From NCBI RefSeq assembly GCF_029203305.1, contig NC_089465.1, positions 1-64,000 of the forward strand: a stretch of 64,000 nucleotides of DNA, in the 5' to 3' direction. The DNA is from Yamadazyma tenuis. Its lineage: Eukaryota; Ascomycota; Pichiomycetes; Serinales; Debaryomycetaceae. This document shows, in pieces, positions 1 to 64,000 of this stretch. Position 1 is the first letter of the stretch. The number at the start of each line of letters is the position of its first letter. Both the position numbers and the translations under genes were made by a program. A model generated the notes under the pieces. That model searched no databases and was not told where the DNA came from. It saw nothing but the letters and a program-made list of their open reading frames with translations.

Positions 1-1100
1 TACACCCACCGAAGTTCTGACCCATACACCCACCGAAGTTCTGACCCATACACCCACCGAAGTTCTGACCCATACACACAAGTTCTGACCCATACACCCA
101 CCGAAGTTCTGACCCATACACCCACCGAAGTTCTGACCCATACACCCACCGAAGTTCTGACCCATACACCCACCGAAGTTCTGACCCATACACCCACCGA
201 AGTTCTGACCCATACACCCACCGAAGTTCTGACCCATACACCCACCGAAGTTCTGACCCATACACCCACCGAAGTTCTGACCCATACACCCACCGAAGTT
301 CTGACCCATACACCCACCGAAGTTCTGACCCATACACCCACCGAAGTTCTGACCCATACACCCACCGAAGTTCTGACCCATACACCCACCGAAGTTCTGA
401 CCCATACACCCACCGAAGTTCTGACCCATACACCCACCGAAGTTCTGACCCATACACCCACCGAAGTTCTGACCCATACACCCACCGAAGTTCTGACCCA
501 TACACCCACCGAAGTTCTGACCCATACACCCACCGAAGTTCTGACCCATACACCCACCGAAGTTCTGACCCATACACCCACCGAAGTTCTGACCCATACA
601 CCCACCGAAGTTCTGACCCATACACCCACCGAAGTTCTGACCCATACACCCACCGAAGTTCTGACCCATACACCCACCGAAGTTCTGACCCATACACCCA
701 CCGAAGTTCTGACCCATACACCCACCGAAGTTCTGACCCATACACCCACCGAAGTTCTGACCCATACACCCACCGAAGTTCTGACCCATACACCCACCGA
801 AGTTCTGACCCATACACCCACCGAAGTTCTGACCCATACACCCACCGAAGTTCTGACCCATACACCCACCGAAGTTCTGACCCATACACCCACCGAAGTT
901 CTGACCCATACACCCACCGAAGTTCTGACCCATACACCCACCGAAGTTCTGACCCATACACCCACCGAAGTTCTGACCCATACACCCACCGAAGTTCTGA
1001 CCCATACACCCACCGAAGTTCTGACCCATACACCCACCGAAGTTCTGACCCATACACCCACCGAAGTTCTGACCCATACACCCACCGAAGTTCTGACCCA
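1..1100 (+). repeat. Telomeric repeat array, 24-bp unit
   Basis: Tandem 24-bp unit beginning TACACCCACC and ending CTGACCCA. There are three full copies (1-72), one shortened 20-bp unit (73-92) that lacks part of the CCACCG segment, then 42 full copies (93-1100) that look identical. The C-rich strand runs 5'->3' on +, so the chromosome end is to the left. The array stops abruptly at 1100 and is followed by non-telomeric DNA. Long telomeric units of 16-25 bp are typical of Candida/Debaryomyces/Kluyveromyces-type yeasts; I cannot assign this unit to a named species. Confidence 0.97.
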
Positions 1101-1199
1101 TTTGATCATTGTTGAGATTTATTATCAAAGCTGAACAGGGAATGCCAATTCATTGGAAGGGGGTATCGCCTAAAATTACCCTGTATTATAGATAAAGTA

Positions 1200-1960
1200 C
1201 CTCCACCGCTTCCACATGCCGTAAACCAAGAAAACTGAGAACATATAGATATTTATCCTGTATGTGCCTAAGAATAATACTTTAATTGGAATATCTCCGG
1301 TAGTTCTTGTAACTCTGAGCGATCACATAAAAATCTGATGGAAGCCAAAGAGAAATATGCGCATAAATATGACTGCACACAAGGAAGGCAGGGGGGCAAA
1401 CCTGTTTTAGAACCATACCCTTTGGAAGTTGCTGCATGCAAGTCTTATACGCAGAATACCAAGGGCGAGAATGTGCACCCATCTTCTGGGTGATAGAGTT
1501 TACTAATCTTTAATTAAGTAATTTGAAATCTTTTAAGAAATTTCTCTTCAATTTGCAAATTCTACCAATTACATTCAAATGGTCTTAAATAAACATATGC
1601 TAGAAATTCTCCAATACATTCCGATAAATACCCAAAATATGATACAACAACACTTGGCCTGACAAGCAAAACAATGAAACCAACCTCAACCACAATTTGA
1701 TGCTCAAATTGTGGTTGATTGTCTTCGTTATTTGAGTTCGTGTGTGGATAAAATAGGTTTCAAGAGTTGGATTTCGCACGTACAAAGGTTTTCGCTCAAT
1801 TAAGAATTTGTAATAGGTAGTTTCGCACCAAATATGCAACGCGGTGGTGCGCATGAAGTTTCTTGTATATTTTTCGCAGCCGAAGCTTAATGAGGCTTGT
1901 CGCAACAAATCTAGACCGTCATTATATACAGTTCAGTTGGTTACCGCTACAGGAGCTTTT
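1200..1960 (+). repeat. Subtelomeric duplication, copy A
   Basis: Diverged same-orientation match to 10110-10460. Shared landmarks are the CAATTAAGAATTTGT stretch (1797-1811 and 10287-10301), the CGCAGCCGAAGCTTA stretch (1876-1890 and 10374-10388) followed by CTTGTCGCAACAAATCTAGA, and AATTGGAA.ATCTC (about 1285 and 10190). Continuing similarity from 1966 on (next repeat) suggests one larger duplicated block. Confidence 0.7.
1686..1718. repeat. Perfect inverted repeat (15-bp arms, 3-nt loop)
   Basis: Arms TCAACCACAATTTGA (1686-1700) and TCAAATTGTGGTTGA (1704-1718) are exact reverse complements around TGC. No U-run follows and no gene abuts it, so it is a foldback rather than an obvious terminator. 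Confidence 0.85.
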
Positions 1961-1965
1961 ACGAT

Positions 1966-2290
1966 TAATTTTCATCCTTACAGGAGGAATTTAATGCTTG
2001 GTGATTCACTACCTCTTTAGGGTAACTCTTTATAGAGGGGGGACATGCACATAGCCATTAACCTCTTTGAGAATCTGCCGAGCTGATCCCAAGTACTCAA
2101 AGAGGTAATATCATTTCTCGCACTTCATATATACTTACCTTACATAACTTTTTATCTAAAACTCGAATAATATTTTATGGTTATGCCACTTCTCGTCCGC
2201 AAAGTCTGACGAAAAGACTGAGACAAGAGGATCCCTTCTACCCCTATTTTTCACTAGTCATAATTCGCCCGAGTGAATTCTTATCCAAAG
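1966..2290 (+). repeat. Subtelomeric promoter-like repeat, copy 1 of 3
   Basis: Shares GGTGATTCACTA and CTCAAAGAGGTAATATCAT with 6866-7215 and 11246-11640. Copies 1 and 3 both run into an aldo-keto-reductase relic (CACTAGT.ATA.TTCGC then a gene start region). The family may therefore be the ancestral upstream region of that gene. Confidence 0.65.
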
Positions 2291-2460
2291 CTACAGAAAT
2301 TGGTTAATCTAATCAAACTTCAGAGATGCTCAGCTCCCATTCCAGCCACAAAACTTATTATTCAAATTGGAGAAGCGCTTGAATACGTTTTGTTGAACCC
2401 AAAGCTCAAAGAGATGTTATATTTCAGGCCAAGAGGTTCGATATTTTTGTTGTAATTGTC
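2273..2460 (+). pseudogene. Aldo-keto reductase N-terminal relic
   Basis: A 60-codon frame starting ATG at 2273 contains a PIPATKLI..IGEALEYVLLNPKL-like stretch. It resembles the region just after the first strand of pyridoxal-reductase-type aldo-keto reductases and is alignable to the start of the larger pseudogene at 11640. Only the N-terminal segment survives; the NADPH-site and barrel segments are absent. It lies directly after the repeat copy 1966-2290, mirroring the arrangement at 11246-12490. Confidence 0.45.
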
Positions 2461-2557
2461 TAAAGTAGAAGAAAACATTCAAATTATCCTGGCCAGCCCG
2501 CTAAAACCTTACGCAGAACAACCAGAAAAAGCACATCAGTTTCTATGATGGCAAGAG

Positions 2558-2740
2558 GAGAACCCTGCAATATAATTCTGTTCAGGTTCCGATAAACCCG
2601 GTTCTTGTCTCAAGATTGAAACCAGGCACTATGGTGCTGTGTGCAAGTAAAGCCGGATGAGCTTATGGAAAATACACACTATACTATAGAGAATTCCCTT
2701 AAGTACTTGGAAAACAGGCTTGAGATGCAAGTAAAGTAAT
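2558..2740 (+). pseudogene. Relic of unrecognised subtelomeric gene family, copy 1
   Basis: Shares GGAGAACCCTGCAATAT with 18987-19003 and, in one frame, the pattern RLKPGTMVLCA.KAG..YGKYT seen in the minus-strand copy at 17848-18149. In-frame stops interrupt it. The product is unknown. Confidence 0.5.
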
Positions 2741-3176
2741 TATCAACCAAATAATTTACCATCTTATTCATCTTTTGTTGAGCGGTTATCGTGCTATTTT
2801 GAAAGTGTGCGTGCAGATTTGATTCTTGCACGACAGACCACATAATTCTTCTGATCCTAAAACCATATCTCTCTTCGTACTAAAGCCATGTAAACAGTCT
2901 ACTTTCCTGCACGTTTATTTTGAAACTGTCGCCTTTTAATGTGTTAATTTTGACCGCCAATATATGAAAAATCCTGTGTGAAAATCTAACGTTCGAACTA
3001 GACATTTGATAGTCTTACTACAAAGTTCCATTACTTAAACCACAAAGACGTTTATTGATATAGTACCGAGTATTGGTAAGCGAAATAACTAGACAAAGAG
3101 AAATTATAATAACCAAACATTCAAGCACAATCACGGTTCTCAAGTATGAATCATATCCAAGTTTCATTGGATTGAT

Positions 3177-5429
3177 TCAAATGGATATCCACAAAAGAGC
3201 GGATAACACAGCCAAGAATGTGTATGTGTTTTTTGAACCCATGGCCTCGTACGTGGAGACTTCTTGTGGTGAGGATTCTGAGCCATTACCAGCTGAAGCC
3301 ACTTCAGCAGCCGCTCCAGAACCATTCCCTTTAGCACCAGTTGGAGAAACGGTTTCAGTAGGGTTAGCAGTGATAGCAGCAGCGAAAGTGAAAGTCGTAT
3401 ATGTTGTGACAGTGACATCTCCAGCGACATTTGTGCATGGTTCAGTTACCACGACGGTAGAAACTAATGAGTGTGGGATGTTACATATAACGGTATTCTT
3501 ACCATCATCACCAGTTGTTGTGGTGGTTGAAGGCTCCTTGCAGGTGCATGGTAAGATGATGGTGGTAACACCTTCTTCGATGATGACTGGTTCAGGAGTC
3601 TCAATGACAACGGTTGGTTTACCATCGGCCCCGGTTGTGGTATAAGTGGATGTAGTGGAGCCAGTCCATGGGATGGTAGTGCGCGCTTCAGGGGTTTCAA
3701 CAACCACAGTTGGTTCACCATCAGTTCCTGTAGTAGTGTACGTCGAAGTGAATGAACCAGTCCATGGGATAGTGGTGTAAGGTTCTGGAGTTTCAACCAC
3801 GACTGTCACGTCACCATCTGGACCAGTTGTGGTGTAAGTTGAGGTGAAAGAGCCAGTCCAATAAGTGGAAGTGGTGAAGATACTAGCTGGAGTTTCAACG
3901 ACCACAGTTGGTTCACCATCAGTGCCTGTAGTAGTGTATGTCGAAGTGAATGAACCAGTCCATGGGATAGTTGTATGTGCTTCTGGAGTTTCTTTAACAA
4001 TAGTTGGGCTACCATCGGTTCCAGTTGTAGTGTAAAATGTTGTGGTAGAGCCAGTCCATGGGGTGGTAACAGTTGGGACAGGAGTTTCCTTGACAATAGT
4101 TGGGTTACCATCGGTTCCGGTTGTAGTGTAACAGGTTGTGGTAGAGCCAGTCCATGGAGTGGTAACAGTGACAACACTTTTTGAAGATGGTACTTGACTA
4201 GAAGGAGAAACAGCACTCGAAGATGGAACTGTGGATGAAGGAGTACTCGAAGATGATATTGGAGTAGTCGAGTTTGTCCAGTGGAAGGACAGGCTTGATG
4301 ACGAAGTGCTGGTAAGTGGTGTACTTGTTGGCGTGGGAGTGGATGTTAATATAACGACAGTCTTAGGATCACTTGGATCGGAAGGAGTTAGAGTATAGGT
4401 TGTATCAATAGATCCATAACTAGTCGTTGTAGTTGTTGATTCAGGAGTCTTGATGTCCACAGTTACGGGATCACTTGGGTTAGATGGGTAGATGGTAGTA
4501 GTGGTAGTATCAGTGCCTGTCCATGGTTCAGTAGTGGTCGTTGTAGTTTCAGGAGTCAAGACGGTAATAGTCACAGGATCACTTGGATTGGATGGGTAGA
4601 TGGTAATAGTAGTAGGTACCGAACCTGTCCATACATCAGTAGTGGTTGTAGTGGTCTCTGGTATTTCAACAGTAACAGTCACATCCCCATCAGAGCCTGT
4701 TACTGTAACAGTCTCAGTATCAGTTCCAGTCCATATAATGGTGGTGGTAACTGAATAAGGACACGATGAGCTATTGTCAGTTGAGCTATACCAATCAATA
4801 TCATCTGTATGTTTAGTTCCATCAGGATAGGTTACGGACATGTTTAGTTGACCAAGGCCAGTTGCTTGGTAGTAGACCACCTTAATAGGATAATAGACTC
4901 CTCCTGTAAGGGTAACTGTCTCTGTAGCAGATGATGCTTCACCTGAGGCATATACACTAGCCATTTCATCTAAATTTCCTGTGAGCGGTTTCAGTCCACA
5001 ACAATCCATAGCAACCCCTGATCCAAGGGTAAAAGACGCTGCATCATCAGCAAAGCTTATTTCGAATGTGTAGTCTCCAGTTGTACTTGCATAAAAATAT
5101 CCCGATAGTCTCAAACCAAAGTAGGCTACGTTAACATTTTTCCCGTATAGGTCTCCATAATAAGCGGTCCCATCGTCCAGTGCTTCGAATGAGAAGTCTT
5201 GGCTGGTTACTCCTCCCCAGGAATAATCTGCCTCTGCTTGGTCAATTGCAGAAAGAGCCGCATCAAGTCCAGTGTAAATACCATATTCTTCAGAAGTTAT
5301 GTTGACATAATCGGCGTATAGACCTTTAGTGACAGAAGAAGGACTGCATCCTCCAATCGTATCAGCAGTGGCCACACCACAGAAAAGTTGAAAAACCACA
5401 AGAGTGGCTAATTTGAACTGGATTTTCAT
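3177..5429 (-). CDS. PA14/GLEYA-type GPI-anchored adhesin
   Basis: This 750-residue cell-wall adhesin probably mediates flocculation or adherence through a lectin-like N-terminal head. A signal peptide (about residues 1-22, ending FCGVATA) precedes a PA14/GLEYA-like domain (about 25-230). That domain shows a FADDAA acidic pair, a DCC motif and a YPDGTKHTDDIDWY loop, all reminiscent of the calcium-dependent sugar site of Flo/Epa adhesins. Then come many Thr-rich flocculin-type repeats (WTGS.T..YTTTG.DG.P.VV.ETP), a Ser/Thr stalk, and a C-terminal GPI signal ([20 protein letters not shown]). It is a paralogue of the plus-strand adhesin at 15465, sharing the C-terminal block and GPI tail. The ATG at 5429 begins a good signal peptide. 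The ligand is unknown. Confidence 0.9.
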   Translation of the reverse strand: MKIQFKLATLVVFQLFCGVATADTIGGCSPSSVTKGLYADYVNITSEEYGIYTGLDAALSAIDQAEADYSWGGVTSQDFSFEALDDGTAYYGDLYGKNVNVAYFGLRLSGYFYASTTGDYTFEISFADDAASFTLGSGVAMDCCGLKPLTGNLDEMASVYASGEASSATETVTLTGGVYYPIKVVYYQATGLGQLNMSVTYPDGTKHTDDIDWYSSTDNSSSCPYSVTTTIIWTGTDTETVTVTGSDGDVTVTVEIPETTTTTTDVWTGSVPTTITIYPSNPSDPVTITVLTPETTTTTTEPWTGTDTTTTTIYPSNPSDPVTVDIKTPESTTTTTSYGSIDTTYTLTPSDPSDPKTVVILTSTPTPTSTPLTSTSSSSLSFHWTNSTTPISSSSTPSSTVPSSSAVSPSSQVPSSKSVVTVTTPWTGSTTTCYTTTGTDGNPTIVKETPVPTVTTPWTGSTTTFYTTTGTDGSPTIVKETPEAHTTIPWTGSFTSTYTTTGTDGEPTVVVETPASIFTTSTYWTGSFTSTYTTTGPDGDVTVVVETPEPYTTIPWTGSFTSTYTTTGTDGEPTVVVETPEARTTIPWTGSTTSTYTTTGADGKPTVVIETPEPVIIEEGVTTIILPCTCKEPSTTTTTGDDGKNTVICNIPHSLVSTVVVTEPCTNVAGDVTVTTYTTFTFAAAITANPTETVSPTGAKGNGSGAAAEVASAGNGSESSPQEVSTYEAMGSKNTYTFLAVLSALLWISI

Positions 5430-6611
5430 TATTGCTTGACCTCAACCTTCGGAAAACCCAAACAATATAAATAATGTTATAGTCAATAAGATGTCATTGT
5501 GCTCAGTGTAAAACGAGTTACAAGTATTTCCAGTTGCCACTTAAAGGAATTCTCTGGCCATACAGGGTCAAGCTTATAGTTAATGCTTTTGAACATAAGA
5601 TTAAAGCTTACCCAACACTCTCAAAATACAGTTCTTAAGTTGACCTATTACAGATAACAAAATCGAAGTTTGGTTTTCATTTTTGAAGTTGACAATTAAA
5701 ATATGGTTAAAACCTTTTGGCACAGAATTTTATGCAAGCTATACCAAAAATTATTAACCAATCCGGAAACTAACGGTTCTTTTCGGCGCTACAATTAGGT
5801 ATATCTTCAACTTTGAATAATCTTTAATTTATCTATAAACTTTTGATAACCTGTTGTGGCTTGTCTTTCCACCAAATAGCAATCCTATCCTCATTATTCA
5901 CCACACACCTTGATTATTTAGGATATTGTTGCCAATAATCATGCATACTGTTGCATACGGGCCGAAATATTTTTAAATAAAGGTTACAAAAACAGCTTAG
6001 ACATCTCATTTTTTAAGTTTAAACTACGTATTCAGATAAGATTAAATATTAATTAGCCAATCAGGCACTTGAAATATAAAATTTTTTGAATACCCCAAAG
6101 CGTCATGACCTGATAACCACAATCTTGAAAAGAGTAAATCCTTAGAGAGGCAATTTATAGCTAGCAAGAACTTTCGAATGCGAAGTTAAACTGATTCCCA
6201 TCCATAAAGGGACAATCCATTTTTTGGTGACCCACCACCTATTTTCTTACAGATGGGCTGTATTCGCTGTCATTAACATGTCTTAGAATATTGGGCTTTC
6301 AAATGCCAATCTATCCCCATACTACAGACAAACAACAAGTCCCAAGCTTTCAGATAGGTGGTTTCAATTGAACTTAAAGATTCTTTTTGTTGAAGTTAGT
6401 TCTAATACGTTTGTACATCTGTACTTATTATTAGCAATCTTATCTTATTGCTTAAATTTTCGTATCTCCCGCAAATTTGCTCATGATATGGCCGGGTTTG
6501 GGGGGGGGGGGGTTCGCGATTGTGTCGCCCATAATTTTTTTGGACCAGCCCCTTTCCCTGGCCCAAAGAATTACGCAACAAGGATAACAAGTTGCTATGG
6601 TTGAATACAAA

Positions 6612-6790
6612 TGGAAAGGAGAGTTTGCAATCTAAAATAGTAACAGGTTATGGTAGTGCATGATTCTTAAACCAAAGTTGAAACTGGGAAATGTGGTGGT
6701 GTGGAATAAAGACCGGATATATCTATGACAAGAACATACACGATTACAGAGTATGTGTCCTTGGCTGCTTGTGAAACTCACTAGCACAGC
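6612..6790 (+). pseudogene. Relic of unrecognised subtelomeric gene family, copy 2
   Basis: Diverged match to the copies at 2558-2740 and 18986-19170: GGAGAGTTTGCAAT, then GATTCTTAAACC..AGTTGAAACTGG, GTGGTGTGGAA and CAGAGTATG. Too decayed for a continuous frame. Confidence 0.4.
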
Positions 6791-6865
6791 GGGTTTAATA
6801 GATAATCAGCTCACTGAACCATTTAGGCAATTAGACAATAGGCCTTGCTGACTATCCCGAAGATC

Positions 6866-7215
6866 GTCATGACCTGATAATTGCAATGCTGAATTAAGAT
6901 TACTTGCAACTTATTGTTAACCAAAAAATATTCTAGCATATGAAGCCCCTTTCATTCTTTAAGGGGTAATTATTGGTGATTCACTATTCTTTGGAGGCAA
7001 CATTTCACAGATAGGGCCATGTACTCAGCCATTAGCCTCATTGGGTATCTTATGAGCTAGCCCCAAGCACTCAAAGAGGTAATATCATCATGCTTAATTA
7101 ACATCATTTCTCGTATCTGCATATCTGACTTTCAAACGCTAATGAGATTTTATGGTGATGACACTCCTTATCTGCAAAGTCTGACGGAAAAACAGGGACC
7201 AGAAGACCCCATTTC
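6866..7215 (+). repeat. Subtelomeric promoter-like repeat, copy 2 of 3
   Basis: Starts CGTCATGACCTGATAATTGCAATG, like 11246 onward. It carries GGTGATTCACTATT and the ACTCAAAGAGGTAATATCATCA block and ends near GACCAGAAGACCCC. It sits immediately upstream of the mannosyltransferase, so it may contribute to that promoter. Confidence 0.65.
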
Positions 7216-7382
7216 GTCACATTGCATTCCCCTTTCCCAACACATCCCAATTGCCTCTTACCGCTTCACTCACAGTTACACCTGACACGTATATAGCTCA
7301 AAGTGATTATGCTCCTTATTTATAAATGGTCTCCCGGATTTTGTCAACACTTATCAAGATATAGGGTGATTTGTCTCATATT

Positions 7383-9710
7383 ATGGGGAAATTATTTAAC
7401 ATTAGTCACAATCGAAGGTTTTTTTTCTACGGATTCATCGTCTTTTGGATAGTTTCAGCTGGTATCTGGATCTATGACTACACTTTGAATAATTCTAGTG
7501 AGTCGGACACGTCCATTTACCCCCTGGAACTGACTCCAAATGCAGTGTTGTCTAGTCCTCTGAATGTCAACAAAATCGATGTGTTTGAAGATTGTGCCAT
7601 CAAGAAGCTAGTGCAAACGTTGGGAATCGAGGATACCAGAAGTATTGATAGCCATTCGAGTGTGTATGACCAAATGTTGAAGAAGCATGCATTATCAGAC
7701 ATTCTAACAAACCTCGATTTCACTGAGAGATGCAACTTGTATTTTAAGAACCTATTTGTGCGAGACCACAACTGGTTTGTGGATCCCAATGAAGACTTCC
7801 CTCTTGAACATCGTGATACATTTGACTTACAGCTGTTTAAAAAAGAGAATTCCAAAAAAATAAGGTACAAATATGCCCAAATGTCAAACTTAGAATACGA
7901 CAAGATCAATTTCGACGACAAGAAAGTCCGCAAAGACGTGAAACGACTTGCTGAAGAAGAGTTCAATGAGTTCTGGGAACGAACCATGAAGACAGAACAG
8001 AAGATTGTAGACTACTTGTCCCATTTACGGATTTTCAACAAGTGCTATGTCACCAGTGATAATAGGTACATCATGAACAAAGCCAATGAATTGATAGAAA
8101 AAGTGGCTGACAACATAGATCACACTGAGTTCAAGGCCGACGATGATGAACTGTTAATCAACGATCTGGGTTCCAAATCCTGTAGTGAGTTGGAAAGCAG
8201 AATCTATAAATGGGTGTCTCATTCTTATCCTATTTATGAACGGTGGACTGGTGAAATATTTCTATCTCCTCCAGATCTACGTGGATTTGTTCATTATCCT
8301 GAGGTGTTCAAGACCACAAACTCCAAGTTCAAGGGGTCCACCAAGGACTTCTCCAAATCCACCTTCGCTGGGAATGGGCCATGCTTCTTCAACAAATTCA
8401 AAAATCTGTTGAATGGAAAGGGTATTGTACTATCGATCGGAGACAAACATGTTGATGATACTGTGAGATTCATTCACCTATTAAGAGCGTTGAGCAACCA
8501 CTATCCAATCCAAATCATCTACTATGACTCGCTCAGTGATGAGACCAAAGCAAGAATAGTCGCCGCTGCTAGAGACAAAATGATAGATTTACCAGAAAGC
8601 TTCCACAAAGTTTCCAAGCATTTCCCTTCCGACTACTTCCACATCAAAGACGGTGGAATGCCAAAGCAAGAAGTGTGGTTTGTAAAGACGTACAACACCA
8701 TTCACGACAACTTCAAAGAAAAGTTCAAGATGTTTGCCCATAAGTTTCTAGCAACGTTGTTCAATTCATTTGAGGAATTCATTTTAGTTGATGCTGATAC
8801 AGTGTTGTTGCAGAATCCATCCGAGTTTTTCGACTTGAAGGACTACAAAACCACCGGGGCCTACTTCTTCAAGGATAGAACTGCTCATGCATTCAGGCCA
8901 CCAGGTGATACTAAATTCTTTCAGAAGATAACCCCTTCGATTTTAGACAACTTGATGTTTGATATTCCCATCATCACCCAGAAGACTCTTGGATTAGAGT
9001 TCTTTAATGGAATGAGCCATTTCATGGAAAGTGGAGTGGTGTTGATCAATAGACACTTACACTTCAACTCCATCTTAACAATGCTCCAATTGAACTTCTT
9101 TAAGCCTGTTACCTCCAGAGTCCACGGAGACAAAGAGATATTCTGGTTGGGATTCGCCACCAGTGGTGATGAAGACTACCACTTCAACAAGAATTTCGCT
9201 GCATCAATCGGGACTCTTACTTCCCCGGAGGAAAGATTGACCAGTGAAGGAAACCTCAAGAAATCTCAGGAACTCTGTTCGCCACATTCAGGACACCTTG
9301 ATGAAAATGGAAAGTTATTGTGGTTTAACTCGGGGTTCAAGTTCTGTGGGAAAAGCGATCTTGTTAATTTTGAAACTGAAGTCAAGAAACACGACCATTT
9401 TAAATTCTTAAAAGATGCTGAATCCATGCGAGAGTATTATGAAAGCTCTCTAAAACTTAGAAACGCAGTTATTCCTCCCTTCAATATAAAATCGGAAATA
9501 AGGGCAGGGAACAGTGTTGAAGAGCCAGTAGAAGGCTGGCACATGGAACGTGGATATTGTCACAGTTATTTATGGTGTGCATACTCTTCGATAGGTGGAC
9601 TCACCTCTGACGGACAAGATAACACTCAAGTGGGACAAGTGTTCGAGTTCGATCAGGAGTCAATAGACTTGTATTCTTACTTGGGTGATATTTGGGTTGG
9701 GAATGAGTGA
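7383..9710 (+). CDS. MNN1-family alpha-1,3-mannosyltransferase
   Basis: A 775-residue type II Golgi glycosyltransferase of the Mnn1 branch of GT71, expected to cap N- or O-linked mannans with alpha-1,3-mannose from GDP-mannose. A short cytosolic tail and one membrane anchor (about residues 13-31) are followed by a lumenal stem and the catalytic domain. Family signatures are GKGIVLSIGD, LVDADTVLLQNP (DxD-type metal site near residue 470), SGVVLINRHLHF and KEIFWLGFA. The frame extends four codons upstream from a TTG; the first ATG at 7383 gives a normal type II anchor. Length is usual for the family. Such genes are often amplified and subtelomeric in CUG-Ser yeasts, and this one is flanked by repeat DNA. 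The exact linkage cannot be told from sequence. Confidence 0.9.
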   Translation: MGKLFNISHNRRFFFYGFIVFWIVSAGIWIYDYTLNNSSESDTSIYPLELTPNAVLSSPLNVNKIDVFEDCAIKKLVQTLGIEDTRSIDSHSSVYDQMLKKHALSDILTNLDFTERCNLYFKNLFVRDHNWFVDPNEDFPLEHRDTFDLQLFKKENSKKIRYKYAQMSNLEYDKINFDDKKVRKDVKRLAEEEFNEFWERTMKTEQKIVDYLSHLRIFNKCYVTSDNRYIMNKANELIEKVADNIDHTEFKADDDELLINDLGSKSCSELESRIYKWVSHSYPIYERWTGEIFLSPPDLRGFVHYPEVFKTTNSKFKGSTKDFSKSTFAGNGPCFFNKFKNLLNGKGIVLSIGDKHVDDTVRFIHLLRALSNHYPIQIIYYDSLSDETKARIVAAARDKMIDLPESFHKVSKHFPSDYFHIKDGGMPKQEVWFVKTYNTIHDNFKEKFKMFAHKFLATLFNSFEEFILVDADTVLLQNPSEFFDLKDYKTTGAYFFKDRTAHAFRPPGDTKFFQKITPSILDNLMFDIPIITQKTLGLEFFNGMSHFMESGVVLINRHLHFNSILTMLQLNFFKPVTSRVHGDKEIFWLGFATSGDEDYHFNKNFAASIGTLTSPEERLTSEGNLKKSQELCSPHSGHLDENGKLLWFNSGFKFCGKSDLVNFETEVKKHDHFKFLKDAESMREYYESSLKLRNAVIPPFNIKSEIRAGNSVEEPVEGWHMERGYCHSYLWCAYSSIGGLTSDGQDNTQVGQVFEFDQESIDLYSYLGDIWVGNE

Positions 9711-10109
9711 TTATAGTTTGATCCAACTAGTATTGAATTATGTTAATTATTGGAATAAATCAAAGAAATTTCTGACATAATAGTACGATCTCAAAATTAA
9801 ATAGTGTTCATTTCGTAGATTCTCCGAATTGGAGAGAAAATCCTTAGAGTATTACAAATAGCTAGATTAATGTTCGTAAACTCTCACACCGGGAAACTGG
9901 GTGCACATATAAGTATAGGGAATTTTGAATAGTATGTGATTTTCATAAATCAACCTCTAAGGCGCATTATTCACATACCAGTTTACCCCCTGCCTTCCTT
10001 GTAGCTTCTGCATGGAATTTTACTGATCGCTCGGGATTTGTTACAATCCCAGAGATTTTCCAGTAAGAGCGTTGTTCTAGTTCAAACCCCTACTAGTAGC
10101 TAAGGCAAC

Positions 10110-10460
10110 TCTTCCTCTGCTCGCAGTAAACTAAGAAAAGTGAGGAAATAAAATATATTTGTCCTGCATATGCATAGGAACAATGCTATAATTGGAAAAT
10201 CTCTGGTATTGTTATAATTCCAGCGATAATTTAAAAATCCGCGCTGGAGCAAATCGAATCTCGCACGAGCGAAGGTTTTCGTTCAATTAAGAATTTGTGA
10301 TGGATAGTTTTGCACCAGATATGCGACTTGATGTAACGCGGTAATGCTCAGGAAAATTTGTTGCATATTTTCGCAGCCGAAGCTTAGTGAAGCTTGTCGC
10401 AACAAATCTAGACTGTCATATATATTGTTTAATTGGTTGCCGCTACTGGCGCTTTTATCA
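10110..10460 (+). repeat. Subtelomeric duplication, copy B
   Basis: Same-orientation counterpart of 1200-1960, with the same order of landmarks (AATTGGAAAATCTCTGG; GCACGAGCGAAGGTTTTCG; CGCAGCCGAAGCTTAG; TTGGTTGCCGCTAC). About 790 bp absent from copy A separate it from repeat copy 3 at 11246. Confidence 0.7.
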
Positions 10461-11245
10461 TTGGATACCCATGCCCTGATTTCGACGTGCTTTGGTACTC
10501 AATAGAACTGACAGTAAGAGGGAACTTTGTAGGATTATTTAGCATTACCACTACAAATCATCTATACAAATTGCCGTGATCGACGTCCTTCGACAAGCCA
10601 TGTGGCTTACAATGATTGCATGATTAGTGAAGGCGATTATGATAATTGTCAGTGGCCTGGCTATTTAAATACAAAACGTCACCCATTAGCTCTCTATAGC
10701 TTTGAACATACCCCCGTACATGTCAGATGTTGACGTGCTACTCCTAAAAGAACGAGACTATAGAGACGAGACCATAGGCACCAGGTGAGGTCAATATCAA
10801 TGCATCATTGTCCGTTTATACTAAGCCACCACGCAGTCAGTTTGGGTTCAGAATTGTACTGGCAATCTTGTGAAATGCCCTATCGCGCCCAGAAACCTCT
10901 CTATTTAAATCGAAGCATCCCCTTTAAATAATATGTAATCTAAAATTAAATAATTCTCATATTTTTCTATTAAATTTAACATTTGAATTATGAATATACT
11001 GAATTAGGACAATCTATTTGACTACTCCTGTTACCAATTTGTTTATCCCCGCACTCCCAATTTTTCAGGGGTTCCATTTTTCTATGCTCTACTTGCCGCA
11101 AAATTGGCTAGGAAATTAGTCTACATCTTTTCCTCTGATATGCTTCACCGTTACCCGAGCCTGAGAATACAGCCCAAACGTCTACAGGTTTCCGAATGAA
11201 TCACAGCAGGCTGAACGAATAACAGTTGATTGCCACAAGGGATCA

Positions 11246-11640
11246 TGACCTGATAATCGCAATGCAGAAAAAATGATTTGCTGCCGAGTGTTGGCTAAGT
11301 ATATGAAGTCCAATTGTTTTTCTTCCTTGAAGGGGGAATTCTTGGTGATTCACTACTCTTGAAAGGCAACTTTTTGCAGATGGTATCCTGTACTCAGCCA
11401 TTAGCCTCATTGGAATCTTCTGGGCTGGTTCCACTCAAAGAGGTAATATCATCATGTTGTTTAATTTAGTCATTTCCCGTATCTGCATATCTGATTCTCA
11501 AACGAGAATGAGATTTTAAGGTTATGATACGTCTTATATACAAACCCTGACGAAAAGGAAGGGGCCAGAACACCCCCCTCTAACCTTATTTGCCACTAGT
11601 TATATTTCGCTTGAGAGAACTCTTAGTGAAAGCAAGAGAA
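11246..11640 (+). repeat. Subtelomeric promoter-like repeat, copy 3 of 3
   Basis: Begins ATCATGACCTGATAATCGCAATG, includes GGTGATTCACTACT and CACTCAAAGAGGTAATATCATCA, and leads into the aldo-keto-reductase pseudogene just as copy 1 does. Confidence 0.65.
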
Positions 11641-12490
11641 TTAATTTTACTTCAGAGATGCCCAATGCCCAGGTACACAGATAATATTGTTCAAGAATGA
11701 GAAAACTCATTAGCACGCAAAGAGATGTTGTTGAACCCAAAGCTCATAAAGATAGCCATGCTGCAGGTCGAGAATGTTCAGTATTTTCTCGTACTCAACA
11801 AAAAAAAGTAAAAAGTGGACTAATTGTAGCCAGCGGTCAAATTTTTCGACGGTGCAGAATTCTACCAAGGAAAACATTAACCGATCAATTGATAATAGTG
11901 GCGAGCTTGCTGGTGTCCGTATTAGTGAAGTAGGTACTGTATCTATAAAGAAAGCTGTTGCTGCTGCACCAATCTCTGGAATTGACGTAGAATTTTCCTT
12001 ATTTTGAGATGATATCGTTTACCATTGAGTTGTGGAAGAAGTGTACAAGCGCCAGATTCCAATAATTGCCTATTCCCCTTTGAATAGAGAAACTTTAACC
12101 GATCATGCTGCTGAACATCTTGATTTCTTGAAGACCTTTCACTCAAAAAAATTCAAGGCTATGACCCATACACCCACCGAAGTTCTGACGCCTTCAAAGA
12201 AATAAGAGTCGCTTGAACTCTTTATACTCGTCCACCAAGTCCAAGAATTTAACCTTGGAAGCTTTGTCATTGAGCTATGTTCAAAGTGTATCAGGCCCTA
12301 AGGACTTCGAAGGAATCCCGAGGTCATTAATATTATCCCAGTGTCATCCGGATCTGCCAAAGAAAATGTTGACAAGAACTTTGGCAGTCCCGTCCAATTA
12401 CCAAGAGTAGATGTTGAAGCTCTTCCTGAGATTCTCATGGGACGCCATATTTCCGGCGGTAGATGCTTCCCCGAAGCTGCTGCTTGGTAG
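11640..12490 (+). pseudogene. Pyridoxal-reductase-like aldo-keto reductase pseudogene
   Basis: Relics of a pyridoxal reductase (AKR8/PLR1-type: NADPH-dependent reduction of pyridoxal to pyridoxine) are spread over three frames. Recognisable pieces in order are VKFFDGAEFY (about 11838), a GELAGVRISEVGTVSIKKA stretch (about 11900-11960), GIDVEFSLF (11979-12004) followed by a stop, VVEECTSAR and IIAYSPLNRETLTDHAAEHL (about 12060-12125), LTLEALSLSYVQSVSGPKDF (about 12250-12310), and a C-terminal segment GGRCFPEAAAW ending at the TAG at 12488. About 50 residues of the middle are missing, and several stops and frameshifts are present. A telomeric unit (12162-12189) interrupts the homology. It is clearly dead. 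Confidence 0.8.
12162..12189 (+). repeat. Interstitial telomeric unit inside pseudogene
   Basis: A 28-nt exact match to the telomeric C-strand (TGACCCATACACCCACCGAA followed by GTTCTGAC): one full unit plus 4 nt. Aldo-keto-reductase homology continues on both sides, so it looks like an insertion at a repaired break. Confidence 0.9.
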
Positions 12491-12717
12491 AAAGTTCAAA
12501 TTTTTATGGTTTACTCTGTATTCACCTTATAATACGTTCTCCTTGTTAAATATATTTGTCATATGAATAAGTATATATATGATGAAATGTTCAATCTCAA
12601 CTTGGCTCAATTGAAAGCTTTTGAGGTGTTGGGCTGATATAATTGGGGCACTAAAAAATTTCCAATGTTACCCCAGACTTGTTAAAAGCTCTTCTATTGA
12701 AATATACGTAAAAGCCA

Positions 12718-13560
12718 TTATTTGTACTTGTTGGTTATCGATTTAAGAAGAGTTGATAACTTAAGCACCAGCCCAAACAACATACTCAAAACGAATTTGG
12801 GGAAGAAAGTATGAGCTATCCAAACTGTAGTCGATCCAGCACCTCTATAATGGTGAACCACACCCAACTTAGAATGTTCAAAGTCTTTGATAACCTTCCT
12901 AGCATAGACATGGGAGTCCATGCCTGTCTTCGTAAGTTCAGAGTAGGCTTTCTTTACCTCTTCCAATCCCTCTTCATCGTAAAGCACAGATTTCAAATCA
13001 ATTCCGCTCATTGCAGTTCTGACACCTCCTGTAACAAAGTTCACCACCTTAACACCAAATGGAGCCATTTCAAACGCCATCCCCGAAGCATATGACTGAA
13101 TTGCAGCCTTTGAACTCGCATAAACTCCTAGGAACATAGTTTCTAGGATACCTTGAACAGAGCCAGTGAACCCAATGGTACCTTTTGTTTTTATCACAAA
13201 CGGAGCTAATTCTCTGGTAACTCTTATATGACCAAAAACATTCACCTCAAAGCACCTGAAGACTTCGTCGTCAGACACTTCGACAGCTGCTGCGGCACAG
13301 CTTTGACCAGCATTATTCAAAAGATACTTGATGGCTCCGTCGTATTCGGTTTCAATCAACTTCTTAAGTTTCTCAACCGATTCAGGGGAAGTGATGTCCA
13401 ACTCTACAGTTGTGACGTTGTACTTTTTCAACTCTTCCATAGAGGAAAGTCTTCTGGCACCAGCTATGACATTATAACCTTTTAGGGCAAATTCCCGAGC
13501 TACTGCCAACCCAATTCCCGAAGAGGCTCCGGTAACAACTACGGTTTTACTATCAGACAT
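12718..13560 (-). CDS. Short-chain dehydrogenase, AYR1-like
   Basis: A 280-residue classical SDR. Visible motifs are TGASSGIG (residues 10-17, NADPH site), LNNAG (81-85), a conserved Asn (N108, NVFG), Ser in FTGSVQG (134) and catalytic YASSK (Y147, K151). It ends in a hydrophobic stretch (FFPKFVLSMLFGLVLKLSTLL) that could anchor it in ER or lipid-droplet membrane. This combination resembles yeast Ayr1, the NADPH-dependent 1-acyl-dihydroxyacetone-phosphate reductase. Subtelomeric SDR paralogues often have other substrates, so the reaction is uncertain. The gene is intact while its upstream neighbour (11640-12490) is dead. Confidence 0.85.
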   Translation of the reverse strand: MSDSKTVVVTGASSGIGLAVAREFALKGYNVIAGARRLSSMEELKKYNVTTVELDITSPESVEKLKKLIETEYDGAIKYLLNNAGQSCAAAAVEVSDDEVFRCFEVNVFGHIRVTRELAPFVIKTKGTIGFTGSVQGILETMFLGVYASSKAAIQSYASGMAFEMAPFGVKVVNFVTGGVRTAMSGIDLKSVLYDEEGLEEVKKAYSELTKTGMDSHVYARKVIKDFEHSKLGVVHHYRGAGSTTVWIAHTFFPKFVLSMLFGLVLKLSTLLKSITNKYK

Positions 13561-15464
13561 TATGATCGATCTTACTTATATGGAAAGAATTCAGATACTG
13601 GAAACACATTTGCCACCAGCTTTCCTTGTGTGCAGTCAGTCTTACATTTTGGATACGCACGTTTCCTCTGAGCTCCTGATTTTTTGGAAGTCGTTCTTCT
13701 ACCATCGTGTGGAGTTCTTCGGATAGAAGTATTGCTTAGATCCAGGGAAAACATCTATACCTCTACTTGAAAAGATATACTAACTAGCAGTGAGCTATCT
13801 GTATCATTGTATCCAACATTAAGTGCAGTAGTCACACAAATATAGCCCAGCTCACAAGTTTTTTTGGTTTGGAATATCTCAAGATAAAGATGGTCTTATT
13901 CAGAAAAACAAAGTAACTGCAGTCGAGTTGAATGAAACAATAGAAAACCTCTTGTCCTACACCTTTTGTGATGATCCTATTGGACTGGAATTGGCTCTTT
14001 AATGCACAACTCTGCCTATATTTATATTGTTCATCTTAACTGGTAATGTCAGACAGAAGTTGTGAGCTCCTTAGTGTGTTAAACTTTGTGCACTTGCCTG
14101 TATGTTAGCGTCAAGTCAATCTCTTAAAAAGCTTAACTCTGCAGCTATTTTTACTGCGTGTTTCTATGCCATACAATTTTACCTACGTGCTTGTATCATA
14201 TTTTTAAATCCACCTTTTTCTCCACCGCCTAGCATAACTAATGTTATCCCCTCAAGGACCTTCGAAGCTGACATTAGAGCAAATGGTAAGTAAATAAAAA
14301 CCTTAGGAGAGGGCGCAATTTAGATGATTTGGTAAATGGGATTTGCCTCTGTTCAAACACTTAGATGAAATAATAAATGGCAATTTTCCCAATCTCTCCA
14401 AGATTCTCATAAACTCTAAACATCTGTTCCTTTACGGGGACTTAAGGCCCCCAAAATTATTCAGACTGTGACCATATTTACTAGTAATTTTGTCTTTAGG
14501 TGGCTTTGTAGCACGCACATTAGGATTAAGGCGGGGATTTAACAATCGAGTAGTGGAAAAAATTCGGCTGAAGACAAAAATAATAGTATTCCAACAAAAG
14601 TGAAAGATCAAAAACCAAATGAGTTAGCTGGTAAAATATCTAAAACAGGAAGCATAGCCTGAAACTAGAAACTTTTCATCAATGGTGTGCTATAAATGGT
14701 ATTGTGGTGACATCATTAAGCTTTGTGCAAATTAAAAAGACTTATCAATATCTCCATTAGGTTGTATTCTAGGGTTGAAAGCGGAATTCCTTAGCTAAAC
14801 TAGTGTTTTCGCATTGATTCTTTTTCAAAAATAAAACTATTCCAAAAAAGAAACGCATGAACCCACCCTTGCCGCTGGCTGTAGAAGGTTTCTTGTTCCA
14901 AAAAGGTAACTTGGGGACGAGTTACTTCTTTAGGTAAGATATTTGTATTCCTAGTGCCTCAGTTGGTATACAGTGCATGTAAGTTCTGAAGAAAGATATG
15001 CATGAAATATTTTGTTCCCCGATTCGTTCATTTAACTGATATTGACTTCCCCGTTTTCCATCGAAGCATCTCATTGGAGGAAACAAGATGTCTAATATGG
15101 TAAAATAATGGTGCCCTTAATAGACATTTGGCACTTTTGAGGAGAGCCGTTATTTAACCACATAATTAAAGTTTTTTCTTCTTTTACAAACTATTGCAAG
15201 GCGCCAGTTTTCAGAAATAAAGATCCCTTTGAAGCTGAAAATCTCCTCAACGAGGTAGTAGAGTTATAAAACCCATTTACAACTCATAATACCAACTCTC
15301 AAAGGGGATATAAACGTATGTTTTTCAACTATATCAAAAACCTGTCTAATAAAGTTTGATATTCTACTAATGAGGTAATTGACAAAAGCTTAACCTCTTC
15401 GACTTAGAAACTAAGTCCACGTTATAAAGAGACAGGAGTTCGGAATAAACTGCAACAACACAAG
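13561..15464. other. Gene-free subtelomeric spacer
   Basis: About 1.9 kb between the SDR start and the plus-strand adhesin. Near 13600-13640 is a short segment (CTTTCCTTGTGTGCAGTC) related in inverse orientation to 1369-1390 and similar to 9985-10005. The last few hundred bases are presumably the adhesin promoter (GATATAAACG near 15309). I see no supportable gene. Confidence 0.55.
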
Positions 15465-17471
15465 ATGCTCCCCATACGGTTATCTATTTGGTCTTTAAGT
15501 CTCCCGCTTGTTCTTGGATATACAGGATGTAGTCCTCCATCAACTGCGAGTGGACTTATTGTTGATTACTATGATAAGGTGGCCGAGCATGCATCAGACT
15601 TTTCTTATCTTAATACCATAGATGCAATGTCTCCAAATGATACCAAGTACGGAGTTACCGATATTGATTTTACTTCTAATATGAAAACTGACAGTAACCC
15701 TTATTACCAAGATATTTATGGTAGAAGTACAAATGTCCACAATTTTGGTTTAAGACTTTCAGGATACTTTCGTGCTCCTAAAGATGGGACTTATATATTC
15801 ACTTTCCTAATAGCTGACGATTATGTGACCATGACCATGGGTGGGGCTACACAAGACTTAGACTGTTGTATCAAATCCACTGAGCTTTCACTAGATGGGG
15901 CAGTCCAGGCTAGTGGAACCAGTGCAGGTGGCTCACTGACAATTTCACTGGTTTCTATGACAGCCGGTAACTTTTATCCAGTGAAGATTATTTACTTCAA
16001 TCAAGCGTCAAATTGGGCTGGAATGAAACTTCAAGTGACTTATCCCGACGGTACCAATCATACAGATGACATTGCCTGGTACTATTCTGCAGCTGCTGAA
16101 GAAGAATTGTGCACCACCACGACCACCACCGATTATTGGACCGGTTCAGATACTGAGTATTTCACAGTAACAGGTTCAGATGGACAGGTCACTGTCACCA
16201 AGGAGGTACCAAGAACTACAACAACCACCACCGATTATTGGACCGGTTCAGATACTGAGTATTTCACAGTAACAGGTTCAGATGGACAGGTCACTGTCAC
16301 CAAGGAGGTACCAAGAACTACAACAACCACCACCGATTATTGGACCGGTTCAGATACTGAGTATTTCACAGTAACAGGTTCAGATGGACAGGTCACTGTC
16401 ACCAAGGAGGTACCGGAATCTACCACCTCCGGTACTTTGTCAGACCTGTCTATCCGCTGGGTGAATTCAACTAGTCCAGCACCTTCTAGTCCAGCACCTT
16501 CTAGTCCAGCACCTTCTAGTCCAGCACCTTCTAGTCCAGCACCTTCTAGTCCAGCACCTTCTAGTCCAGCACCTTCTAGTCCAGAACCTTCTAGTCTAGC
16601 ACCTTCTAGTCCAGCACCTTCTAGTCCAGCACCTTCTAGTCCAGCACCTTCTAGTCCAGCACCTTCTAGTCCAGCACCTTCTAGTCCAGCACCACCTACA
16701 CTACCATCTTTGGGAAGTGTAGATACTATTACCACCCCATGGACTGGGTCCACTACTTCATCTTATACCACAACTGGAACCGATGGTAAGCAAACTGTGG
16801 TTGTCGAGACTCCAGTAGAACACATAACTACTCCATGGACAGGGTCCACTACTTCATCTTATACCACAACTGGAACCGATGGTAAGCAAACTGTGGTTGT
16901 CGAGACTCCAGTAGAACACATAACTACTCCATGGACAGGGTCCACTACTTCATCTTATACCACAACTGGAACCGATGGTAAACCTACTGTAGTCGTTGAA
17001 ATTCCAGAACTTGTGGTCACCGAAAAAGATGTCACCACCATCATCTTACCATGCATCTGCAAGGAGCCTTCCACTACCACAACAACTGGTGATAATGGTA
17101 ATACCGTTATATGTAACATCCCACATTCACTAGTTTCAACTGTCGTGGTCACTGAGCCGTGCACTAATGCTGCTGGAGATGTCACTGTCACAACATATAC
17201 TACTTTCACTACCGCTGCTGCTGTTACTGCTAACCCTACTGAAACCGTTGCTGCTGTTACTGCTAACCCTACTGAAACCGTTGCTCCAACTGGCGCTAAA
17301 GGTAGTGGCGCTAAAGGTAGTGGCGCTGAAGGTAGTGGCGCTGAAGGTGCTTCGGCAGGTAATGGCTCTGATACTTCACCACAAGATTTCTCCACTTACG
17401 AGGCTACGGGTTCAAAGAACACATACACATTTTTGGCTGTGCTATCCGCTCTTTTGTGGATCTCATTTTGA
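15465..17471 (+). CDS. PA14/GLEYA-type GPI-anchored adhesin, repeat-rich
   Basis: A 668-residue paralogue of the minus-strand adhesin at 3177-5429, in inverted orientation 10 kb away. A signal peptide (about 1-18) precedes a PA14/GLEYA-like head with [15 protein letters not shown] and [15 protein letters not shown], the same putative calcium/sugar-site landmarks. Next come three nearly identical 34-residue [16 protein letters not shown] repeats, a run of about 15 SPAPS pentapeptides, three 32-residue [16 protein letters not shown] repeats, short NPTETV and GAKGS repeats, and the GPI signal ([16 protein letters not shown]). It is probably displayed on the cell wall for adhesion or flocculation. 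The near-identical DNA repeats should change copy number readily, altering stalk length. The ligand is unknown. Confidence 0.9.
16112..16417 (+). repeat. Three 102-bp tandem repeats in adhesin
   Basis: Three almost identical copies encoding a 34-residue Thr-rich WTGS unit, each ending in a GTACC-containing codon pair (KEVP). The low divergence points to recent expansion or homogenisation. Confidence 0.85.
16471..16692 (+). repeat. 15-bp minisatellite (SPAPS) in adhesin
   Basis: About 15 units of AGTCCAGCACCTTCT, with only a few substitutions (one GAACCT, one AGTCTA). It encodes a Pro/Ser-rich spacer within the stalk. Confidence 0.9.
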
Positions 17472-17847
17472 ATCTATCCAATAGAACATTGGGGTGATTC
17501 ATAAATGAAAAACCTGGTCATTTATAAATGTTTGGTTATTATGATTTCTCTTTATCTAGTTTTTTCGCTTGCCATGATTTGGTACTATATTAGTAAATGT
17601 TTTAGTTGTTGAAGTAATCAAACTTTGTACTAATACTATAGGATATCTAATTCAGGTATTAGATTTTCACAAAGAACCTTTCATATATTGGTGGTCTAAA
17701 TCAGCATGTTACAAAGCTACAATTCCGAAATAAGCGGGTAGGGCAGTAACTTGTTACATCGCTTTAGCATGAGAAATGTTGTTATAGGACCAGCAGAATT
17801 ATGGATCGGTAGTGCTATAGTGCTGGATTAAAATTTTGCGGAATCAA

Positions 17848-18149
17848 ATTTACCCGCACACTTTCCAAATAGCAAGACAATCGCTCATAACTTGGTTGAT
17901 GCTGGTTTCATACTCTTCGACGGTATCTATACCATAAGTGCACCCGCGTTTACCTGCACACACCACCATAGTACCTTGTTTCAATCTTAGGACAAGAGAA
18001 TGATGTGTTGGAACCTATTTTCACATAAGATTGAAGGGTTCTCTTGTAACCCCTTTTGGCGATTCGCATAGTGCAAGAAGCTAAAGTGTCCTTTACATAT
18101 TTCAAAGTTTCAATGGATTTGTAAATAGCAGTGGAACTGGACACCATGT
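17848..18149 (-). pseudogene. Best-preserved member of unrecognised subtelomeric gene family
   Basis: An ATG frame (18149-18144 onward, MVSSSTAIYKSIETL...) runs 65 codons to a stop at 17952. From about 18025 an overlapping second frame stays open to a stop near 17848 and carries VVCAGKRGCTYGIDTVEEYE and a C-terminal MSDCLAIWKVCG. The two frames together look like one cysteine-containing small protein broken by a single frameshift, though a sequencing error or programmed shift is possible. The second frame's RLK.GTMV.CA.K.G..YG pattern recurs in relics at 2558 and, weakly, at 18986. I do not recognise the family and assign no function. Confidence 0.5.
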
Positions 18150-19546
18150 CACTGACATGGTTCCGAAACCTTTAGCAGTGATTTTTCATGGAGTAGACAT
18201 ACTTATAGTAAATTGTTGCTTATAGGTGATTTAGTAGGAACAGAGAACAGTTGCAGGCGTATTTATATTGACTGCGAAAATGTAGTAGCGAAGTTGCAAA
18301 AACCGAATGAATTTCAGCATCAAGAGCGGGTTGCAAAACTATTCCGCACTAAAAAATGGCCGTCGGACTTCGCTGATTAGGCGAGCTCTACTTCGTGATA
18401 CTTCTTTTTTGAAGAATAAGGCCCATCAGTTGTGCCTATTGACCTGCTTTTTGTCTTACAGCTTATTGTAGCTTTATACCTAGAGCCCCGGAAAAATCCG
18501 AACGGGAAGCTCTGAACCTTGATTAAAGCTAATATATTTAGTCTATGGGGCTATCAAAGATGTTATTTCACCTAACTAAAATCAAGGGTTTGCAGTAAAT
18601 AGGGTTTCATCAAAATTAAATGTATTTATGATTGTGATTCCTTTGGAGCCATGTCGAACCCTTAATTTTCCAGTAGATGACCTTAATTTTCTAACTTAAT
18701 GTTATTGCGTAGTCTACGTGTAGTTCTCGAGGAACCAAAAATAAGCTCAGGCGTAATTTTGTCACCGCTTGTACAATACTCCTCTGTTTAAAAGCATGAT
18801 AGTTGTTAAAGCTTGCAAAACTTGTGTTCTATACTCCCTCTGCCAAACAAGAATAATAAACGCTTCCACGACCACTTCTGCTGTTCATCAAACTACAGTT
18901 AATACAATACCAGATCTTTGCAAGCTGAAGAATCAAACCCATTTTGGTCAGCAACTTGGGCAAAACAATGTCGAACAAAACAGAATGGAGAACCCTGCAA
19001 TATGTTGCTTAACTGGACCTGTTAGAGCACGGTTCTTGACTCATGACTGGAACTGAGCGATGCTGGTGTGTGGAAGAAAACCCGTCCGAAGTTATGGTAA
19101 GTACACGCCATACAGAGTATACACCCTGGAGTACCTGGAATTACTTGGAAGAACCACAGGCATACTAGTCGGATGACTTCCCCCTAAAATCTCCTCCAGT
19201 AGCGGTATAGAGCTTGGTTTTGTCTTTCTTACTTGGGTTACCGTTTGAAAGTGGAAAAACCATCCCATAAAGGTATGAGAAATGGGGGGACCGCACCGCG
19301 AAATCTCATTCTTTTATGCCCCCATTATTTACGGGATCTTCTTTTGTGCACGGAAATCCTCTTCCTATATATATGCAGAGCAAGTAGTATTATCAGCATT
19401 ACGAATACAAGTTCAGCAATATCACAAGGCTTATCCTCCCTGCTCTTGTATTCATAAAGTGTTCTACCTAGTTGTCAACTCCACAAAAACTCTCATACGG
19501 TTGTGTCGCCCCAATTTGTTTACAAACACCAAGATTCAATCATAAG
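18150..19546. other. Spacer upstream of D-amino-acid oxidase
   Basis: Contains decayed repeat DNA including the gene-family relic at 18986-19170. Closer to the oxidase lie a TATATATA tract (19368-19375) and a CTTATC (GATAAG on the minus strand) near 19429, which could be promoter elements. No gene is supportable. Confidence 0.5.
18986..19170 (+). pseudogene. Relic of unrecognised subtelomeric gene family, copy 3
   Basis: Shares GGAGAACCCTGCAATAT with 2558-2574. It then has CACGGTTCTTGACTCATGACTGGAACTGAG, TGTGTGGAAG and TATGGTAAGTACACGCCATAC, lining up with the 2590-2700 copy. A TGA interrupts the frame. Confidence 0.45.
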
Positions 19547-20599
19547 ATGAGTGAAAATATTGTAATTGTGGGTGCTGGAGTCATTGGACTCACCATTGCT
19601 TACCAGCTCGTTACAGAAAATGGATACGATGCTACACTGGTGAATATCATAGCCAGCGACTTTCCCTCTACAGGTTCAGATTGTCCTGAGTATACATCGT
19701 CCAAGAGTGGTGCACATTTCAGGCCTTTTCCGTCCAAAAGCCCACAGGAATTGAGAGATAGTAAGTTAGCTCGACCAACCTACAAATTTTTCAAGAAGTT
19801 GGCTGTCACTAATCCTGAATCATCTGTGAAATGGATACAAGGATTTGACTACTTGGAGAACAATGATACCCTATACGAAACCACTGCTGCTGGATATACT
19901 GAAGACATTGACAATTTCAAAATTATTGAAAAACTGCAATTGCCCCGAGGAATCGAATTTGGTGCTTCTTACGATACTTGGGCTATGAACTCGCCCAAGT
20001 ACCTTGAATTTTTGGAAAACACATTGAGTATGAAGTACGGAGTGAATTTTGTCAGAGAAAAAGTTGAATCTTTGAAACAGGTTTGTCAGCTATATCCCGG
20101 AGCACTCCTTTTTAACTGTACTGGTAGGGGACTTCAATTCAATGGAGGCTTTGATCCCAATAGTTACCTGATAAGAGGCCAGACTTTACTAGTAAGAGCA
20201 CCTTTAGGTTGTCAGTATCTTAATAAGACCATCACTTATCAGTTAGCGAATGGGTCTTGGATTTTCGTTATTCCCCGTCCTTTGAATGGAGGAATCATTC
20301 TTGGAGGAACAAAACAGATCGGCAACTTGAACCTGAATCCTAGCCAGAATGACACTGAGCATCTTATAAAATTAGGAGAAGCGTATTTTCCGGATCTAAT
20401 GATCGAGGGAAAGTTTGATATTAGAAGAGTTAATGTTGGATTTAGGCCTGCTAGAAACGGAGGAACAAGAATCAGCAGCTATAAGGAAGATGGGGTTCAG
20501 GTGATCGATTGCTATGGTTTCGGAGGAAGTGGGATGGAAATGTCTTGGGGTGCAGCGATGAGGGCCATCGGCTTGATCGATCATGGCTTCAAGTTATAG
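19547..20599 (+). CDS. D-amino-acid oxidase (FAD)
   Basis: A 350-residue flavoenzyme oxidatively deaminating D-amino acids to 2-oxo acids, ammonia and H2O2. An N-terminal FAD dinucleotide motif (IVIVGAGVIGLTIAYQL) starts at residue 4. Later landmarks are SGAHFRPF, IRGQT, the substrate-carboxylate region VGFRPARNGG and the C-terminal FAD-binding GFGGSGMEMSWGAA. The frame is open 25 codons upstream, but the ATG at 19547 places the dinucleotide fold at the usual position. The C-terminus FKL is at best a weak peroxisomal PTS1, although family members are normally peroxisomal. A GATAAG on the minus strand about 115 bp upstream would fit nitrogen-catabolite control (inference). Confidence 0.92.
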   Translation: MSENIVIVGAGVIGLTIAYQLVTENGYDATLVNIIASDFPSTGSDCPEYTSSKSGAHFRPFPSKSPQELRDSKLARPTYKFFKKLAVTNPESSVKWIQGFDYLENNDTLYETTAAGYTEDIDNFKIIEKLQLPRGIEFGASYDTWAMNSPKYLEFLENTLSMKYGVNFVREKVESLKQVCQLYPGALLFNCTGRGLQFNGGFDPNSYLIRGQTLLVRAPLGCQYLNKTITYQLANGSWIFVIPRPLNGGIILGGTKQIGNLNLNPSQNDTEHLIKLGEAYFPDLMIEGKFDIRRVNVGFRPARNGGTRISSYKEDGVQVIDCYGFGGSGMEMSWGAAMRAIGLIDHGFKL

Positions 20600-22218
20600 A
20601 AATCAAAGGGAAACTTGATTAAACACTAAGAAAGCTGTATTGAAAGCAAAGTAGTGCAACATTAGTCAATATTTAATAAGAAATAATTATTGTGAATAGC
20701 TCCCACAAATCTGTTTTGGGTGAGATTACCCAATAGTATCTTAATTTCCCTAACAATTGCGAATTTTACACTACTTGATATAATGGCTACAGTAAACGGT
20801 ACAATTCATAAGGCCTGTATCCTCAACAAGGAACGACCTCATCCAAGGGAATCACGAAAATAGCATAACCTGTGATGGGTGATAGAGTAAATTCTATAAC
20901 CTTTGCAGATATAATAGAGATAAGATATGAAATGAACCCCAGAACACCACCAGTCATCGTATCGCCTAACCACTTTTGGCTTTAAGGTCAAGTGAGTGCC
21001 ATTGGAGAGTCAAGATGTATTACGACTTGCAAGGGGACTATCTCTAGTGACTGCTCAAAGTGGACAATAATCAAAAAGGGTGTAAACTAAGTAGACACTC
21101 TCAAGCCAGCAGCATATGTTGACACTCTCAAGCCAGCAGCATATGTTGACACTCTCAAGCCAGCAGCATATGTTGACACTCTCAAGCCAGCAGCATATAT
21201 CGACACTCTCAAGTCGGGAGTACCAGTCACCCATATCTGCCTTATTACTATGACGGTGGTGTTCTTTCAACACTTGCAAGCTCGAAGAGTTTCGCAAACA
21301 CCATTACAATGTAATCATTCGAGTTGAATTCCGTGATCGAAGAGAAGTACACCTAAAGTCAAACCATTGAAGAATATGCTCTTGTTGGGTTCTCCAATTT
21401 TTGAACTTTCACTGGAAACTGCCACCCAACGAATTCTCACGAGGGCTCCAGACCCCTATCTTCACCCACTACAACTCCTCTCGGAATCCACTAAAACTCC
21501 CCGAGGCATTTTGATAACTCCTTTAAATAGTTTATATCAGCCAACAGACTCCAACGCCCCGCTTCCCCATATTCTGTCCATTAACCCCGTCAATGGTTGG
21601 ATTTCGCTGACAAACACACAAAAAAGCAGTCGCACCAATCAGAATGCAACAATGAACCCCCACCGCAATTATGTACAACAAACTCTAATCCCCAATGACT
21701 GAATACTAGGTAAGAATGGAGAGGGGGAAACATTCAAACAGGCCTATCAAGGCACGCATGGAAGGAATCGGAACAGATAAGGGGACAATAGGAATAATGG
21801 AAATTGATTCGGGTGTGGGGGTGAGTGAGGTGAGGGGAGGGGGCCGGGATGACAGCGACTGGTGCGAGGATCAGCGGCACTAGGCTAAGTATTTCCGCAA
21901 CAAGCGCCCCGGAGAATTCCCTCGCATTTGGCAGTGAGCATCTGCGGCTCGAAATGGAGTACTTCAGCCAATAGAACCGCGTACAACTAGATTTACACGG
22001 GCCTGAAATTAGCAAAACTCCGGCGCATTCCCCCGCTTTTCTGGCTCGTATGCGGGCCTTTATAAGCATCGGGGTTCCAAGAAAAATTTCTTCCCTAAAT
22101 TTCTTCGACGATCGTCTTGACAGAGCCAAGAAGTTTGTGTTTAGACTGTGACGGAGCCAAGAAGTTTGACAGAAAACGACATTACCAGATAATACAACGC
22201 CACATAACATAACAAAAA
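20600..22218. other. Intergenic region with 27-bp tandem repeat
   Basis: About 1.6 kb without a supportable gene. It contains a VNTR at 21094-21214, GC-richer sequence at 21800-21910, an AGATAAGG site at 21776-21783, a TTTATAAG TATA-like element at 22057-22064, and two near-copies of GAGCCAAGAAGTTTG at 22124 and 22152. Confidence 0.6.
21094..21214 (+). repeat. 27-bp tandem repeat, about 4.5 copies
   Basis: Unit GACACTCTCAAGCCAGCAGC followed by ATATGTT; copies start at 21094, 21121, 21148 and 21175 (the last ending ATATATC), then a partial at 21202. Confidence 0.93.
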
Positions 22219-23970
22219 ATGACCGAAATTAACGAGGCTGCTGTTGAAAAACCAGTGGCTGCGGTCAACGCCATCGAAGAAGAAAAACCAAAGTTCCAGT
22301 GGAGAGTGGTCGATAACCACTCGCCTCCAGAAATATACAACTGGAGATTATACCTCTGTATCGCGGTGTTTGGGTTATTGGGAAGTTTGCGTGGAGTGGA
22401 CGAAGGTAACACTGCCTCAACCTCCTTGCCATCTTTCCGGGCCAAGTTTGGCTTGGACGACCCCAACAAGAGTGAGGGTGCTATTTCCAACTTGACGTCC
22501 AACATCAAGTCCATGGTCCAGTTAGGATCTATTTTGGGTGCCTTGATTTCCACCTTTTCGGTTGACAAGTTGGGACGGGTCAAATCTCTTCAGTTGGCAT
22601 GCGTGCTCATGGTGGTTGCCGCTGTTATCCAGATGACTTCCAAAAACATCGGCCAGTTATACGCTGGGAGATTCTTGGAAGGTGCTTTGTCGGTTGGGTT
22701 GACGGTTGCTATTGGCCCTCCATATATGTCTGAAGTAACACCTAAAGCCATCAGAGGTATGGCTGGATGTGTGTTTGCTGGTGCTGTGTACTTTGGAATC
22801 ATGATCAGTTATTTTGCCGTATACGGTTGTGTGACCACCATTTCTGACGATAGTAATCTCCAGTGGATCACTCCTTTGTGTGTTAAGATTATTGTGCCAG
22901 GTGTCATTTTAGTTGGGTCATTCTTTGCCATCGAGTCACCCAGATGGCTTATCAAAACCGGCAAGAACGAAGAGGCTTTGAAAGCCTTGGCCCGCTTGAG
23001 AAATTTGTCTGAAAGTCACCCTTTTATCATTGGGGAAATCACCGATATTACTGAATCTGTGCACCAGGAATTGGAAGCAAAGAAGTACAACAGTTTCTTG
23101 GGGTTGTTCACGAAATTGGTCAGAGTTAAGTCTTTGAGATACAGATTCTTCGCCTTGGGATGTATGGTGCAAATCTTGGGTCAGTGGTCGGGAGCCAACT
23201 CCATCACAATTTATGCTGCTGACTTGTTTGCATTTAGTGGAATCAAAGGTAACGACCAGTTGAAGATGACGGCTATTTTGGGGGTGGTCAAGTTTGTGGC
23301 TGCATACCTCGGGGCTTTTTTCGTTATCGATTTTATCGGAAGAAGAAAAACCATGTACTTGGGTCTTGCTTTCCAAGGGCTTTCCATTTTGTACTTTGCC
23401 TTGTTCTTGGTGATTGTACCAGAAGCAGCAAATGAAGACACTATTTTGGTTGGTAGTAAATTCAGAGCTTCCCAGGGAGCCATGGCAGCCTTGTACTTGG
23501 GTGGTGTTGGATGGGTTATTGGCTTCAATTCCTTGCAGTACTTGATTGGTTCTGAAATCTTCCCATTGAACATCAGAACCTTTGCGCAGTCGTTGATTAT
23601 GGTGTTGCACTTTGCCAACCAGTACGGTAACTCGAAGGCCGTAGCAAAGATGTTGATAGCATTGAAGCCTTACGGTACCTTCTTTTTGTTTGTTGCGGTC
23701 AACGTTATTTCTTTGGCCTGGGCTTGGTTCTTTATTCCTGAGCTCAGTGGAAGATCTTTGGAAAGTATGGAAGAAATGTTCAACTTGCCATGGTACCAGA
23801 TTGGTAGAAACGGGCCCAAGTTGTGTCCTGATCATTCTGAAATCAACAAGATGGACTATTCTAAGGGTACTTTGAGATACCTTGATGAAAAACCCTCAGA
23901 AGAATTCTATGAAGACGGGGTTAAGGTTGAGCGTCGTTTCTCGGAAGAAAAGGAGGACGATGACGAATAG
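22219..23970 (+). CDS. MFS sugar/quinate-type transporter
   Basis: A 583-residue sugar-porter (SP) family carrier, presumably a proton symporter at the plasma membrane. It shows about 12 hydrophobic segments and the SP signatures DKLGRVKS after TM2, AGRFLEGALSVG, PPYMSEVTPKAIRG, ESPRWLIKTGK before the central loop, DFIGRRK, and PELSGRSLESMEEMF after TM12. The acidic EVTPKAIRG and the GVDEGN TM1 region resemble the fungal quinate/L-arabinose-like subfamily more than Hxt hexose carriers, but substrate cannot be set from sequence. Start ATG is preceded by an A-rich leader (AACAAAAA). The cytosolic C-tail is strongly acidic (EEKEDDDE). Confidence 0.88.
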   Translation: MTEINEAAVEKPVAAVNAIEEEKPKFQWRVVDNHSPPEIYNWRLYLCIAVFGLLGSLRGVDEGNTASTSLPSFRAKFGLDDPNKSEGAISNLTSNIKSMVQLGSILGALISTFSVDKLGRVKSLQLACVLMVVAAVIQMTSKNIGQLYAGRFLEGALSVGLTVAIGPPYMSEVTPKAIRGMAGCVFAGAVYFGIMISYFAVYGCVTTISDDSNLQWITPLCVKIIVPGVILVGSFFAIESPRWLIKTGKNEEALKALARLRNLSESHPFIIGEITDITESVHQELEAKKYNSFLGLFTKLVRVKSLRYRFFALGCMVQILGQWSGANSITIYAADLFAFSGIKGNDQLKMTAILGVVKFVAAYLGAFFVIDFIGRRKTMYLGLAFQGLSILYFALFLVIVPEAANEDTILVGSKFRASQGAMAALYLGGVGWVIGFNSLQYLIGSEIFPLNIRTFAQSLIMVLHFANQYGNSKAVAKMLIALKPYGTFFLFVAVNVISLAWAWFFIPELSGRSLESMEEMFNLPWYQIGRNGPKLCPDHSEINKMDYSKGTLRYLDEKPSEEFYEDGVKVERRFSEEKEDDDE

Positions 23971-24207
23971 ACGACTTATTTATAAATCTAGTACGCCAAC
24001 ATGGATGCTAGTATTTGGGACTTGATTTAGGATAGCGACCTTTTTTACGTAATCATAATGCAAATGTGACTTTATAGGGTATCGGTCCGTAAATCTCGCC
24101 TTCCGGAACGAGCCGATCTGGATTTATTGCAAAATAGTTTTTGACAGGGACTCGCGCCTGATAAATATCTGATAAGATGTCTCAAGTATTGTCATTTTCC
24201 ATCAACC

Positions 24208-24792
24208 ATGGCTAAATTCACAGTTGGCCTTTTAGTTGGATCCCCCCGCCTCAAGAATAATTCTGGTGGCATAGCATCGTGGATCCACTACCAGCTCAAG
24301 GCCTTGCACCCCGACTACCAGGTAAAAAAGTTTACACCTACCACTCCATTGAATCTTGTTTCCACTCCAATCAACTCGGTCAGTCCCAGGAATATTAAGG
24401 ACGGCTCATATGAAGATGCTATTATCAGGACTTGGAGCAAGGAGGTTTCTTCCTGCAATGCCATCATTTTTGTGACGCCAGTGTATAACCACAGTTATAC
24501 TGGCCAATTGAAAATCATGATTGATCACTTATTCCACGAGTTTTTCGGCAAGCCGGTGATTCTTATAGTCCAGGGCCCAACTTCTGCCAGTCTCGGACTT
24601 GACCATCTTCGTGCACTCGTCAACAAATACCAGATGAATGTTGTTGACGAGTTATCTATGAAAATTCCATACGAGTATGTTTCCAGCCCCAAAAGAGTTG
24701 CATCTGAGTTTGATGGAACTTATACCAATGATCCCTTTCTCAAAGAATGGGAGCTCAAGCTCCAAGAAGCTATCGAAAAGCTTGAGCTGTAA
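24208..24792 (+). CDS. NADPH-dependent FMN reductase / quinone reductase
   Basis: A 194-residue single-domain flavodoxin-fold protein of the NADPH-dependent FMN reductase family (Lot6/chromate-reductase-like). N-terminal VGLLVGSPRLKNNSGG is the FMN phosphate loop, and AIIFVTPVYNHSYTGQLKIMIDHL is the conserved (P.YN.S..G.LK..ID) flavin/active-site segment. It probably reduces quinones or flavins in the cytosol. Two GATAA sites (24158-24162, GATAAATATCTGATAAG) lie just upstream, suggesting GATA-factor control. It sits 237 bp after the transporter, same strand. Confidence 0.88.
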   Translation: MAKFTVGLLVGSPRLKNNSGGIASWIHYQLKALHPDYQVKKFTPTTPLNLVSTPINSVSPRNIKDGSYEDAIIRTWSKEVSSCNAIIFVTPVYNHSYTGQLKIMIDHLFHEFFGKPVILIVQGPTSASLGLDHLRALVNKYQMNVVDELSMKIPYEYVSSPKRVASEFDGTYTNDPFLKEWELKLQEAIEKLEL

Positions 24793-26136
24793 TTAACACA
24801 CTTGATAGAATTTGTCACTGTTAGAGAGATGGGTTTTGGGTGTAAGTCAATGGTATCCCAATTATTCACAGACTCCGTACTGACAGTGTACAACAGCAGC
24901 ATTTTTAACAGCAGAATTTCGGCATGTATAAACCAGTAGACTAGTAATAGACTTGAGATGCCAATAAATTATTGCCAAATTTGATTTGTAGCTGTGGAAC
25001 GAACTTATATGTTCCAAAACTTTCGGAGCCGAGCAGGGTTTTGTGGTATTGGTGCAGGAGCCACATTTGCTGCAAACTCAAAATGGTTGAGCACAATGAC
25101 GCTTATGTAGCAGTATCCACAAATAAGTACCGTACAGATTCATCTTCAAATATATTTGCATCATCATATATATATATTAACCAGTAATTATAAATTGAAA
25201 CGAAAGCTTTATCCTACTGGGAAAAAGCCCATGTGTTTTATAATTTTCAAGGTCTAGACACTCTAATAGCAAAAAAAGTACGGCACTAGGATTGTACTAA
25301 GTCTCCTTTGCGCCCAAAAGTTTAAAGTTTATTTGCAACGGTGGCGTTTCAGGTCCATATAGATCATTTTGTGTCTTGTAGCTCTGAGAATTATTTTGAA
25401 GAAAAAGACGAACTAATCAACACCAGTGACCACAAGCTTTGAACCATCGAGTCCTGAACTACTCTGATTTCATTATTTTGGCGTTGCTACATGTTAGAAA
25501 CCCTTTTATACCTGGATTTTGGATCACCCTGTATCATCTGGCAGCACATGGATGCTTAAAGTTTCAACCTTGAAATTGGCTTCACACTAATTCAGGCACT
25601 TGCACGTCCACCAACAATAAATCCAGAACCATAGCTACCAAAATGGCCTTGGCAGTTCTATTATTCTGAGTTTATTGTAAAGTACTTCCGAATAGCCTGG
25701 AAAATGCGCAAATTGCTATTCGTAAAAACTGGTATGATGAACACCTATCCTTGAAATATGACCAGCTCTCATTGGAACAGTGGGTGTCAAAACCTCCTTA
25801 TTGGTGGTTTTCATGGTTCCTTGGTCAAGCTATCTAACGTTTTTATGCTCTAATTGGCTAGTATTTAATAGCAAGCTAATCGTATGATTAATCAACGTCG
25901 CAAAAAGATCACTTGTAAACGAAATCAACCCCGAATCACATTCCGATTCCTTATGAGTTACCAACTGCTCAGTTACCAGCCGTTCGTCATTGGCAAGGCG
26001 TTCTGGTTCGGGTTAGATCGCGTCTCGGAAAGCATCTAGATCGGCTTTCGCGCATCCCTCGCGTTTCGGGCTTGGACCGATAAAGAACCTATATATTCAC
26101 TAATCAGCAAGAAAATAATCCCAATTTGACACACCC
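24793..26136. other. Intergenic region; aminotransferase promoter at right
   Basis: About 1.3 kb with no supportable gene; AT-rich ATATATATATATTAA tract near 25169. The right 160 bp is the aminotransferase promoter, with CGCGTCTCGGA (26020), CGCGTTTCGGG (26060-26070), a GATAA (26079-26083) and a TATATATT element (26090-26097). Confidence 0.65.
26060..26070. promoter_or_regulatory. CGAAAC-type element in aminotransferase promoter
   Basis: CGCGTTTCGGG, reverse complement CCCGAAACGCG, 67 bp upstream of the ATG. Related elements occur at 29408-29433 and 31486-31496. It also resembles SBF/MBF boxes (CGCGAAA). Confidence 0.45.
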
Positions 26137-27492
26137 ATGACTATCGAGACCTCCAAACACCTGCTAATAGCCCACAGAATCTTGAGTAAAGACCCCAACT
26201 TCGTCAAGAATACCAAGGGCAAGTACTTGATTCTTCCTGATCGCAAGGTCTTAGATGCCTGTGGAGGTGCTGCTGTTGTATCTGTAGGACACTGCAATCC
26301 TGACGTTAACGAAGCCATCAAAAACCAGTTGGATACCGTGTCGTATGTCCACTCGTTGGAATTCACTACTGAAGCTACCGAGAAACTCGGAAGAGCATTG
26401 GTAGAAGACTATAAAGACAAGTTTGGTCGTGTGTATGTGGTTACTTCAGGTTCTGAAGCCACTAATGCTGCTTTAAAGCTCGCTATTCAGTACCACCAGG
26501 AAAGAGGGATCACCACCAAAACCGAAGTTATTTCTAGAAACCAGTCCTACCACGGAAACTGTATTGGAGGGTTGTCCTTAAGTGGATATCCTGCTAGAAA
26601 AAGGTTCTTTGAGAACATATTGAGTCCTCACATGCACAAAGTTAGCCCAGCTTACGAGTACAGATACAAGTTAGAAAGCGAATCTACAGAAAAGTATGTC
26701 GACAGATTGGCTAAAGAGTTGGAGGATAAAATTCTTGAGTTGGGACCAGAAAACGTCGCAGCTTTCTTTGCCGAAACCATAGTGGGAGCCACCACGGGAG
26801 CTGTTCCAGCACCTCCGGGATATTTCAAGGAAATAAGAAAGGTTTGTGACAAGTACGATGTGTTGTTAGTGTTGGACGAGATCATGTGTGGATCAGGAAG
26901 AACTGGAAAGTTTTTTGCCTGGGAACACGAAGGCATTGTTCCTGATGTGGTTACATGTGGAAAGTCCATGTCAAGTGGGTACTCTCCGTTATCTGCTTGT
27001 TTCTTCAGTAATAAGATTGTGGAGGCACTTGAAAACGGATCTGACCTGTTCAGTAATGGTCACACCTACCAAGCATTTCCATTAGCCTGTAGTGCTGGGG
27101 TGGCTGTTTTAAACTATATCAAGGACAACAACTTGCTTGAGAATGTCACTCTTCAGGGTGAATATTTGGGTAGAAGACTCAAGGAAATTGTAGGAGATAG
27201 TAAAATTGTTGGTGACATCAGAGGTAGAGGGTTATTCTGGGGACTTGAACTTGTAAAGAACAAGCAAACCAAAGAACCCTTTGAAAAGGCTTTGAATGTC
27301 GGATACCAACTTAAAACGTTGGCATTTGAGAATGGAATTGCTATATATCCAGGATCGGGAACCATTGACGGATATGTGGGTGACCACGTACTCCTTGCAC
27401 CTATGTATATTTCAACTTCCAACGATATCGACATTATTGTGGAGACGCTTGCTAAATCTATAGGCCAACTTGAAAATGAGTTGGGTATTTAG
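26137..27492 (+). CDS. Class III (omega-type) PLP aminotransferase
   Basis: A 451-residue fold-type I, class III aminotransferase. Signatures are TSGSEATNAALKLA (PLP phosphate region), SYHGN, LDEIMCGSGRTGKF with PLP-ring Asp247, and CGKSMSSGYSPLSA with Schiff-base Lys276. C-terminal GRGLFWGLELV and LAPMYIST are also typical. It most likely transfers amino groups from an omega-amino acid or amine to a 2-oxo acid; the sequence looks like the uncharacterised fungal/bacterial branch rather than GABA or ornithine transaminase. There is no obvious mitochondrial presequence. It is convergent with the MFS gene at 27689, and its promoter shares a CGAAAC element with the next three genes, suggesting a common regulator (inference). 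Confidence 0.9.
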   Translation: MTIETSKHLLIAHRILSKDPNFVKNTKGKYLILPDRKVLDACGGAAVVSVGHCNPDVNEAIKNQLDTVSYVHSLEFTTEATEKLGRALVEDYKDKFGRVYVVTSGSEATNAALKLAIQYHQERGITTKTEVISRNQSYHGNCIGGLSLSGYPARKRFFENILSPHMHKVSPAYEYRYKLESESTEKYVDRLAKELEDKILELGPENVAAFFAETIVGATTGAVPAPPGYFKEIRKVCDKYDVLLVLDEIMCGSGRTGKFFAWEHEGIVPDVVTCGKSMSSGYSPLSACFFSNKIVEALENGSDLFSNGHTYQAFPLACSAGVAVLNYIKDNNLLENVTLQGEYLGRRLKEIVGDSKIVGDIRGRGLFWGLELVKNKQTKEPFEKALNVGYQLKTLAFENGIAIYPGSGTIDGYVGDHVLLAPMYISTSNDIDIIVETLAKSIGQLENELGI

Positions 27493-27688
27493 CAATATAC
27501 CAAACATAGAATGAAGAGTAGCTAATGTTGTGTTATTTCCAAGCCTATTAAACCAACAGTTGTTGGAACCATCTATATCTACAAAGTTACCTCGATAAAC
27601 TCCACATCGCATAACTTGCTAAAGTATTTTAGGTTCATACCTCACAATAGTTTTATGAATTTCTAGACAGCATATAATATAAAAATAA

Positions 27689-29269
27689 TTAAACAGAACC
27701 TTCTTTCTCAGTCACAGAGAAACCAATATCACCAGATTTCTCGTTAGGCCTGGAACTCAAAATACTGGTAATTTCGAGTTCATCGGCATCCTTGACTTCC
27801 TCCAATAACTTGAGGCCTTCTTCCTGGAACTTGAAGGTTTCCACTTTTCTTTCAAACAAGGTGTCAATAATGTTAAGGGGTAATTTCTTAACTTCCGGCA
27901 AGAGGAAGTAAACGTAGGTGAAAGCCAAGATCGATACAGAACCATAAACAAAGCCAACTCTAGCTTGAAGGTTTCCGTATCCCGTATTTTGCATGTAAGG
28001 GTTAACAAACGAAATCATCATACCAATACCGAAGTTGAGGAATGTAGCCAACGAAAGAGACTTTTCTCTCAACTCTGCACTGGGCAACTCCCCAGCAGTA
28101 ATATGTGCCAATGGGGCCCATGTACAACCATACAGAATACACCAAATAAAAAGGAATGCCAAACACACCTGTTGATTTTGGTGGGTGGATGGGAGATAGT
28201 ATCCGACACCGGCGACAATGAAAAAGGAACTAAACATGATGAGAGAGGATCCCATTAAAAGAACCCTACGGCCAAACTTGTCGGCTCCATAGAAAGAGAA
28301 AGTGTTTGTCACAAGCAAAACTGCCATCATGATTGTCAAAATCATCACCGAGTTGCTGATACCGATTTGCACCAAGAACAACACCAAGTAGTTTCCCATG
28401 AATGCCAAACCTTGACCGTTCAAAAGACAAGGAATGGCTAAGACAAGAGAGGTTCTTCTGAAGTTGACACCCTTGAACAAGTCTGCCCATGAAGAACTAT
28501 GGCCATCTTTTTTACCAACTTCTTGCATCATGACCTCGAATTCAAGATGGTCACTCTTGCTGAAGATCAATTGGTAGTTCTCTTTGGCTTTGTCCACCTG
28601 TCCTTGTTGAAGTAACCAACGAGGACTTTCGGTAAGAAACACACTGGTAAACAATAAAACGGTAGGAATGAAGACCGAAGCTACCACCACCGACAAATAA
28701 GACCACTTGCTGTTAATATCTTCAGTTAAATAACATATAAGGTAAGCCCAGAACTGCCCGAAGGTGTAGAACCACTGGTAAAAAGAAGTAATGGTTCCTC
28801 TGATCACACCAGGTGAGCACTCAGACAAGTACACAGGCACAATGGCATTAGCGACACCAGTTCCCATATTGTTGATGAACTTTCCCATAATAAAAGCCCA
28901 TATATTTCCTGAAGCAACACACTGGATTATAACTCCGATGATACTGATGACAGCAGCACCAAAAATAGCCCATTTTCTTCCGAATCTCTCACCAATAGGC
29001 GTAAAGAAAACAGCACCCAACATAGTACCAGCACTTCCCAAACCAGAACCGACACTCTGGTACTCACTGTCAAGAGTCTTGACTCCAGCCGCTTCCGTGT
29101 AGTGGCCGTATTTTCCAAGGAAAAATTGGTTAACAAGAATGGTTGAAAAATATCCACCTTCGTAACCAGCGTTCATCGCTGCCAATGATGCCGAAAAGGC
29201 GATGAAAATCATCCGGGGAGTGATTTCCTTGAAGATATCAGTTTCTTTCCATTTACTTAATAAAGACAT
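27689..29269 (-). CDS. MFS sugar-porter-family transporter
   Basis: A 526-residue SP-family carrier with about 12 membrane segments. Signatures are GYEGGYFSTI in TM1, GERFGRKWAIF, VYLSECSPGVIRG, TESPRWLLQQGQ, ADKFGRR and LPEVKKLPLNIIDTLFE at the C-end. It is predicted to sit in the plasma membrane. Substrate is unknown; sequence features do not match Hxt or maltose permeases closely. The promoter (29270-29442) contains a threefold heptamer CGCGA(A/G)A array and GATAAG/GATAAC sites (29384-29396). It lies head-to-tail with the regulator gene at 29443, a common carrier/regulator layout. Confidence 0.88.
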   Translation of the reverse strand: MSLLSKWKETDIFKEITPRMIFIAFSASLAAMNAGYEGGYFSTILVNQFFLGKYGHYTEAAGVKTLDSEYQSVGSGLGSAGTMLGAVFFTPIGERFGRKWAIFGAAVISIIGVIIQCVASGNIWAFIMGKFINNMGTGVANAIVPVYLSECSPGVIRGTITSFYQWFYTFGQFWAYLICYLTEDINSKWSYLSVVVASVFIPTVLLFTSVFLTESPRWLLQQGQVDKAKENYQLIFSKSDHLEFEVMMQEVGKKDGHSSSWADLFKGVNFRRTSLVLAIPCLLNGQGLAFMGNYLVLFLVQIGISNSVMILTIMMAVLLVTNTFSFYGADKFGRRVLLMGSSLIMFSSFFIVAGVGYYLPSTHQNQQVCLAFLFIWCILYGCTWAPLAHITAGELPSAELREKSLSLATFLNFGIGMMISFVNPYMQNTGYGNLQARVGFVYGSVSILAFTYVYFLLPEVKKLPLNIIDTLFERKVETFKFQEEGLKLLEEVKDADELEITSILSSRPNEKSGDIGFSVTEKEGSV

Positions 29270-29407
29270 AGTATTTGTTTTACTTGCTTGTGCAATATCA
29301 GGATCCCAGCGTATCTATAAATATTCAGAGCATTAGATATAGCCGTTTTAGATTGTACGTCAGCGACTGAAAATCTGAGCATCGATAAGAGATAACGGTT
29401 TTTGTAT

Positions 29408-29433
29408 CGCGAGACGCGAAACGCGAAACCCGA
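29408..29433. promoter_or_regulatory. CGCGAAA heptamer array in transporter promoter
   Basis: Three heptamers CGCGAGA, CGCGAAA, CGCGAAA followed by CCCGA, about 140 bp upstream of the transporter ATG. The 11-mer GCGAAACCCGA (29423-29433) recurs exactly at 31486-31496. It could bind the neighbouring Zn2Cys6 protein, or be an SBF/MBF box. Confidence 0.5.
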
Positions 29434-29442
29434 TCAGTCAGG

Positions 29443-31448
29443 TTATTCCGTCATCTCCTTGAGAATCCTCGCGAGGAACTCTACCTGATCGTTATCATTA
29501 CCCGAAAGGAGAAAATCTTGGGACATGACGAAGAAGTCCGCCTGAGTTTCATTATCGCCCCCAAGTTCTGATGGGGTAACACCTTTTCCCGAGCCCCCAG
29601 TGTTGACAGCATTTATCAATTCTCTGCTCTCTTCAGTATCATGGCCCGTATTGGTCATTTGAATGGAGTCTTCCAACCGGCGAAGAGAGTTTCTTCCCAA
29701 CTGTAGCTCTATGGCCTTCTCTCTATTATTTGAAATTGCCTTGTACAAGTCACATACCAAGTACGCAGTGTTGACCCATGATAAGGAAATGGAGGATTTC
29801 TTGGACTTTTCCGACAAAATTTGCATCATTTGCATTCCTGTGATGGAGAAGTCGTACTCAGGATCCCCGATATATTGGGAAGCATGGGGATCCATCCAGT
29901 GGAACGAGCTTCCGTAGAATGCCGATAACGCGGCTGTATAGATGCAATAAGCATAGAAGGGAGACTTGATTCCACAAGTTTCATCTTCTTCAGCACACCT
30001 GATGATCGAGATTAAGGCTCTTGCACTATCAAACTTCAATAAGGAGTTTTTATTCCAGAACTCTGGATCTGGTGGAGCAGGTAAAATTGGAGATTCAGTT
30101 GGCCCTACAGGCTTATCGTTGGAATGGGGAAAAAACGGGACGTATTCTCTAGAGAGGCAGACAAGACACAAGTTGTAGAGAATGTTGACCATAACAAACT
30201 CATTTTCCGAGCCCCTGAGCGTATGGACATGAAATCGTTCTCTAGACCATTTCCAGCACTCGGGTAATTTGGTATAAAACTCATAAAGCTTTGCCTTAAT
30301 CAAATAAAACACCGACTTTTCGCTCCAAGGTGGATCTCTATATGTTCTTCTTCCACCCTTGACTAGAAAGTTCATGATTTTCCCCCAGAGTTCGTATAAC
30401 CTAATCAAGAAACTACCACTGTTGTTCTCATTTTCAGGAAACGTAAGCTGGTTGAAGCTTCCCAACGTCTCCAATCGACTTTCAGCAACACTGTTCACTG
30501 AGTTCATGTACAAGAACTTCTCTTCACATACAGGGAGTGACACCGAATACACGTTTAGGAAGTTGAGAGAAGAGTTTCTGTCTCTGCCTCCCGAAATCAC
30601 TCTTTCAATGATAAAACAGCTCCAGAAGATCCGTAGCACTCTTTCCGAGTTGAAAGCACTGTCGTTATCTAACCCCAGCTCCAAGTCGTCGCCTCGCTTC
30701 AATAAGCGGTCAAATGACTCCACCATACTGGACGCTATCCCGATCATCATACGACTTTTATAGTGGTTATCACGATGCCAGTCCAACATCGTCAATATCA
30801 AAAGCGATTCAACCGCTTCCAACGTAGGACTCTCGAAGATCAACGTCGGGGTCGATAGTTCTAGCACCGCACGATTGTAGTAGACGTCGAAATTGTTGAT
30901 ACCAAGCCCATCGATGTCCTCCAGCTCATCTTTGATGCAGTTGTACAACGCCAAAAGGGCGTTCAATACTACCGGTTCAGCTTTTCCCAATTGAAGCGAC
31001 GGAAGATGAAGAAAGAGAAGCTCAGGAAACCATTTCTTAATGTTAGTGAACACATTCTTTAGCACCACTGAGTCCTTAACACTAGGGATGTAGACTGAAA
31101 TGGGTGGTCTTGGTGCTACTACCGTTGTTTTTGGCAGCTCCGAACTGCTTTTTTCACCTTGAACACCCGGAATCAGTGCCACTCGCCTCTTCTTGTTCAG
31201 TTGTTCAATGGTCAGTGCTGGGTAGCCTAATACACAAGTGTTTCGCCTCTCATCGACACTGCACGCTATACAAGGCAGCTTACCGCTATGAATACATTTG
31301 CTCTTTCTCTTTCTAAAAGTATGTTAGAGACGCCGTAAAAAAGACAGACCTATGACAGTACTCACCTGCAATATTCACACGCCTATAGATGTTAGTAACC
31401 CTCACCACTACCGCTCTGGTGTCTCACACATACTATTACTCTTCTCAT
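29443..31448 (-). CDS. Zn2Cys6 transcription factor, three exons
   Basis: A single long frame (31182-29443) lacks a DNA-binding domain. I read two small introns upstream. Exon 1 is 31448-31434 (15 nt, ATGAGAAGAGTAATA). Intron 1 is 31433-31383 (51 nt, GTATGT, TACTAAC, TAG). Exon 2 is 31382-31366 (17 nt). Intron 2 is 31365-31313 (53 nt, GTGAGT, CTAAC, TTTTAG). Exon 3 is 31312-29443. The joined 633-residue protein starts MRRVIACEYCRKRKSKC and has a complete zinc cluster (Cys 7, 10, 17, 25, 28, 37), followed by a basic KKRR and a fungal-specific TF middle region. It is divergent from the carboxylesterase and next to a carrier, so it probably controls them (inference). Regulated pathway unknown. 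Confidence 0.85.
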
Positions 31449-31574
31449 TGTGTATTTGAAGTTTGAAACTTTTGCGAATCCAAATGCGAAACCCGAAATC
31501 AGCCTATCTACAATATGCCCATATTATATAAAGTCTGCGAATCTGCCTCAGGTACAATTCCATCCACAACAACT
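31449..31574. promoter_or_regulatory. Divergent promoter, regulator / carboxylesterase
   Basis: Only 126 bp separate the two ATGs. It contains TTGCGAATCC (31473-31482), GCGAAACCCGA (31486-31496, identical to 29423-29433) and TATATAAA (31525-31532). The TATA box lies downstream of the in-frame ATG at 31515, which argues that the esterase starts at 31575. Confidence 0.7.
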
Positions 31575-33197
31575 ATGAAATACGATTACAGGCCTACTGC
31601 TTGCGAAACACAAATACCTGGTTTGGGAAGCGTGAAAGGCTTGGACTATGAGGAACTTGGAGTGGCCCAATACTTGGGAATCCCCTATGCCACCGTACCA
31701 GGCCGCTTTAGAAAATCGGTGTTGAAGGACAAATGGGAAACCGGAGTCCACGACGGAACCCAGCTCGGGCCAATGATCCCGCAGATAAAGCGGTCGTTCT
31801 ACCCGATCCCCATGTTCGATCGGCCCTGGCTCAACATCCCTGGCCAGGATGAGTACGGTCTTAATCTCAATATCAGTGCTCCTAAGAGCGATCAGAAAAT
31901 GCCAGTAATGGTATTTATTCATGGAGGAGCCAACACCTACGGGGCTGGAAATGCGTGTATCTATGACGGACTCCAGCTTGCCAAAATTTCTGTGGACCTC
32001 AAGGAGCCTACTATTGTCATTTCGTTCAATTACCGTTTGGGTGCGGTCGGGTTTTTGGCATCCAAGGACTTACAGAAGTACAACCAGAGTTTTGGTGAAG
32101 ACGGTGTGGGAAACTACGGAGTATCGGACCAGACGAACGTGTTACGCTGGGTCAACAAGTATATCAAGTACTTGGGTGGAGATGAGCTGAGAGTCACTTT
32201 GTTTGGCCAATCTGCCGGAAGTCAGGCTACCCATTTGGCCTTGTTGCAAAACGATGGGTTGTTCTCGAGAGCCATTTTGCAAAGTGGTTTGGCTCCTCTT
32301 TGTGGTATCTTCACCGTCGAACAGTACGATGTAGTGTACCTCAAGTTGCTCAAGAAATTGGGGATTGACACCAATTTACCATGGGAGAAGCGTGTTGCGG
32401 CTCTTTTGGCTGTTGATCAACAAACATTGACTCAAACAAATGAGGACTTGTTTGAAATCCAGTTTGTCACCATGGCGTACACCCAAGATGGGTCGGTGTT
32501 ACCTGAGATCCCTTCGTGGGCAGACGTTGGCAAAGATGCTTCACTGGGGGTAGAGGCCATTATGATCGGAGACTGCGTCAACGAGTGTATTATCTGGAAC
32601 TCGGCCTACAAGCACATGAGTGGTGCTGAGTTTGTCGCGGACTTCAAGAGAAAGTGCAGTTCTATCGAAGTTGCCGAGAAGTTCTTGGAACTCTATGACA
32701 TTAAGTCCACTGACTCGGTGGACGAAACTTATGCCAAGGTCGAGTCTATGACATCGGACGGAATGTACATCTTGCCAAACTACATTTTCTACCAAGCAAA
32801 CCCCAGCTCGTTCGTGTACCATTTTGACCAGAAGTCCCCGTACGATAACGAATGGGGTGGATATGCTCACCATTCTTTAGACAATGTGTACATTTGGGGG
32901 CTTTTGAAGAAGTCTTTGCCGCAAAAACTGTGGGAGTTGTCTGAGCAAATGTCGAAGATTTGGTTGGACTTTGCCAACGGCAAGGCTAACTGGGAAGCAT
33001 ACAAGGAGAACAGAAAGGCGTTTTTGTTTGGTGACGAAGATAGACTTGGAAGATTGGTCAGTGAAGAGGAGGACAGTTCTAGAGCACATAAGTATGGGAT
33101 TTGGAGAGAAATCATTGATGCTGGGTTAGTGGAGGAGTTTGGAAGAGTTTGTGAGGATATCTGTTTGCTCAGAACCCAGGACCATGGATACATATGA
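31575..33197 (+). CDS. Type B carboxylesterase/lipase family protein
   Basis: A 540-residue alpha/beta-hydrolase of the carboxylesterase type B family, hydrolysing ester bonds. Visible features are MVFIHGGAN (oxyanion hole HGG), the nucleophile elbow VTLFGQSAGS (Ser213), an acidic candidate in the SVLPEIP region, and HHSLDNVYIWG carrying the catalytic His (about 433). The ORF opens at 31515, but a TATAAA box lies between that ATG and the next in-frame ATG at 31575, so I take 31575. There is no signal peptide with this start, so the enzyme is probably intracellular. At the GGDE(CTG)RVT segment, where the family usually has a polar residue, CTG (32187) supports CUG=Ser. Substrate unknown. Confidence 0.87.
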   Translation: MKYDYRPTACETQIPGLGSVKGLDYEELGVAQYLGIPYATVPGRFRKSVLKDKWETGVHDGTQLGPMIPQIKRSFYPIPMFDRPWLNIPGQDEYGLNLNISAPKSDQKMPVMVFIHGGANTYGAGNACIYDGLQLAKISVDLKEPTIVISFNYRLGAVGFLASKDLQKYNQSFGEDGVGNYGVSDQTNVLRWVNKYIKYLGGDELRVTLFGQSAGSQATHLALLQNDGLFSRAILQSGLAPLCGIFTVEQYDVVYLKLLKKLGIDTNLPWEKRVAALLAVDQQTLTQTNEDLFEIQFVTMAYTQDGSVLPEIPSWADVGKDASLGVEAIMIGDCVNECIIWNSAYKHMSGAEFVADFKRKCSSIEVAEKFLELYDIKSTDSVDETYAKVESMTSDGMYILPNYIFYQANPSSFVYHFDQKSPYDNEWGGYAHHSLDNVYIWGLLKKSLPQKLWELSEQMSKIWLDFANGKANWEAYKENRKAFLFGDEDRLGRLVSEEEDSSRAHKYGIWREIIDAGLVEEFGRVCEDICLLRTQDHGYI

Positions 33198-33451
33198 TAG
33201 ATCAATAGAGTTAGATATAGAGAAATCAGGTGTAAATATGAATACATCAGAAAACGAGATGTAGATAGAAGTACATTAGAAATCAGATATACGCAGCAAT
33301 ACAGAAAATGAATGTAACGTGCAAGAAGCGATATAGCACATAGGCTCACAAATACAATACATGTCTCAAACCATAGTTTTGTAATAAGCACATCTACTTG
33401 AAACATACACAAGCCATAAAGCATATCCAGTTGTAGCATAGGTTTTTAAAT

Positions 33452-34054
33452 CTAAAACTTCTCAACAGTCTTGTAGAAAGTCTTTCCATGGATGTTGAAA
33501 ACCTTGTTCTCCAACTCACTGGCCTTTCTGGAACCGTCGCCTCCAGCAAGCAAACCAGAACCCCATGGGGAGCCGCCATGAACCTCGGTCAAATTGGTTA
33601 AAAGTGGGAAGGCTTCACCGTATCCCAAAGGCACATAGACCATACCGTGGTGAATAAACGAAGACAACGAGTTGATTATAGTGGCCTCTTGCCCTCCACC
33701 AAGACCTCCAGTGGAAACAAACACTCCAAATGGCTTACCGTACAAGGCACCAGCTGCCCATAAACCACCGGTTTGGTCCCAGAAAGCCTTCCATTGGGCA
33801 GGAACATTACCGTATCTGGTGGGAATTCCAAACAAGAACGCATCGTATTCCTTCAAGGTGTCCACAGACGCAAGTGGTACGTCGGACTTTGGTGGAGCGT
33901 GCATGGCTTTCAACACTTCTTCTGGTAAGGTTTCTTTGATTTGGTAGAGGTCGGCACTTCCACCGGCAGATTGGACACCCTTTTGCACCTCTTGGGCAGC
34001 CGCATATAAGTGACCGTAGGTTGAGTAGTAGATGATAGCGATCTTTGGAGCCAT
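33452..34054 (-). CDS. PST2: Flavodoxin-like NAD(P)H:quinone oxidoreductase (PST2-like)
   Basis: A 200-residue WrbA-type flavodoxin-like protein. The N-terminal [16 protein letters not shown] loop binds FMN phosphate; [21 protein letters not shown] and [12 protein letters not shown] form the flavin/active-site loops, and the [10 protein letters not shown] segment is family-typical. It carries out two-electron reduction of quinones, giving membrane-peripheral antioxidant protection; yeast relatives Pst2/Rfs1/Ycp4 associate with eisosomes. The protein ends shortly after the domain with no CaaX box, unlike the divergent neighbour. The two are clearly tandem-derived paralogues. The symbol is by family resemblance; Pst1/Pst3 would be alternatives. 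Confidence 0.88.
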
Positions 34055-34523
34055 TTTAATTTGCTATTGTCGTTGATAAAGTATATGGTGGTTTCGGTGA
34101 GGTTTATATAGTGTGGTTTTGCAGCAATTTGCTGAATAAGCCTTAGTAAAATGAGCTCCGGGCCCGGAAGTGAGAAACGGTTGTGCGGGTCGGATGCCAG
34201 AATAAGCCCAGCAGCAGCGTATGACCCATACACCCATACACCTATAGACCCAAACTTGGATATCTGGACAGCTCGGCAGTCAGACAACATTCCATAAACA
34301 CTCAATCATTCAACACCTCTGCTCCCACCTTACAGGCCACTATGGCCAATTCATCCCATCTAGCTCAATATACGAACATCCAGCCATTCGCAGCTTTTCG
34401 CACTTTACTAATGGATTATTAAGCTTGCTCACACGCCATTCAGTTTTACTAATCTCTCAAATAAACCTCAATCGATACATATATATATATACCGCTTTTC
34501 TCCAGAGTCTACCGCAAATAACT
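34055..34523. promoter_or_regulatory. Divergent promoter with Rap1-like/telomere-like site
   Basis: Shared upstream region of the two flavodoxin-like genes. TGACCCATACACCCATACACC (34222-34242) starts as a 15-nt exact telomeric match and contains ACACCCATACACC (34230-34242), which fits the yeast Rap1 consensus. An ATATATATATATACC tract (34479-34493) is a TATA-like element 30-45 bp before the YCP4 ATG. Confidence 0.65.
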
Positions 34524-35270
34524 ATGAAGGTCGCCGTCATCTACTACTCTACCTACACCCATGTTGAAACCTTGGCCAAGTCCATCCAACTGGGAGTGGA
34601 ATCTGCTGGTGGTCAAGCCGATTTATTCCAAATCGAAGAAACCTTACCCGAAGAGGTCTTGAAAGCCATGTACGCTCCACCAAAGTCCGACGTACCACTT
34701 GCGTCTGTGGACACCTTGAAGGAATACGATGCGTTCTTGTTCGGAATTCCTACTAGATTTGGTAACTTACCTGCCCAATGGAAAGCTTTCTGGGACCAAA
34801 CCGGTGGTTTATGGGCATCTGGAGGGTTATATGGTAAGCCATTCGGGCTCTTCATTTCCACTGCCGGTGCCGGTGGAGGCCAGGAAGCCACCGCCAGAAA
34901 CGCGTTGTCTTCGTTCATTCACCACGGTATGATTTATGTGCCTTTGGGATACGGCGAAGCTTTCCCACTTTTGACCAACTTGGAAGAAGCTCATGGAGGC
35001 TCTCCATGGGGTTCGGGAGCCTTTGCTGGTGGCGATGGTTCCAGACAACCAAGTAAACTTGAGTTGGATATTGCAGCCATTCAAGGTAAGAGTTTTTTCA
35101 CCACTGCTAACAAGCTTGTGGGAACCAGTGAACCTGAACCCACCAAGGAAGCGGTTACCACTGCCACTGCTGATTCCCCCACGGAAAAGCCTGTTGCCAA
35201 GAGAGAAGCACAGCTGAAGCCTGCGGAGGCCGAATCACAATCGACTTGCTCCAAGTGTGTAGTTATGTAA
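34524..35270 (+). CDS. YCP4: Flavodoxin-like quinone reductase with CaaX box
   Basis: A 248-residue WrbA/flavodoxin-like protein: VAVIYYSTYTHVETLA (FMN loop), [33 protein letters not shown], and a [18 protein letters not shown]-terminal domain segment. A 45-residue low-complexity tail ends in CSKCVVM, a CaaX farnesylation motif (C245) with a second Cys nearby for acylation, predicting plasma-membrane attachment as for Ycp4. The frame extends 33 codons upstream through the TATA tract; the ATG at 34524 matches the start of the paralogue. Probable role is quinone reduction protecting membrane lipids from oxidation. Confidence 0.9.
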   Translation: MKVAVIYYSTYTHVETLAKSIQLGVESAGGQADLFQIEETLPEEVLKAMYAPPKSDVPLASVDTLKEYDAFLFGIPTRFGNLPAQWKAFWDQTGGLWASGGLYGKPFGLFISTAGAGGGQEATARNALSSFIHHGMIYVPLGYGEAFPLLTNLEEAHGGSPWGSGAFAGGDGSRQPSKLELDIAAIQGKSFFTTANKLVGTSEPEPTKEAVTTATADSPTEKPVAKREAQLKPAEAESQSTCSKCVVM

Positions 35271-35584
35271 AAGTTAATTGATTAATGGAAGAACCGCCGA
35301 ACAAACAGCGACAACAGAGAAGCATAGAGGATACGGAGTATGCCACAGACGGCAGCCCCGGGTGAGGGTAAAGTTAGTAACAGTTTGAAGGCTTCGTGCT
35401 TGAGTGGTACTTACCATTCAATTCCGGCCAGTGGAATACCTCTCCCATCGCATCATCGCCACCTAATCACCACAGACTCAGGCGTACCGCGTATCGATAC
35501 TGTGACAAAGTCACCTCCAACGCGTCTTTTGGCTAATATAAGTGAATATTCACTAAAAAATAGCCGGATTCCCCAATTGTAACC

Positions 35585-35661
35585 TACTAAAGGGGCCGGA
35601 GCCCCGGAAAACTCCACATTTTGCAAGCTTTTGTAGGTGAAGCCAGGGCTCTACTTTAGTA
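35585..35661 (-). other. Extended RNA-type stem-loop
   Basis: Outer arms TACTAAAG (35661-35654) and CTTTAGTA (35592-35585) are perfect complements. Inner arms GAGCCCTGG (35651-35643) and CCGGGGCTC (35607-35599) pair over 9 bp with one U-G wobble on the minus strand, which would be an A-C mismatch on the plus strand. The strand asymmetry favours a minus-strand RNA. Confidence 0.65.
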
Positions 35662-35724
35662 TCGTACTAACAACTGCGGGCACCGGCTTTAGGAGCTGAT
35701 CATGGATCAACAGTGGTTTTGGAC

Positions 35725-35753
35725 AACTTCGGTGGGTGTATGGGTCAGAACTT
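35725..35753 (-). repeat. 29-nt telomeric match; putative template
   Basis: Minus-strand AAGTTCTGACCCATACACCC then ACCGAAGTT, exact to the 24-bp telomeric unit over 29 nt with AAGTT at both ends. It is flanked by non-telomeric DNA. Confidence 0.9.
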
Positions 35754-36145
35754 ACTTCAAGTATTAGGCTGGGCTCCGAAGAGCATTTGTGAGTAATATC
35801 ACTACGGCAGTTGGGGGCCTGTGAGAAATAACGGGCGATTTCTGGAGACTTGGGGTCGATTTGAATTGCACACTGGCCGTGTGAATTGAATTTGAGGTTT
35901 TTGGTGGACGAGTAGGGCGCGCTATAAAGCCTGTGGTGCAGACACGTACCAGGGAGGTGTTGAAAGATGATGGTAGTGGGTTCGTGTTGGGGGTGGTGGT
36001 GATGGGGCCAGCGACGGTGTCAGCACTGTCGAGTATATAATGTGAAGTTTTACTGGCTCGAGGTAGGTGTTTTTTGTGAGCTTGAGGTTGTATTAGTGGA
36101 GTCGATTTTGCAGCATTTTGGCGCGACTTGGTGTTTGTTTACGGC

Positions 36146-36937
36146 ATGGATCGCAGTGCTACACCTTTAGATGATATTATGCTACAGGGCCCGAAGGGCC
36201 AGAGGAGTGGAGTAGTGGCCCTGGGGAGTACTAAGGGCTACTCTGAGAGTGAGAGTGAAGTGGAGGACAGTGATGTTGAGTTCACACTCTTGGTAGGGAC
36301 GGACTTGAATAACATTAGGCATAAGCACATAGAGCCAATAGAGTACACAGAGCCAATAGAGTACACAGAGCCAATAGAGTACACAGAGCCAATAGAGTAC
36401 ACAGAGCCAATAGAGTACACAGAGCCAATAGAGTACACAGAGCCAATAGATTACACAGAGCCAATAGAGCACGCAGAGCCAATAGAGCACACGAGACCAA
36501 GCGAGTACAAAGAGATAATGGATCACAAAGAGATTATAGAGCACACAGAAAACAACCTCGCCCATACCATAGACATTACGAAAGTTGTACGACTACAGCC
36601 ACAAACAAATGTCCCACATTCCCAAACACCAACACCAACACCAACACCAAACTCGGGCGAGGAATTTCTCACTCAAACGACCTCAATCACCACTTCTTTG
36701 ACCATGAATTCTATGACTACGACTCCCAATACATCTCAGCTCCCTACTGACTCTCTGTTTTCCACGCTGTCGCCCAAGCTCCCCATGCTACGACCATCAC
36801 ATAACACTCCCAGGACCCGGGTCCAAAAGTCTGGTAAACTTTCCGACATCCTCAGCAAAATTAACCCTGGTCCCAGATACAAAATCGGCCTCAGTAAACA
36901 CCATAAAATAGATTCATTACATAGGATTAAAAAGTAA
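36146..36937 (+). CDS. Repeat-containing protein with RAD51AP1-like C-terminal motif
   Basis: A 263-residue, mostly disordered protein. Residues 63-134 are twelve hexapeptide repeats (six EPIEYT, then drifting to EPIEHT, RPSEYK, EIIEHT) encoded by an 18-bp minisatellite. Pro/Thr-rich linker follows. The last 20 residues contain R-YKI-GLSKHHKIDSLH, fitting the spacing GLS[RK]xx[RK][VI]xxLH found at the C-terminus of vertebrate RAD51AP1, where it binds RAD51. I infer a possible recombinase-binding protein; this rests on one short motif. The frame opens from a TTG; the ATG at 36146 is used. A TATATAA lies about 110 bp upstream. It is convergent with DAD1. Confidence 0.6.
   Translation: MDRSATPLDDIMLQGPKGQRSGVVALGSTKGYSESESEVEDSDVEFTLLVGTDLNNIRHKHIEPIEYTEPIEYTEPIEYTEPIEYTEPIEYTEPIEYTEPIDYTEPIEHAEPIEHTRPSEYKEIMDHKEIIEHTENNLAHTIDITKVVRLQPQTNVPHSQTPTPTPTPNSGEEFLTQTTSITTSLTMNSMTTTPNTSQLPTDSLFSTLSPKLPMLRPSHNTPRTRVQKSGKLSDILSKINPGPRYKIGLSKHHKIDSLHRIKK
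36332..36547 (+). repeat. 18-bp minisatellite (EPIEYT)
   Basis: Unit GAGCCAATAGAGTACACA. Six near-identical copies at the 5' side, then progressively diverged copies; all stay in frame. Confidence 0.9.
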
Positions 36938-36973
36938 CTAATAGTACACATTCACACTTAATCCACCACCGAC

Positions 36974-37228
36974 TTAAGCTTCTTGGCTCCCCTGGGTATC
37001 TTGTTGGCCTTCCACCTCATTCTCTTCTTCTGGTTCTTGCTGGCCCAGTTCTTTCTTGAGCCCGCTGTAGAAGTTTGCCCATAGATCGCTAACGTTATCG
37101 AATTCTTTGCTGACTTGGATGGAATTGTGTAATGATCGGTTCAAGGTGTTGAGGTTCAACACAATGGAGTTGATGGAGTTGCTTATCTCCTGGATCAACG
37201 TGTCTCTGTACTTTTCAAAGTCGCTCAT
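36974..37228 (-). CDS. DAD1: DASH/Dam1 complex subunit Dad1
   Basis: An 84-residue protein whose first 62 residues match Dad1: FEKYRDTLIQEISNSINSIV then LNTLNRSLHNSIQV..EFDNVSDLWANFYSGL. Dad1 is part of the ten-subunit DASH complex that couples outer kinetochores to microtubules. Most of it is predicted helix; the tail is acidic (EPEEENEVEGQQ). Just upstream, ACGCGATTTCGCGCGCGAC (37242-37260) offers MCB/SCB-like cell-cycle boxes 14-32 bp before the ATG. Confidence 0.93.
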   Translation of the reverse strand: MSDFEKYRDTLIQEISNSINSIVLNLNTLNRSLHNSIQVSKEFDNVSDLWANFYSGLKKELGQQEPEEENEVEGQQDTQGSQEA

Positions 37229-38530
37229 GGTGAGTTAAACAACGCGATTTCGCGCGCGACTGAAGAACAGAAATGAATCGAATTAAACTAACAGCATATT
37301 ATATAGTGGAGAACAGCCCATCGTCCGACAGCAAAGACCGCCAGGGTCCTAGAGAAGGATTGGCAATAAATTGACAGCTATTGCCCAAAAGCTCGTACAA
37401 ACATTTTACTCTCGAATAGCAGCTCTAATGATCCAAAAGATAACAAGAAGTCAGCAAACACGCAAAAAGCCATAATCCGGGTGAAAAGGTCATACCCGGT
37501 ATAATGTTGAGTGACACAATCCTTGAGAATATTGAGGATCTAGTTTAACATTCCAGAAATATTGATCTACTATCTTATTGTAGTCGCTCGTGATCCGTCC
37601 GTGTATGGTTTGGGCGTTAAGATTGATTTCTTCAACATATAGGTGTTGTCAATGAAGCTGTATCTAATAAGGATCAAGTCCCAAATGATAGGATTAAAAG
37701 CCCAGATTACCTTCGCCTACTAAACCTTTTCCTCAGTTTCAGCCAGGGACTGTTATCAAGTGCAGTTTGTAAAAGCTTCTTCAGATCTGACATGTAATTC
37801 AGAGAGTAGGACTGAATCAGCAGTAAGTGCTTAAGACTAGCCAAATCTCCATCAAAACTGCCCATATTATTCACTGGCGAGAATTGAACTTGTGAGTGAT
37901 TTTCTGGCAGATACTTTGAATTCTCTGGCAAAACGTCCTTTTCTAGCACTGGAAGATGCTTTGACCTTTCTGACAAAACAAGACTCTCTTACCCTGGAAT
38001 ATTTAACTGACATTGGGAGGTGTTGCACATTTCTCTAATTTATGGAATTCTAATACTGATAAGGGTAACTTCCCAAGAATTCCTACATGTTAGAATGGAC
38101 AGCTTTAATGTGCCGACAGCTGCATAATAAATATGAAAAGTAGAGACCCTCACCCTGATTTAACCAACAAGCTCAGAGTCATTGGACAGCGATTTTATTC
38201 AGATAGAGACAGACTTATAGCTGTTAGCATTCATTGCAGTATACATCAATGCTTCTTAAAGAAATTCAATTTAGCGCATCGATTCGTGTGATATAACCAT
38301 AACCTGTAAAATAGATACTAGTGTTCTTTCAAAAAGATGCGCTGGAATAAGAAATTTGTCCGGCAGAGTTTAATGGAAAGTCTAAGAAGCTGATATCCCT
38401 ACGCGTCTCCTCTACTTTGTGTGCACAAAGTATTGGTTGCAAAATTGCGACGGTGTGCATATGCGCACTATGAGTAATATATTTTTTGTAAATTTCTCTC
38501 TGGTGACAAGATAACCTTAGATCATAAAGC
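37229..38530. other. Intergenic region, no supported gene
   Basis: 1.3 kb. An 89-codon minus-strand frame at 37707-37976 begins with TTG and has only an internal ATG (37865), so I do not annotate it. A near-palindrome ACTTTGTGTGCACAAAGT lies at 38412-38429. Nothing else is recognised. Confidence 0.5.
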
Positions 38531-39400
38531 ATGGAAACAGCCCATATGATACTTTCCAGTAATTTTGGCAACCCTTTCAATAGCAGACCCTCACCCACTT
38601 TTGCCTTTGAGAACCAGGTGTTTCCTTTCGCAGACAAGTACGTTATATGTGGAGATTTGAATATCGACACCTGTGAAGCCAGGATAGAATCGTTCGAGTT
38701 GAAGTTGAACCAACACGTTCGTCAGACCATCTACACAATGGCAGGACCGGGATACAAAGTGCGAGAAGTGTGTAACACTACTTCGCAGATGGTGAACCTT
38801 GACTACAGTAAACTTGAAGGTACCTATAAAATCCCCTTTTTTTTCATCTGTGATATGCCGACCACCAAGAGTGAACATTTCAGCCAGTATTACGAGTTGG
38901 AAATGATTTTAGTGACCCCTCGGCGAAAGTACAATGTTAAGGAGTTGGTGAATGTACGGAAACAAACTCGTCCACAAACCCTCTCGATCACCGCAAATTT
39001 TCACAAGCAAGAATTCGTGCTAACAACTCCTAAACTGTTCTACAAAAATCAGACAAATGTCGTCCGATTTGAGTACCCCGGGGAGGTGTATGTGTGTGTG
39101 TTTGTGGTGGAGCGGATCTCTGTATCGGTGACCAATGGAGAAAACTACAGTGTTTCTGCCCGCAAAAAAGTGTACGATGGGACCAAAAGAGAAGTCAGCA
39201 TTCCAGGAAAAGTTCTTAAACAGATGAGTTCAGGATATGTCTCGAAGCTTGCATGCTGCGAACACCAACTCGAAGTGAAAGTCAGCGTTTCTGGAAAGAT
39301 TTGGACTGTTAAATTGTCCATTGACGTGGAAGCAGAAAAACCGGCGTCATTTCCTCCAACATATACTGACATAGAGGAGCTTCCACGTTACGAGCGGTAA
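38531..39400 (+). CDS. Arrestin-like domain protein with PPxY motif
   Basis: A 289-residue, mostly beta-rich protein. An N-terminal half (about 30-150) and C-terminal half (about 155-265) read like the two beta-sandwich lobes of alpha-arrestins (Y.IPFFFICD..., SVTNGENYSVSARKKVYDG, W.VKLSIDV), and the tail holds PPTY (275-278), a PPxY motif that would recruit the Rsp5 ubiquitin ligase. I infer a small ART-like adaptor for ubiquitin-dependent trafficking. It is much shorter than typical yeast ARTs, and the fold assignment is by pattern only. Start ATG at 38531 lies in a normal AT-rich leader. Confidence 0.55.
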   Translation: METAHMILSSNFGNPFNSRPSPTFAFENQVFPFADKYVICGDLNIDTCEARIESFELKLNQHVRQTIYTMAGPGYKVREVCNTTSQMVNLDYSKLEGTYKIPFFFICDMPTTKSEHFSQYYELEMILVTPRRKYNVKELVNVRKQTRPQTLSITANFHKQEFVLTTPKLFYKNQTNVVRFEYPGEVYVCVFVVERISVSVTNGENYSVSARKKVYDGTKREVSIPGKVLKQMSSGYVSKLACCEHQLEVKVSVSGKIWTVKLSIDVEAEKPASFPPTYTDIEELPRYER

Positions 39401-42400
39401 CTTAAAAATACCAAACATCTACATTCCCATCCACGAACCTCATTTGATAATCTTCACAGTTATGCTAATTTACATTCATTCGAAAGGCCGCAGGCATGCA
39501 GTTTAAGCTTTTTCGCAGCCAGAACTCTTCAACATCTTCGTCTCTACAACAGTACATACTGTAAGACATTGGGTGGATGAGCCCATATGTCTTTATCATC
39601 ACCCACAATTCTTCTCGGCTACATTACATGTTCACTTGAATGAATTTGGATTTTTCTGTTTCTGTTGTTAGTCCCCACTCCTCACAGTCATGACGTCTAA
39701 ATGTCGTGATCCACACTTCTCGTCAGATGCATATCACACTTCTCGTCAGATGCATATCACATTCCTTTTCCTCTTAAGTGGTTCACGCTCATCAGTGCTT
39801 GTCCCTACCCGCTATATGCCTTCTGATGTGCTCGTCAGTTGCAGCCGGGTATGACCAAAGTAATGTCGCAAGTAAGTGCCAATGAGGGTCGTCGTTCTGC
39901 ATAACAAGCAGATAAATGTATCACATACAACACTGCCAGTCACATATGACAGGGCACACAGGGGTGTTTACAACAGGTGACATGTGCCATTCCCAGAACG
40001 TCCCTAAAGTTACACGCACTACGCCCGGATATTGAGATCGTCGCACCGGCTCCGGTTTTGTTCTGAAGGAGTCTGTCGCTACGTCTACCAGCATCATCCA
40101 TCTAGCATCATCCTAGGTGTTGACTACTACTACCAAATACCACTACGATTACCGCCAGAACCCCCCCACAACCCCCCCACAATAGTGCCAAAGTAGTTGC
40201 CCGCCCCGGCCTGCATCGTCGTATTCTCGAGACCCAATACTTTCCTAAAGTGGTTAAACTCTGGGATGCCCAAAACCCCATTTTTCGTAATGGTACAAGT
40301 ATATTACAATAAGTAAAGTTACCTACTTAAACAAAAACTAACAGAAGAAGGACATTTCTTCTCACATTTCTTGTTACACCTCTTAAAGTAATCTTTCTTT
40401 TCGTCAAATTTAGCAAAACTATTTGTGTGTGGAGCATAGTAGCATTCTCCACTAGAATTAGAAGAAGCGCTTGATGTACTCAAGCTGGATTTCTTCTTGT
40501 TCAATTTGATTAATGACATAATGAGTGACGACAGTGAAAGTATTGAATAGATTCAGTTAATTTGATGAATTTTTTTTGGGACAGATTGATAGTATCGAGC
40601 TAGTCAATCAAAACATAATGGATTTCCCAACTCTGAACAAATGCAAAAAGGTAAAGTAGAAAGTAAAACCCAAGGAACCAAAAAGGATGGACACTAACGG
40701 GAAATGAAGAAGGATGGAGTCCTTAATTCAAGTTTTTTTTTGTTTTGTTTGTGTTATATATATATCTGGAGCAAATATATATATAAGCAGCACCTATCAA
40801 ACTTTATGAAAAGCTCAATAAACACCCGGTGAGACGAATAAAAGTCGAAACTAGTCACAAACTATTGTTTTCAAACGCAAGTGAAACCTTTAACCTTTAA
40901 CTTCAATAAATGAAATCTACCAAATTTTACACCCATGAAAATTTGAGGATATTTATATTCTAATGCTAAAACAAAGTCACACCGACGTGTACCGCCCGGG
41001 TATTTCACGCTACGAAATAATGGGAGCGTCCTCCAACAATACACAAAAGGAAAAAAAATTTAAATCCCTCAGCAGTAATTCTGGGACCGGCTCAGGCGAG
41101 TTTCCGACCAGTATGGACATAGCCTTTTGATACAATCTGCTACTGGCACATACCAAGAGACACGTTCATGTTTACTGCTCGTTATGACTGATAATCGGTC
41201 TTGTTTGAGGTCAAAATGGCCACATTGCCCCTAAAAACACCCTCCCATAACGTGAGGTGATGGCCCTAACCCGGCGCACTACCACCATTTTGGGCCCGCG
41301 CGGTAAATATCAGCACGCAACCCACATCCCATACTCAATAAAGTAATTATAGCCATCGCCAATTGCATCATAGTGATGTCGTGACAATGTCGCGGTAGCT
41401 GGCATTATCCTACCAACCATTGTCTATGGTTACGGTACTATTTTGGGAAACTTTCCTGCTGGCTATTTCGTCATTGGGACGATTGAAAACACAAGGCCCC
41501 TTACAATATCTTTTTCGGGGATACTAGCCGCCCATACGTGACGTACGAAAAGCAACCTTGTGGGGCTTATTTGTCTCAATCTGTTTGTGACGCCAGATGA
41601 AACTACCGGAGATATTCAGGTAATGCAGGGGCGCGACATTTTGCATGTCAGCAAGGGGACCAAATTATTCCAGGTGTGTTAGGGAGACAAGAGACAAGCA
41701 TTTCTCATATATCTGGAAACAGGAAACAAACCAGTTGTAAGCGCTGAACCAGTATACACCCCACCATTCGAAATAAAAAGGTGTGTAGAAAACCTTGTCG
41801 AAATAAAAATATGTGTACCCAGCGAATAATTTGCACCCATTGGCTGATATTTATAGAATGGACTATCTAAAGTTGCGTTCATGACCACATTAAAGGATAT
41901 TTTTGACTCACAGACCGAAATGCAGTTAATAGAGTGATCGATTTATGTCGTTTTGTGTACTAGCTACGGGATTGGAAGCAGGTTCCAGGCTTCCTCGCAC
42001 TCAATTGAACAACTCCTTAGAAATTTATGCTTCTTTTGTGCGTAGTAAATGGACTCTTGGCAACTAAAGCTGCGGCTAAAATTGAGGTTTGAATAGGGGG
42101 TCCCTGTTTCAGACTATTTTTGGTCACTGGGGTATCTGACATGAGAAAAGGGTTACATCAGGGATCAGTTGGAGTTTATATTCATATGTAACTGGTTGGG
42201 TGAGTGGGGCAGAGGTAAGAGTAGTGATTTGAGGTAGGGAAAAGAAGGTGCTGGTACTAGCATGTGCCAAATAGCTTCGGCTCCTGAGTAAAAATTTGTG
42301 TTTGTTTTGTTCTCATCCGCTGTTTGTGTACGAGAATGCAAAAAATACACATACCTCTCATAATCAACAAACCAACATTGACTTTCAACAACCTTTGAAA

Positions 42401-42447
42401 CTGCCTACCATATACTCAGAAGGTAGGTATATTACCCCTTTGATAGT
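39401..42447. other. Gene-poor interval, 3 kb
   Basis: Contains a 23-bp direct repeat CACACTTCTCGTCAGATGCAT (39711-39756), a C-rich ACCCCCCCACA duplicate (40159-40181), TATA-type tracts (40756-40783), a small possible gene at 40319-40519, and a 50-codon hydrophobic open stretch (41389-41540) without ATG that might be a transporter relic. No other gene. Unusually long for this otherwise dense part. Confidence 0.55.
40319..40519 (-). CDS. Small Ser/Lys/Cys-containing protein, unrecognised
   Basis: A 66-residue ATG frame. The N-terminal half is Ser/Lys-rich (LNKKKSSLSTSSASSNSSGE), the C-terminal half aromatic and Cys-containing (YFKRCNKKCEKKCPSSVSFC, Cys spacing x3, x3, x6). There is no signal peptide or membrane segment. 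A canonical long T/A leader and TATATATATA elements lie 240-265 bp upstream on the same strand. It could be a real small cytosolic protein, but no family is recognised and no homology can be tested here. Confidence 0.35.
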   Translation of the reverse strand: MSLIKLNKKKSSLSTSSASSNSSGECYYAPHTNSFAKFDEKKDYFKRCNKKCEKKCPSSVSFCLSR

Positions 42448-44661
42448 CTACTTGCTGATCCCCATGTCTCGAAGCACACCAGACATCCAGCTCTGCTGCG
42501 AAAGATACCCGTCGAGGAAGTTGTTCATATCAAGAAGATTGGGAATAGATACTGGGTTGAGATAGTTCTCAGGATTATCGGTAGCTCCCAGTTCGACTAC
42601 TATATCCTCTCCTTCTTTGTGTTCCTGATCAAAAGACCCATTTTCATCTCCCAATATCATCGTCTTGAGGGTTTGGGTATTTGGTTCGCTGTCGTCATCA
42701 GTCAAAAGAAGACTGAGGTCTTCGTTCAAGATTTCCACCCAGTATCTCCTAACTCTCAGTGTTCCAGTAGCATCCATGGCTCTTTGCTGGTTCAAGATAC
42801 GAAGGATCTTCGAGTACCGGGTAATTTGCTTTAGCTTGTCTTCGATATCCAGAGGTTTATACTGCTCAGGTATAGCATGGACTGTAACCTTGTAGAAAAG
42901 TGCGCCAGCAACCAAGCCAACCATCACACAACACGCGGTAGTGGCTGTCGTAAACTCAACACTCGGATAAAACTCACTTCTTTGAACAAATGCAGCAAGC
43001 TTGATGTGGCTAATACAGCTTTCAATACACCTTTCGATCAAATGAACCATGTCTTTTATTCTCGGGAGCATCACTATCGAAGTGCGCTCAATAGGATATA
43101 GGATGAATGGGAACCCAGAATTAACTGCTGTCAAATAGTACAGGTTCAAGATCTCTGCTTCTTGTGCCTGTATATGTTCAAAGTGCTTGAAATTTTCGGG
43201 AAGGTTGTCGTAAAAGTCAATTAAAATCTTGTCGAACTCGAGTGAAGCATCTAAATGCTTAGCAGTGATCTTCTTAGAAACAGTGGGAAGCTGACTTTTG
43301 TGATTTAAGAATAAGTACGCCAACTTGTGCAACTCCGTAAGATAATATGAGTTCAGATACTTGCCGTCTTCGTCTTTGAATCGTCTTTCATTGTTCAAAT
43401 CCACCTGCTCCAAAGGAATCGTCAGACTTCTGCCAAAGTAAAAACCAAGCTTGATCTCTCTATCAAACAAAGACCACCATAGGTCGAATGTTTCACTGGT
43501 TGCAACCGATTCACGGTGAAACCCACACGACATGGCGTGGCACACGGCAGTCTGAGCCAAAATGTACGAGGTTTCCACTTGCATGTTCCTTTCAAAGAAA
43601 TGTGATAATAGAAGAAGACACAAGATCCCGTCTGCGGATGGAACAAGGAAGATATCCGAAAGCAAGATCTTGATCAAGTTGATATACCGGTTGACCAATT
43701 CGTATGTGTCTTGCATAGAAGTTCCTGGGTATAGCTCCATGCCTACCCCAGTGATCCACACCACATAAATACAGCAGTACTGAGGAATTGAAAGAGTATG
43801 CGGAGGAAGTTCTCCCACATTGATCCTCCAGAAAGTGTCGTACATATCCGTAAACTTCTGTTTATTCATGCCTGAAAGAAGCGATTGCTGGCATTGGTAA
43901 AACTTATCCACGTAGAAGTCTGCCTCTTTCCGTGAGAAATAACACACTAGTGGGTAAGTCTTTGTGTTGATATTTCGAAAGATCACGGGCTCTGTGGCCT
44001 CTGAAAATGAAGATATCACTGACCCTCTTTTGTTCATCACGGCGATAAACTTGATGGAATTAATATCTTTGTGTGGAGTTATCCGTATGAATGTGCTGAG
44101 AAGTACCGTGAGGCTTCCAGTAAATCCAAAACATCCCATGAAGTGAGATCGGCCGTCGTTGTCGTATATGATTCTATCAAAAGAACCCAGTTGCAGCCCA
44201 AACGACGAAGAACTTGACGAAATCCCCCCATTGACACTTTTCCCACTATATATCACATACAGCACTTCCTTGTCTTCGGATTGTGCGCCTTCAGCCGTGG
44301 AAAAAGAGCCATATCGGAGTGCTTCGTTAGAGTCCTGGTGAGTGATACTTTGGTGTAAAGCCTGCAAAGAGCTGGTATCATTGAAGTCCACCAGCGGGTA
44401 TAAAGACTCCAAGATTTTAGCCATATATTCCTTGTTAATGAGAGAAACGGTTTTGATATCCAACCGTCGTCTTTTACGCTGAATGGTGGTTTTGCAGTCG
44501 AGTCCAAGTGCTTTACATGTTGCACACGGTTCGTAAATGCTGAGATTCTCATTGAGACGGACACAAGCAAGTTTTCTGGTTTTGCACCGGTCACAGCTGA
44601 AAAATGATCTCTTACGCCTGGAGTCGCCATCCTTCTTTGTGGTTTCCTTGTCTTTGGCCAT
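42448..44661 (-). CDS. Zn2Cys6 transcription factor
   Basis: A 737-residue fungal zinc-cluster regulator. The zinc cluster is at residues 23-56 (CDRCKTRKLAC, then a long loop, CATCKALGLDC; Cys 23, 26, 33, 46, 49, 56), followed by a very basic QRKRRR linker. The fungal-specific TF middle-homology region spans about 290-560 (GFHRESVATSETFDLWWSLFDREIK). The acidic C-terminal part (about 650-737) may activate transcription. The frame extends eight codons upstream of ATG 44661; that ATG begins the basic leader usual for the family. It is divergent from a DAL5-type permease, so it is a candidate regulator of that permease (inference). Confidence 0.9.
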   Translation of the reverse strand: MAKDKETTKKDGDSRRKRSFFSCDRCKTRKLACVRLNENLSIYEPCATCKALGLDCKTTIQRKRRRLDIKTVSLINKEYMAKILESLYPLVDFNDTSSLQALHQSITHQDSNEALRYGSFSTAEGAQSEDKEVLYVIYSGKSVNGGISSSSSSFGLQLGSFDRIIYDNDGRSHFMGCFGFTGSLTVLLSTFIRITPHKDINSIKFIAVMNKRGSVISSFSEATEPVIFRNINTKTYPLVCYFSRKEADFYVDKFYQCQQSLLSGMNKQKFTDMYDTFWRINVGELPPHTLSIPQYCCIYVVWITGVGMELYPGTSMQDTYELVNRYINLIKILLSDIFLVPSADGILCLLLLSHFFERNMQVETSYILAQTAVCHAMSCGFHRESVATSETFDLWWSLFDREIKLGFYFGRSLTIPLEQVDLNNERRFKDEDGKYLNSYYLTELHKLAYLFLNHKSQLPTVSKKITAKHLDASLEFDKILIDFYDNLPENFKHFEHIQAQEAEILNLYYLTAVNSGFPFILYPIERTSIVMLPRIKDMVHLIERCIESCISHIKLAAFVQRSEFYPSVEFTTATTACCVMVGLVAGALFYKVTVHAIPEQYKPLDIEDKLKQITRYSKILRILNQQRAMDATGTLRVRRYWVEILNEDLSLLLTDDDSEPNTQTLKTMILGDENGSFDQEHKEGEDIVVELGATDNPENYLNPVSIPNLLDMNNFLDGYLSQQSWMSGVLRDMGISK

Positions 44662-45302
44662 GTTTGTAGTTTGGAAAAAAAACAACGGATGTGGGCATTT
44701 GAAGCGAAGCCACTGGGTTAGGTGAAAGACAGCTGGTTATGGGGCTGCGGAAAGCAATGGACTGAAGGGGGATTTCCTGGATGCTGCACAATAGGAAACG
44801 AAAGATAAGAGGACATTCTTGAAGATATATAAGCCCTAACGTTGGTTTGTGTAAGCTCCTGGTGTACAAAAGCGGAAAGGGCCATACTTTCCGTGGCTCA
44901 AGCGTCCAATCGCACTACTCAAATTTCCATTTAAAGAGAACTGCAGTCTCCGCCTAGCGGGGCGAGATACCGCCTGGTCGCGCGCTGTTGTCGACCTAGA
45001 GAACGCTCGGAGCACAACTGCCATCACCTGTGTTCACAGCACCATAATATGTCCATATCGCCTTCAGCACAATCCTCAAGATTCCTTCGATGTACCCCCG
45101 CGTCGTCCAGCTCTCACATCAAAATCCCGCTCAAAAAAAGTACTTTACGGAATCTCCGATAACATTCCTGATAAGGCCGGTCACGTGTCGGATATAACGT
45201 CTCTTTCCGCATCTTTCACCGTTATCGAGGAAATGTCAGTATTTGGATATATAAACATCTGCAGAATGCTGAAAAGTGCTTATCATTGAAATTCACAGCA
45301 CC
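44662..45302. promoter_or_regulatory. Divergent promoter with GATAA sites
   Basis: 641 bp between the zinc-cluster gene and the permease. It contains GATAA (45158-45162), GATAAG (45170-45175), TTATC (45222-45226, GATAA on minus), a CACGTG E-box (45182-45187) and TATATAAA (45248-45255) 48 bp before the permease ATG. This layout suits nitrogen-catabolite regulation of a DAL5-like permease. Confidence 0.65.
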
Positions 45303-46859
45303 ATGTCAGCCAGCGAAAACTCCAGCACTAAGAAAGAAAAGCTTGTAGTGGCTGTCAGTGAAGTCGGAACTTCCGACGATCTCGAACTAAACTCATCAAT
45401 TGTCTCAAATGCTCAAGATATCGCTGCGAAATATGGAAATATCTTACAAGGTGGATACACAAAGCAAGAAGCCAGAAAGATCTTGTGGAAATGTGATATG
45501 TTCCTCATCCCATTTCTTTGGCTCAATGTGACGTTTGGTGCCATGGACAAGGTTTCTACCGGTACCGCTTCTATCTACGGAATGCAAACAGATCTAGGAC
45601 TCGTGGGAAACCAGTATAGTTGGATTGGTTCGGCCTTTTACTTCGGATACTTATTCTGGTGCTTTCCAAGTGGAATGATCCTTCAGAAGTTGCCAGTTGC
45701 CAAAGTCTCGGGAGCATGCTTTTTTGTGTGGGGTATTATCATCATCGGATCAGGTTTTGCCAAAAACTTCGAGACGATGGTGGCATGTAGAGTTCTTCTT
45801 GGGATTGCCGAAGCCCCTATTGTGCCCCTTAACCTTATAATCATGAGTACTTGGTACAAGAAGGGCCCTGAACAGTCGATTCGGTTGGGACTTTTCTACA
45901 CTGGCTTTTCCACCATTTTCACCGGTACTATTGGATATGCGGTTGGAGGATATACTAATGTTGCTTACTCCCCCTGGAGATACTTCATGTGGATCATTGG
46001 GGCCTTGTCATCGGTTTATGGGATTTTGGAGTTCTTTTTATTGCCCGACTCGCCAGTGAACTGTCGATATTTGAACGAAAGAGAAAAGGCTATTGTAATC
46101 GACAGGGTCAGAAAGAACCAGACGGGTGTCAAGAACACCAAGTTCAAGAAAGACCAGTTTTTCCAGACGTTAAAGGACCCCAAGGTGTGGGTTATGGTGG
46201 CTATTCAGTTATTCATTTCGATCCCCAACGGAGGTCTCACCAACTTCAGTCCTTTGATTGTCAACGGATTGGGATGGAGTTCACGGGATAGTACTTTGTT
46301 GACAATGCCCACTGGGATTATGCAGACGGTTTCTGTGTACATGGCTAGTGGTTCTTTGGCACTTTTGGAGAAGTTCTGGCCTAAAAAACACTTTAGAGGA
46401 GCGGTTCTTTGCTTCTACTTGATTCCAGCGTTTGTGGGTACTGGCTGCTTATACAAACTTCCTTTGACATGGTACACTAGCAGACTCGTGTCGCTTTACT
46501 TTGGATTTTTCTACTTGGGATCGTACATTATTTCGTTGAATTTAATTGCTGCAAATCATGCTGGGTTCACAAGAAAAGTGACGGCCAATTCCATATACTT
46601 TTTGACCTACGCCGTCAGTAACTTAATAGCTCCGCAGTTCTTCTTGACTAGACAGGCCCCAACCTACAGTTTGGGTGTGGGGGCCATTTTTGGTGCCTAT
46701 GCTCTTACTATTTGTGCTGTGTGTGTATATATGTTTTTGTGTTGGAGGGAAAACAAAAGGAGAAATACGCTTTACGGAGAAGCAGAAATTGAGAATAGAG
46801 ACACCGATTTCCTGGACTTGACTGATATTGATAATATGAACTTCCGTTACAAGTGGTGA
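45303..46859 (+). CDS. DAL5/ACS-family MFS permease
   Basis: A 518-residue anion:cation symporter (allantoate/ureidosuccinate/nicotinate permease) family member. After a 60-residue cytosolic N-terminus come WKCDMFLIPFLWLNVTFGAMDK, IYGMQTDLGLVGNQYSWIGSAFYFGYLFW and RVLLGIAEAPIVP, which are Dal5-type signatures, and about 12 membrane segments in all. It probably imports allantoate-like or carboxylated nitrogen compounds; the precise substrate is unknown. An in-frame GTG at 45276 is not a start; ATG 45303 lies 48 bp after the TATA box. Confidence 0.88.
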   Translation: MSASENSSTKKEKLVVAVSEVGTSDDLELNSSIVSNAQDIAAKYGNILQGGYTKQEARKILWKCDMFLIPFLWLNVTFGAMDKVSTGTASIYGMQTDLGLVGNQYSWIGSAFYFGYLFWCFPSGMILQKLPVAKVSGACFFVWGIIIIGSGFAKNFETMVACRVLLGIAEAPIVPLNLIIMSTWYKKGPEQSIRLGLFYTGFSTIFTGTIGYAVGGYTNVAYSPWRYFMWIIGALSSVYGILEFFLLPDSPVNCRYLNEREKAIVIDRVRKNQTGVKNTKFKKDQFFQTLKDPKVWVMVAIQLFISIPNGGLTNFSPLIVNGLGWSSRDSTLLTMPTGIMQTVSVYMASGSLALLEKFWPKKHFRGAVLCFYLIPAFVGTGCLYKLPLTWYTSRLVSLYFGFFYLGSYIISLNLIAANHAGFTRKVTANSIYFLTYAVSNLIAPQFFLTRQAPTYSLGVGAIFGAYALTICAVCVYMFLCWRENKRRNTLYGEAEIENRDTDFLDLTDIDNMNFRYKW

Positions 46860-47066
46860 GGATTTAGTTTTTGTGGTATTGAATGCTACTAGATATTATC
46901 AAGCTGTAACGTTAATAGGCGTAAATGGAGTCTTTATTATAATGGGTATGTATTAATTATACGATGTAAGTATCAATTCCTTCCATTTAGTATTATCGTA
47001 TTGATCTACTGTAATGAGTTTATATCCATTCTAGATACAATGCTAAATGCGTATGCTATAGTACAA

Positions 47067-48143
47067 CTAATCACTAGTAAGGTCATCATACTGGTAACGA
47101 AAAGTCGGAAACTCCAATTTCTTGTTCCAACTATCCATATAGTCATGCTTGTTTCGTTCAATAGTCTCCATCAACACTCTTTCATTATCGTTTTCAATCA
47201 CCATGCCACTGGCAGCGTTGAATATCACCTTAAACAGCTCGATGAGATTGAATATTCCCTTCAAATACCCATAATCCTTTGTTGCTTCCAAGTTCAAATT
47301 CCCGAACTCCTGCTCCAGGTAGAAGAAACTCTTGCTGAAATCAATGAGCTTGATAATCACGTTGAAGTCATCCATGTTGTCATATATAATAAGAATTGAC
47401 GACCCGTAAAGACGGAAGTAGTCTAACAGCTCGATCATACTGGAGATCAGCTTCAAGTGCTCCACCACCTTCAAGCATTTGATGAGTAGGGTGTAACGAG
47501 ATTTGTTATTTAGAAATCGAACAAGATTGTTCAAGAACCCAGTAGCATTTAGCTGGCGTCCGTAGTACTTATCGTAGAGCTCAAAGTTTCCCTTCTTGTT
47601 GATGATCTGGAGCCCACATAATCGTATTCCCAAGCTTAAGGACGTCAGGTTTTTACACTTGAGTTTCTGGCTTTTGACCTTTTCGGGTGGTGAGTGGATA
47701 CCATACTGCCGCGTGCCCATCTTCAAGTCCACAACAAACGGCTGCAGAAGCTCATTGGTCAAATCCTCCAAAACTATGTAATCTTTCACCTCATGGTTTA
47801 ATTGCAATTTAACCGTGCCCAAGTATAGAGGTAAATACTGGCTCAACTGGGGGTAGTTGGCCATAATTTTCTCGTACATAAGATGCTCTTCCATAATCTC
47901 CTTGATGATATACTTGTCGTACTTGTAGATGATGCTATGTCCCCCTATCTTATTGAATTTGGTGAGTTTGAGGTGCGAGACATCGCGGCCAATTACTTTA
48001 CAGTTACTATCAACCACAACAGCAGTAGATGTCTCGATGAACTTACGAAGACCATTCTTATTGTGTACAAGGTGTGTAGTGTCGGTAGTAGTGGTGTCCG
48101 CAGGTGTCGTGGTGGTGGAGTGCCTGGTATTGTCAGGTCCCAT
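47067..48143 (-). CDS. Inositol polyphosphate kinase family protein (Kcs1-like), compact
   Basis: A 358-residue IPK-family kinase. The family signature PFVVDLKMGTRQYG (residues 135-148; PxxxDxKxG) matches the inositol-hexakisphosphate kinase (Kcs1/IP6K) version rather than the Arg82 version. IVLEDLT precedes it, and the C-terminal GSSILIIYD and KLIDFSKS correspond to the SLL and IDF (metal-site) motifs. It would make inositol pyrophosphates or phosphorylate lower inositol phosphates. The frame is open to 48389, but the upstream part overlaps the divergent mannosyltransferase and is Pro/basic junk-like; ATG 48143 is preferred. Yeast Kcs1 is about three times longer, so this is either a divergent paralogue or a stripped-down kinase. 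Confidence 0.8.
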   Translation of the reverse strand: MGPDNTRHSTTTTPADTTTTDTTHLVHNKNGLRKFIETSTAVVVDSNCKVIGRDVSHLKLTKFNKIGGHSIIYKYDKYIIKEIMEEHLMYEKIMANYPQLSQYLPLYLGTVKLQLNHEVKDYIVLEDLTNELLQPFVVDLKMGTRQYGIHSPPEKVKSQKLKCKNLTSLSLGIRLCGLQIINKKGNFELYDKYYGRQLNATGFLNNLVRFLNNKSRYTLLIKCLKVVEHLKLISSMIELLDYFRLYGSSILIIYDNMDDFNVIIKLIDFSKSFFYLEQEFGNLNLEATKDYGYLKGIFNLIELFKVIFNAASGMVIENDNERVLMETIERNKHDYMDSWNKKLEFPTFRYQYDDLTSD

Positions 48144-48235
48144 GGTGTGTTGTTTCTCGAAAACCGACTTTTGCTGATGCGCTTTTTGTCGATGAGGTGG
48201 TTGGAAAACGTGCAGAAACCTAAACTGTGCTGGGT

Positions 48236-49360
48236 ATGGCCATGGTGGTGCTTTTAATTTGGGCGCTTGTGTTGGTCTATTCCGCCAGTGTAGGGGCATT
48301 TCACGACCCTCCCCACTGGGTTCCAGTGGCAAACACGTCCCACGACTATGGTTCAGGAGCATACGCTGGTAATGTCCTAGGTTCCTCACTGCCTCGAAAC
48401 ACCCGTTTGAGCATACCCGAATTTGCAGCTACGTTCCTTGTTTTGTGTCGCAACTACGAACTCTTCGATCTTCTTGAAACCATTCAGTCGGTCCAGGACC
48501 GATTTAATACCAAGTACAATTACGACTATGTGTTTTTAAATGATGAGCCATTCACACAATTGTTCATGGAATCGGTGACAGCATTTGTACCAGCCTCCCG
48601 AGTGCGGTTTGGAGTGGTGCCACGGGATCATTGGTCGTATCCAGATTGGGTGGACGTCAAAAAGGCGGCCGCCGTCCGCCAGGCCATGGAAAAAGCCAAT
48701 ATCGTCTACGGTGGATCCGAATCATATAGGCACATGTGCCGGTTTTTCCTGGGATTTTTCTACCAGCACGAGCTTCTCCAGGATTACGACTTCTACTGGC
48801 GGATCGAGCCGGGCATTAAGCTTCTTTGTGACGTGAATTATGATGTGTTTCGCCGGATGTACGATGAGCAGAAGAAGTTCGCATTCACCTTGACAATGTT
48901 TGAGTACAGTGACACGATCCCCACCCTCTGGGACCGGGTCAAGGAGTACTCCCGCTCTCGCGACATCCAGGGTCCGTTGATCGACTTGGTACAGAACCAC
49001 GACCAGTGGCTGTCGTACAATTTGTGTCATTTTTGGTCCAACTTCGAGATTGCTCGGTTGGACGTATTTAGGGCCGCATCGTACGCCGATTTCTTCCAGT
49101 TCTTGGACCAGGCCGGGGGATTTTTCTACGAGCGCTGGGGCGACGCTCCGGTCCACACCATGTACGTAAGTCTTCACTTGGAAAAACTGGATGTATTGTA
49201 CCTTGATGACATTGGGTACTATCACTCGCCGTACGCGCAGTGCCCTCAAGACGAAGCCATTAGACGGTCCAACAAGTGCGTGTGTGATCCTGCCACTGAC
49301 TTTAGCTATACCTACCAAAGTTGCACGGCTCATTTCTTGCGAGTTCTCGCAGACTTATGA
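48236..49360 (+). CDS. KRE2/MNT1-family alpha-1,2-mannosyltransferase
   Basis: A 374-residue GT15 family type II Golgi enzyme adding alpha-1,2-mannose to O- or N-linked glycans. A very short cytosolic tail and an anchor (VVLLIWALVLVYSASVGAF) are followed by the catalytic domain with FLVLCRNYELFDLLETIQSV, YRHMCRFFLGFFYQHELLQD, YDFYWRIEPGI and YNLCHFWSNFEIARLDVFR (family catalytic block with the conserved Glu). C-terminal YYHSPYAQCP is also typical. ATG 48236 or 48242 could start; both give the anchor. The stem is unusually short, so the catalytic domain sits near the membrane. Confidence 0.92.
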   Translation: MAMVVLLIWALVLVYSASVGAFHDPPHWVPVANTSHDYGSGAYAGNVLGSSLPRNTRLSIPEFAATFLVLCRNYELFDLLETIQSVQDRFNTKYNYDYVFLNDEPFTQLFMESVTAFVPASRVRFGVVPRDHWSYPDWVDVKKAAAVRQAMEKANIVYGGSESYRHMCRFFLGFFYQHELLQDYDFYWRIEPGIKLLCDVNYDVFRRMYDEQKKFAFTLTMFEYSDTIPTLWDRVKEYSRSRDIQGPLIDLVQNHDQWLSYNLCHFWSNFEIARLDVFRAASYADFFQFLDQAGGFFYERWGDAPVHTMYVSLHLEKLDVLYLDDIGYYHSPYAQCPQDEAIRRSNKCVCDPATDFSYTYQSCTAHFLRVLADL

Positions 49361-49391
49361 CCATTTTTATAGATATACATTCATAGACTAC

Positions 49392-49859
49392 CTAGTACAG
49401 ACTAACAAGTACGTCCACATCATCAAGCCCCTCTAAATCATCTTGCTGTGATACCCGTTTTATGACCTCTCGCTTGCTGCTTTCCTGGAGGTATCCGTCC
49501 AACAACAACTCGTCCAATATGTGGTAGGCCTTGTTGAATCCAAAAATGATGTCCAATTCACACACGTTTCCGTACATCTTGTCCATCTGCTCCACAAAAC
49601 GATGGACGATCTCCAAGCCGATCAACTCGTTGTCGTCACTTTCGATCCCCATGATGAAGAACAAAGAGGCATATCTTCGGTATACAACCTTGATATCTTT
49701 GTATTCCAAGATATTGCACATTTTGGCACGACGGGTCAATATCACTGCCGTGAGTTCCTTCATGATCCGACTCTTCTCCTTCTGACTGATGGTCTCGTAC
49801 CATTTGGTCAACCGCACTTTGCCCTGGCGGGACAATAGGAACATGAACTTGATAGCCAT
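49392..49859 (-). CDS. APS1: AP-1 complex small (sigma) subunit
   Basis: A 155-residue clathrin-adaptor small chain: MAIKFMFLLSRQGKVRLTKWY, LTRRAKMCNILEYKDIKVVYRRYASLFF and HRFVEQMDKMYGNVCELDIIF...YHILDEL are the sigma hallmarks. The LTKWY start and RRAKMCN segment favour sigma-1 (AP-1, trans-Golgi/endosome sorting) over sigma-2. Length is usual. It is convergent with the KRE2-family gene. Confidence 0.93.
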   Translation of the reverse strand: MAIKFMFLLSRQGKVRLTKWYETISQKEKSRIMKELTAVILTRRAKMCNILEYKDIKVVYRRYASLFFIMGIESDDNELIGLEIVHRFVEQMDKMYGNVCELDIIFGFNKAYHILDELLLDGYLQESSKREVIKRVSQQDDLEGLDDVDVLVSLY

Positions 49860-49954
49860 GGTGTTCGGTTTATTTTTGTTTGGTACTGGGTCGCGAAAAA
49901 TGGGGCATTTATGAGTTGCAATGTCTATAGATGCTATTAGTTTACATGGTAGAT

Positions 49955-51688
49955 TTAAAAGGCGTCATCGGTCAACCGTGAGGTGGACTTCAAGAACAGT
50001 AGATGCTGGCTGATCTCCTTGCACAAGTCATCGTGGACCACGTCATTGAAAATGTTCACTTTGACGTTTTTCTTACAGAGGAAATAGTACATGTTTTGCC
50101 ATTGACGCAATTCAAAGTCAAACCCAATGTCCTTCTTGACCCCATTCCCATAAAGTCGTATTCTTTTGCCGTTGTCCAAAATCTTGCCTTGCTGTTTCAA
50201 CTCCCAGGGATTCAATTTGGGGAAGTTGGAGTGAATGAAGAGTAAATCCGGTTCCTCGTTTGTGTAGTCATTAATAGGATTGAACTGGCCCATTCCAGTC
50301 CCCACAAATGATAGCTCATGGTTGAAGTATCCCATGGCCTTCAAGAACTTTTTCACTTGATAGAATTTGCATCCCAAGGCAACGCATGCCGCCAAAAATG
50401 TCTCTTTATCTCCTTCACCATCACTTCCTTGAGAGAACAACGGGTAGTAGTGGGTGGGTCCGTATAGGTTGTAGTATAATGCCAAAACCAACACGCTCAA
50501 ATGAGTCTTTTTGTTGATCATAAGTTGGCCCGATTCACTGGTAGGATCAGGTATGGCTCCTTTGAACTGGTGGAAAGGCACTTCTTTCGGTGGAAACTTG
50601 GAGTAGTCGATGTCTTCGTAGTCGTTGATGAGCTCATTGTACCGGGGCAAATATTTCTTCTGGTCCATTTTGATGCCAGCTATGCTATAGTATAACGGGG
50701 ACGTGGCCCTTTTCCAAAAGTCTGGCCACACAATCAATCCATGATCTTCAAACGGATTGGTACTAAAGAGTATGTCTGGGTTTCTGGTGGGTGTGTTATC
50801 ACTATCCAAGAACAAGATTCTTTCGAAGCTTGATAACAATAAGGCCAATACCTTATACTGATACCCTTTGAACTCGAATTTCTTGAAGATATTATCGTCT
50901 AATCCATTTTGCTTCAACACCTGAGGAAGTAAAATGCACTTGGCATTGTATTGAGGTAACACCTTGAAACACAAGTTGGACTCAAACTCTTCTATCGTAG
51001 GAATCAAAATTTCAATCGGCAATTTGCTACCTAAATCTCTTATAGCCTTCACCGACAATAGCGTTAAAAGATTGAACCTTCCTCCTCCCACAAACACTAT
51101 TCCATCTCCCTCATACATTCCTTTAGGAACATCGTCGGCAGTGGGAAGACTCGCCATGACTTTGGTATGGGATTTCTGCATGGCACCAAACTCAATGCTG
51201 TTCAATTGCAAAAAACTAGACAAGTATGCCTCATTGAACACTATGCGATTATCTTCACTGTCATCATCTTTGGAGTTGTATCGTGCATGATATATCCTTT
51301 CTTCACTCTTATAGGTGGTTAGTTGGGCTACTTCAGGCCTGAACTTGTAGATCTTTTCGAAGACGCTGCTCAAGAACTGAAAGTTCTTAGTACTGGGCGC
51401 ACCCGCCAATTGGTTGACCAATTGGTATTTATGTTCTTCGGTCAACGCGTCAAAGTTATTGATGTTAGCGTCGATTTCGGCTTGCTTGCCAGCCTCTGTT
51501 TCCAGGAAAGGTTTGGTTTTGGGAGTGAAAAAGCTCGAGATCTTGGAGTTTTCCCCCACGAGGGAGGACTTGATTTCTACCTCAAACTCGTTGAAATTGA
51601 GAGCTTGCCATACAATGGTGACCACGGCTATAATAGCCAAGGCCAGTACTGCCACCGCTTGTACTTTCTTTCGCCGTAACACTAACAT
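49955..51688 (-). CDS. MNN2/MNN5-family alpha-1,2-mannosyltransferase
   Basis: A 577-residue type II Golgi enzyme that branches the N-glycan outer chain with alpha-1,2-mannose. Basic N-tail (LRRKKVQ), membrane anchor (about 12-28), stem, then catalytic domain with GDGIVFVGGGRFNLLTLLSVKAIR, FERILFLDSDNTPTRNPDILF (DxD near residue 291), GLIVWPDFW and SGQLMINKKTH. The C-terminal block is EPDLLFIHSNFPKLNPWEL. CUG-Ser yeasts carry several such paralogues, so I give no symbol. ATG 51688 is chosen over an upstream in-frame ATG (51724) because it gives a normal short cytosolic tail. It is divergent from DBP10, with 118 bp between starts. Confidence 0.9.
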   Translation of the reverse strand: MLVLRRKKVQAVAVLALAIIAVVTIVWQALNFNEFEVEIKSSLVGENSKISSFFTPKTKPFLETEAGKQAEIDANINNFDALTEEHKYQLVNQLAGAPSTKNFQFLSSVFEKIYKFRPEVAQLTTYKSEERIYHARYNSKDDDSEDNRIVFNEAYLSSFLQLNSIEFGAMQKSHTKVMASLPTADDVPKGMYEGDGIVFVGGGRFNLLTLLSVKAIRDLGSKLPIEILIPTIEEFESNLCFKVLPQYNAKCILLPQVLKQNGLDDNIFKKFEFKGYQYKVLALLLSSFERILFLDSDNTPTRNPDILFSTNPFEDHGLIVWPDFWKRATSPLYYSIAGIKMDQKKYLPRYNELINDYEDIDYSKFPPKEVPFHQFKGAIPDPTSESGQLMINKKTHLSVLVLALYYNLYGPTHYYPLFSQGSDGEGDKETFLAACVALGCKFYQVKKFLKAMGYFNHELSFVGTGMGQFNPINDYTNEEPDLLFIHSNFPKLNPWELKQQGKILDNGKRIRLYGNGVKKDIGFDFELRQWQNMYYFLCKKNVKVNIFNDVVHDDLCKEISQHLLFLKSTSRLTDDAF

Positions 51689-51806
51689 GGTTCCCCAATG
51701 ATAATTGATGACACAGCACAACAAATGAACTTTTCGCGTTGGGGAAAATATGCTTCCTTGGATTTAGTGAGTCGCAGAAAAATCTCATCTCATCTCACTA
51801 CACAAA

Positions 51807-54539
51807 ATGTCCGACGACGAATACGATATCACCAAGTCACTCGCCCTCAACTTAGAGAGCTCTGATGACAGTGGGACTGATGGTGAAGGAGAAGTGCCTG
51901 TGCTCAGGGGCAAAAGAGCCGTGAAGAAACTCAAGACTAATTCTACAGAAGCTTTTCCCAGCTTAGAGCTTTCAGATGATGAGGAAGAAAATGATAAGAC
52001 TTCGGGTGCTGATGCCATCGCATCGTACTTTGTCAGTAATAATCCCGCTGTCAAAAAGGCCAAAAGTGGAACCTTCCAGTCGTTTGGGTTTTCCAAGTTC
52101 TTAATAGGTAATATCATCAAAAAAGGGTTCAAACAACCCACTCCAATTCAGAGAAAAGCGATTCCTTTGATCATGGATAGCAGAGACGTGGTGGGAATGG
52201 CCAGAACTGGGTCCGGTAAAACAGCAGCATTCACTTTGCCAATGGTGGAGAAGTTGAAGGCCCATTCTGCTAAATCTGGTTCCAGGGCCATTATTTTGTC
52301 TCCTTCGAGAGAATTGGCATTGCAAACATATAAACAAGTGAAGGAGTTCAGTCATAGAACCGACTTGAGAATCATGTTGCTTGTTGGTGGAGACTCTTTG
52401 GATGACCAGTTTAGTGCCATGATGACCAACCCCGATATCATCATTGCTACTCCTGGTAGATTTATGCATTTGAAAATTGAGATGGACTTGAACCTAAAGT
52501 CCATCGAGTACATTGTTTTCGACGAAGCCGATAGATTGTTTGAGTTGGGGTTTGCAGAACAGTTGAACGAATTGATTGCTGGTTTACCTGCTTCTAGACA
52601 AACGTTATTGTTTTCTGCCACTTTGCCCAAATCGTTGGTGGAATTTGCCAAAGCCGGTTTATCCAACCCCACGTTAGTGAGATTGGATGCTGATTCCAAG
52701 ATTTCAGATCAGTTGGAGATGGCCTTCGTCACCACCAAGAGGAACGAAAGAGAGGCTAACTTACTTTACTTGTTGCAAGAGGTTATAAAAATGCCTCTTC
52801 CTACTCAGGAGGAGATCAAGAAAATGAACGACATGAACAAACGAAACGATGAATCTGATGAAGAAGAAGCTGCAGCAGCTGCTGATGATAATAAGAAAAG
52901 GAAGAAGTTCAAGAAGGAAAGATTACCTCCCGCTAACGTCTTACCTTCAAAGTACTCCACTATGGTCTTTGTGCCCACCAAGCATCATGTTGAGTACATC
53001 ACCAGTTTGTTGAGATCTTGTGGTTACTTGGTATCCTACATCTACGGTACTCTCGACCAAACCGCTAGAAAGCAACAGTTATACCAATTCAGAATCGGAT
53101 TAACAACAATAATGGTAGTGACGGATGTGGCTGCTCGTGGTATCGATATTCCCATTTTAGCCAATGTCATCAACTTCACCCTCCCTTCATCCTCAAAGAT
53201 TTTCATTCACAGAGTCGGTAGAACCGCTAGAGCTGGGAACAAAGGATGGGCATATTCCATTGTAAACGAAAAGGAATTGCCTTACCTCTTGGATTTGGAA
53301 ATATTTTTGGGGAAGAAGATCTTGACAACCTCGTTACACGAATCCAAGGTTAAGCTCCTCAAAGAAAGAATGGGGGACCGGTATCAAGAACCTAAACTCT
53401 CCTTTACCGAAAGGTTGGTTCTCGGATCTGCTCCCAGAGCCGAGTTGGAAAACTGTCAGGAAGTTTACGAAGGTGTCCTCAAGCACAACTATGACTTAAA
53501 GTTGATCAAAGACGTCTCTATCAAGGGAGAGAAGTTGTTTTATAGAACCAGACAACCGGCCTCTAATGAGTCAGTAAAGAGATCAAAGAACATGGTGGAG
53601 CATCAATTATGGGATGAACAGCATCTCTTGTTCGGACCCAACGTGGAGAAGGAAAAGCAGGATTTCTTGGATAAATTGGCTAATAGGCACTCGAAAGAAA
53701 CGGTTTTTGAGTTCAACAAGAAGGAAAAGGAAAAGGATGAAAACAGTTTGGCTGGGTTTATGCTTAAGAGGAGACGTCAGCTTGCACCCATCCAAAGAAA
53801 GGCCAAAGAGAGACGAGAATTGGTTGAAAAGGAGAAACTTGCTGGATTAAGCCACAACATTGAAGATGAGATTTTGAACAAAAAGAGTAACGACGATGGA
53901 GTCAATCAGGAGGACTTGGACTTCTTCGAGGATGGTGATGAAGTGTTGGGACAGAAGTACAAACCCAAGAAGACCTTCAAAGATCCTCAGTTCTACATGA
54001 GCCACTATGCTTCGGCATCCGATATTCAAGACAAACAGTTGTCTTTGGGTAATAGTTTCGCCAACAGTGCCTCGAATGCCACATTTGACTTGGATAACGA
54101 TGACAAGTCGCAAGTCCACAGTCAAGTCTACAAATGGGACAGCAAGAAGGGTAACTATGTGAATTCTAGGTCTACGGATAAGAAGTATATCATCAGTGAG
54201 TCTGGTCAAAGAATCCCTGCCACCTTCAAGTCTGGCAGATTTGATGAATGGAAGAAACAGAATCCTACCCGGTCCAATGAAGATCCAATGAACAACTTGG
54301 GTAACAAGAAGTTTAAGCACAAGCAAAGCAAATCACCTAAGATGCCAGATAAATTCAGAGATAACTACGAAAAGCAAGTCAAGAAAGTTGAAAAGGCTGT
54401 TGAAGGTGGGAAATCGGTCAAGGGTTATCATAAGGCTGGACCCCAACAAGAACTTAGAACCACCGAACAAATCAGAAAGAACAGATTATTGCACGATAAG
54501 AAAAGGGCAAAGAATGCCAGACCAACCAAGAGACGGTGA
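51807..54539 (+). CDS. DBP10: DEAD-box RNA helicase Dbp10
   Basis: A 910-residue nucleolar ATP-dependent RNA helicase of 60S ribosome biogenesis. Acidic N-terminus, Q motif (FQSFGFSKFLIGNIIKKGF..PTPIQ), ARTGSGKT near residue 135, FDEADRLFELGF (DEAD), FSATLP, then the second RecA lobe broken by a charged insert (EEEAAAAADDNKKRKKFKKE) before MVFVPTKHHVEYI, and HRVGRTARAG. The long basic C-terminal third ending KKRAKNARPTKRR includes the Dbp10 C-terminal domain (about 730-800). I find no in-frame CTG codon anywhere in it. Confidence 0.95.
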   Translation: MSDDEYDITKSLALNLESSDDSGTDGEGEVPVLRGKRAVKKLKTNSTEAFPSLELSDDEEENDKTSGADAIASYFVSNNPAVKKAKSGTFQSFGFSKFLIGNIIKKGFKQPTPIQRKAIPLIMDSRDVVGMARTGSGKTAAFTLPMVEKLKAHSAKSGSRAIILSPSRELALQTYKQVKEFSHRTDLRIMLLVGGDSLDDQFSAMMTNPDIIIATPGRFMHLKIEMDLNLKSIEYIVFDEADRLFELGFAEQLNELIAGLPASRQTLLFSATLPKSLVEFAKAGLSNPTLVRLDADSKISDQLEMAFVTTKRNEREANLLYLLQEVIKMPLPTQEEIKKMNDMNKRNDESDEEEAAAAADDNKKRKKFKKERLPPANVLPSKYSTMVFVPTKHHVEYITSLLRSCGYLVSYIYGTLDQTARKQQLYQFRIGLTTIMVVTDVAARGIDIPILANVINFTLPSSSKIFIHRVGRTARAGNKGWAYSIVNEKELPYLLDLEIFLGKKILTTSLHESKVKLLKERMGDRYQEPKLSFTERLVLGSAPRAELENCQEVYEGVLKHNYDLKLIKDVSIKGEKLFYRTRQPASNESVKRSKNMVEHQLWDEQHLLFGPNVEKEKQDFLDKLANRHSKETVFEFNKKEKEKDENSLAGFMLKRRRQLAPIQRKAKERRELVEKEKLAGLSHNIEDEILNKKSNDDGVNQEDLDFFEDGDEVLGQKYKPKKTFKDPQFYMSHYASASDIQDKQLSLGNSFANSASNATFDLDNDDKSQVHSQVYKWDSKKGNYVNSRSTDKKYIISESGQRIPATFKSGRFDEWKKQNPTRSNEDPMNNLGNKKFKHKQSKSPKMPDKFRDNYEKQVKKVEKAVEGGKSVKGYHKAGPQQELRTTEQIRKNRLLHDKKRAKNARPTKRR

Positions 54540-54597
54540 ACGAAAAGAGAAGCTGTGTATGTACATAATACTTAATCAAACAATTCATCTAACTATA

Positions 54598-56034
54598 TTA
54601 CTGTCTTCTGCCACCGCCACCTCCTCCTCCACCTCCACCTCTGTTGTAGGGATGATAACCTCTGTTTCGGTTATATCCACCTCTACCTCTAGAACCCCCT
54701 CCCCCTCTTGGGCCCGAAGGAGCGTTTCTTCTTGGTCCTCTAGGATAACGGTTGTCTCTTCTATCACCACCGTTTCCTTGTCCTCTGTTTCTGCCGCCTT
54801 GTCCTTGATCATAAGAGTTGTTATCTTCGTATCGAGGTTCTTCTTCCCTAGCTTCATCTTGTGCTTGGGCTTGGGGATTCAATGGTTGTCCAGGTTGTTC
54901 AGATTGGTCTCCAGCTTCAGCTCCACCTTGTTGTTGTTGGTACATGTACCACTGTTGCATTCTTTGCCAGTAATCGACCATCTCAGGAGTCATGTTGGCC
55001 ATTTGGTTATATTGACCGTATGGTTGTTGCTGTTGTTGTTGTTGTTGAAGCTGACCATACTGACTATAGGGGTTGTACCCGTAGGGTTGTTGCTGTTGCT
55101 GTTGGGGCTGTTGCTGGCCTCTTGGAGCAGCTCTCTTCACTTCCATAGACTTACCCTTTAAAGAAACATACTTATTAACACAAACTCTATCGACAGCTTC
55201 AGGGGAATCATAAGTAATGAAACCAAACCCTCTGGATTTCCCAGACTCCTTGTCAAGCATCAACTGAGCATCAATAATGTGCCCATATTGGGAGAAAAAG
55301 TCACTAAACTCTTGTTCAGTGACATACGGGTCAATACCTCCAACAAAAATCTTTCCAACCTTATCCTGCTCTTCTTTAGCAATAGCACGCTTGGGATCAA
55401 TTAACTTACCATCCAACTCATGGGGTGTTTTGACCACTTCATCGACCGACCTGGGGTCTTTGAACGTCAAGAAACCAAACCCTCTAGATCTCCCGGTGGC
55501 CGAATCTCTCATGATGGTGTAATCTATGACCTCACCATACTTTGAAAAATAGTCCACAAGACCTTGTTCGGTGGTATCCCAATTCAAACCTCCAATGAAC
55601 ATTTTCCCACTATCTCTTCCCAAATTCGAAGGAGCCATCATTTGAGATTGTGGCTGGGGTGGAGCACTTCCCATTCCACCAGCACCAAAGTGTTGTTGCA
55701 ACTGGTTAAAATCTGGTATACCAGCTGGGGGTGCTGGCATTGGAGGTGGAGGAGCACCAGTCGAGGCAGTAGCGGTTGCAGGGGCCTGCGGTGGTGGTGG
55801 TGGCAAGGGAGCGGTGGTCGGTGGTGGCAAGGGAACGGCAGTTGGGTCGGTGGTAGCAGCTGGAGCAGGAGCCTCAGTCCCTTGTAACGGGGCTTCCGAA
55901 GATGCTGGGGTAACAACAGGCTCGGTGGAAGACTGGGTCACTTCTTCTTTTTCAGGGATGGTTGGTTTTGTTTCTTCTTCATCTTCTCCATAGATATCCT
56001 CGAAGAGAGCTTCATCATCATCAATGGCAGACAT
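54598..56034 (-). CDS. HRP1: hnRNP-type RNA-binding protein Hrp1
   Basis: A 478-residue mRNA 3'-end processing and export factor (CFIB/Nab4). Two tandem RRMs: RRM1 about 144-217 with KMFIGGLNWDTT (RNP2) and GRSRGFGFLTF (RNP1), RRM2 about 227-303 with KIFVGGIDPYVT and KSRGFGFITY. Upstream is a Pro/Ala-rich linker; downstream are Gln-rich runs (prion-like) and a C-terminal RGG/GGG-rich segment (RGGGGSRGRGGYNRNRGY) that would be arginine-methylated. It is convergent with DBP10, only 58 bp between stops. Confidence 0.95.
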   Translation of the reverse strand: MSAIDDDEALFEDIYGEDEEETKPTIPEKEEVTQSSTEPVVTPASSEAPLQGTEAPAPAATTDPTAVPLPPPTTAPLPPPPPQAPATATASTGAPPPPMPAPPAGIPDFNQLQQHFGAGGMGSAPPQPQSQMMAPSNLGRDSGKMFIGGLNWDTTEQGLVDYFSKYGEVIDYTIMRDSATGRSRGFGFLTFKDPRSVDEVVKTPHELDGKLIDPKRAIAKEEQDKVGKIFVGGIDPYVTEQEFSDFFSQYGHIIDAQLMLDKESGKSRGFGFITYDSPEAVDRVCVNKYVSLKGKSMEVKRAAPRGQQQPQQQQQQPYGYNPYSQYGQLQQQQQQQQPYGQYNQMANMTPEMVDYWQRMQQWYMYQQQQGGAEAGDQSEQPGQPLNPQAQAQDEAREEEPRYEDNNSYDQGQGGRNRGQGNGGDRRDNRYPRGPRRNAPSGPRGGGGSRGRGGYNRNRGYHPYNRGGGGGGGGGGRRQ

Positions 56035-56683
56035 TTTTGGGAGTATGGAATCTAACTATCAACTGACTAATCAATATAAACAGTACGTTTGATACTCTTT
56101 ACCTGGGCCTTGAGTGTATTTAGTATATGGAATATGTACGATGAAATACCTATTTAGCAATACCAAGAGTATGTGCTTTTGGGGAAACTAATAGATTAGT
56201 ATCAGTAGGTAGGTACGTAATTATTCTAAACTGGGGGACAAGAAAGTTGACAAATCACCAGGGGAATAGGCCAATGTATCAGACTTTAGTGTTTTAAAGG
56301 ATAAACAGGTGTTGATAACAAGCTCACAAGTATTACCTTCGGATGATGGTAAAAATGTGGTTTATTGTAGTTGAACTGAAGTTATCACTTGCATTTGCTT
56401 TTGGTGTCGACGAACAGTGCGATGCGAGCGCGGGTCGTGTATGTCCAACACCCCGTTTGTCTTCCGTTTGGGGGCCAATTACAAGTTAATCTATGTTGGG
56501 TCGAGGTACAAGAAGTAAGGAGGTTAAGGACATGTTTTAAGTTGTCTACATTATCTAATGATTCATCTCTCTCATTTCTGGGGTGTATTTTAGTGTCTTT
56601 ACCTCATTTTGTCTCTTGTGTCTTCTCTCACTTTTTGCAGTCAAAACCTCATCTTCTGCTCGATAAATTTTTAGAGCCTAACC
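56035..56683. other. Divergent promoter region, HRP1 / TRM11
   Basis: 649 bp. No gene supported. It presumably holds both promoters; a pyrimidine-rich tract ending TTTTTGCAG lies 46 bp upstream of the TRM11 ATG, but no matching 5' splice site is convincing. Confidence 0.5.
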
Positions 56684-58000
56684 ATGAAAGACTATTTGAT
56701 ATACTTTGCCCAGGCGTATCCAGAGTTTCGAAAGGCAGAGTTGGAATCGCTTGCAAGTCTCCATGGTATACCACTAGATCTTCTGCACCATGACTCTTCA
56801 AGCCCATTCCTCATAGTTCAGTTGGAGTCTGATGAGCACGCAAGAAAGATCATACAAAGAGCCATTCTTAGTAAAGGAATTTATGAGTTGTGGGGCTCGG
56901 GTAACAACTTGGACGAGTTGCGCAAGAATGTGCGAGACATATCATTCGACAAGTTTGATACGTATAAGCAGGGAACTTTTAAGTTCCAATTCGAAGGATA
57001 TATGGGAAAGAGAGAAGGCCCTGAGCGGTTTGAAATCATTGAATCATTTGCATTTATGGCGTTTGAGGGAAAGGTCAGAATGAAAAACCCGGACCAGATA
57101 TACACGCTTCTTGAAGAATATGAGGTCCAGGGCATGGAGAGGGCTACTACTCCCAAACGATTGTGGTTGGGTAGACAGATCCAACTAAGTGCTAGAACAA
57201 ACAATATCTTGGAAAAATACGATTTACGAAGAAGAAAATACATTGGGACAACGTCATTCGATGCCGAGTTGGCGTTAGTGTCATGTAACATAGCTGAAGT
57301 GGATACAAATAAGATGGTATACGATCCATTCACTGGTACCGGCTCATTTTTGGTGGCAGCAGCTAACTTTGGTGGAATCACTATTGGCTCGGACATAGAC
57401 GTTCGCATATTGCGAGGTAAGGGAGACAAGTGCAATTTGAAGCTGAACTTCAAGCAGTACGGAACCTCCACCAACTTCATTGATACTCTAACAATGGATT
57501 TTACAAACAACGCTCTCCGGACTGATTTCCCAATCGACACCATTGTCTGTGATCCTCCTTACGGGGTGAGAGAAGGTTTGAAGGTTTGCGGGGCTAAGAA
57601 TGAGGAAAAGGCTGCTGGAAGAGAAAATGTTGTTATTGACGGTGAGAAGGCCCATCTAAGAAGAGACTTCATACCTCCCAAAAAACCATATGAGTTGTCC
57701 AATTTGTTGGACGACCTTCTTCGGTTCTCTGCCAACAGATTACCTGTGGGTGGAAGACTAGCATTCTGGATGCCGACCGCCAATGATGAGTTTGAAATCA
57801 ACCAAATTCCTCAGCATGAGAACCTCGAGTTGTTGTATAACTTGGAACAGGAGTTCCACAAATGGTCCCGGAGATTGTTGGTGTACGTCAAACGAGGCAA
57901 CGACTACATGGGGATCACCAGAAATGGGCTCAAGGAGAATCACATCAAAAACTTCAGAGAAAGATATTTCATGGGGTTCAGTGAAAACAGTAAGCAGTAA
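56684..58000 (+). CDS. TRM11: tRNA (guanine-10-N2)-methyltransferase catalytic subunit
   Basis: A 438-residue SAM-dependent enzyme making m2G10 in tRNA, acting with Trm112. An N-terminal THUMP-like region (about 1-170) precedes a Rossmann methyltransferase: DPFTGTGSFLVAAANFGG (residues 214-231) and VCDPPYGVREG, whose DPPY (290-293) is the N2-guanine catalytic motif. The segment NLK(CTG)NFKQYG, where the family normally shows a polar or small residue before NF, contains a CTG (57443), consistent with CUG=Ser. Confidence 0.93.
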   Translation: MKDYLIYFAQAYPEFRKAELESLASLHGIPLDLLHHDSSSPFLIVQLESDEHARKIIQRAILSKGIYELWGSGNNLDELRKNVRDISFDKFDTYKQGTFKFQFEGYMGKREGPERFEIIESFAFMAFEGKVRMKNPDQIYTLLEEYEVQGMERATTPKRLWLGRQIQLSARTNNILEKYDLRRRKYIGTTSFDAELALVSCNIAEVDTNKMVYDPFTGTGSFLVAAANFGGITIGSDIDVRILRGKGDKCNLKLNFKQYGTSTNFIDTLTMDFTNNALRTDFPIDTIVCDPPYGVREGLKVCGAKNEEKAAGRENVVIDGEKAHLRRDFIPPKKPYELSNLLDDLLRFSANRLPVGGRLAFWMPTANDEFEINQIPQHENLELLYNLEQEFHKWSRRLLVYVKRGNDYMGITRNGLKENHIKNFRERYFMGFSENSKQ

Positions 58001-58085
58001 ACAAAATATAGAATACACATTGACAAAATGCGAAAGTCGCGGAAACTGGTTTTTGATTGAACTAGCTTTGTCGAACAAGAACATA

Positions 58086-58771
58086 ATGGATATACTAAAG
58101 TAAGTACAGACCAGGCAACTGTTAATATTGCAGTTGCCACCCACCAAGCAGCAAAAACTAACTGTTGATTTAGAACCGAAAAATCCAATCCAAGGGGTAT
58201 CCCTGAAGCACCTTTTATTGACAAGGTGGAAAATTTCGTGAAGGATGTGGAAACCGATTTCGATAAGGTCATGCAAGCGTTCCAAGACCGGTTACAACAA
58301 TACAAGTACATGGAGATGTCAAAGAGAAACCAATTGAATGATTTGAACGTAAAGATCCCCGATATAGAAAAGAATTTGGACATTATAAATTTCATAAAGC
58401 AAAAGAAGAGTGCAGAACTTGACGATGAGATTTCCGACGAAGATGAAAACAGCCAGAACATTCAAGCAAACTATGAGTTGAACGACACGTTGTATACCCA
58501 GGCTGTCATCGAAACGGAAAAGTTGGATTCGGTTTACTTATGGCTTGGGGCAGAGGTGATGTTGGAGTACCCATTGGACGAGGCGGTGGAATTATTGAAC
58601 GAGAGATTGAAGAACAACAACGAGCAAGTTGCAATCATCAAGGAAGATTTGGTGTTTTTGAAAGAGAATATCACCACCATGGAAGTGAATACGGCCAGAT
58701 TATATAACTGGGATGTTGAGAGAAGAAGAAACTCCCGGGTTGAAGATGGCACCAAGAATCTCAAGATCTGA
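58086..58771 (+). CDS. PAC10: Prefoldin subunit 3, spliced
   Basis: Two exons: 58086-58099 (14 nt, ATGGATATACTAAA) and 58174-58771. Intron 58100-58173 is 74 nt with GTAAGT, CTAAC (about 58157) and TTTAG. The joined 203-residue protein reads MDILKTEKSNPRGIPEAPFI, the conserved prefoldin-3 N-terminus, followed by a coiled coil (about 25-85), the central beta segment (VYLWLGAEVMLEYPLDEAVELL) and a second coiled coil. It is part of the hexameric prefoldin (GIM) chaperone that delivers actin and tubulin to CCT. Without the first exon the conserved NPRGIPEAPF start is lost, which supports the splice. Confidence 0.92.
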
Positions 58772-58990
58772 GATTCCACTGTATATATATAGCTTTGGCA
58801 TATTCCAATAAAATCATTTGCAATTATAAATATCGTATAAAATAATTGGTCGTTCGACCCTCCCTCATTTTTCTAGCGAGATCCATCACCCATTTCTGAT
58901 CAGATACACCACAACGATCACAATTTCCTAAAAGATTACTACGCACGCCGCGAACACATATTCATCAACAATTGTGATTAGGAGGATACA

Positions 58991-61084
58991 ATGGCTGGCT
59001 ACAAACCGTTTCCCTGGTGGAGATTGGTCATCTACGACTCGTTGTTATGGGTTTTGAATGTGACATTCGATTGTTTTTTCAGGGAAATTCGGTCTAGAGG
59101 GGCGTTCAAGATCCCCCTGACCGGCCCCGTTATCTTCGTGGGTGCTCCTCACGCTAACCAGTTTGTCGACCCGGTTATTCTTATGAATTTGGTAAAGAAA
59201 GTAAGTGGGAGGCGAGTGAGCTTCCTTATTGCTGCCAAATCTTATCGATTGAAGATTATTGGTATGATGTCAAAGTGCCAGTTGTCAATTCCAGTGGAAA
59301 GACCCCAGGATAACTTGGCACCTGGAAAGGGTAAGATTTTTGTTGATTTCGAAAAGGATGCTTGTTTGATTACTGGGAGAAACACCTCTTTCACCGAGTA
59401 CTTAACCCCCAAATGTCTTTTGGCTTTACCCAAGTCGTTGGGAGCTTCTGAAGTATTGGAGATCATTGACGACACCCATGTCATTATCAGGAAGCCCTTT
59501 AAAAACACTGAAAAGATTGTAAAAATGTTGAAAGATGGGTCTGACTTTAAGTATGCCAGAAAAGTTGATCAAAACGAAGTCTACCAGCAAGTGTTTGGCC
59601 ACTTGGCTCACGGAAACTGTATTGGGATTTTCCCCGAAGGAGGTTCACATGACAGAACGGACTTGTTGCCAATAAAAGCAGGTGTTGCAATCATGGCATT
59701 GGGTGCTATGGCAGCTTATCCTGACTGTGATGTGAAGATTGTTCCTTGTGGGATGAATTATTTCAATGCCCATAAGTTCAGAAGTAGAGCTGTGATTGAA
59801 TACGGAAATCCGATTGAGATCTCCAAAGAGTTGATCCAAAGATATAAAGACCCCCAAACTAACAGGGAGGCTGTTAAAGAACTATTGGATGTCATCACTG
59901 ATGGGTTACGAGCCGTCACCGTGACTTGTGATTCGTTTGATACGTTGATGGTTGTCCAGGCGGCCAGAAGATTGTATGCCAATCATTTTGCTGCTCGTTT
60001 ACCTCTTCCTCTCGTGATTGAGATGAACCGAAGATTGGTACTTGGTTATAAAACATATGAAAATGAACCTCGAGTACAGAAAATGAAGGCCAGGATCTTC
60101 GAGTACAATACCAGATTGGACCAAATCCACTTACCCGACCATCTTCTTGAAAATTTCAATGAGAAGAGCAAATTCAGAAGTTTAGGTATTTTGTCTTACA
60201 GGTTTACAAAGTTGGTTTTGCTCTTTGTTTTGGCATTACCAGGAGCCATTTTGTTTTCCCCAGTATTCTTGATTGCCAAAATCATATCCAAAAAGAAGCA
60301 AGAAGCAGCGTTGGCCAACTCTGTGGTAAAAATCAAAGGAAACGATGTGGTTGCAACCTGGAAGATTTTGGTTAGTTTAGTCATTGCTCCGATTTTCTAC
60401 AGTTTCTACGCTACTGTGGGGGCTTTCGTTACCAGGAACTATTTTGACTTCAACTTTGGAACCATCAAACTATGGATTGGGTTGTACTGTTTCAACGTTT
60501 TGATCACATATTCTGCATTATTAACCGGAGAACAAGGTTTGGATACATTTAAAAGTTTGAGACCGTTGTATATCTCATTAATTGACGGTTCTTCAATCAA
60601 GGAATTGAAACAATTCAGGAGTGAATTGACAGATGAGATTACCGAGATTGTTGACGAATTTGGCTGGAAGTTATTCCCACAAGATTTCAACTTGTTGGAG
60701 ATGAACGACGAAGAAGAGGATCAGTTAACTGTGACCATGAAGAACCGTAGAAAGCTCAAGAAAGAGGCGTCTTCCGATTCTTCTACATCTTTGAGCTCAC
60801 AATTTTCTTCATCTTCGTCTATTTCAGATGGTGTTTCATTATTGAACTCAGAACATTCTTTAACAAACATTCCAATGTTCAGTGACTATCAATTACACGA
60901 AAACCAAAACGCTACGTTGACACCAAACGTTGATTCCGATGACTATGCCATTTCCAGAGCTTCGAGTCATTTGGAGTTGAACTTTGGACATAAAAGAACT
61001 AACTCAGATATGCATCAAAAGTTAACTGACAAGATTAAATTGAAAATGAGAGAGAAATGGGAAGAGAAAGAGAAACTTGAATAG
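58991..61084 (+). CDS. Glycerol-3-phosphate/DHAP sn-1 acyltransferase (SCT1/GPT2-type)
   Basis: A 697-residue ER membrane acyltransferase making lysophosphatidic acid, the first step of glycerolipid synthesis. VIFVGAPHANQFVDPV is motif I (H54, D60); FPEGGSHDRTDLLPIKAG (214 onward) is the substrate motif; VKIVPCGMNYF is motif IV. Four or so hydrophobic segments lie between 400 and 530. The C-terminal tail is Ser-rich and charged, the region phosphoregulated in yeast Sct1/Gpt2. A CTG codon at 59117 (KIP-CTG-TGP) suits Ser. SCT1 and GPT2 cannot be separated here. Confidence 0.93.
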   Translation: MAGYKPFPWWRLVIYDSLLWVLNVTFDCFFREIRSRGAFKIPLTGPVIFVGAPHANQFVDPVILMNLVKKVSGRRVSFLIAAKSYRLKIIGMMSKCQLSIPVERPQDNLAPGKGKIFVDFEKDACLITGRNTSFTEYLTPKCLLALPKSLGASEVLEIIDDTHVIIRKPFKNTEKIVKMLKDGSDFKYARKVDQNEVYQQVFGHLAHGNCIGIFPEGGSHDRTDLLPIKAGVAIMALGAMAAYPDCDVKIVPCGMNYFNAHKFRSRAVIEYGNPIEISKELIQRYKDPQTNREAVKELLDVITDGLRAVTVTCDSFDTLMVVQAARRLYANHFAARLPLPLVIEMNRRLVLGYKTYENEPRVQKMKARIFEYNTRLDQIHLPDHLLENFNEKSKFRSLGILSYRFTKLVLLFVLALPGAILFSPVFLIAKIISKKKQEAALANSVVKIKGNDVVATWKILVSLVIAPIFYSFYATVGAFVTRNYFDFNFGTIKLWIGLYCFNVLITYSALLTGEQGLDTFKSLRPLYISLIDGSSIKELKQFRSELTDEITEIVDEFGWKLFPQDFNLLEMNDEEEDQLTVTMKNRRKLKKEASSDSSTSLSSQFSSSSSISDGVSLLNSEHSLTNIPMFSDYQLHENQNATLTPNVDSDDYAISRASSHLELNFGHKRTNSDMHQKLTDKIKLKMREKWEEKEKLE

Positions 61085-61127
61085 GTCATTGGACGCTGAA
61101 TATGCATAATTAACATAATATAATTTA

Positions 61128-63329
61128 TTAAGATTGAACGCTAGCTTGCTTGGAGTAGAATTCGATAACTTGTTCTGACGTAGTAGCATCTTCAACACCT
61201 TTGTCTTCTCTGATTCTCAAGAATCTCGGAAATCTCAACGAAATACCCTTGGTAAATTCCTGATGCCCAGCCTTGTAAATAGGACTCAATGACAAATCAG
61301 CTGTTAACACCTCAAACAATGTGGTAGGTTCGAACCAAACATCAGGCACCGCACTGGGGTCGTAGACGTAGGAACCTTTCGGTTGTGAGATTTCAGTAGG
61401 ATGCAAACTATTGTAGAGACTCGTTAAGTCTTCATCCGAAAACCCAGTACCGATTTTGCACGTGGTTTCGAATTCACCAGTATCATCATTATAACTTGCC
61501 AAAAGGAATCCACCATAATTACCGGTACGTTTACCTCTGCCGTTATAGGCACCAACTACGACCAAATCCAAAGAGTCCCCAACACCAGCCAAGTAATCCT
61601 TCTTCAATTTGAGCCAATTTCTTGATCTTTTTGATGGCTCGTAGTAAGACTCTTTTGAATTTAACATCTTCACCATCAATCCCTCGCAACTGTCTTTAAC
61701 GGACTGGTCCAAGAATATTTGCAACTCATCAAGATTTGATGAGTTACGAGATGTAGCAAAACAAAACTTCCCTTCGATTGGTTTCAAATTCTCATACATG
61801 AGTTCTCTTCTCTCTGCCAACGTCTTGTTGACAACAGATTCCCCATTTAAGTACAATATGTCAAAGGCGAATAAACAGATGTGGACTTTGATATCTTTTT
61901 CATTGACATCTTTTCTCTTTCTCGTAGACAAGACTTGGAATGGCAAGATCTTGTTTAACTGTCTGTCCCAAGCAACTGCCTCACAATCTAAAATCAACAG
62001 TTTTATAGGAGTTCCATCACTATCTTCTTGAACCTTAATGAAGTCTTTGATAATTGCAATCAAATCTGGGTATCTCTGGGACATATCTTCAGAGTTACGA
62101 GAGTATATTCTAACCGAGCCATCAGATAACAAATGGACTTGTGCTCTCTCACCATCATATTTGTACTCACAAGTGAACTCCTCTCCTTGAAATCTATCCA
62201 ACACTTCAGAAATGGATTTAGTAGGCTTCGCCAACATAGGCTTCAATGGAATACCGGGGGTCAAGTGTATATGGTCCAAAAGATTGAAAATTCCATGTTC
62301 GTAAGCAGTTTTAATTATAATCTCATAGTTAGGTATTAACGAGAACGACTCTCTGATTATGTCTTCAGCTTTAGTTATGTTTTCGGGTGTCATCGCATGA
62401 TTCTCGTAGTTGGTGAAGGCTTGGGCCAATCCAATTAATACGGTTTTTTCTGCCAATCCTATTCTAAGCTTTCCTTCCAATGATCTGATCAAGAATTTGG
62501 CTTCAGTGGTTTTTCTTTCACAAGCAGTCAAGAGCTTATTTATGAGTCCAACCTTTTTCATCTGAGAGTCTTTTCCAGTCGACTTGGCAATTTTGGTCAA
62601 GCTGTCAAACACTAAATCAACATCCAATGGAGTAGGCTTGAACATGGTAGGCTGGCCCGACCTGGACTGCTGAGCCACCAATCCCAAATCACCAAAAGTT
62701 TTATAATCCTGTTTAATTTTACTGGATGCCCGACCGTAACATTCACTGATAGCTTTTATAAGCAAAGTTTCACCCAACCCTAGTTCCAAATCAGGCTCAT
62801 AATCAGGACCCAATCTATTGATGGACAAATACACTATCTTAACCAACTTATCAACCGTTGATTGTTGTAAGACCTCAAGATAAAACTCAGAGATGATAGA
62901 GATCATTTTGAGTCTTCCAGATTCCGCTTCAATTTCTTCGAAAACCGATGTTAACTTGGAATACGGTAATTTGGAAGATGATGGAGTGGCCATCAACTTT
63001 TCATTCTTGTGATGAGCGTGCTCCACCTCACCAAGTTCAATTAACTTTTCGACTTCTTCTTTGGTGGACATTTGTGGTTCAGTAGGCCTATCTTCCTCAC
63101 TGGTAGGATCAGTATCGTCGGTAGGAGCCACAGTCTCTCTTCTCTTGGGACTTGAATCTAAAGATGGGGTTAAAGACCGTTTAGCAGCATTACTAGAAGC
63201 GGGTTTGGACTCAAGTTTTTGAGCAGTTGTTCCATTGGCGGAGAAGAACCGTCCTATAGATTGTTGTTGTGCCATTATGGTGCTTATTCTGAGGATGTTG
63301 TGTCTGCTATGTGATACAAGCCTGAGCAT
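61128..63329 (-). CDS. CDC9: ATP-dependent DNA ligase I
   Basis: A 733-residue ligase sealing Okazaki fragments and repair nicks. From Met19 the sequence MAQQQSIGRFF is a PCNA-binding PIP box (QxxIxxFF). The adenylation site CEYKYDGERAQVH has the ligase Lys near residue 390; SRNSEDMSQRYPDL, EGLMVKML, WLKLKKDYL and the OB-domain C-end follow. Residues 1-18 (MLRLVSHSRHNILRISTI) are Arg-rich and unacidic, like a mitochondrial presequence, so the two ATGs (63329 and 63275) probably give mitochondrial and nuclear forms as in S. cerevisiae. Upstream ACGCGA (63344) and TTCGCGTTT (63367) are MCB-like cell-cycle boxes. Confidence 0.96.
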   Translation of the reverse strand: MLRLVSHSRHNILRISTIMAQQQSIGRFFSANGTTAQKLESKPASSNAAKRSLTPSLDSSPKRRETVAPTDDTDPTSEEDRPTEPQMSTKEEVEKLIELGEVEHAHHKNEKLMATPSSSKLPYSKLTSVFEEIEAESGRLKMISIISEFYLEVLQQSTVDKLVKIVYLSINRLGPDYEPDLELGLGETLLIKAISECYGRASSKIKQDYKTFGDLGLVAQQSRSGQPTMFKPTPLDVDLVFDSLTKIAKSTGKDSQMKKVGLINKLLTACERKTTEAKFLIRSLEGKLRIGLAEKTVLIGLAQAFTNYENHAMTPENITKAEDIIRESFSLIPNYEIIIKTAYEHGIFNLLDHIHLTPGIPLKPMLAKPTKSISEVLDRFQGEEFTCEYKYDGERAQVHLLSDGSVRIYSRNSEDMSQRYPDLIAIIKDFIKVQEDSDGTPIKLLILDCEAVAWDRQLNKILPFQVLSTRKRKDVNEKDIKVHICLFAFDILYLNGESVVNKTLAERRELMYENLKPIEGKFCFATSRNSSNLDELQIFLDQSVKDSCEGLMVKMLNSKESYYEPSKRSRNWLKLKKDYLAGVGDSLDLVVVGAYNGRGKRTGNYGGFLLASYNDDTGEFETTCKIGTGFSDEDLTSLYNSLHPTEISQPKGSYVYDPSAVPDVWFEPTTLFEVLTADLSLSPIYKAGHQEFTKGISLRFPRFLRIREDKGVEDATTSEQVIEFYSKQASVQS

Positions 63330-63438
63330 GCAAATACAAGATAACGCGACTGGGAATTAGTGATGGTTCGCGTTTGTATTTTTTATATTCTATCTTTACA
63401 GATGAGAAGAAATTCTTCTCTTTTGATAATTATACACA

Positions 63439-64000
63439 CTAAATAGCAGCATTCCAAATAGCTTGAGGGCCAGATTCTGAATAAACAGTAGAGTCCACAA
63501 AGAACTCACCATTAATGTTGGAATTGCCCCCAAAGATTTGCTTAGCGTAGATTTGTCCTCCCAAGAAGAAGACGTTTTCCCAAGATCCTCCCAATTCCTT
63601 GGGTTTCTTCCATTCAGGAAAATACTCTGGATACTTGGCAGTTCTCAAGGCGGTAGGAACCTGTGCTATCACAAACTCTCCTTCGGTGGGCTCTGCGACT
63701 TCTTCCGCCTGTTGGTAGGCAGCAATGGCTGAGTTGATTCCACTGGCTTCGTTGGCAGCCTGTTGACTTGGGGTTCTGATCAAAACGTCTTCGTGAAGCT
63801 TTGTGAGTAAAGCGTCTTTAAACCCAGGGATCTTGAAGGTGGACCCCACAAAGATCAAGTTGTTGTAGCATTCCTGCTTTCTTTCCAAGTCAGGGATTTG
63901 TTCCAACACATTGTAGATAGTCTTTGATAATATGCCCACCAACTTTTCTGTTCCCTGGAATCTTTCTTTACCAACAACGACTTTTTCACTTGTTTCTGGG
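63439..64000 (-). CDS. ARP9: Actin-related protein Arp9-like, 5' part outside window
   Basis: The frame is open from the window edge to the stop at 63439: about 187 residues, the C-terminal part of an actin-fold protein. CYNNLIFVGSTFKIPGFKDALLTKL corresponds to the actin subdomain-3 NIVLSGG segment, and YFPEWKK..LGGSWENVFFLGGQIYAKQIF is the Arp9-like C-terminus. The loop 'NEASGINSAIAAYQQAEEVAEP' is an insertion relative to actin. Arp9 with Arp7 forms the module of SWI/SNF and RSC remodelers that binds the HSA helix of the ATPase. The start lies beyond 64000. Confidence 0.82.
   Translation of the reverse strand, partial: PETSEKVVVGKERFQGTEKLVGILSKTIYNVLEQIPDLERKQECYNNLIFVGSTFKIPGFKDALLTKLHEDVLIRTPSQQAANEASGINSAIAAYQQAEEVAEPTEGEFVIAQVPTALRTAKYPEYFPEWKKPKELGGSWENVFFLGGQIYAKQIFGGNSNINGEFFVDSTVYSESGPQAIWNAAI

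Follow-up and report, generated by a model that had tools for sequence, protein, structure and literature searches.

A probable telomerase RNA gene with splice-like 3′ end signals in the yeast Yamadazyma tenuis

The DNA analysed here, referred to as the window, comprises the initial 64 kb of contig C5 of Yamadazyma tenuis, a CTG-clade yeast. Searches beyond it covered the genome as 8 contigs with 10,858,197 bases. For strain ATCC 10573, the excerpted text of the assembly report gives 7 chromosomes with 10,831,699 bases and a mitochondrial genome of 26,498 bases, and describes the assembly as gapless (PMC10281105). The left telomere of C5 occupies window 1-1101 as an array of period 24 (46 copies, 99% matches), and its 24-nt repeat is the one printed for Y. 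tenuis ATCC 10573 in the same excerpt (PMC10281105). Long Ser/Thr-rich repeat frames were seen at window 3177-5429 and 15465-17471, and also in the piece around 1302 kb of contig C1 (L017 6228-8687). In appearance these frames resemble those of flocculin-type cell-surface proteins.

The locus under study is a gap of 875 bp (35271-36145) around a telomeric match. The first-pass annotation of this DNA had proposed a telomerase RNA gene, TER1, in about 870 bp without an ORF, between two intact genes and far from the telomere. The size of the gap stands, but ATG frames of 80, 47 and 26 aa lie inside it, and the distance amounts to 35 kb from the left contig end. The left neighbour, which ends at 35270, is a flavodoxin-like gene by Pfam match; the right neighbour is an open, repetitive frame (36146-36937) that found no Pfam match and no homologue among 4646 candidates in one protein search, so that only the left gene can be called intact with support. 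PIEYTE repeats, encoded by 18-base tandem repeats at window 36324-36549, lie inside the right frame. The features of the locus, and the interior loci with long telomeric matches, are collected in Table 1.

Table 1. Features of the candidate locus (window coordinates) and interior telomeric matches in the genome
Feature	Position	Strand	Description
TATATA, possible promoter element	36034-36039	minus	no other TATA match upstream of the template within the gap
Predicted RNA core	35415-35895	minus	3′ end at 35415; ends predicted from P1 and the splice site
P1 5′ arms	35871-35891 (35891-35883 and 35879-35871, 3-nt bulge between)	minus	perfect 9-nt inverted repeats
Small hairpin GCUC-UUCG-GAGC	35773-35784	minus	19 nt 5′ of the template; mean pair probability 0.5
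Predicted template	35725-35753	minus	29-nt exact C-strand match to the telomere array; AAGTT at 35753-35749 and 35729-35725
Predicted long hairpin arm	35562-35688	minus	127 nt, 3′ of the template; z -2.65 against 300 shuffles; pair probabilities mostly >0.9
Sole U6 run	35555-35560	minus	candidate U-rich pseudoknot strand or degenerate Sm site (AUUUUUUA)
P1 3′ arm	35416-35433	minus	18 nt without interruption; one base separates the arm from the predicted cleavage
GUAAGU, predicted 5′ splice site	35409-35414	minus	cleavage predicted between 35415 and 35414
UACUAAC, predicted branch site	35373-35379	minus	35 nt after the GUAAGU start; branch A at 35374
AG-free stretch and first AG	35249-35372	minus	AG-free 35372-35251, first AG 35250-35249; AG 124 nt from branch A
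Interior locus	C1:1757348-1757381		34-nt match, longest of the four; flanked by an SH3-domain frame and an FTR1-family gene
Interior locus	window 35725-35753		29-nt match; candidate TER1
Interior locus	window 12162-12189		28-nt match; copy on C4
Interior locus	C1:1302533		24-nt match, then an inverted 44-nt run

Read on the minus strand, the predicted template has the letters AAGTTCTGACCCATACACCCACCGAAGTT. The telomeric C-strand match noticed in the first-pass annotation is exact and is maximal against the telomere array, and its design, one 24-nt repeat with AAGTT at both ends, was confirmed on the minus-strand letters. As in the templates of budding-yeast telomerase RNAs, more than one repeat complement is thus present, with a short repeat at both ends (29 = 24 + 5 nt). 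One repeat plus a terminal direct repeat is the layout that, according to an excerpt of PMC6115765, helped to verify the templates of Saccharomycetaceae. The occurrence of a 29-nt match is far beyond chance expectation; the match is nevertheless non-unique in the genome. In an unconstrained fold the template is open only in part, with a mean unpaired value of 0.48 (0.36 overall), which counts against the candidate.

Downstream of the predicted RNA body, on the strand of the template, GUAAGU and UACUAAC are present with the spacing given in Table 1, as 5′ splice site and branch site of a telomerase RNA cleaved by the spliceosome would be. No 3′ splice site lies in reach of this pair. Introns sampled for comparison, taken as the 150 nt after the first 20 plus-strand GTATGT...TACTAAC sites of a list of 100, had 2-14 nt between branch A and the first AG in all 20 cases, whereas 124 nt separate the two at the candidate locus, a distance that fits a block of the second step. 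GTATGT followed by TACTAAC at 22-52 nt was found 100 times in the genome and 12 times in the control, so most of these sites should be real introns. The count of GTAAGT...TACTAAC pairs, 26 against 20 in control, is barely above it and tells against the candidate; because this excess is small, the pair alone is weak evidence. By our own arithmetic from the two controls, the chance of such a pair within 400 nt 3′ of the match is about 6 in 10,000.

GAATG immediately precedes GTAAGT, and introns that adjoin the start codon are common in yeasts. The motifs could in that case belong to a protein-coding gene of the minus strand whose first exon stops at ATG, directly before GUAAGU. This reading is barely credible, since AG is absent for 124 nt, and past the AG-free stretch lies the opposite strand of the flavodoxin-like gene, where one ATG frame of 101 aa is found.

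The Sm consensus AU4-6GR has no occurrence on the minus strand of 35271-36145, the nearest sequence being AUUUUUUA at 35561; its absence speaks against the candidate. An Sm site is not universal in telomerase RNAs, and in the excerpted text of PMC6115765 it is seemingly missing in the TERs of filamentous fungi.

The strand of the template also carries a long-range helix, P1, whose 3′ arm lies at the predicted splice site. P1 is made up of two adjacent 9-bp helices that link sequence upstream of the template to the 3′ end, with pair probabilities of 0.89-1.00, and with its 9 + 9 bp would serve as the closing helix expected of a budding-yeast telomerase RNA. Between the 3′-terminal 26 nt and the sequence upstream of the template, pairing reaches -27.2 kcal/mol (shuffle mean -16.8), a value attained in 0 of 1000 shuffles for each of the two shuffled sides. 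Only 0.7% of 2000 random 26-mers from the window pair as well as the terminal 26 nt. Helix pairs of the form of P1 occur once in the window with both strands searched, the form having been defined after P1 was seen; the fold of 35895-35415 gave z -3.18, its ends likewise chosen after P1 was seen. Several results count against the candidate. Among 217 overlapping windows 3′ of the template, 8 pair at least as well as the 3′-end window, some of them overlapping the P1 arm; the fold over 36010-35415 is unremarkable (minus strand z -1.8, plus strand z -2.0); and the best long-range duplex over 36010-35360 is a helix other than P1 and not unusual (15 of 150 shuffles). P1 thus stands out only in the narrower tests and not in the broader duplex test. 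As far as sequence goes, the splice signals and P1 together would fit telomerase RNAs that are cut by the spliceosome.

Elsewhere in the predicted RNA, structure is less distinct. The small hairpin 5′ of the template is possible as a template boundary element in these folds, but not convincing: in a constrained fold the 5′ helix near the template is weak (probability 0.21), and the hairpin with 0.5 is 19 nt off. The best pseudoknot candidate 3′ of the template (-18.8) was equalled or beaten in 158 of 300 shuffles. The first-pass annotation had proposed a check with a covariance model; the Rfam models gave no support, with no family matching up to E 10 in 34500-37000. Yeast TERs escape such covariance models according to the excerpted part of PMC6115765. 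A three-way junction, the counterpart of CR4-CR5, is described as conserved in the fungal TERs examined in an excerpt of PMC9504884.

The 5′ end would fall at 35895 if P1 closes the RNA, and may lie as far upstream as about 36000 if TATATA sets the start. The implied length is about 480 nt, or about 600 nt with a start set by TATATA at 36039. This is short, as TERs of yeasts are usually longer than 1000 nt according to the excerpt of PMC6115765, and it counts against the candidate.

A TERT RNA-binding domain is present at C7:217835 (E 1.7e-9). With a TERT gene in the genome and an assembly described as gapless, the template should exist somewhere in the assembly. Telomere-like sequence is widespread in this genome, and a telomeric match alone is therefore no proof of TER1. 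A census was carried out with patterns in which GGGTGTATGGG is broken 24 nt up or down, or TCAGAACTTCGG is broken downstream; by our own arithmetic it could miss about 1 in 7 loci with a 29-nt match. The telomere core GGGTGTATGGG was found outside arrays at 86 and 92 sites with its two patterns (4 and 5 in reversed controls), which combine to 123 distinct sites, some near contig ends. With the third pattern, taken from the remaining half of the repeat, 9 sites were found, and these leave the list of interior loci unaltered. In the letters printed, an exact match of at least 24 nt is seen in 9 of the 123 sites; 4 of these lie within 2 kb of a contig end, and the remaining 5 make up the four distinct interior loci of Table 1.

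One GGGTGTATGGG core site lies at window 34222-34236, between two divergent flavodoxin-like genes. The dispersed core may be a Rap1-type promoter site, and we take it to resemble the Rap1 site of S. cerevisiae. If so, the 29 nt could be a long example of a dispersed regulatory motif, a Rap1-type binding site in a promoter, and the strong over-representation of GGGTGTATGGG outside arrays speaks for this. It is nonetheless a highly improbable account of the locus. The length of 29 nt exceeds that of such a site, few of the core sites attain even 24 nt, the frame downstream begins 393 nt off and its status as a gene is unconfirmed, and the RNA-like features would be left unexplained.

The first-pass annotation had named an interstitial telomeric repeat as the main alternative, and this deserved weight, as such repeats occur elsewhere in the genome. 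The 29 nt would then stem from break repair or a rearrangement, and the locus would yield no telomerase RNA. The position inside the chromosome fits, and interstitial sequences do exist here. At C1:1302 kb (L017 3263-4604), an array (24 and 44 nt head-to-head) truncates a mannosyltransferase-family frame exactly at the array edge, and the 28-nt match at 12162-12189 is part of a duplication with C4:1240700-1241100, where all 401 of the 401 nt compared in the C4 copy are identical. Even so, the interstitial reading is unlikely for the candidate locus. It accounts neither for a splice pair on the template strand that lacks a 3′ splice site nor for the helix P1 that ends at it, and a TER must exist in an assembly that is described as gapless and carries TERT, while the other loci fit worse.

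Some further observations were made at these interstitial sites. An intact relative of the truncated mannosyltransferase-family frame is found at window 7383-9710. The identity with C4 of the 401-nt stretch that holds 12162-12189, with both copies close to chromosome ends, marks a recent subtelomeric duplication. The letters near 12029-12490 suggested an aldo-keto-reductase pseudogene; Pfam matched none of its three pieces, and it is not claimed.

On the C-strand, TACTAAC occurs in the roughly 1000 nt that follow the match at 35725-35753, and is absent over that distance at the other three interior loci. Among the four, the combination of GUAAGU, UACUAAC and a long AG-free stretch is thus confined to the candidate. 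The locus at C1:1757348-1757381 was nevertheless considered as the true TER1, with the window locus as a relic, as it holds the longest exact match of the interior loci. In addition, its gap of 1.4 kb between the SH3-domain frame and the FTR1-family gene would fit the usual length of a TER, and AUUUUUGG occurs on the minus strand at 1746 (local numbering of the C1:1757-kb piece, L087). The 5′ part of the match, however, pairs with a diverged inverted copy in a 10-bp hairpin, so that less than one repeat would stay open. Four stretches around the match gave z of -0.6 to +1.5 (60 shuffles each). There is no TACTAAC on that strand in the gap, and the sole GTAAGT and AUUUUUGG are upstream of the match, which is the wrong order. 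A true TER1 at C1:1757 kb is accordingly very improbable. The existence of this longer match, the 34 nt on C1, counts against the window candidate; neither a splice signal nor an excess of folding is present there.

The C1:1757-kb match with its diverged inverted copy lies in mid-chromosome (L087 1549-1598). The letters ATACTTACC had suggested a U1 snRNA gene at the same place. This was rejected, as the best U1 match, itself below the cut-off, is at C1:719 kb, and at C1:1757 kb Rfam gave no more than two sub-threshold matches.

Taken together, TER1 of Y. tenuis is likely to lie on the minus strand between about 36000 and 35415, with its template at 35753-35725 and a spliceosomal 3′ end at 35415/35414. 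The candidate put forward in the first-pass annotation is thus supported, short of proof: it outlasts the comparison with rivals across the genome, and carries both the splice pair and P1 on the strand of the template. From the features of the locus we infer transcription, both RNA ends, cleavage and template use. The RNA would be transcribed leftward, P1 would join its two ends, and the 29-nt template would be exposed. A chromosome end may then anneal to AAGUU at the 3′ side of the template, the 24-nt repeat would be copied up to the other AAGUU, and TERT would add 24 nt per cycle, each followed by a 5-nt realignment. The precursor would extend past both GUAAGU and UACUAAC. Splicing would stall after the first step, because no AG occurs for 124 nt past branch A, and the 5′ fragment released in this way, with P1 closing it, would constitute the mature RNA. 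A more specific and rather doubtful proposal is a miniature telomerase RNA of about 480 nt. Its 3′ end would be formed by the spliceosome in the absence of any 3′ splice site, and a helix with the RNA's own 5′ end would seal it in place of an Sm ring. No report of the telomerase RNA of Y. tenuis was found in the literature searched.

Yeast telomerase RNAs diverge fast, and homology searches miss most of them. Branches outside Saccharomycetaceae are mostly without TER annotation in the account excerpted from PMC6115765. A TER from Yamadazyma would add a data point for the CTG clade. If the small size and the missing Sm site hold, it would also be a test of the minimal RNA that yeast telomerase needs. 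The formation of its 3′ end by the spliceosome is directly testable, since the AG distance of 124 nt contrasts with at most 14 nt in the sampled introns.

The telomeric repeat of K. lactis is 25 nt in the excerpted text of PMC8211666. In K. lactis, as predicted for Y. tenuis, the template for a long homogeneous repeat has short direct repeats at its two ends. The template of K. lactis TER1 is 30 nt, and that RNA has a pseudoknot and a three-way junction; no pseudoknot better than shuffles was found in the Y. tenuis candidate.

Telomerase RNAs (TER1) of CTG-clade Candida were reportedly described by Gunisova in 2009. The Y. tenuis candidate resembles them in a template that matches a long homogeneous repeat and in carrying a 5′ splice site and a branch point close to its 3′ end; its differences are a predicted size of about 480-600 nt and the missing Sm consensus. 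The available part of PMC6746865 reports both splice signals for the 3′ ends of Candida TERs, and describes the Sm site of the Y. lipolytica TER as resembling the one in the C. albicans TER. Candida psychrophila, of the same family as Y. tenuis (Debaryomycetaceae), has a different repeat, TTATGAGGTGTCTGGATG, which an excerpt of PMC5578839 locates both at the ends of contigs and within the template of a putative TER1.

In S. pombe TER1, splicing is halted after its first step by a branch site of full complementarity and by a long distance from there to the 3′ splice site, according to the excerpt of PMC4299874. The Y. tenuis candidate would share with it the 5′ splice site, a strong branch site, a long 3′ splice site distance (124 nt to AG) and the restriction to the first step. 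In the same excerpt the Sm site of S. pombe TER1 overlaps the 5′ splice site by one nucleotide (PMC4299874), and in Y. tenuis this place is held by the predicted helix P1.
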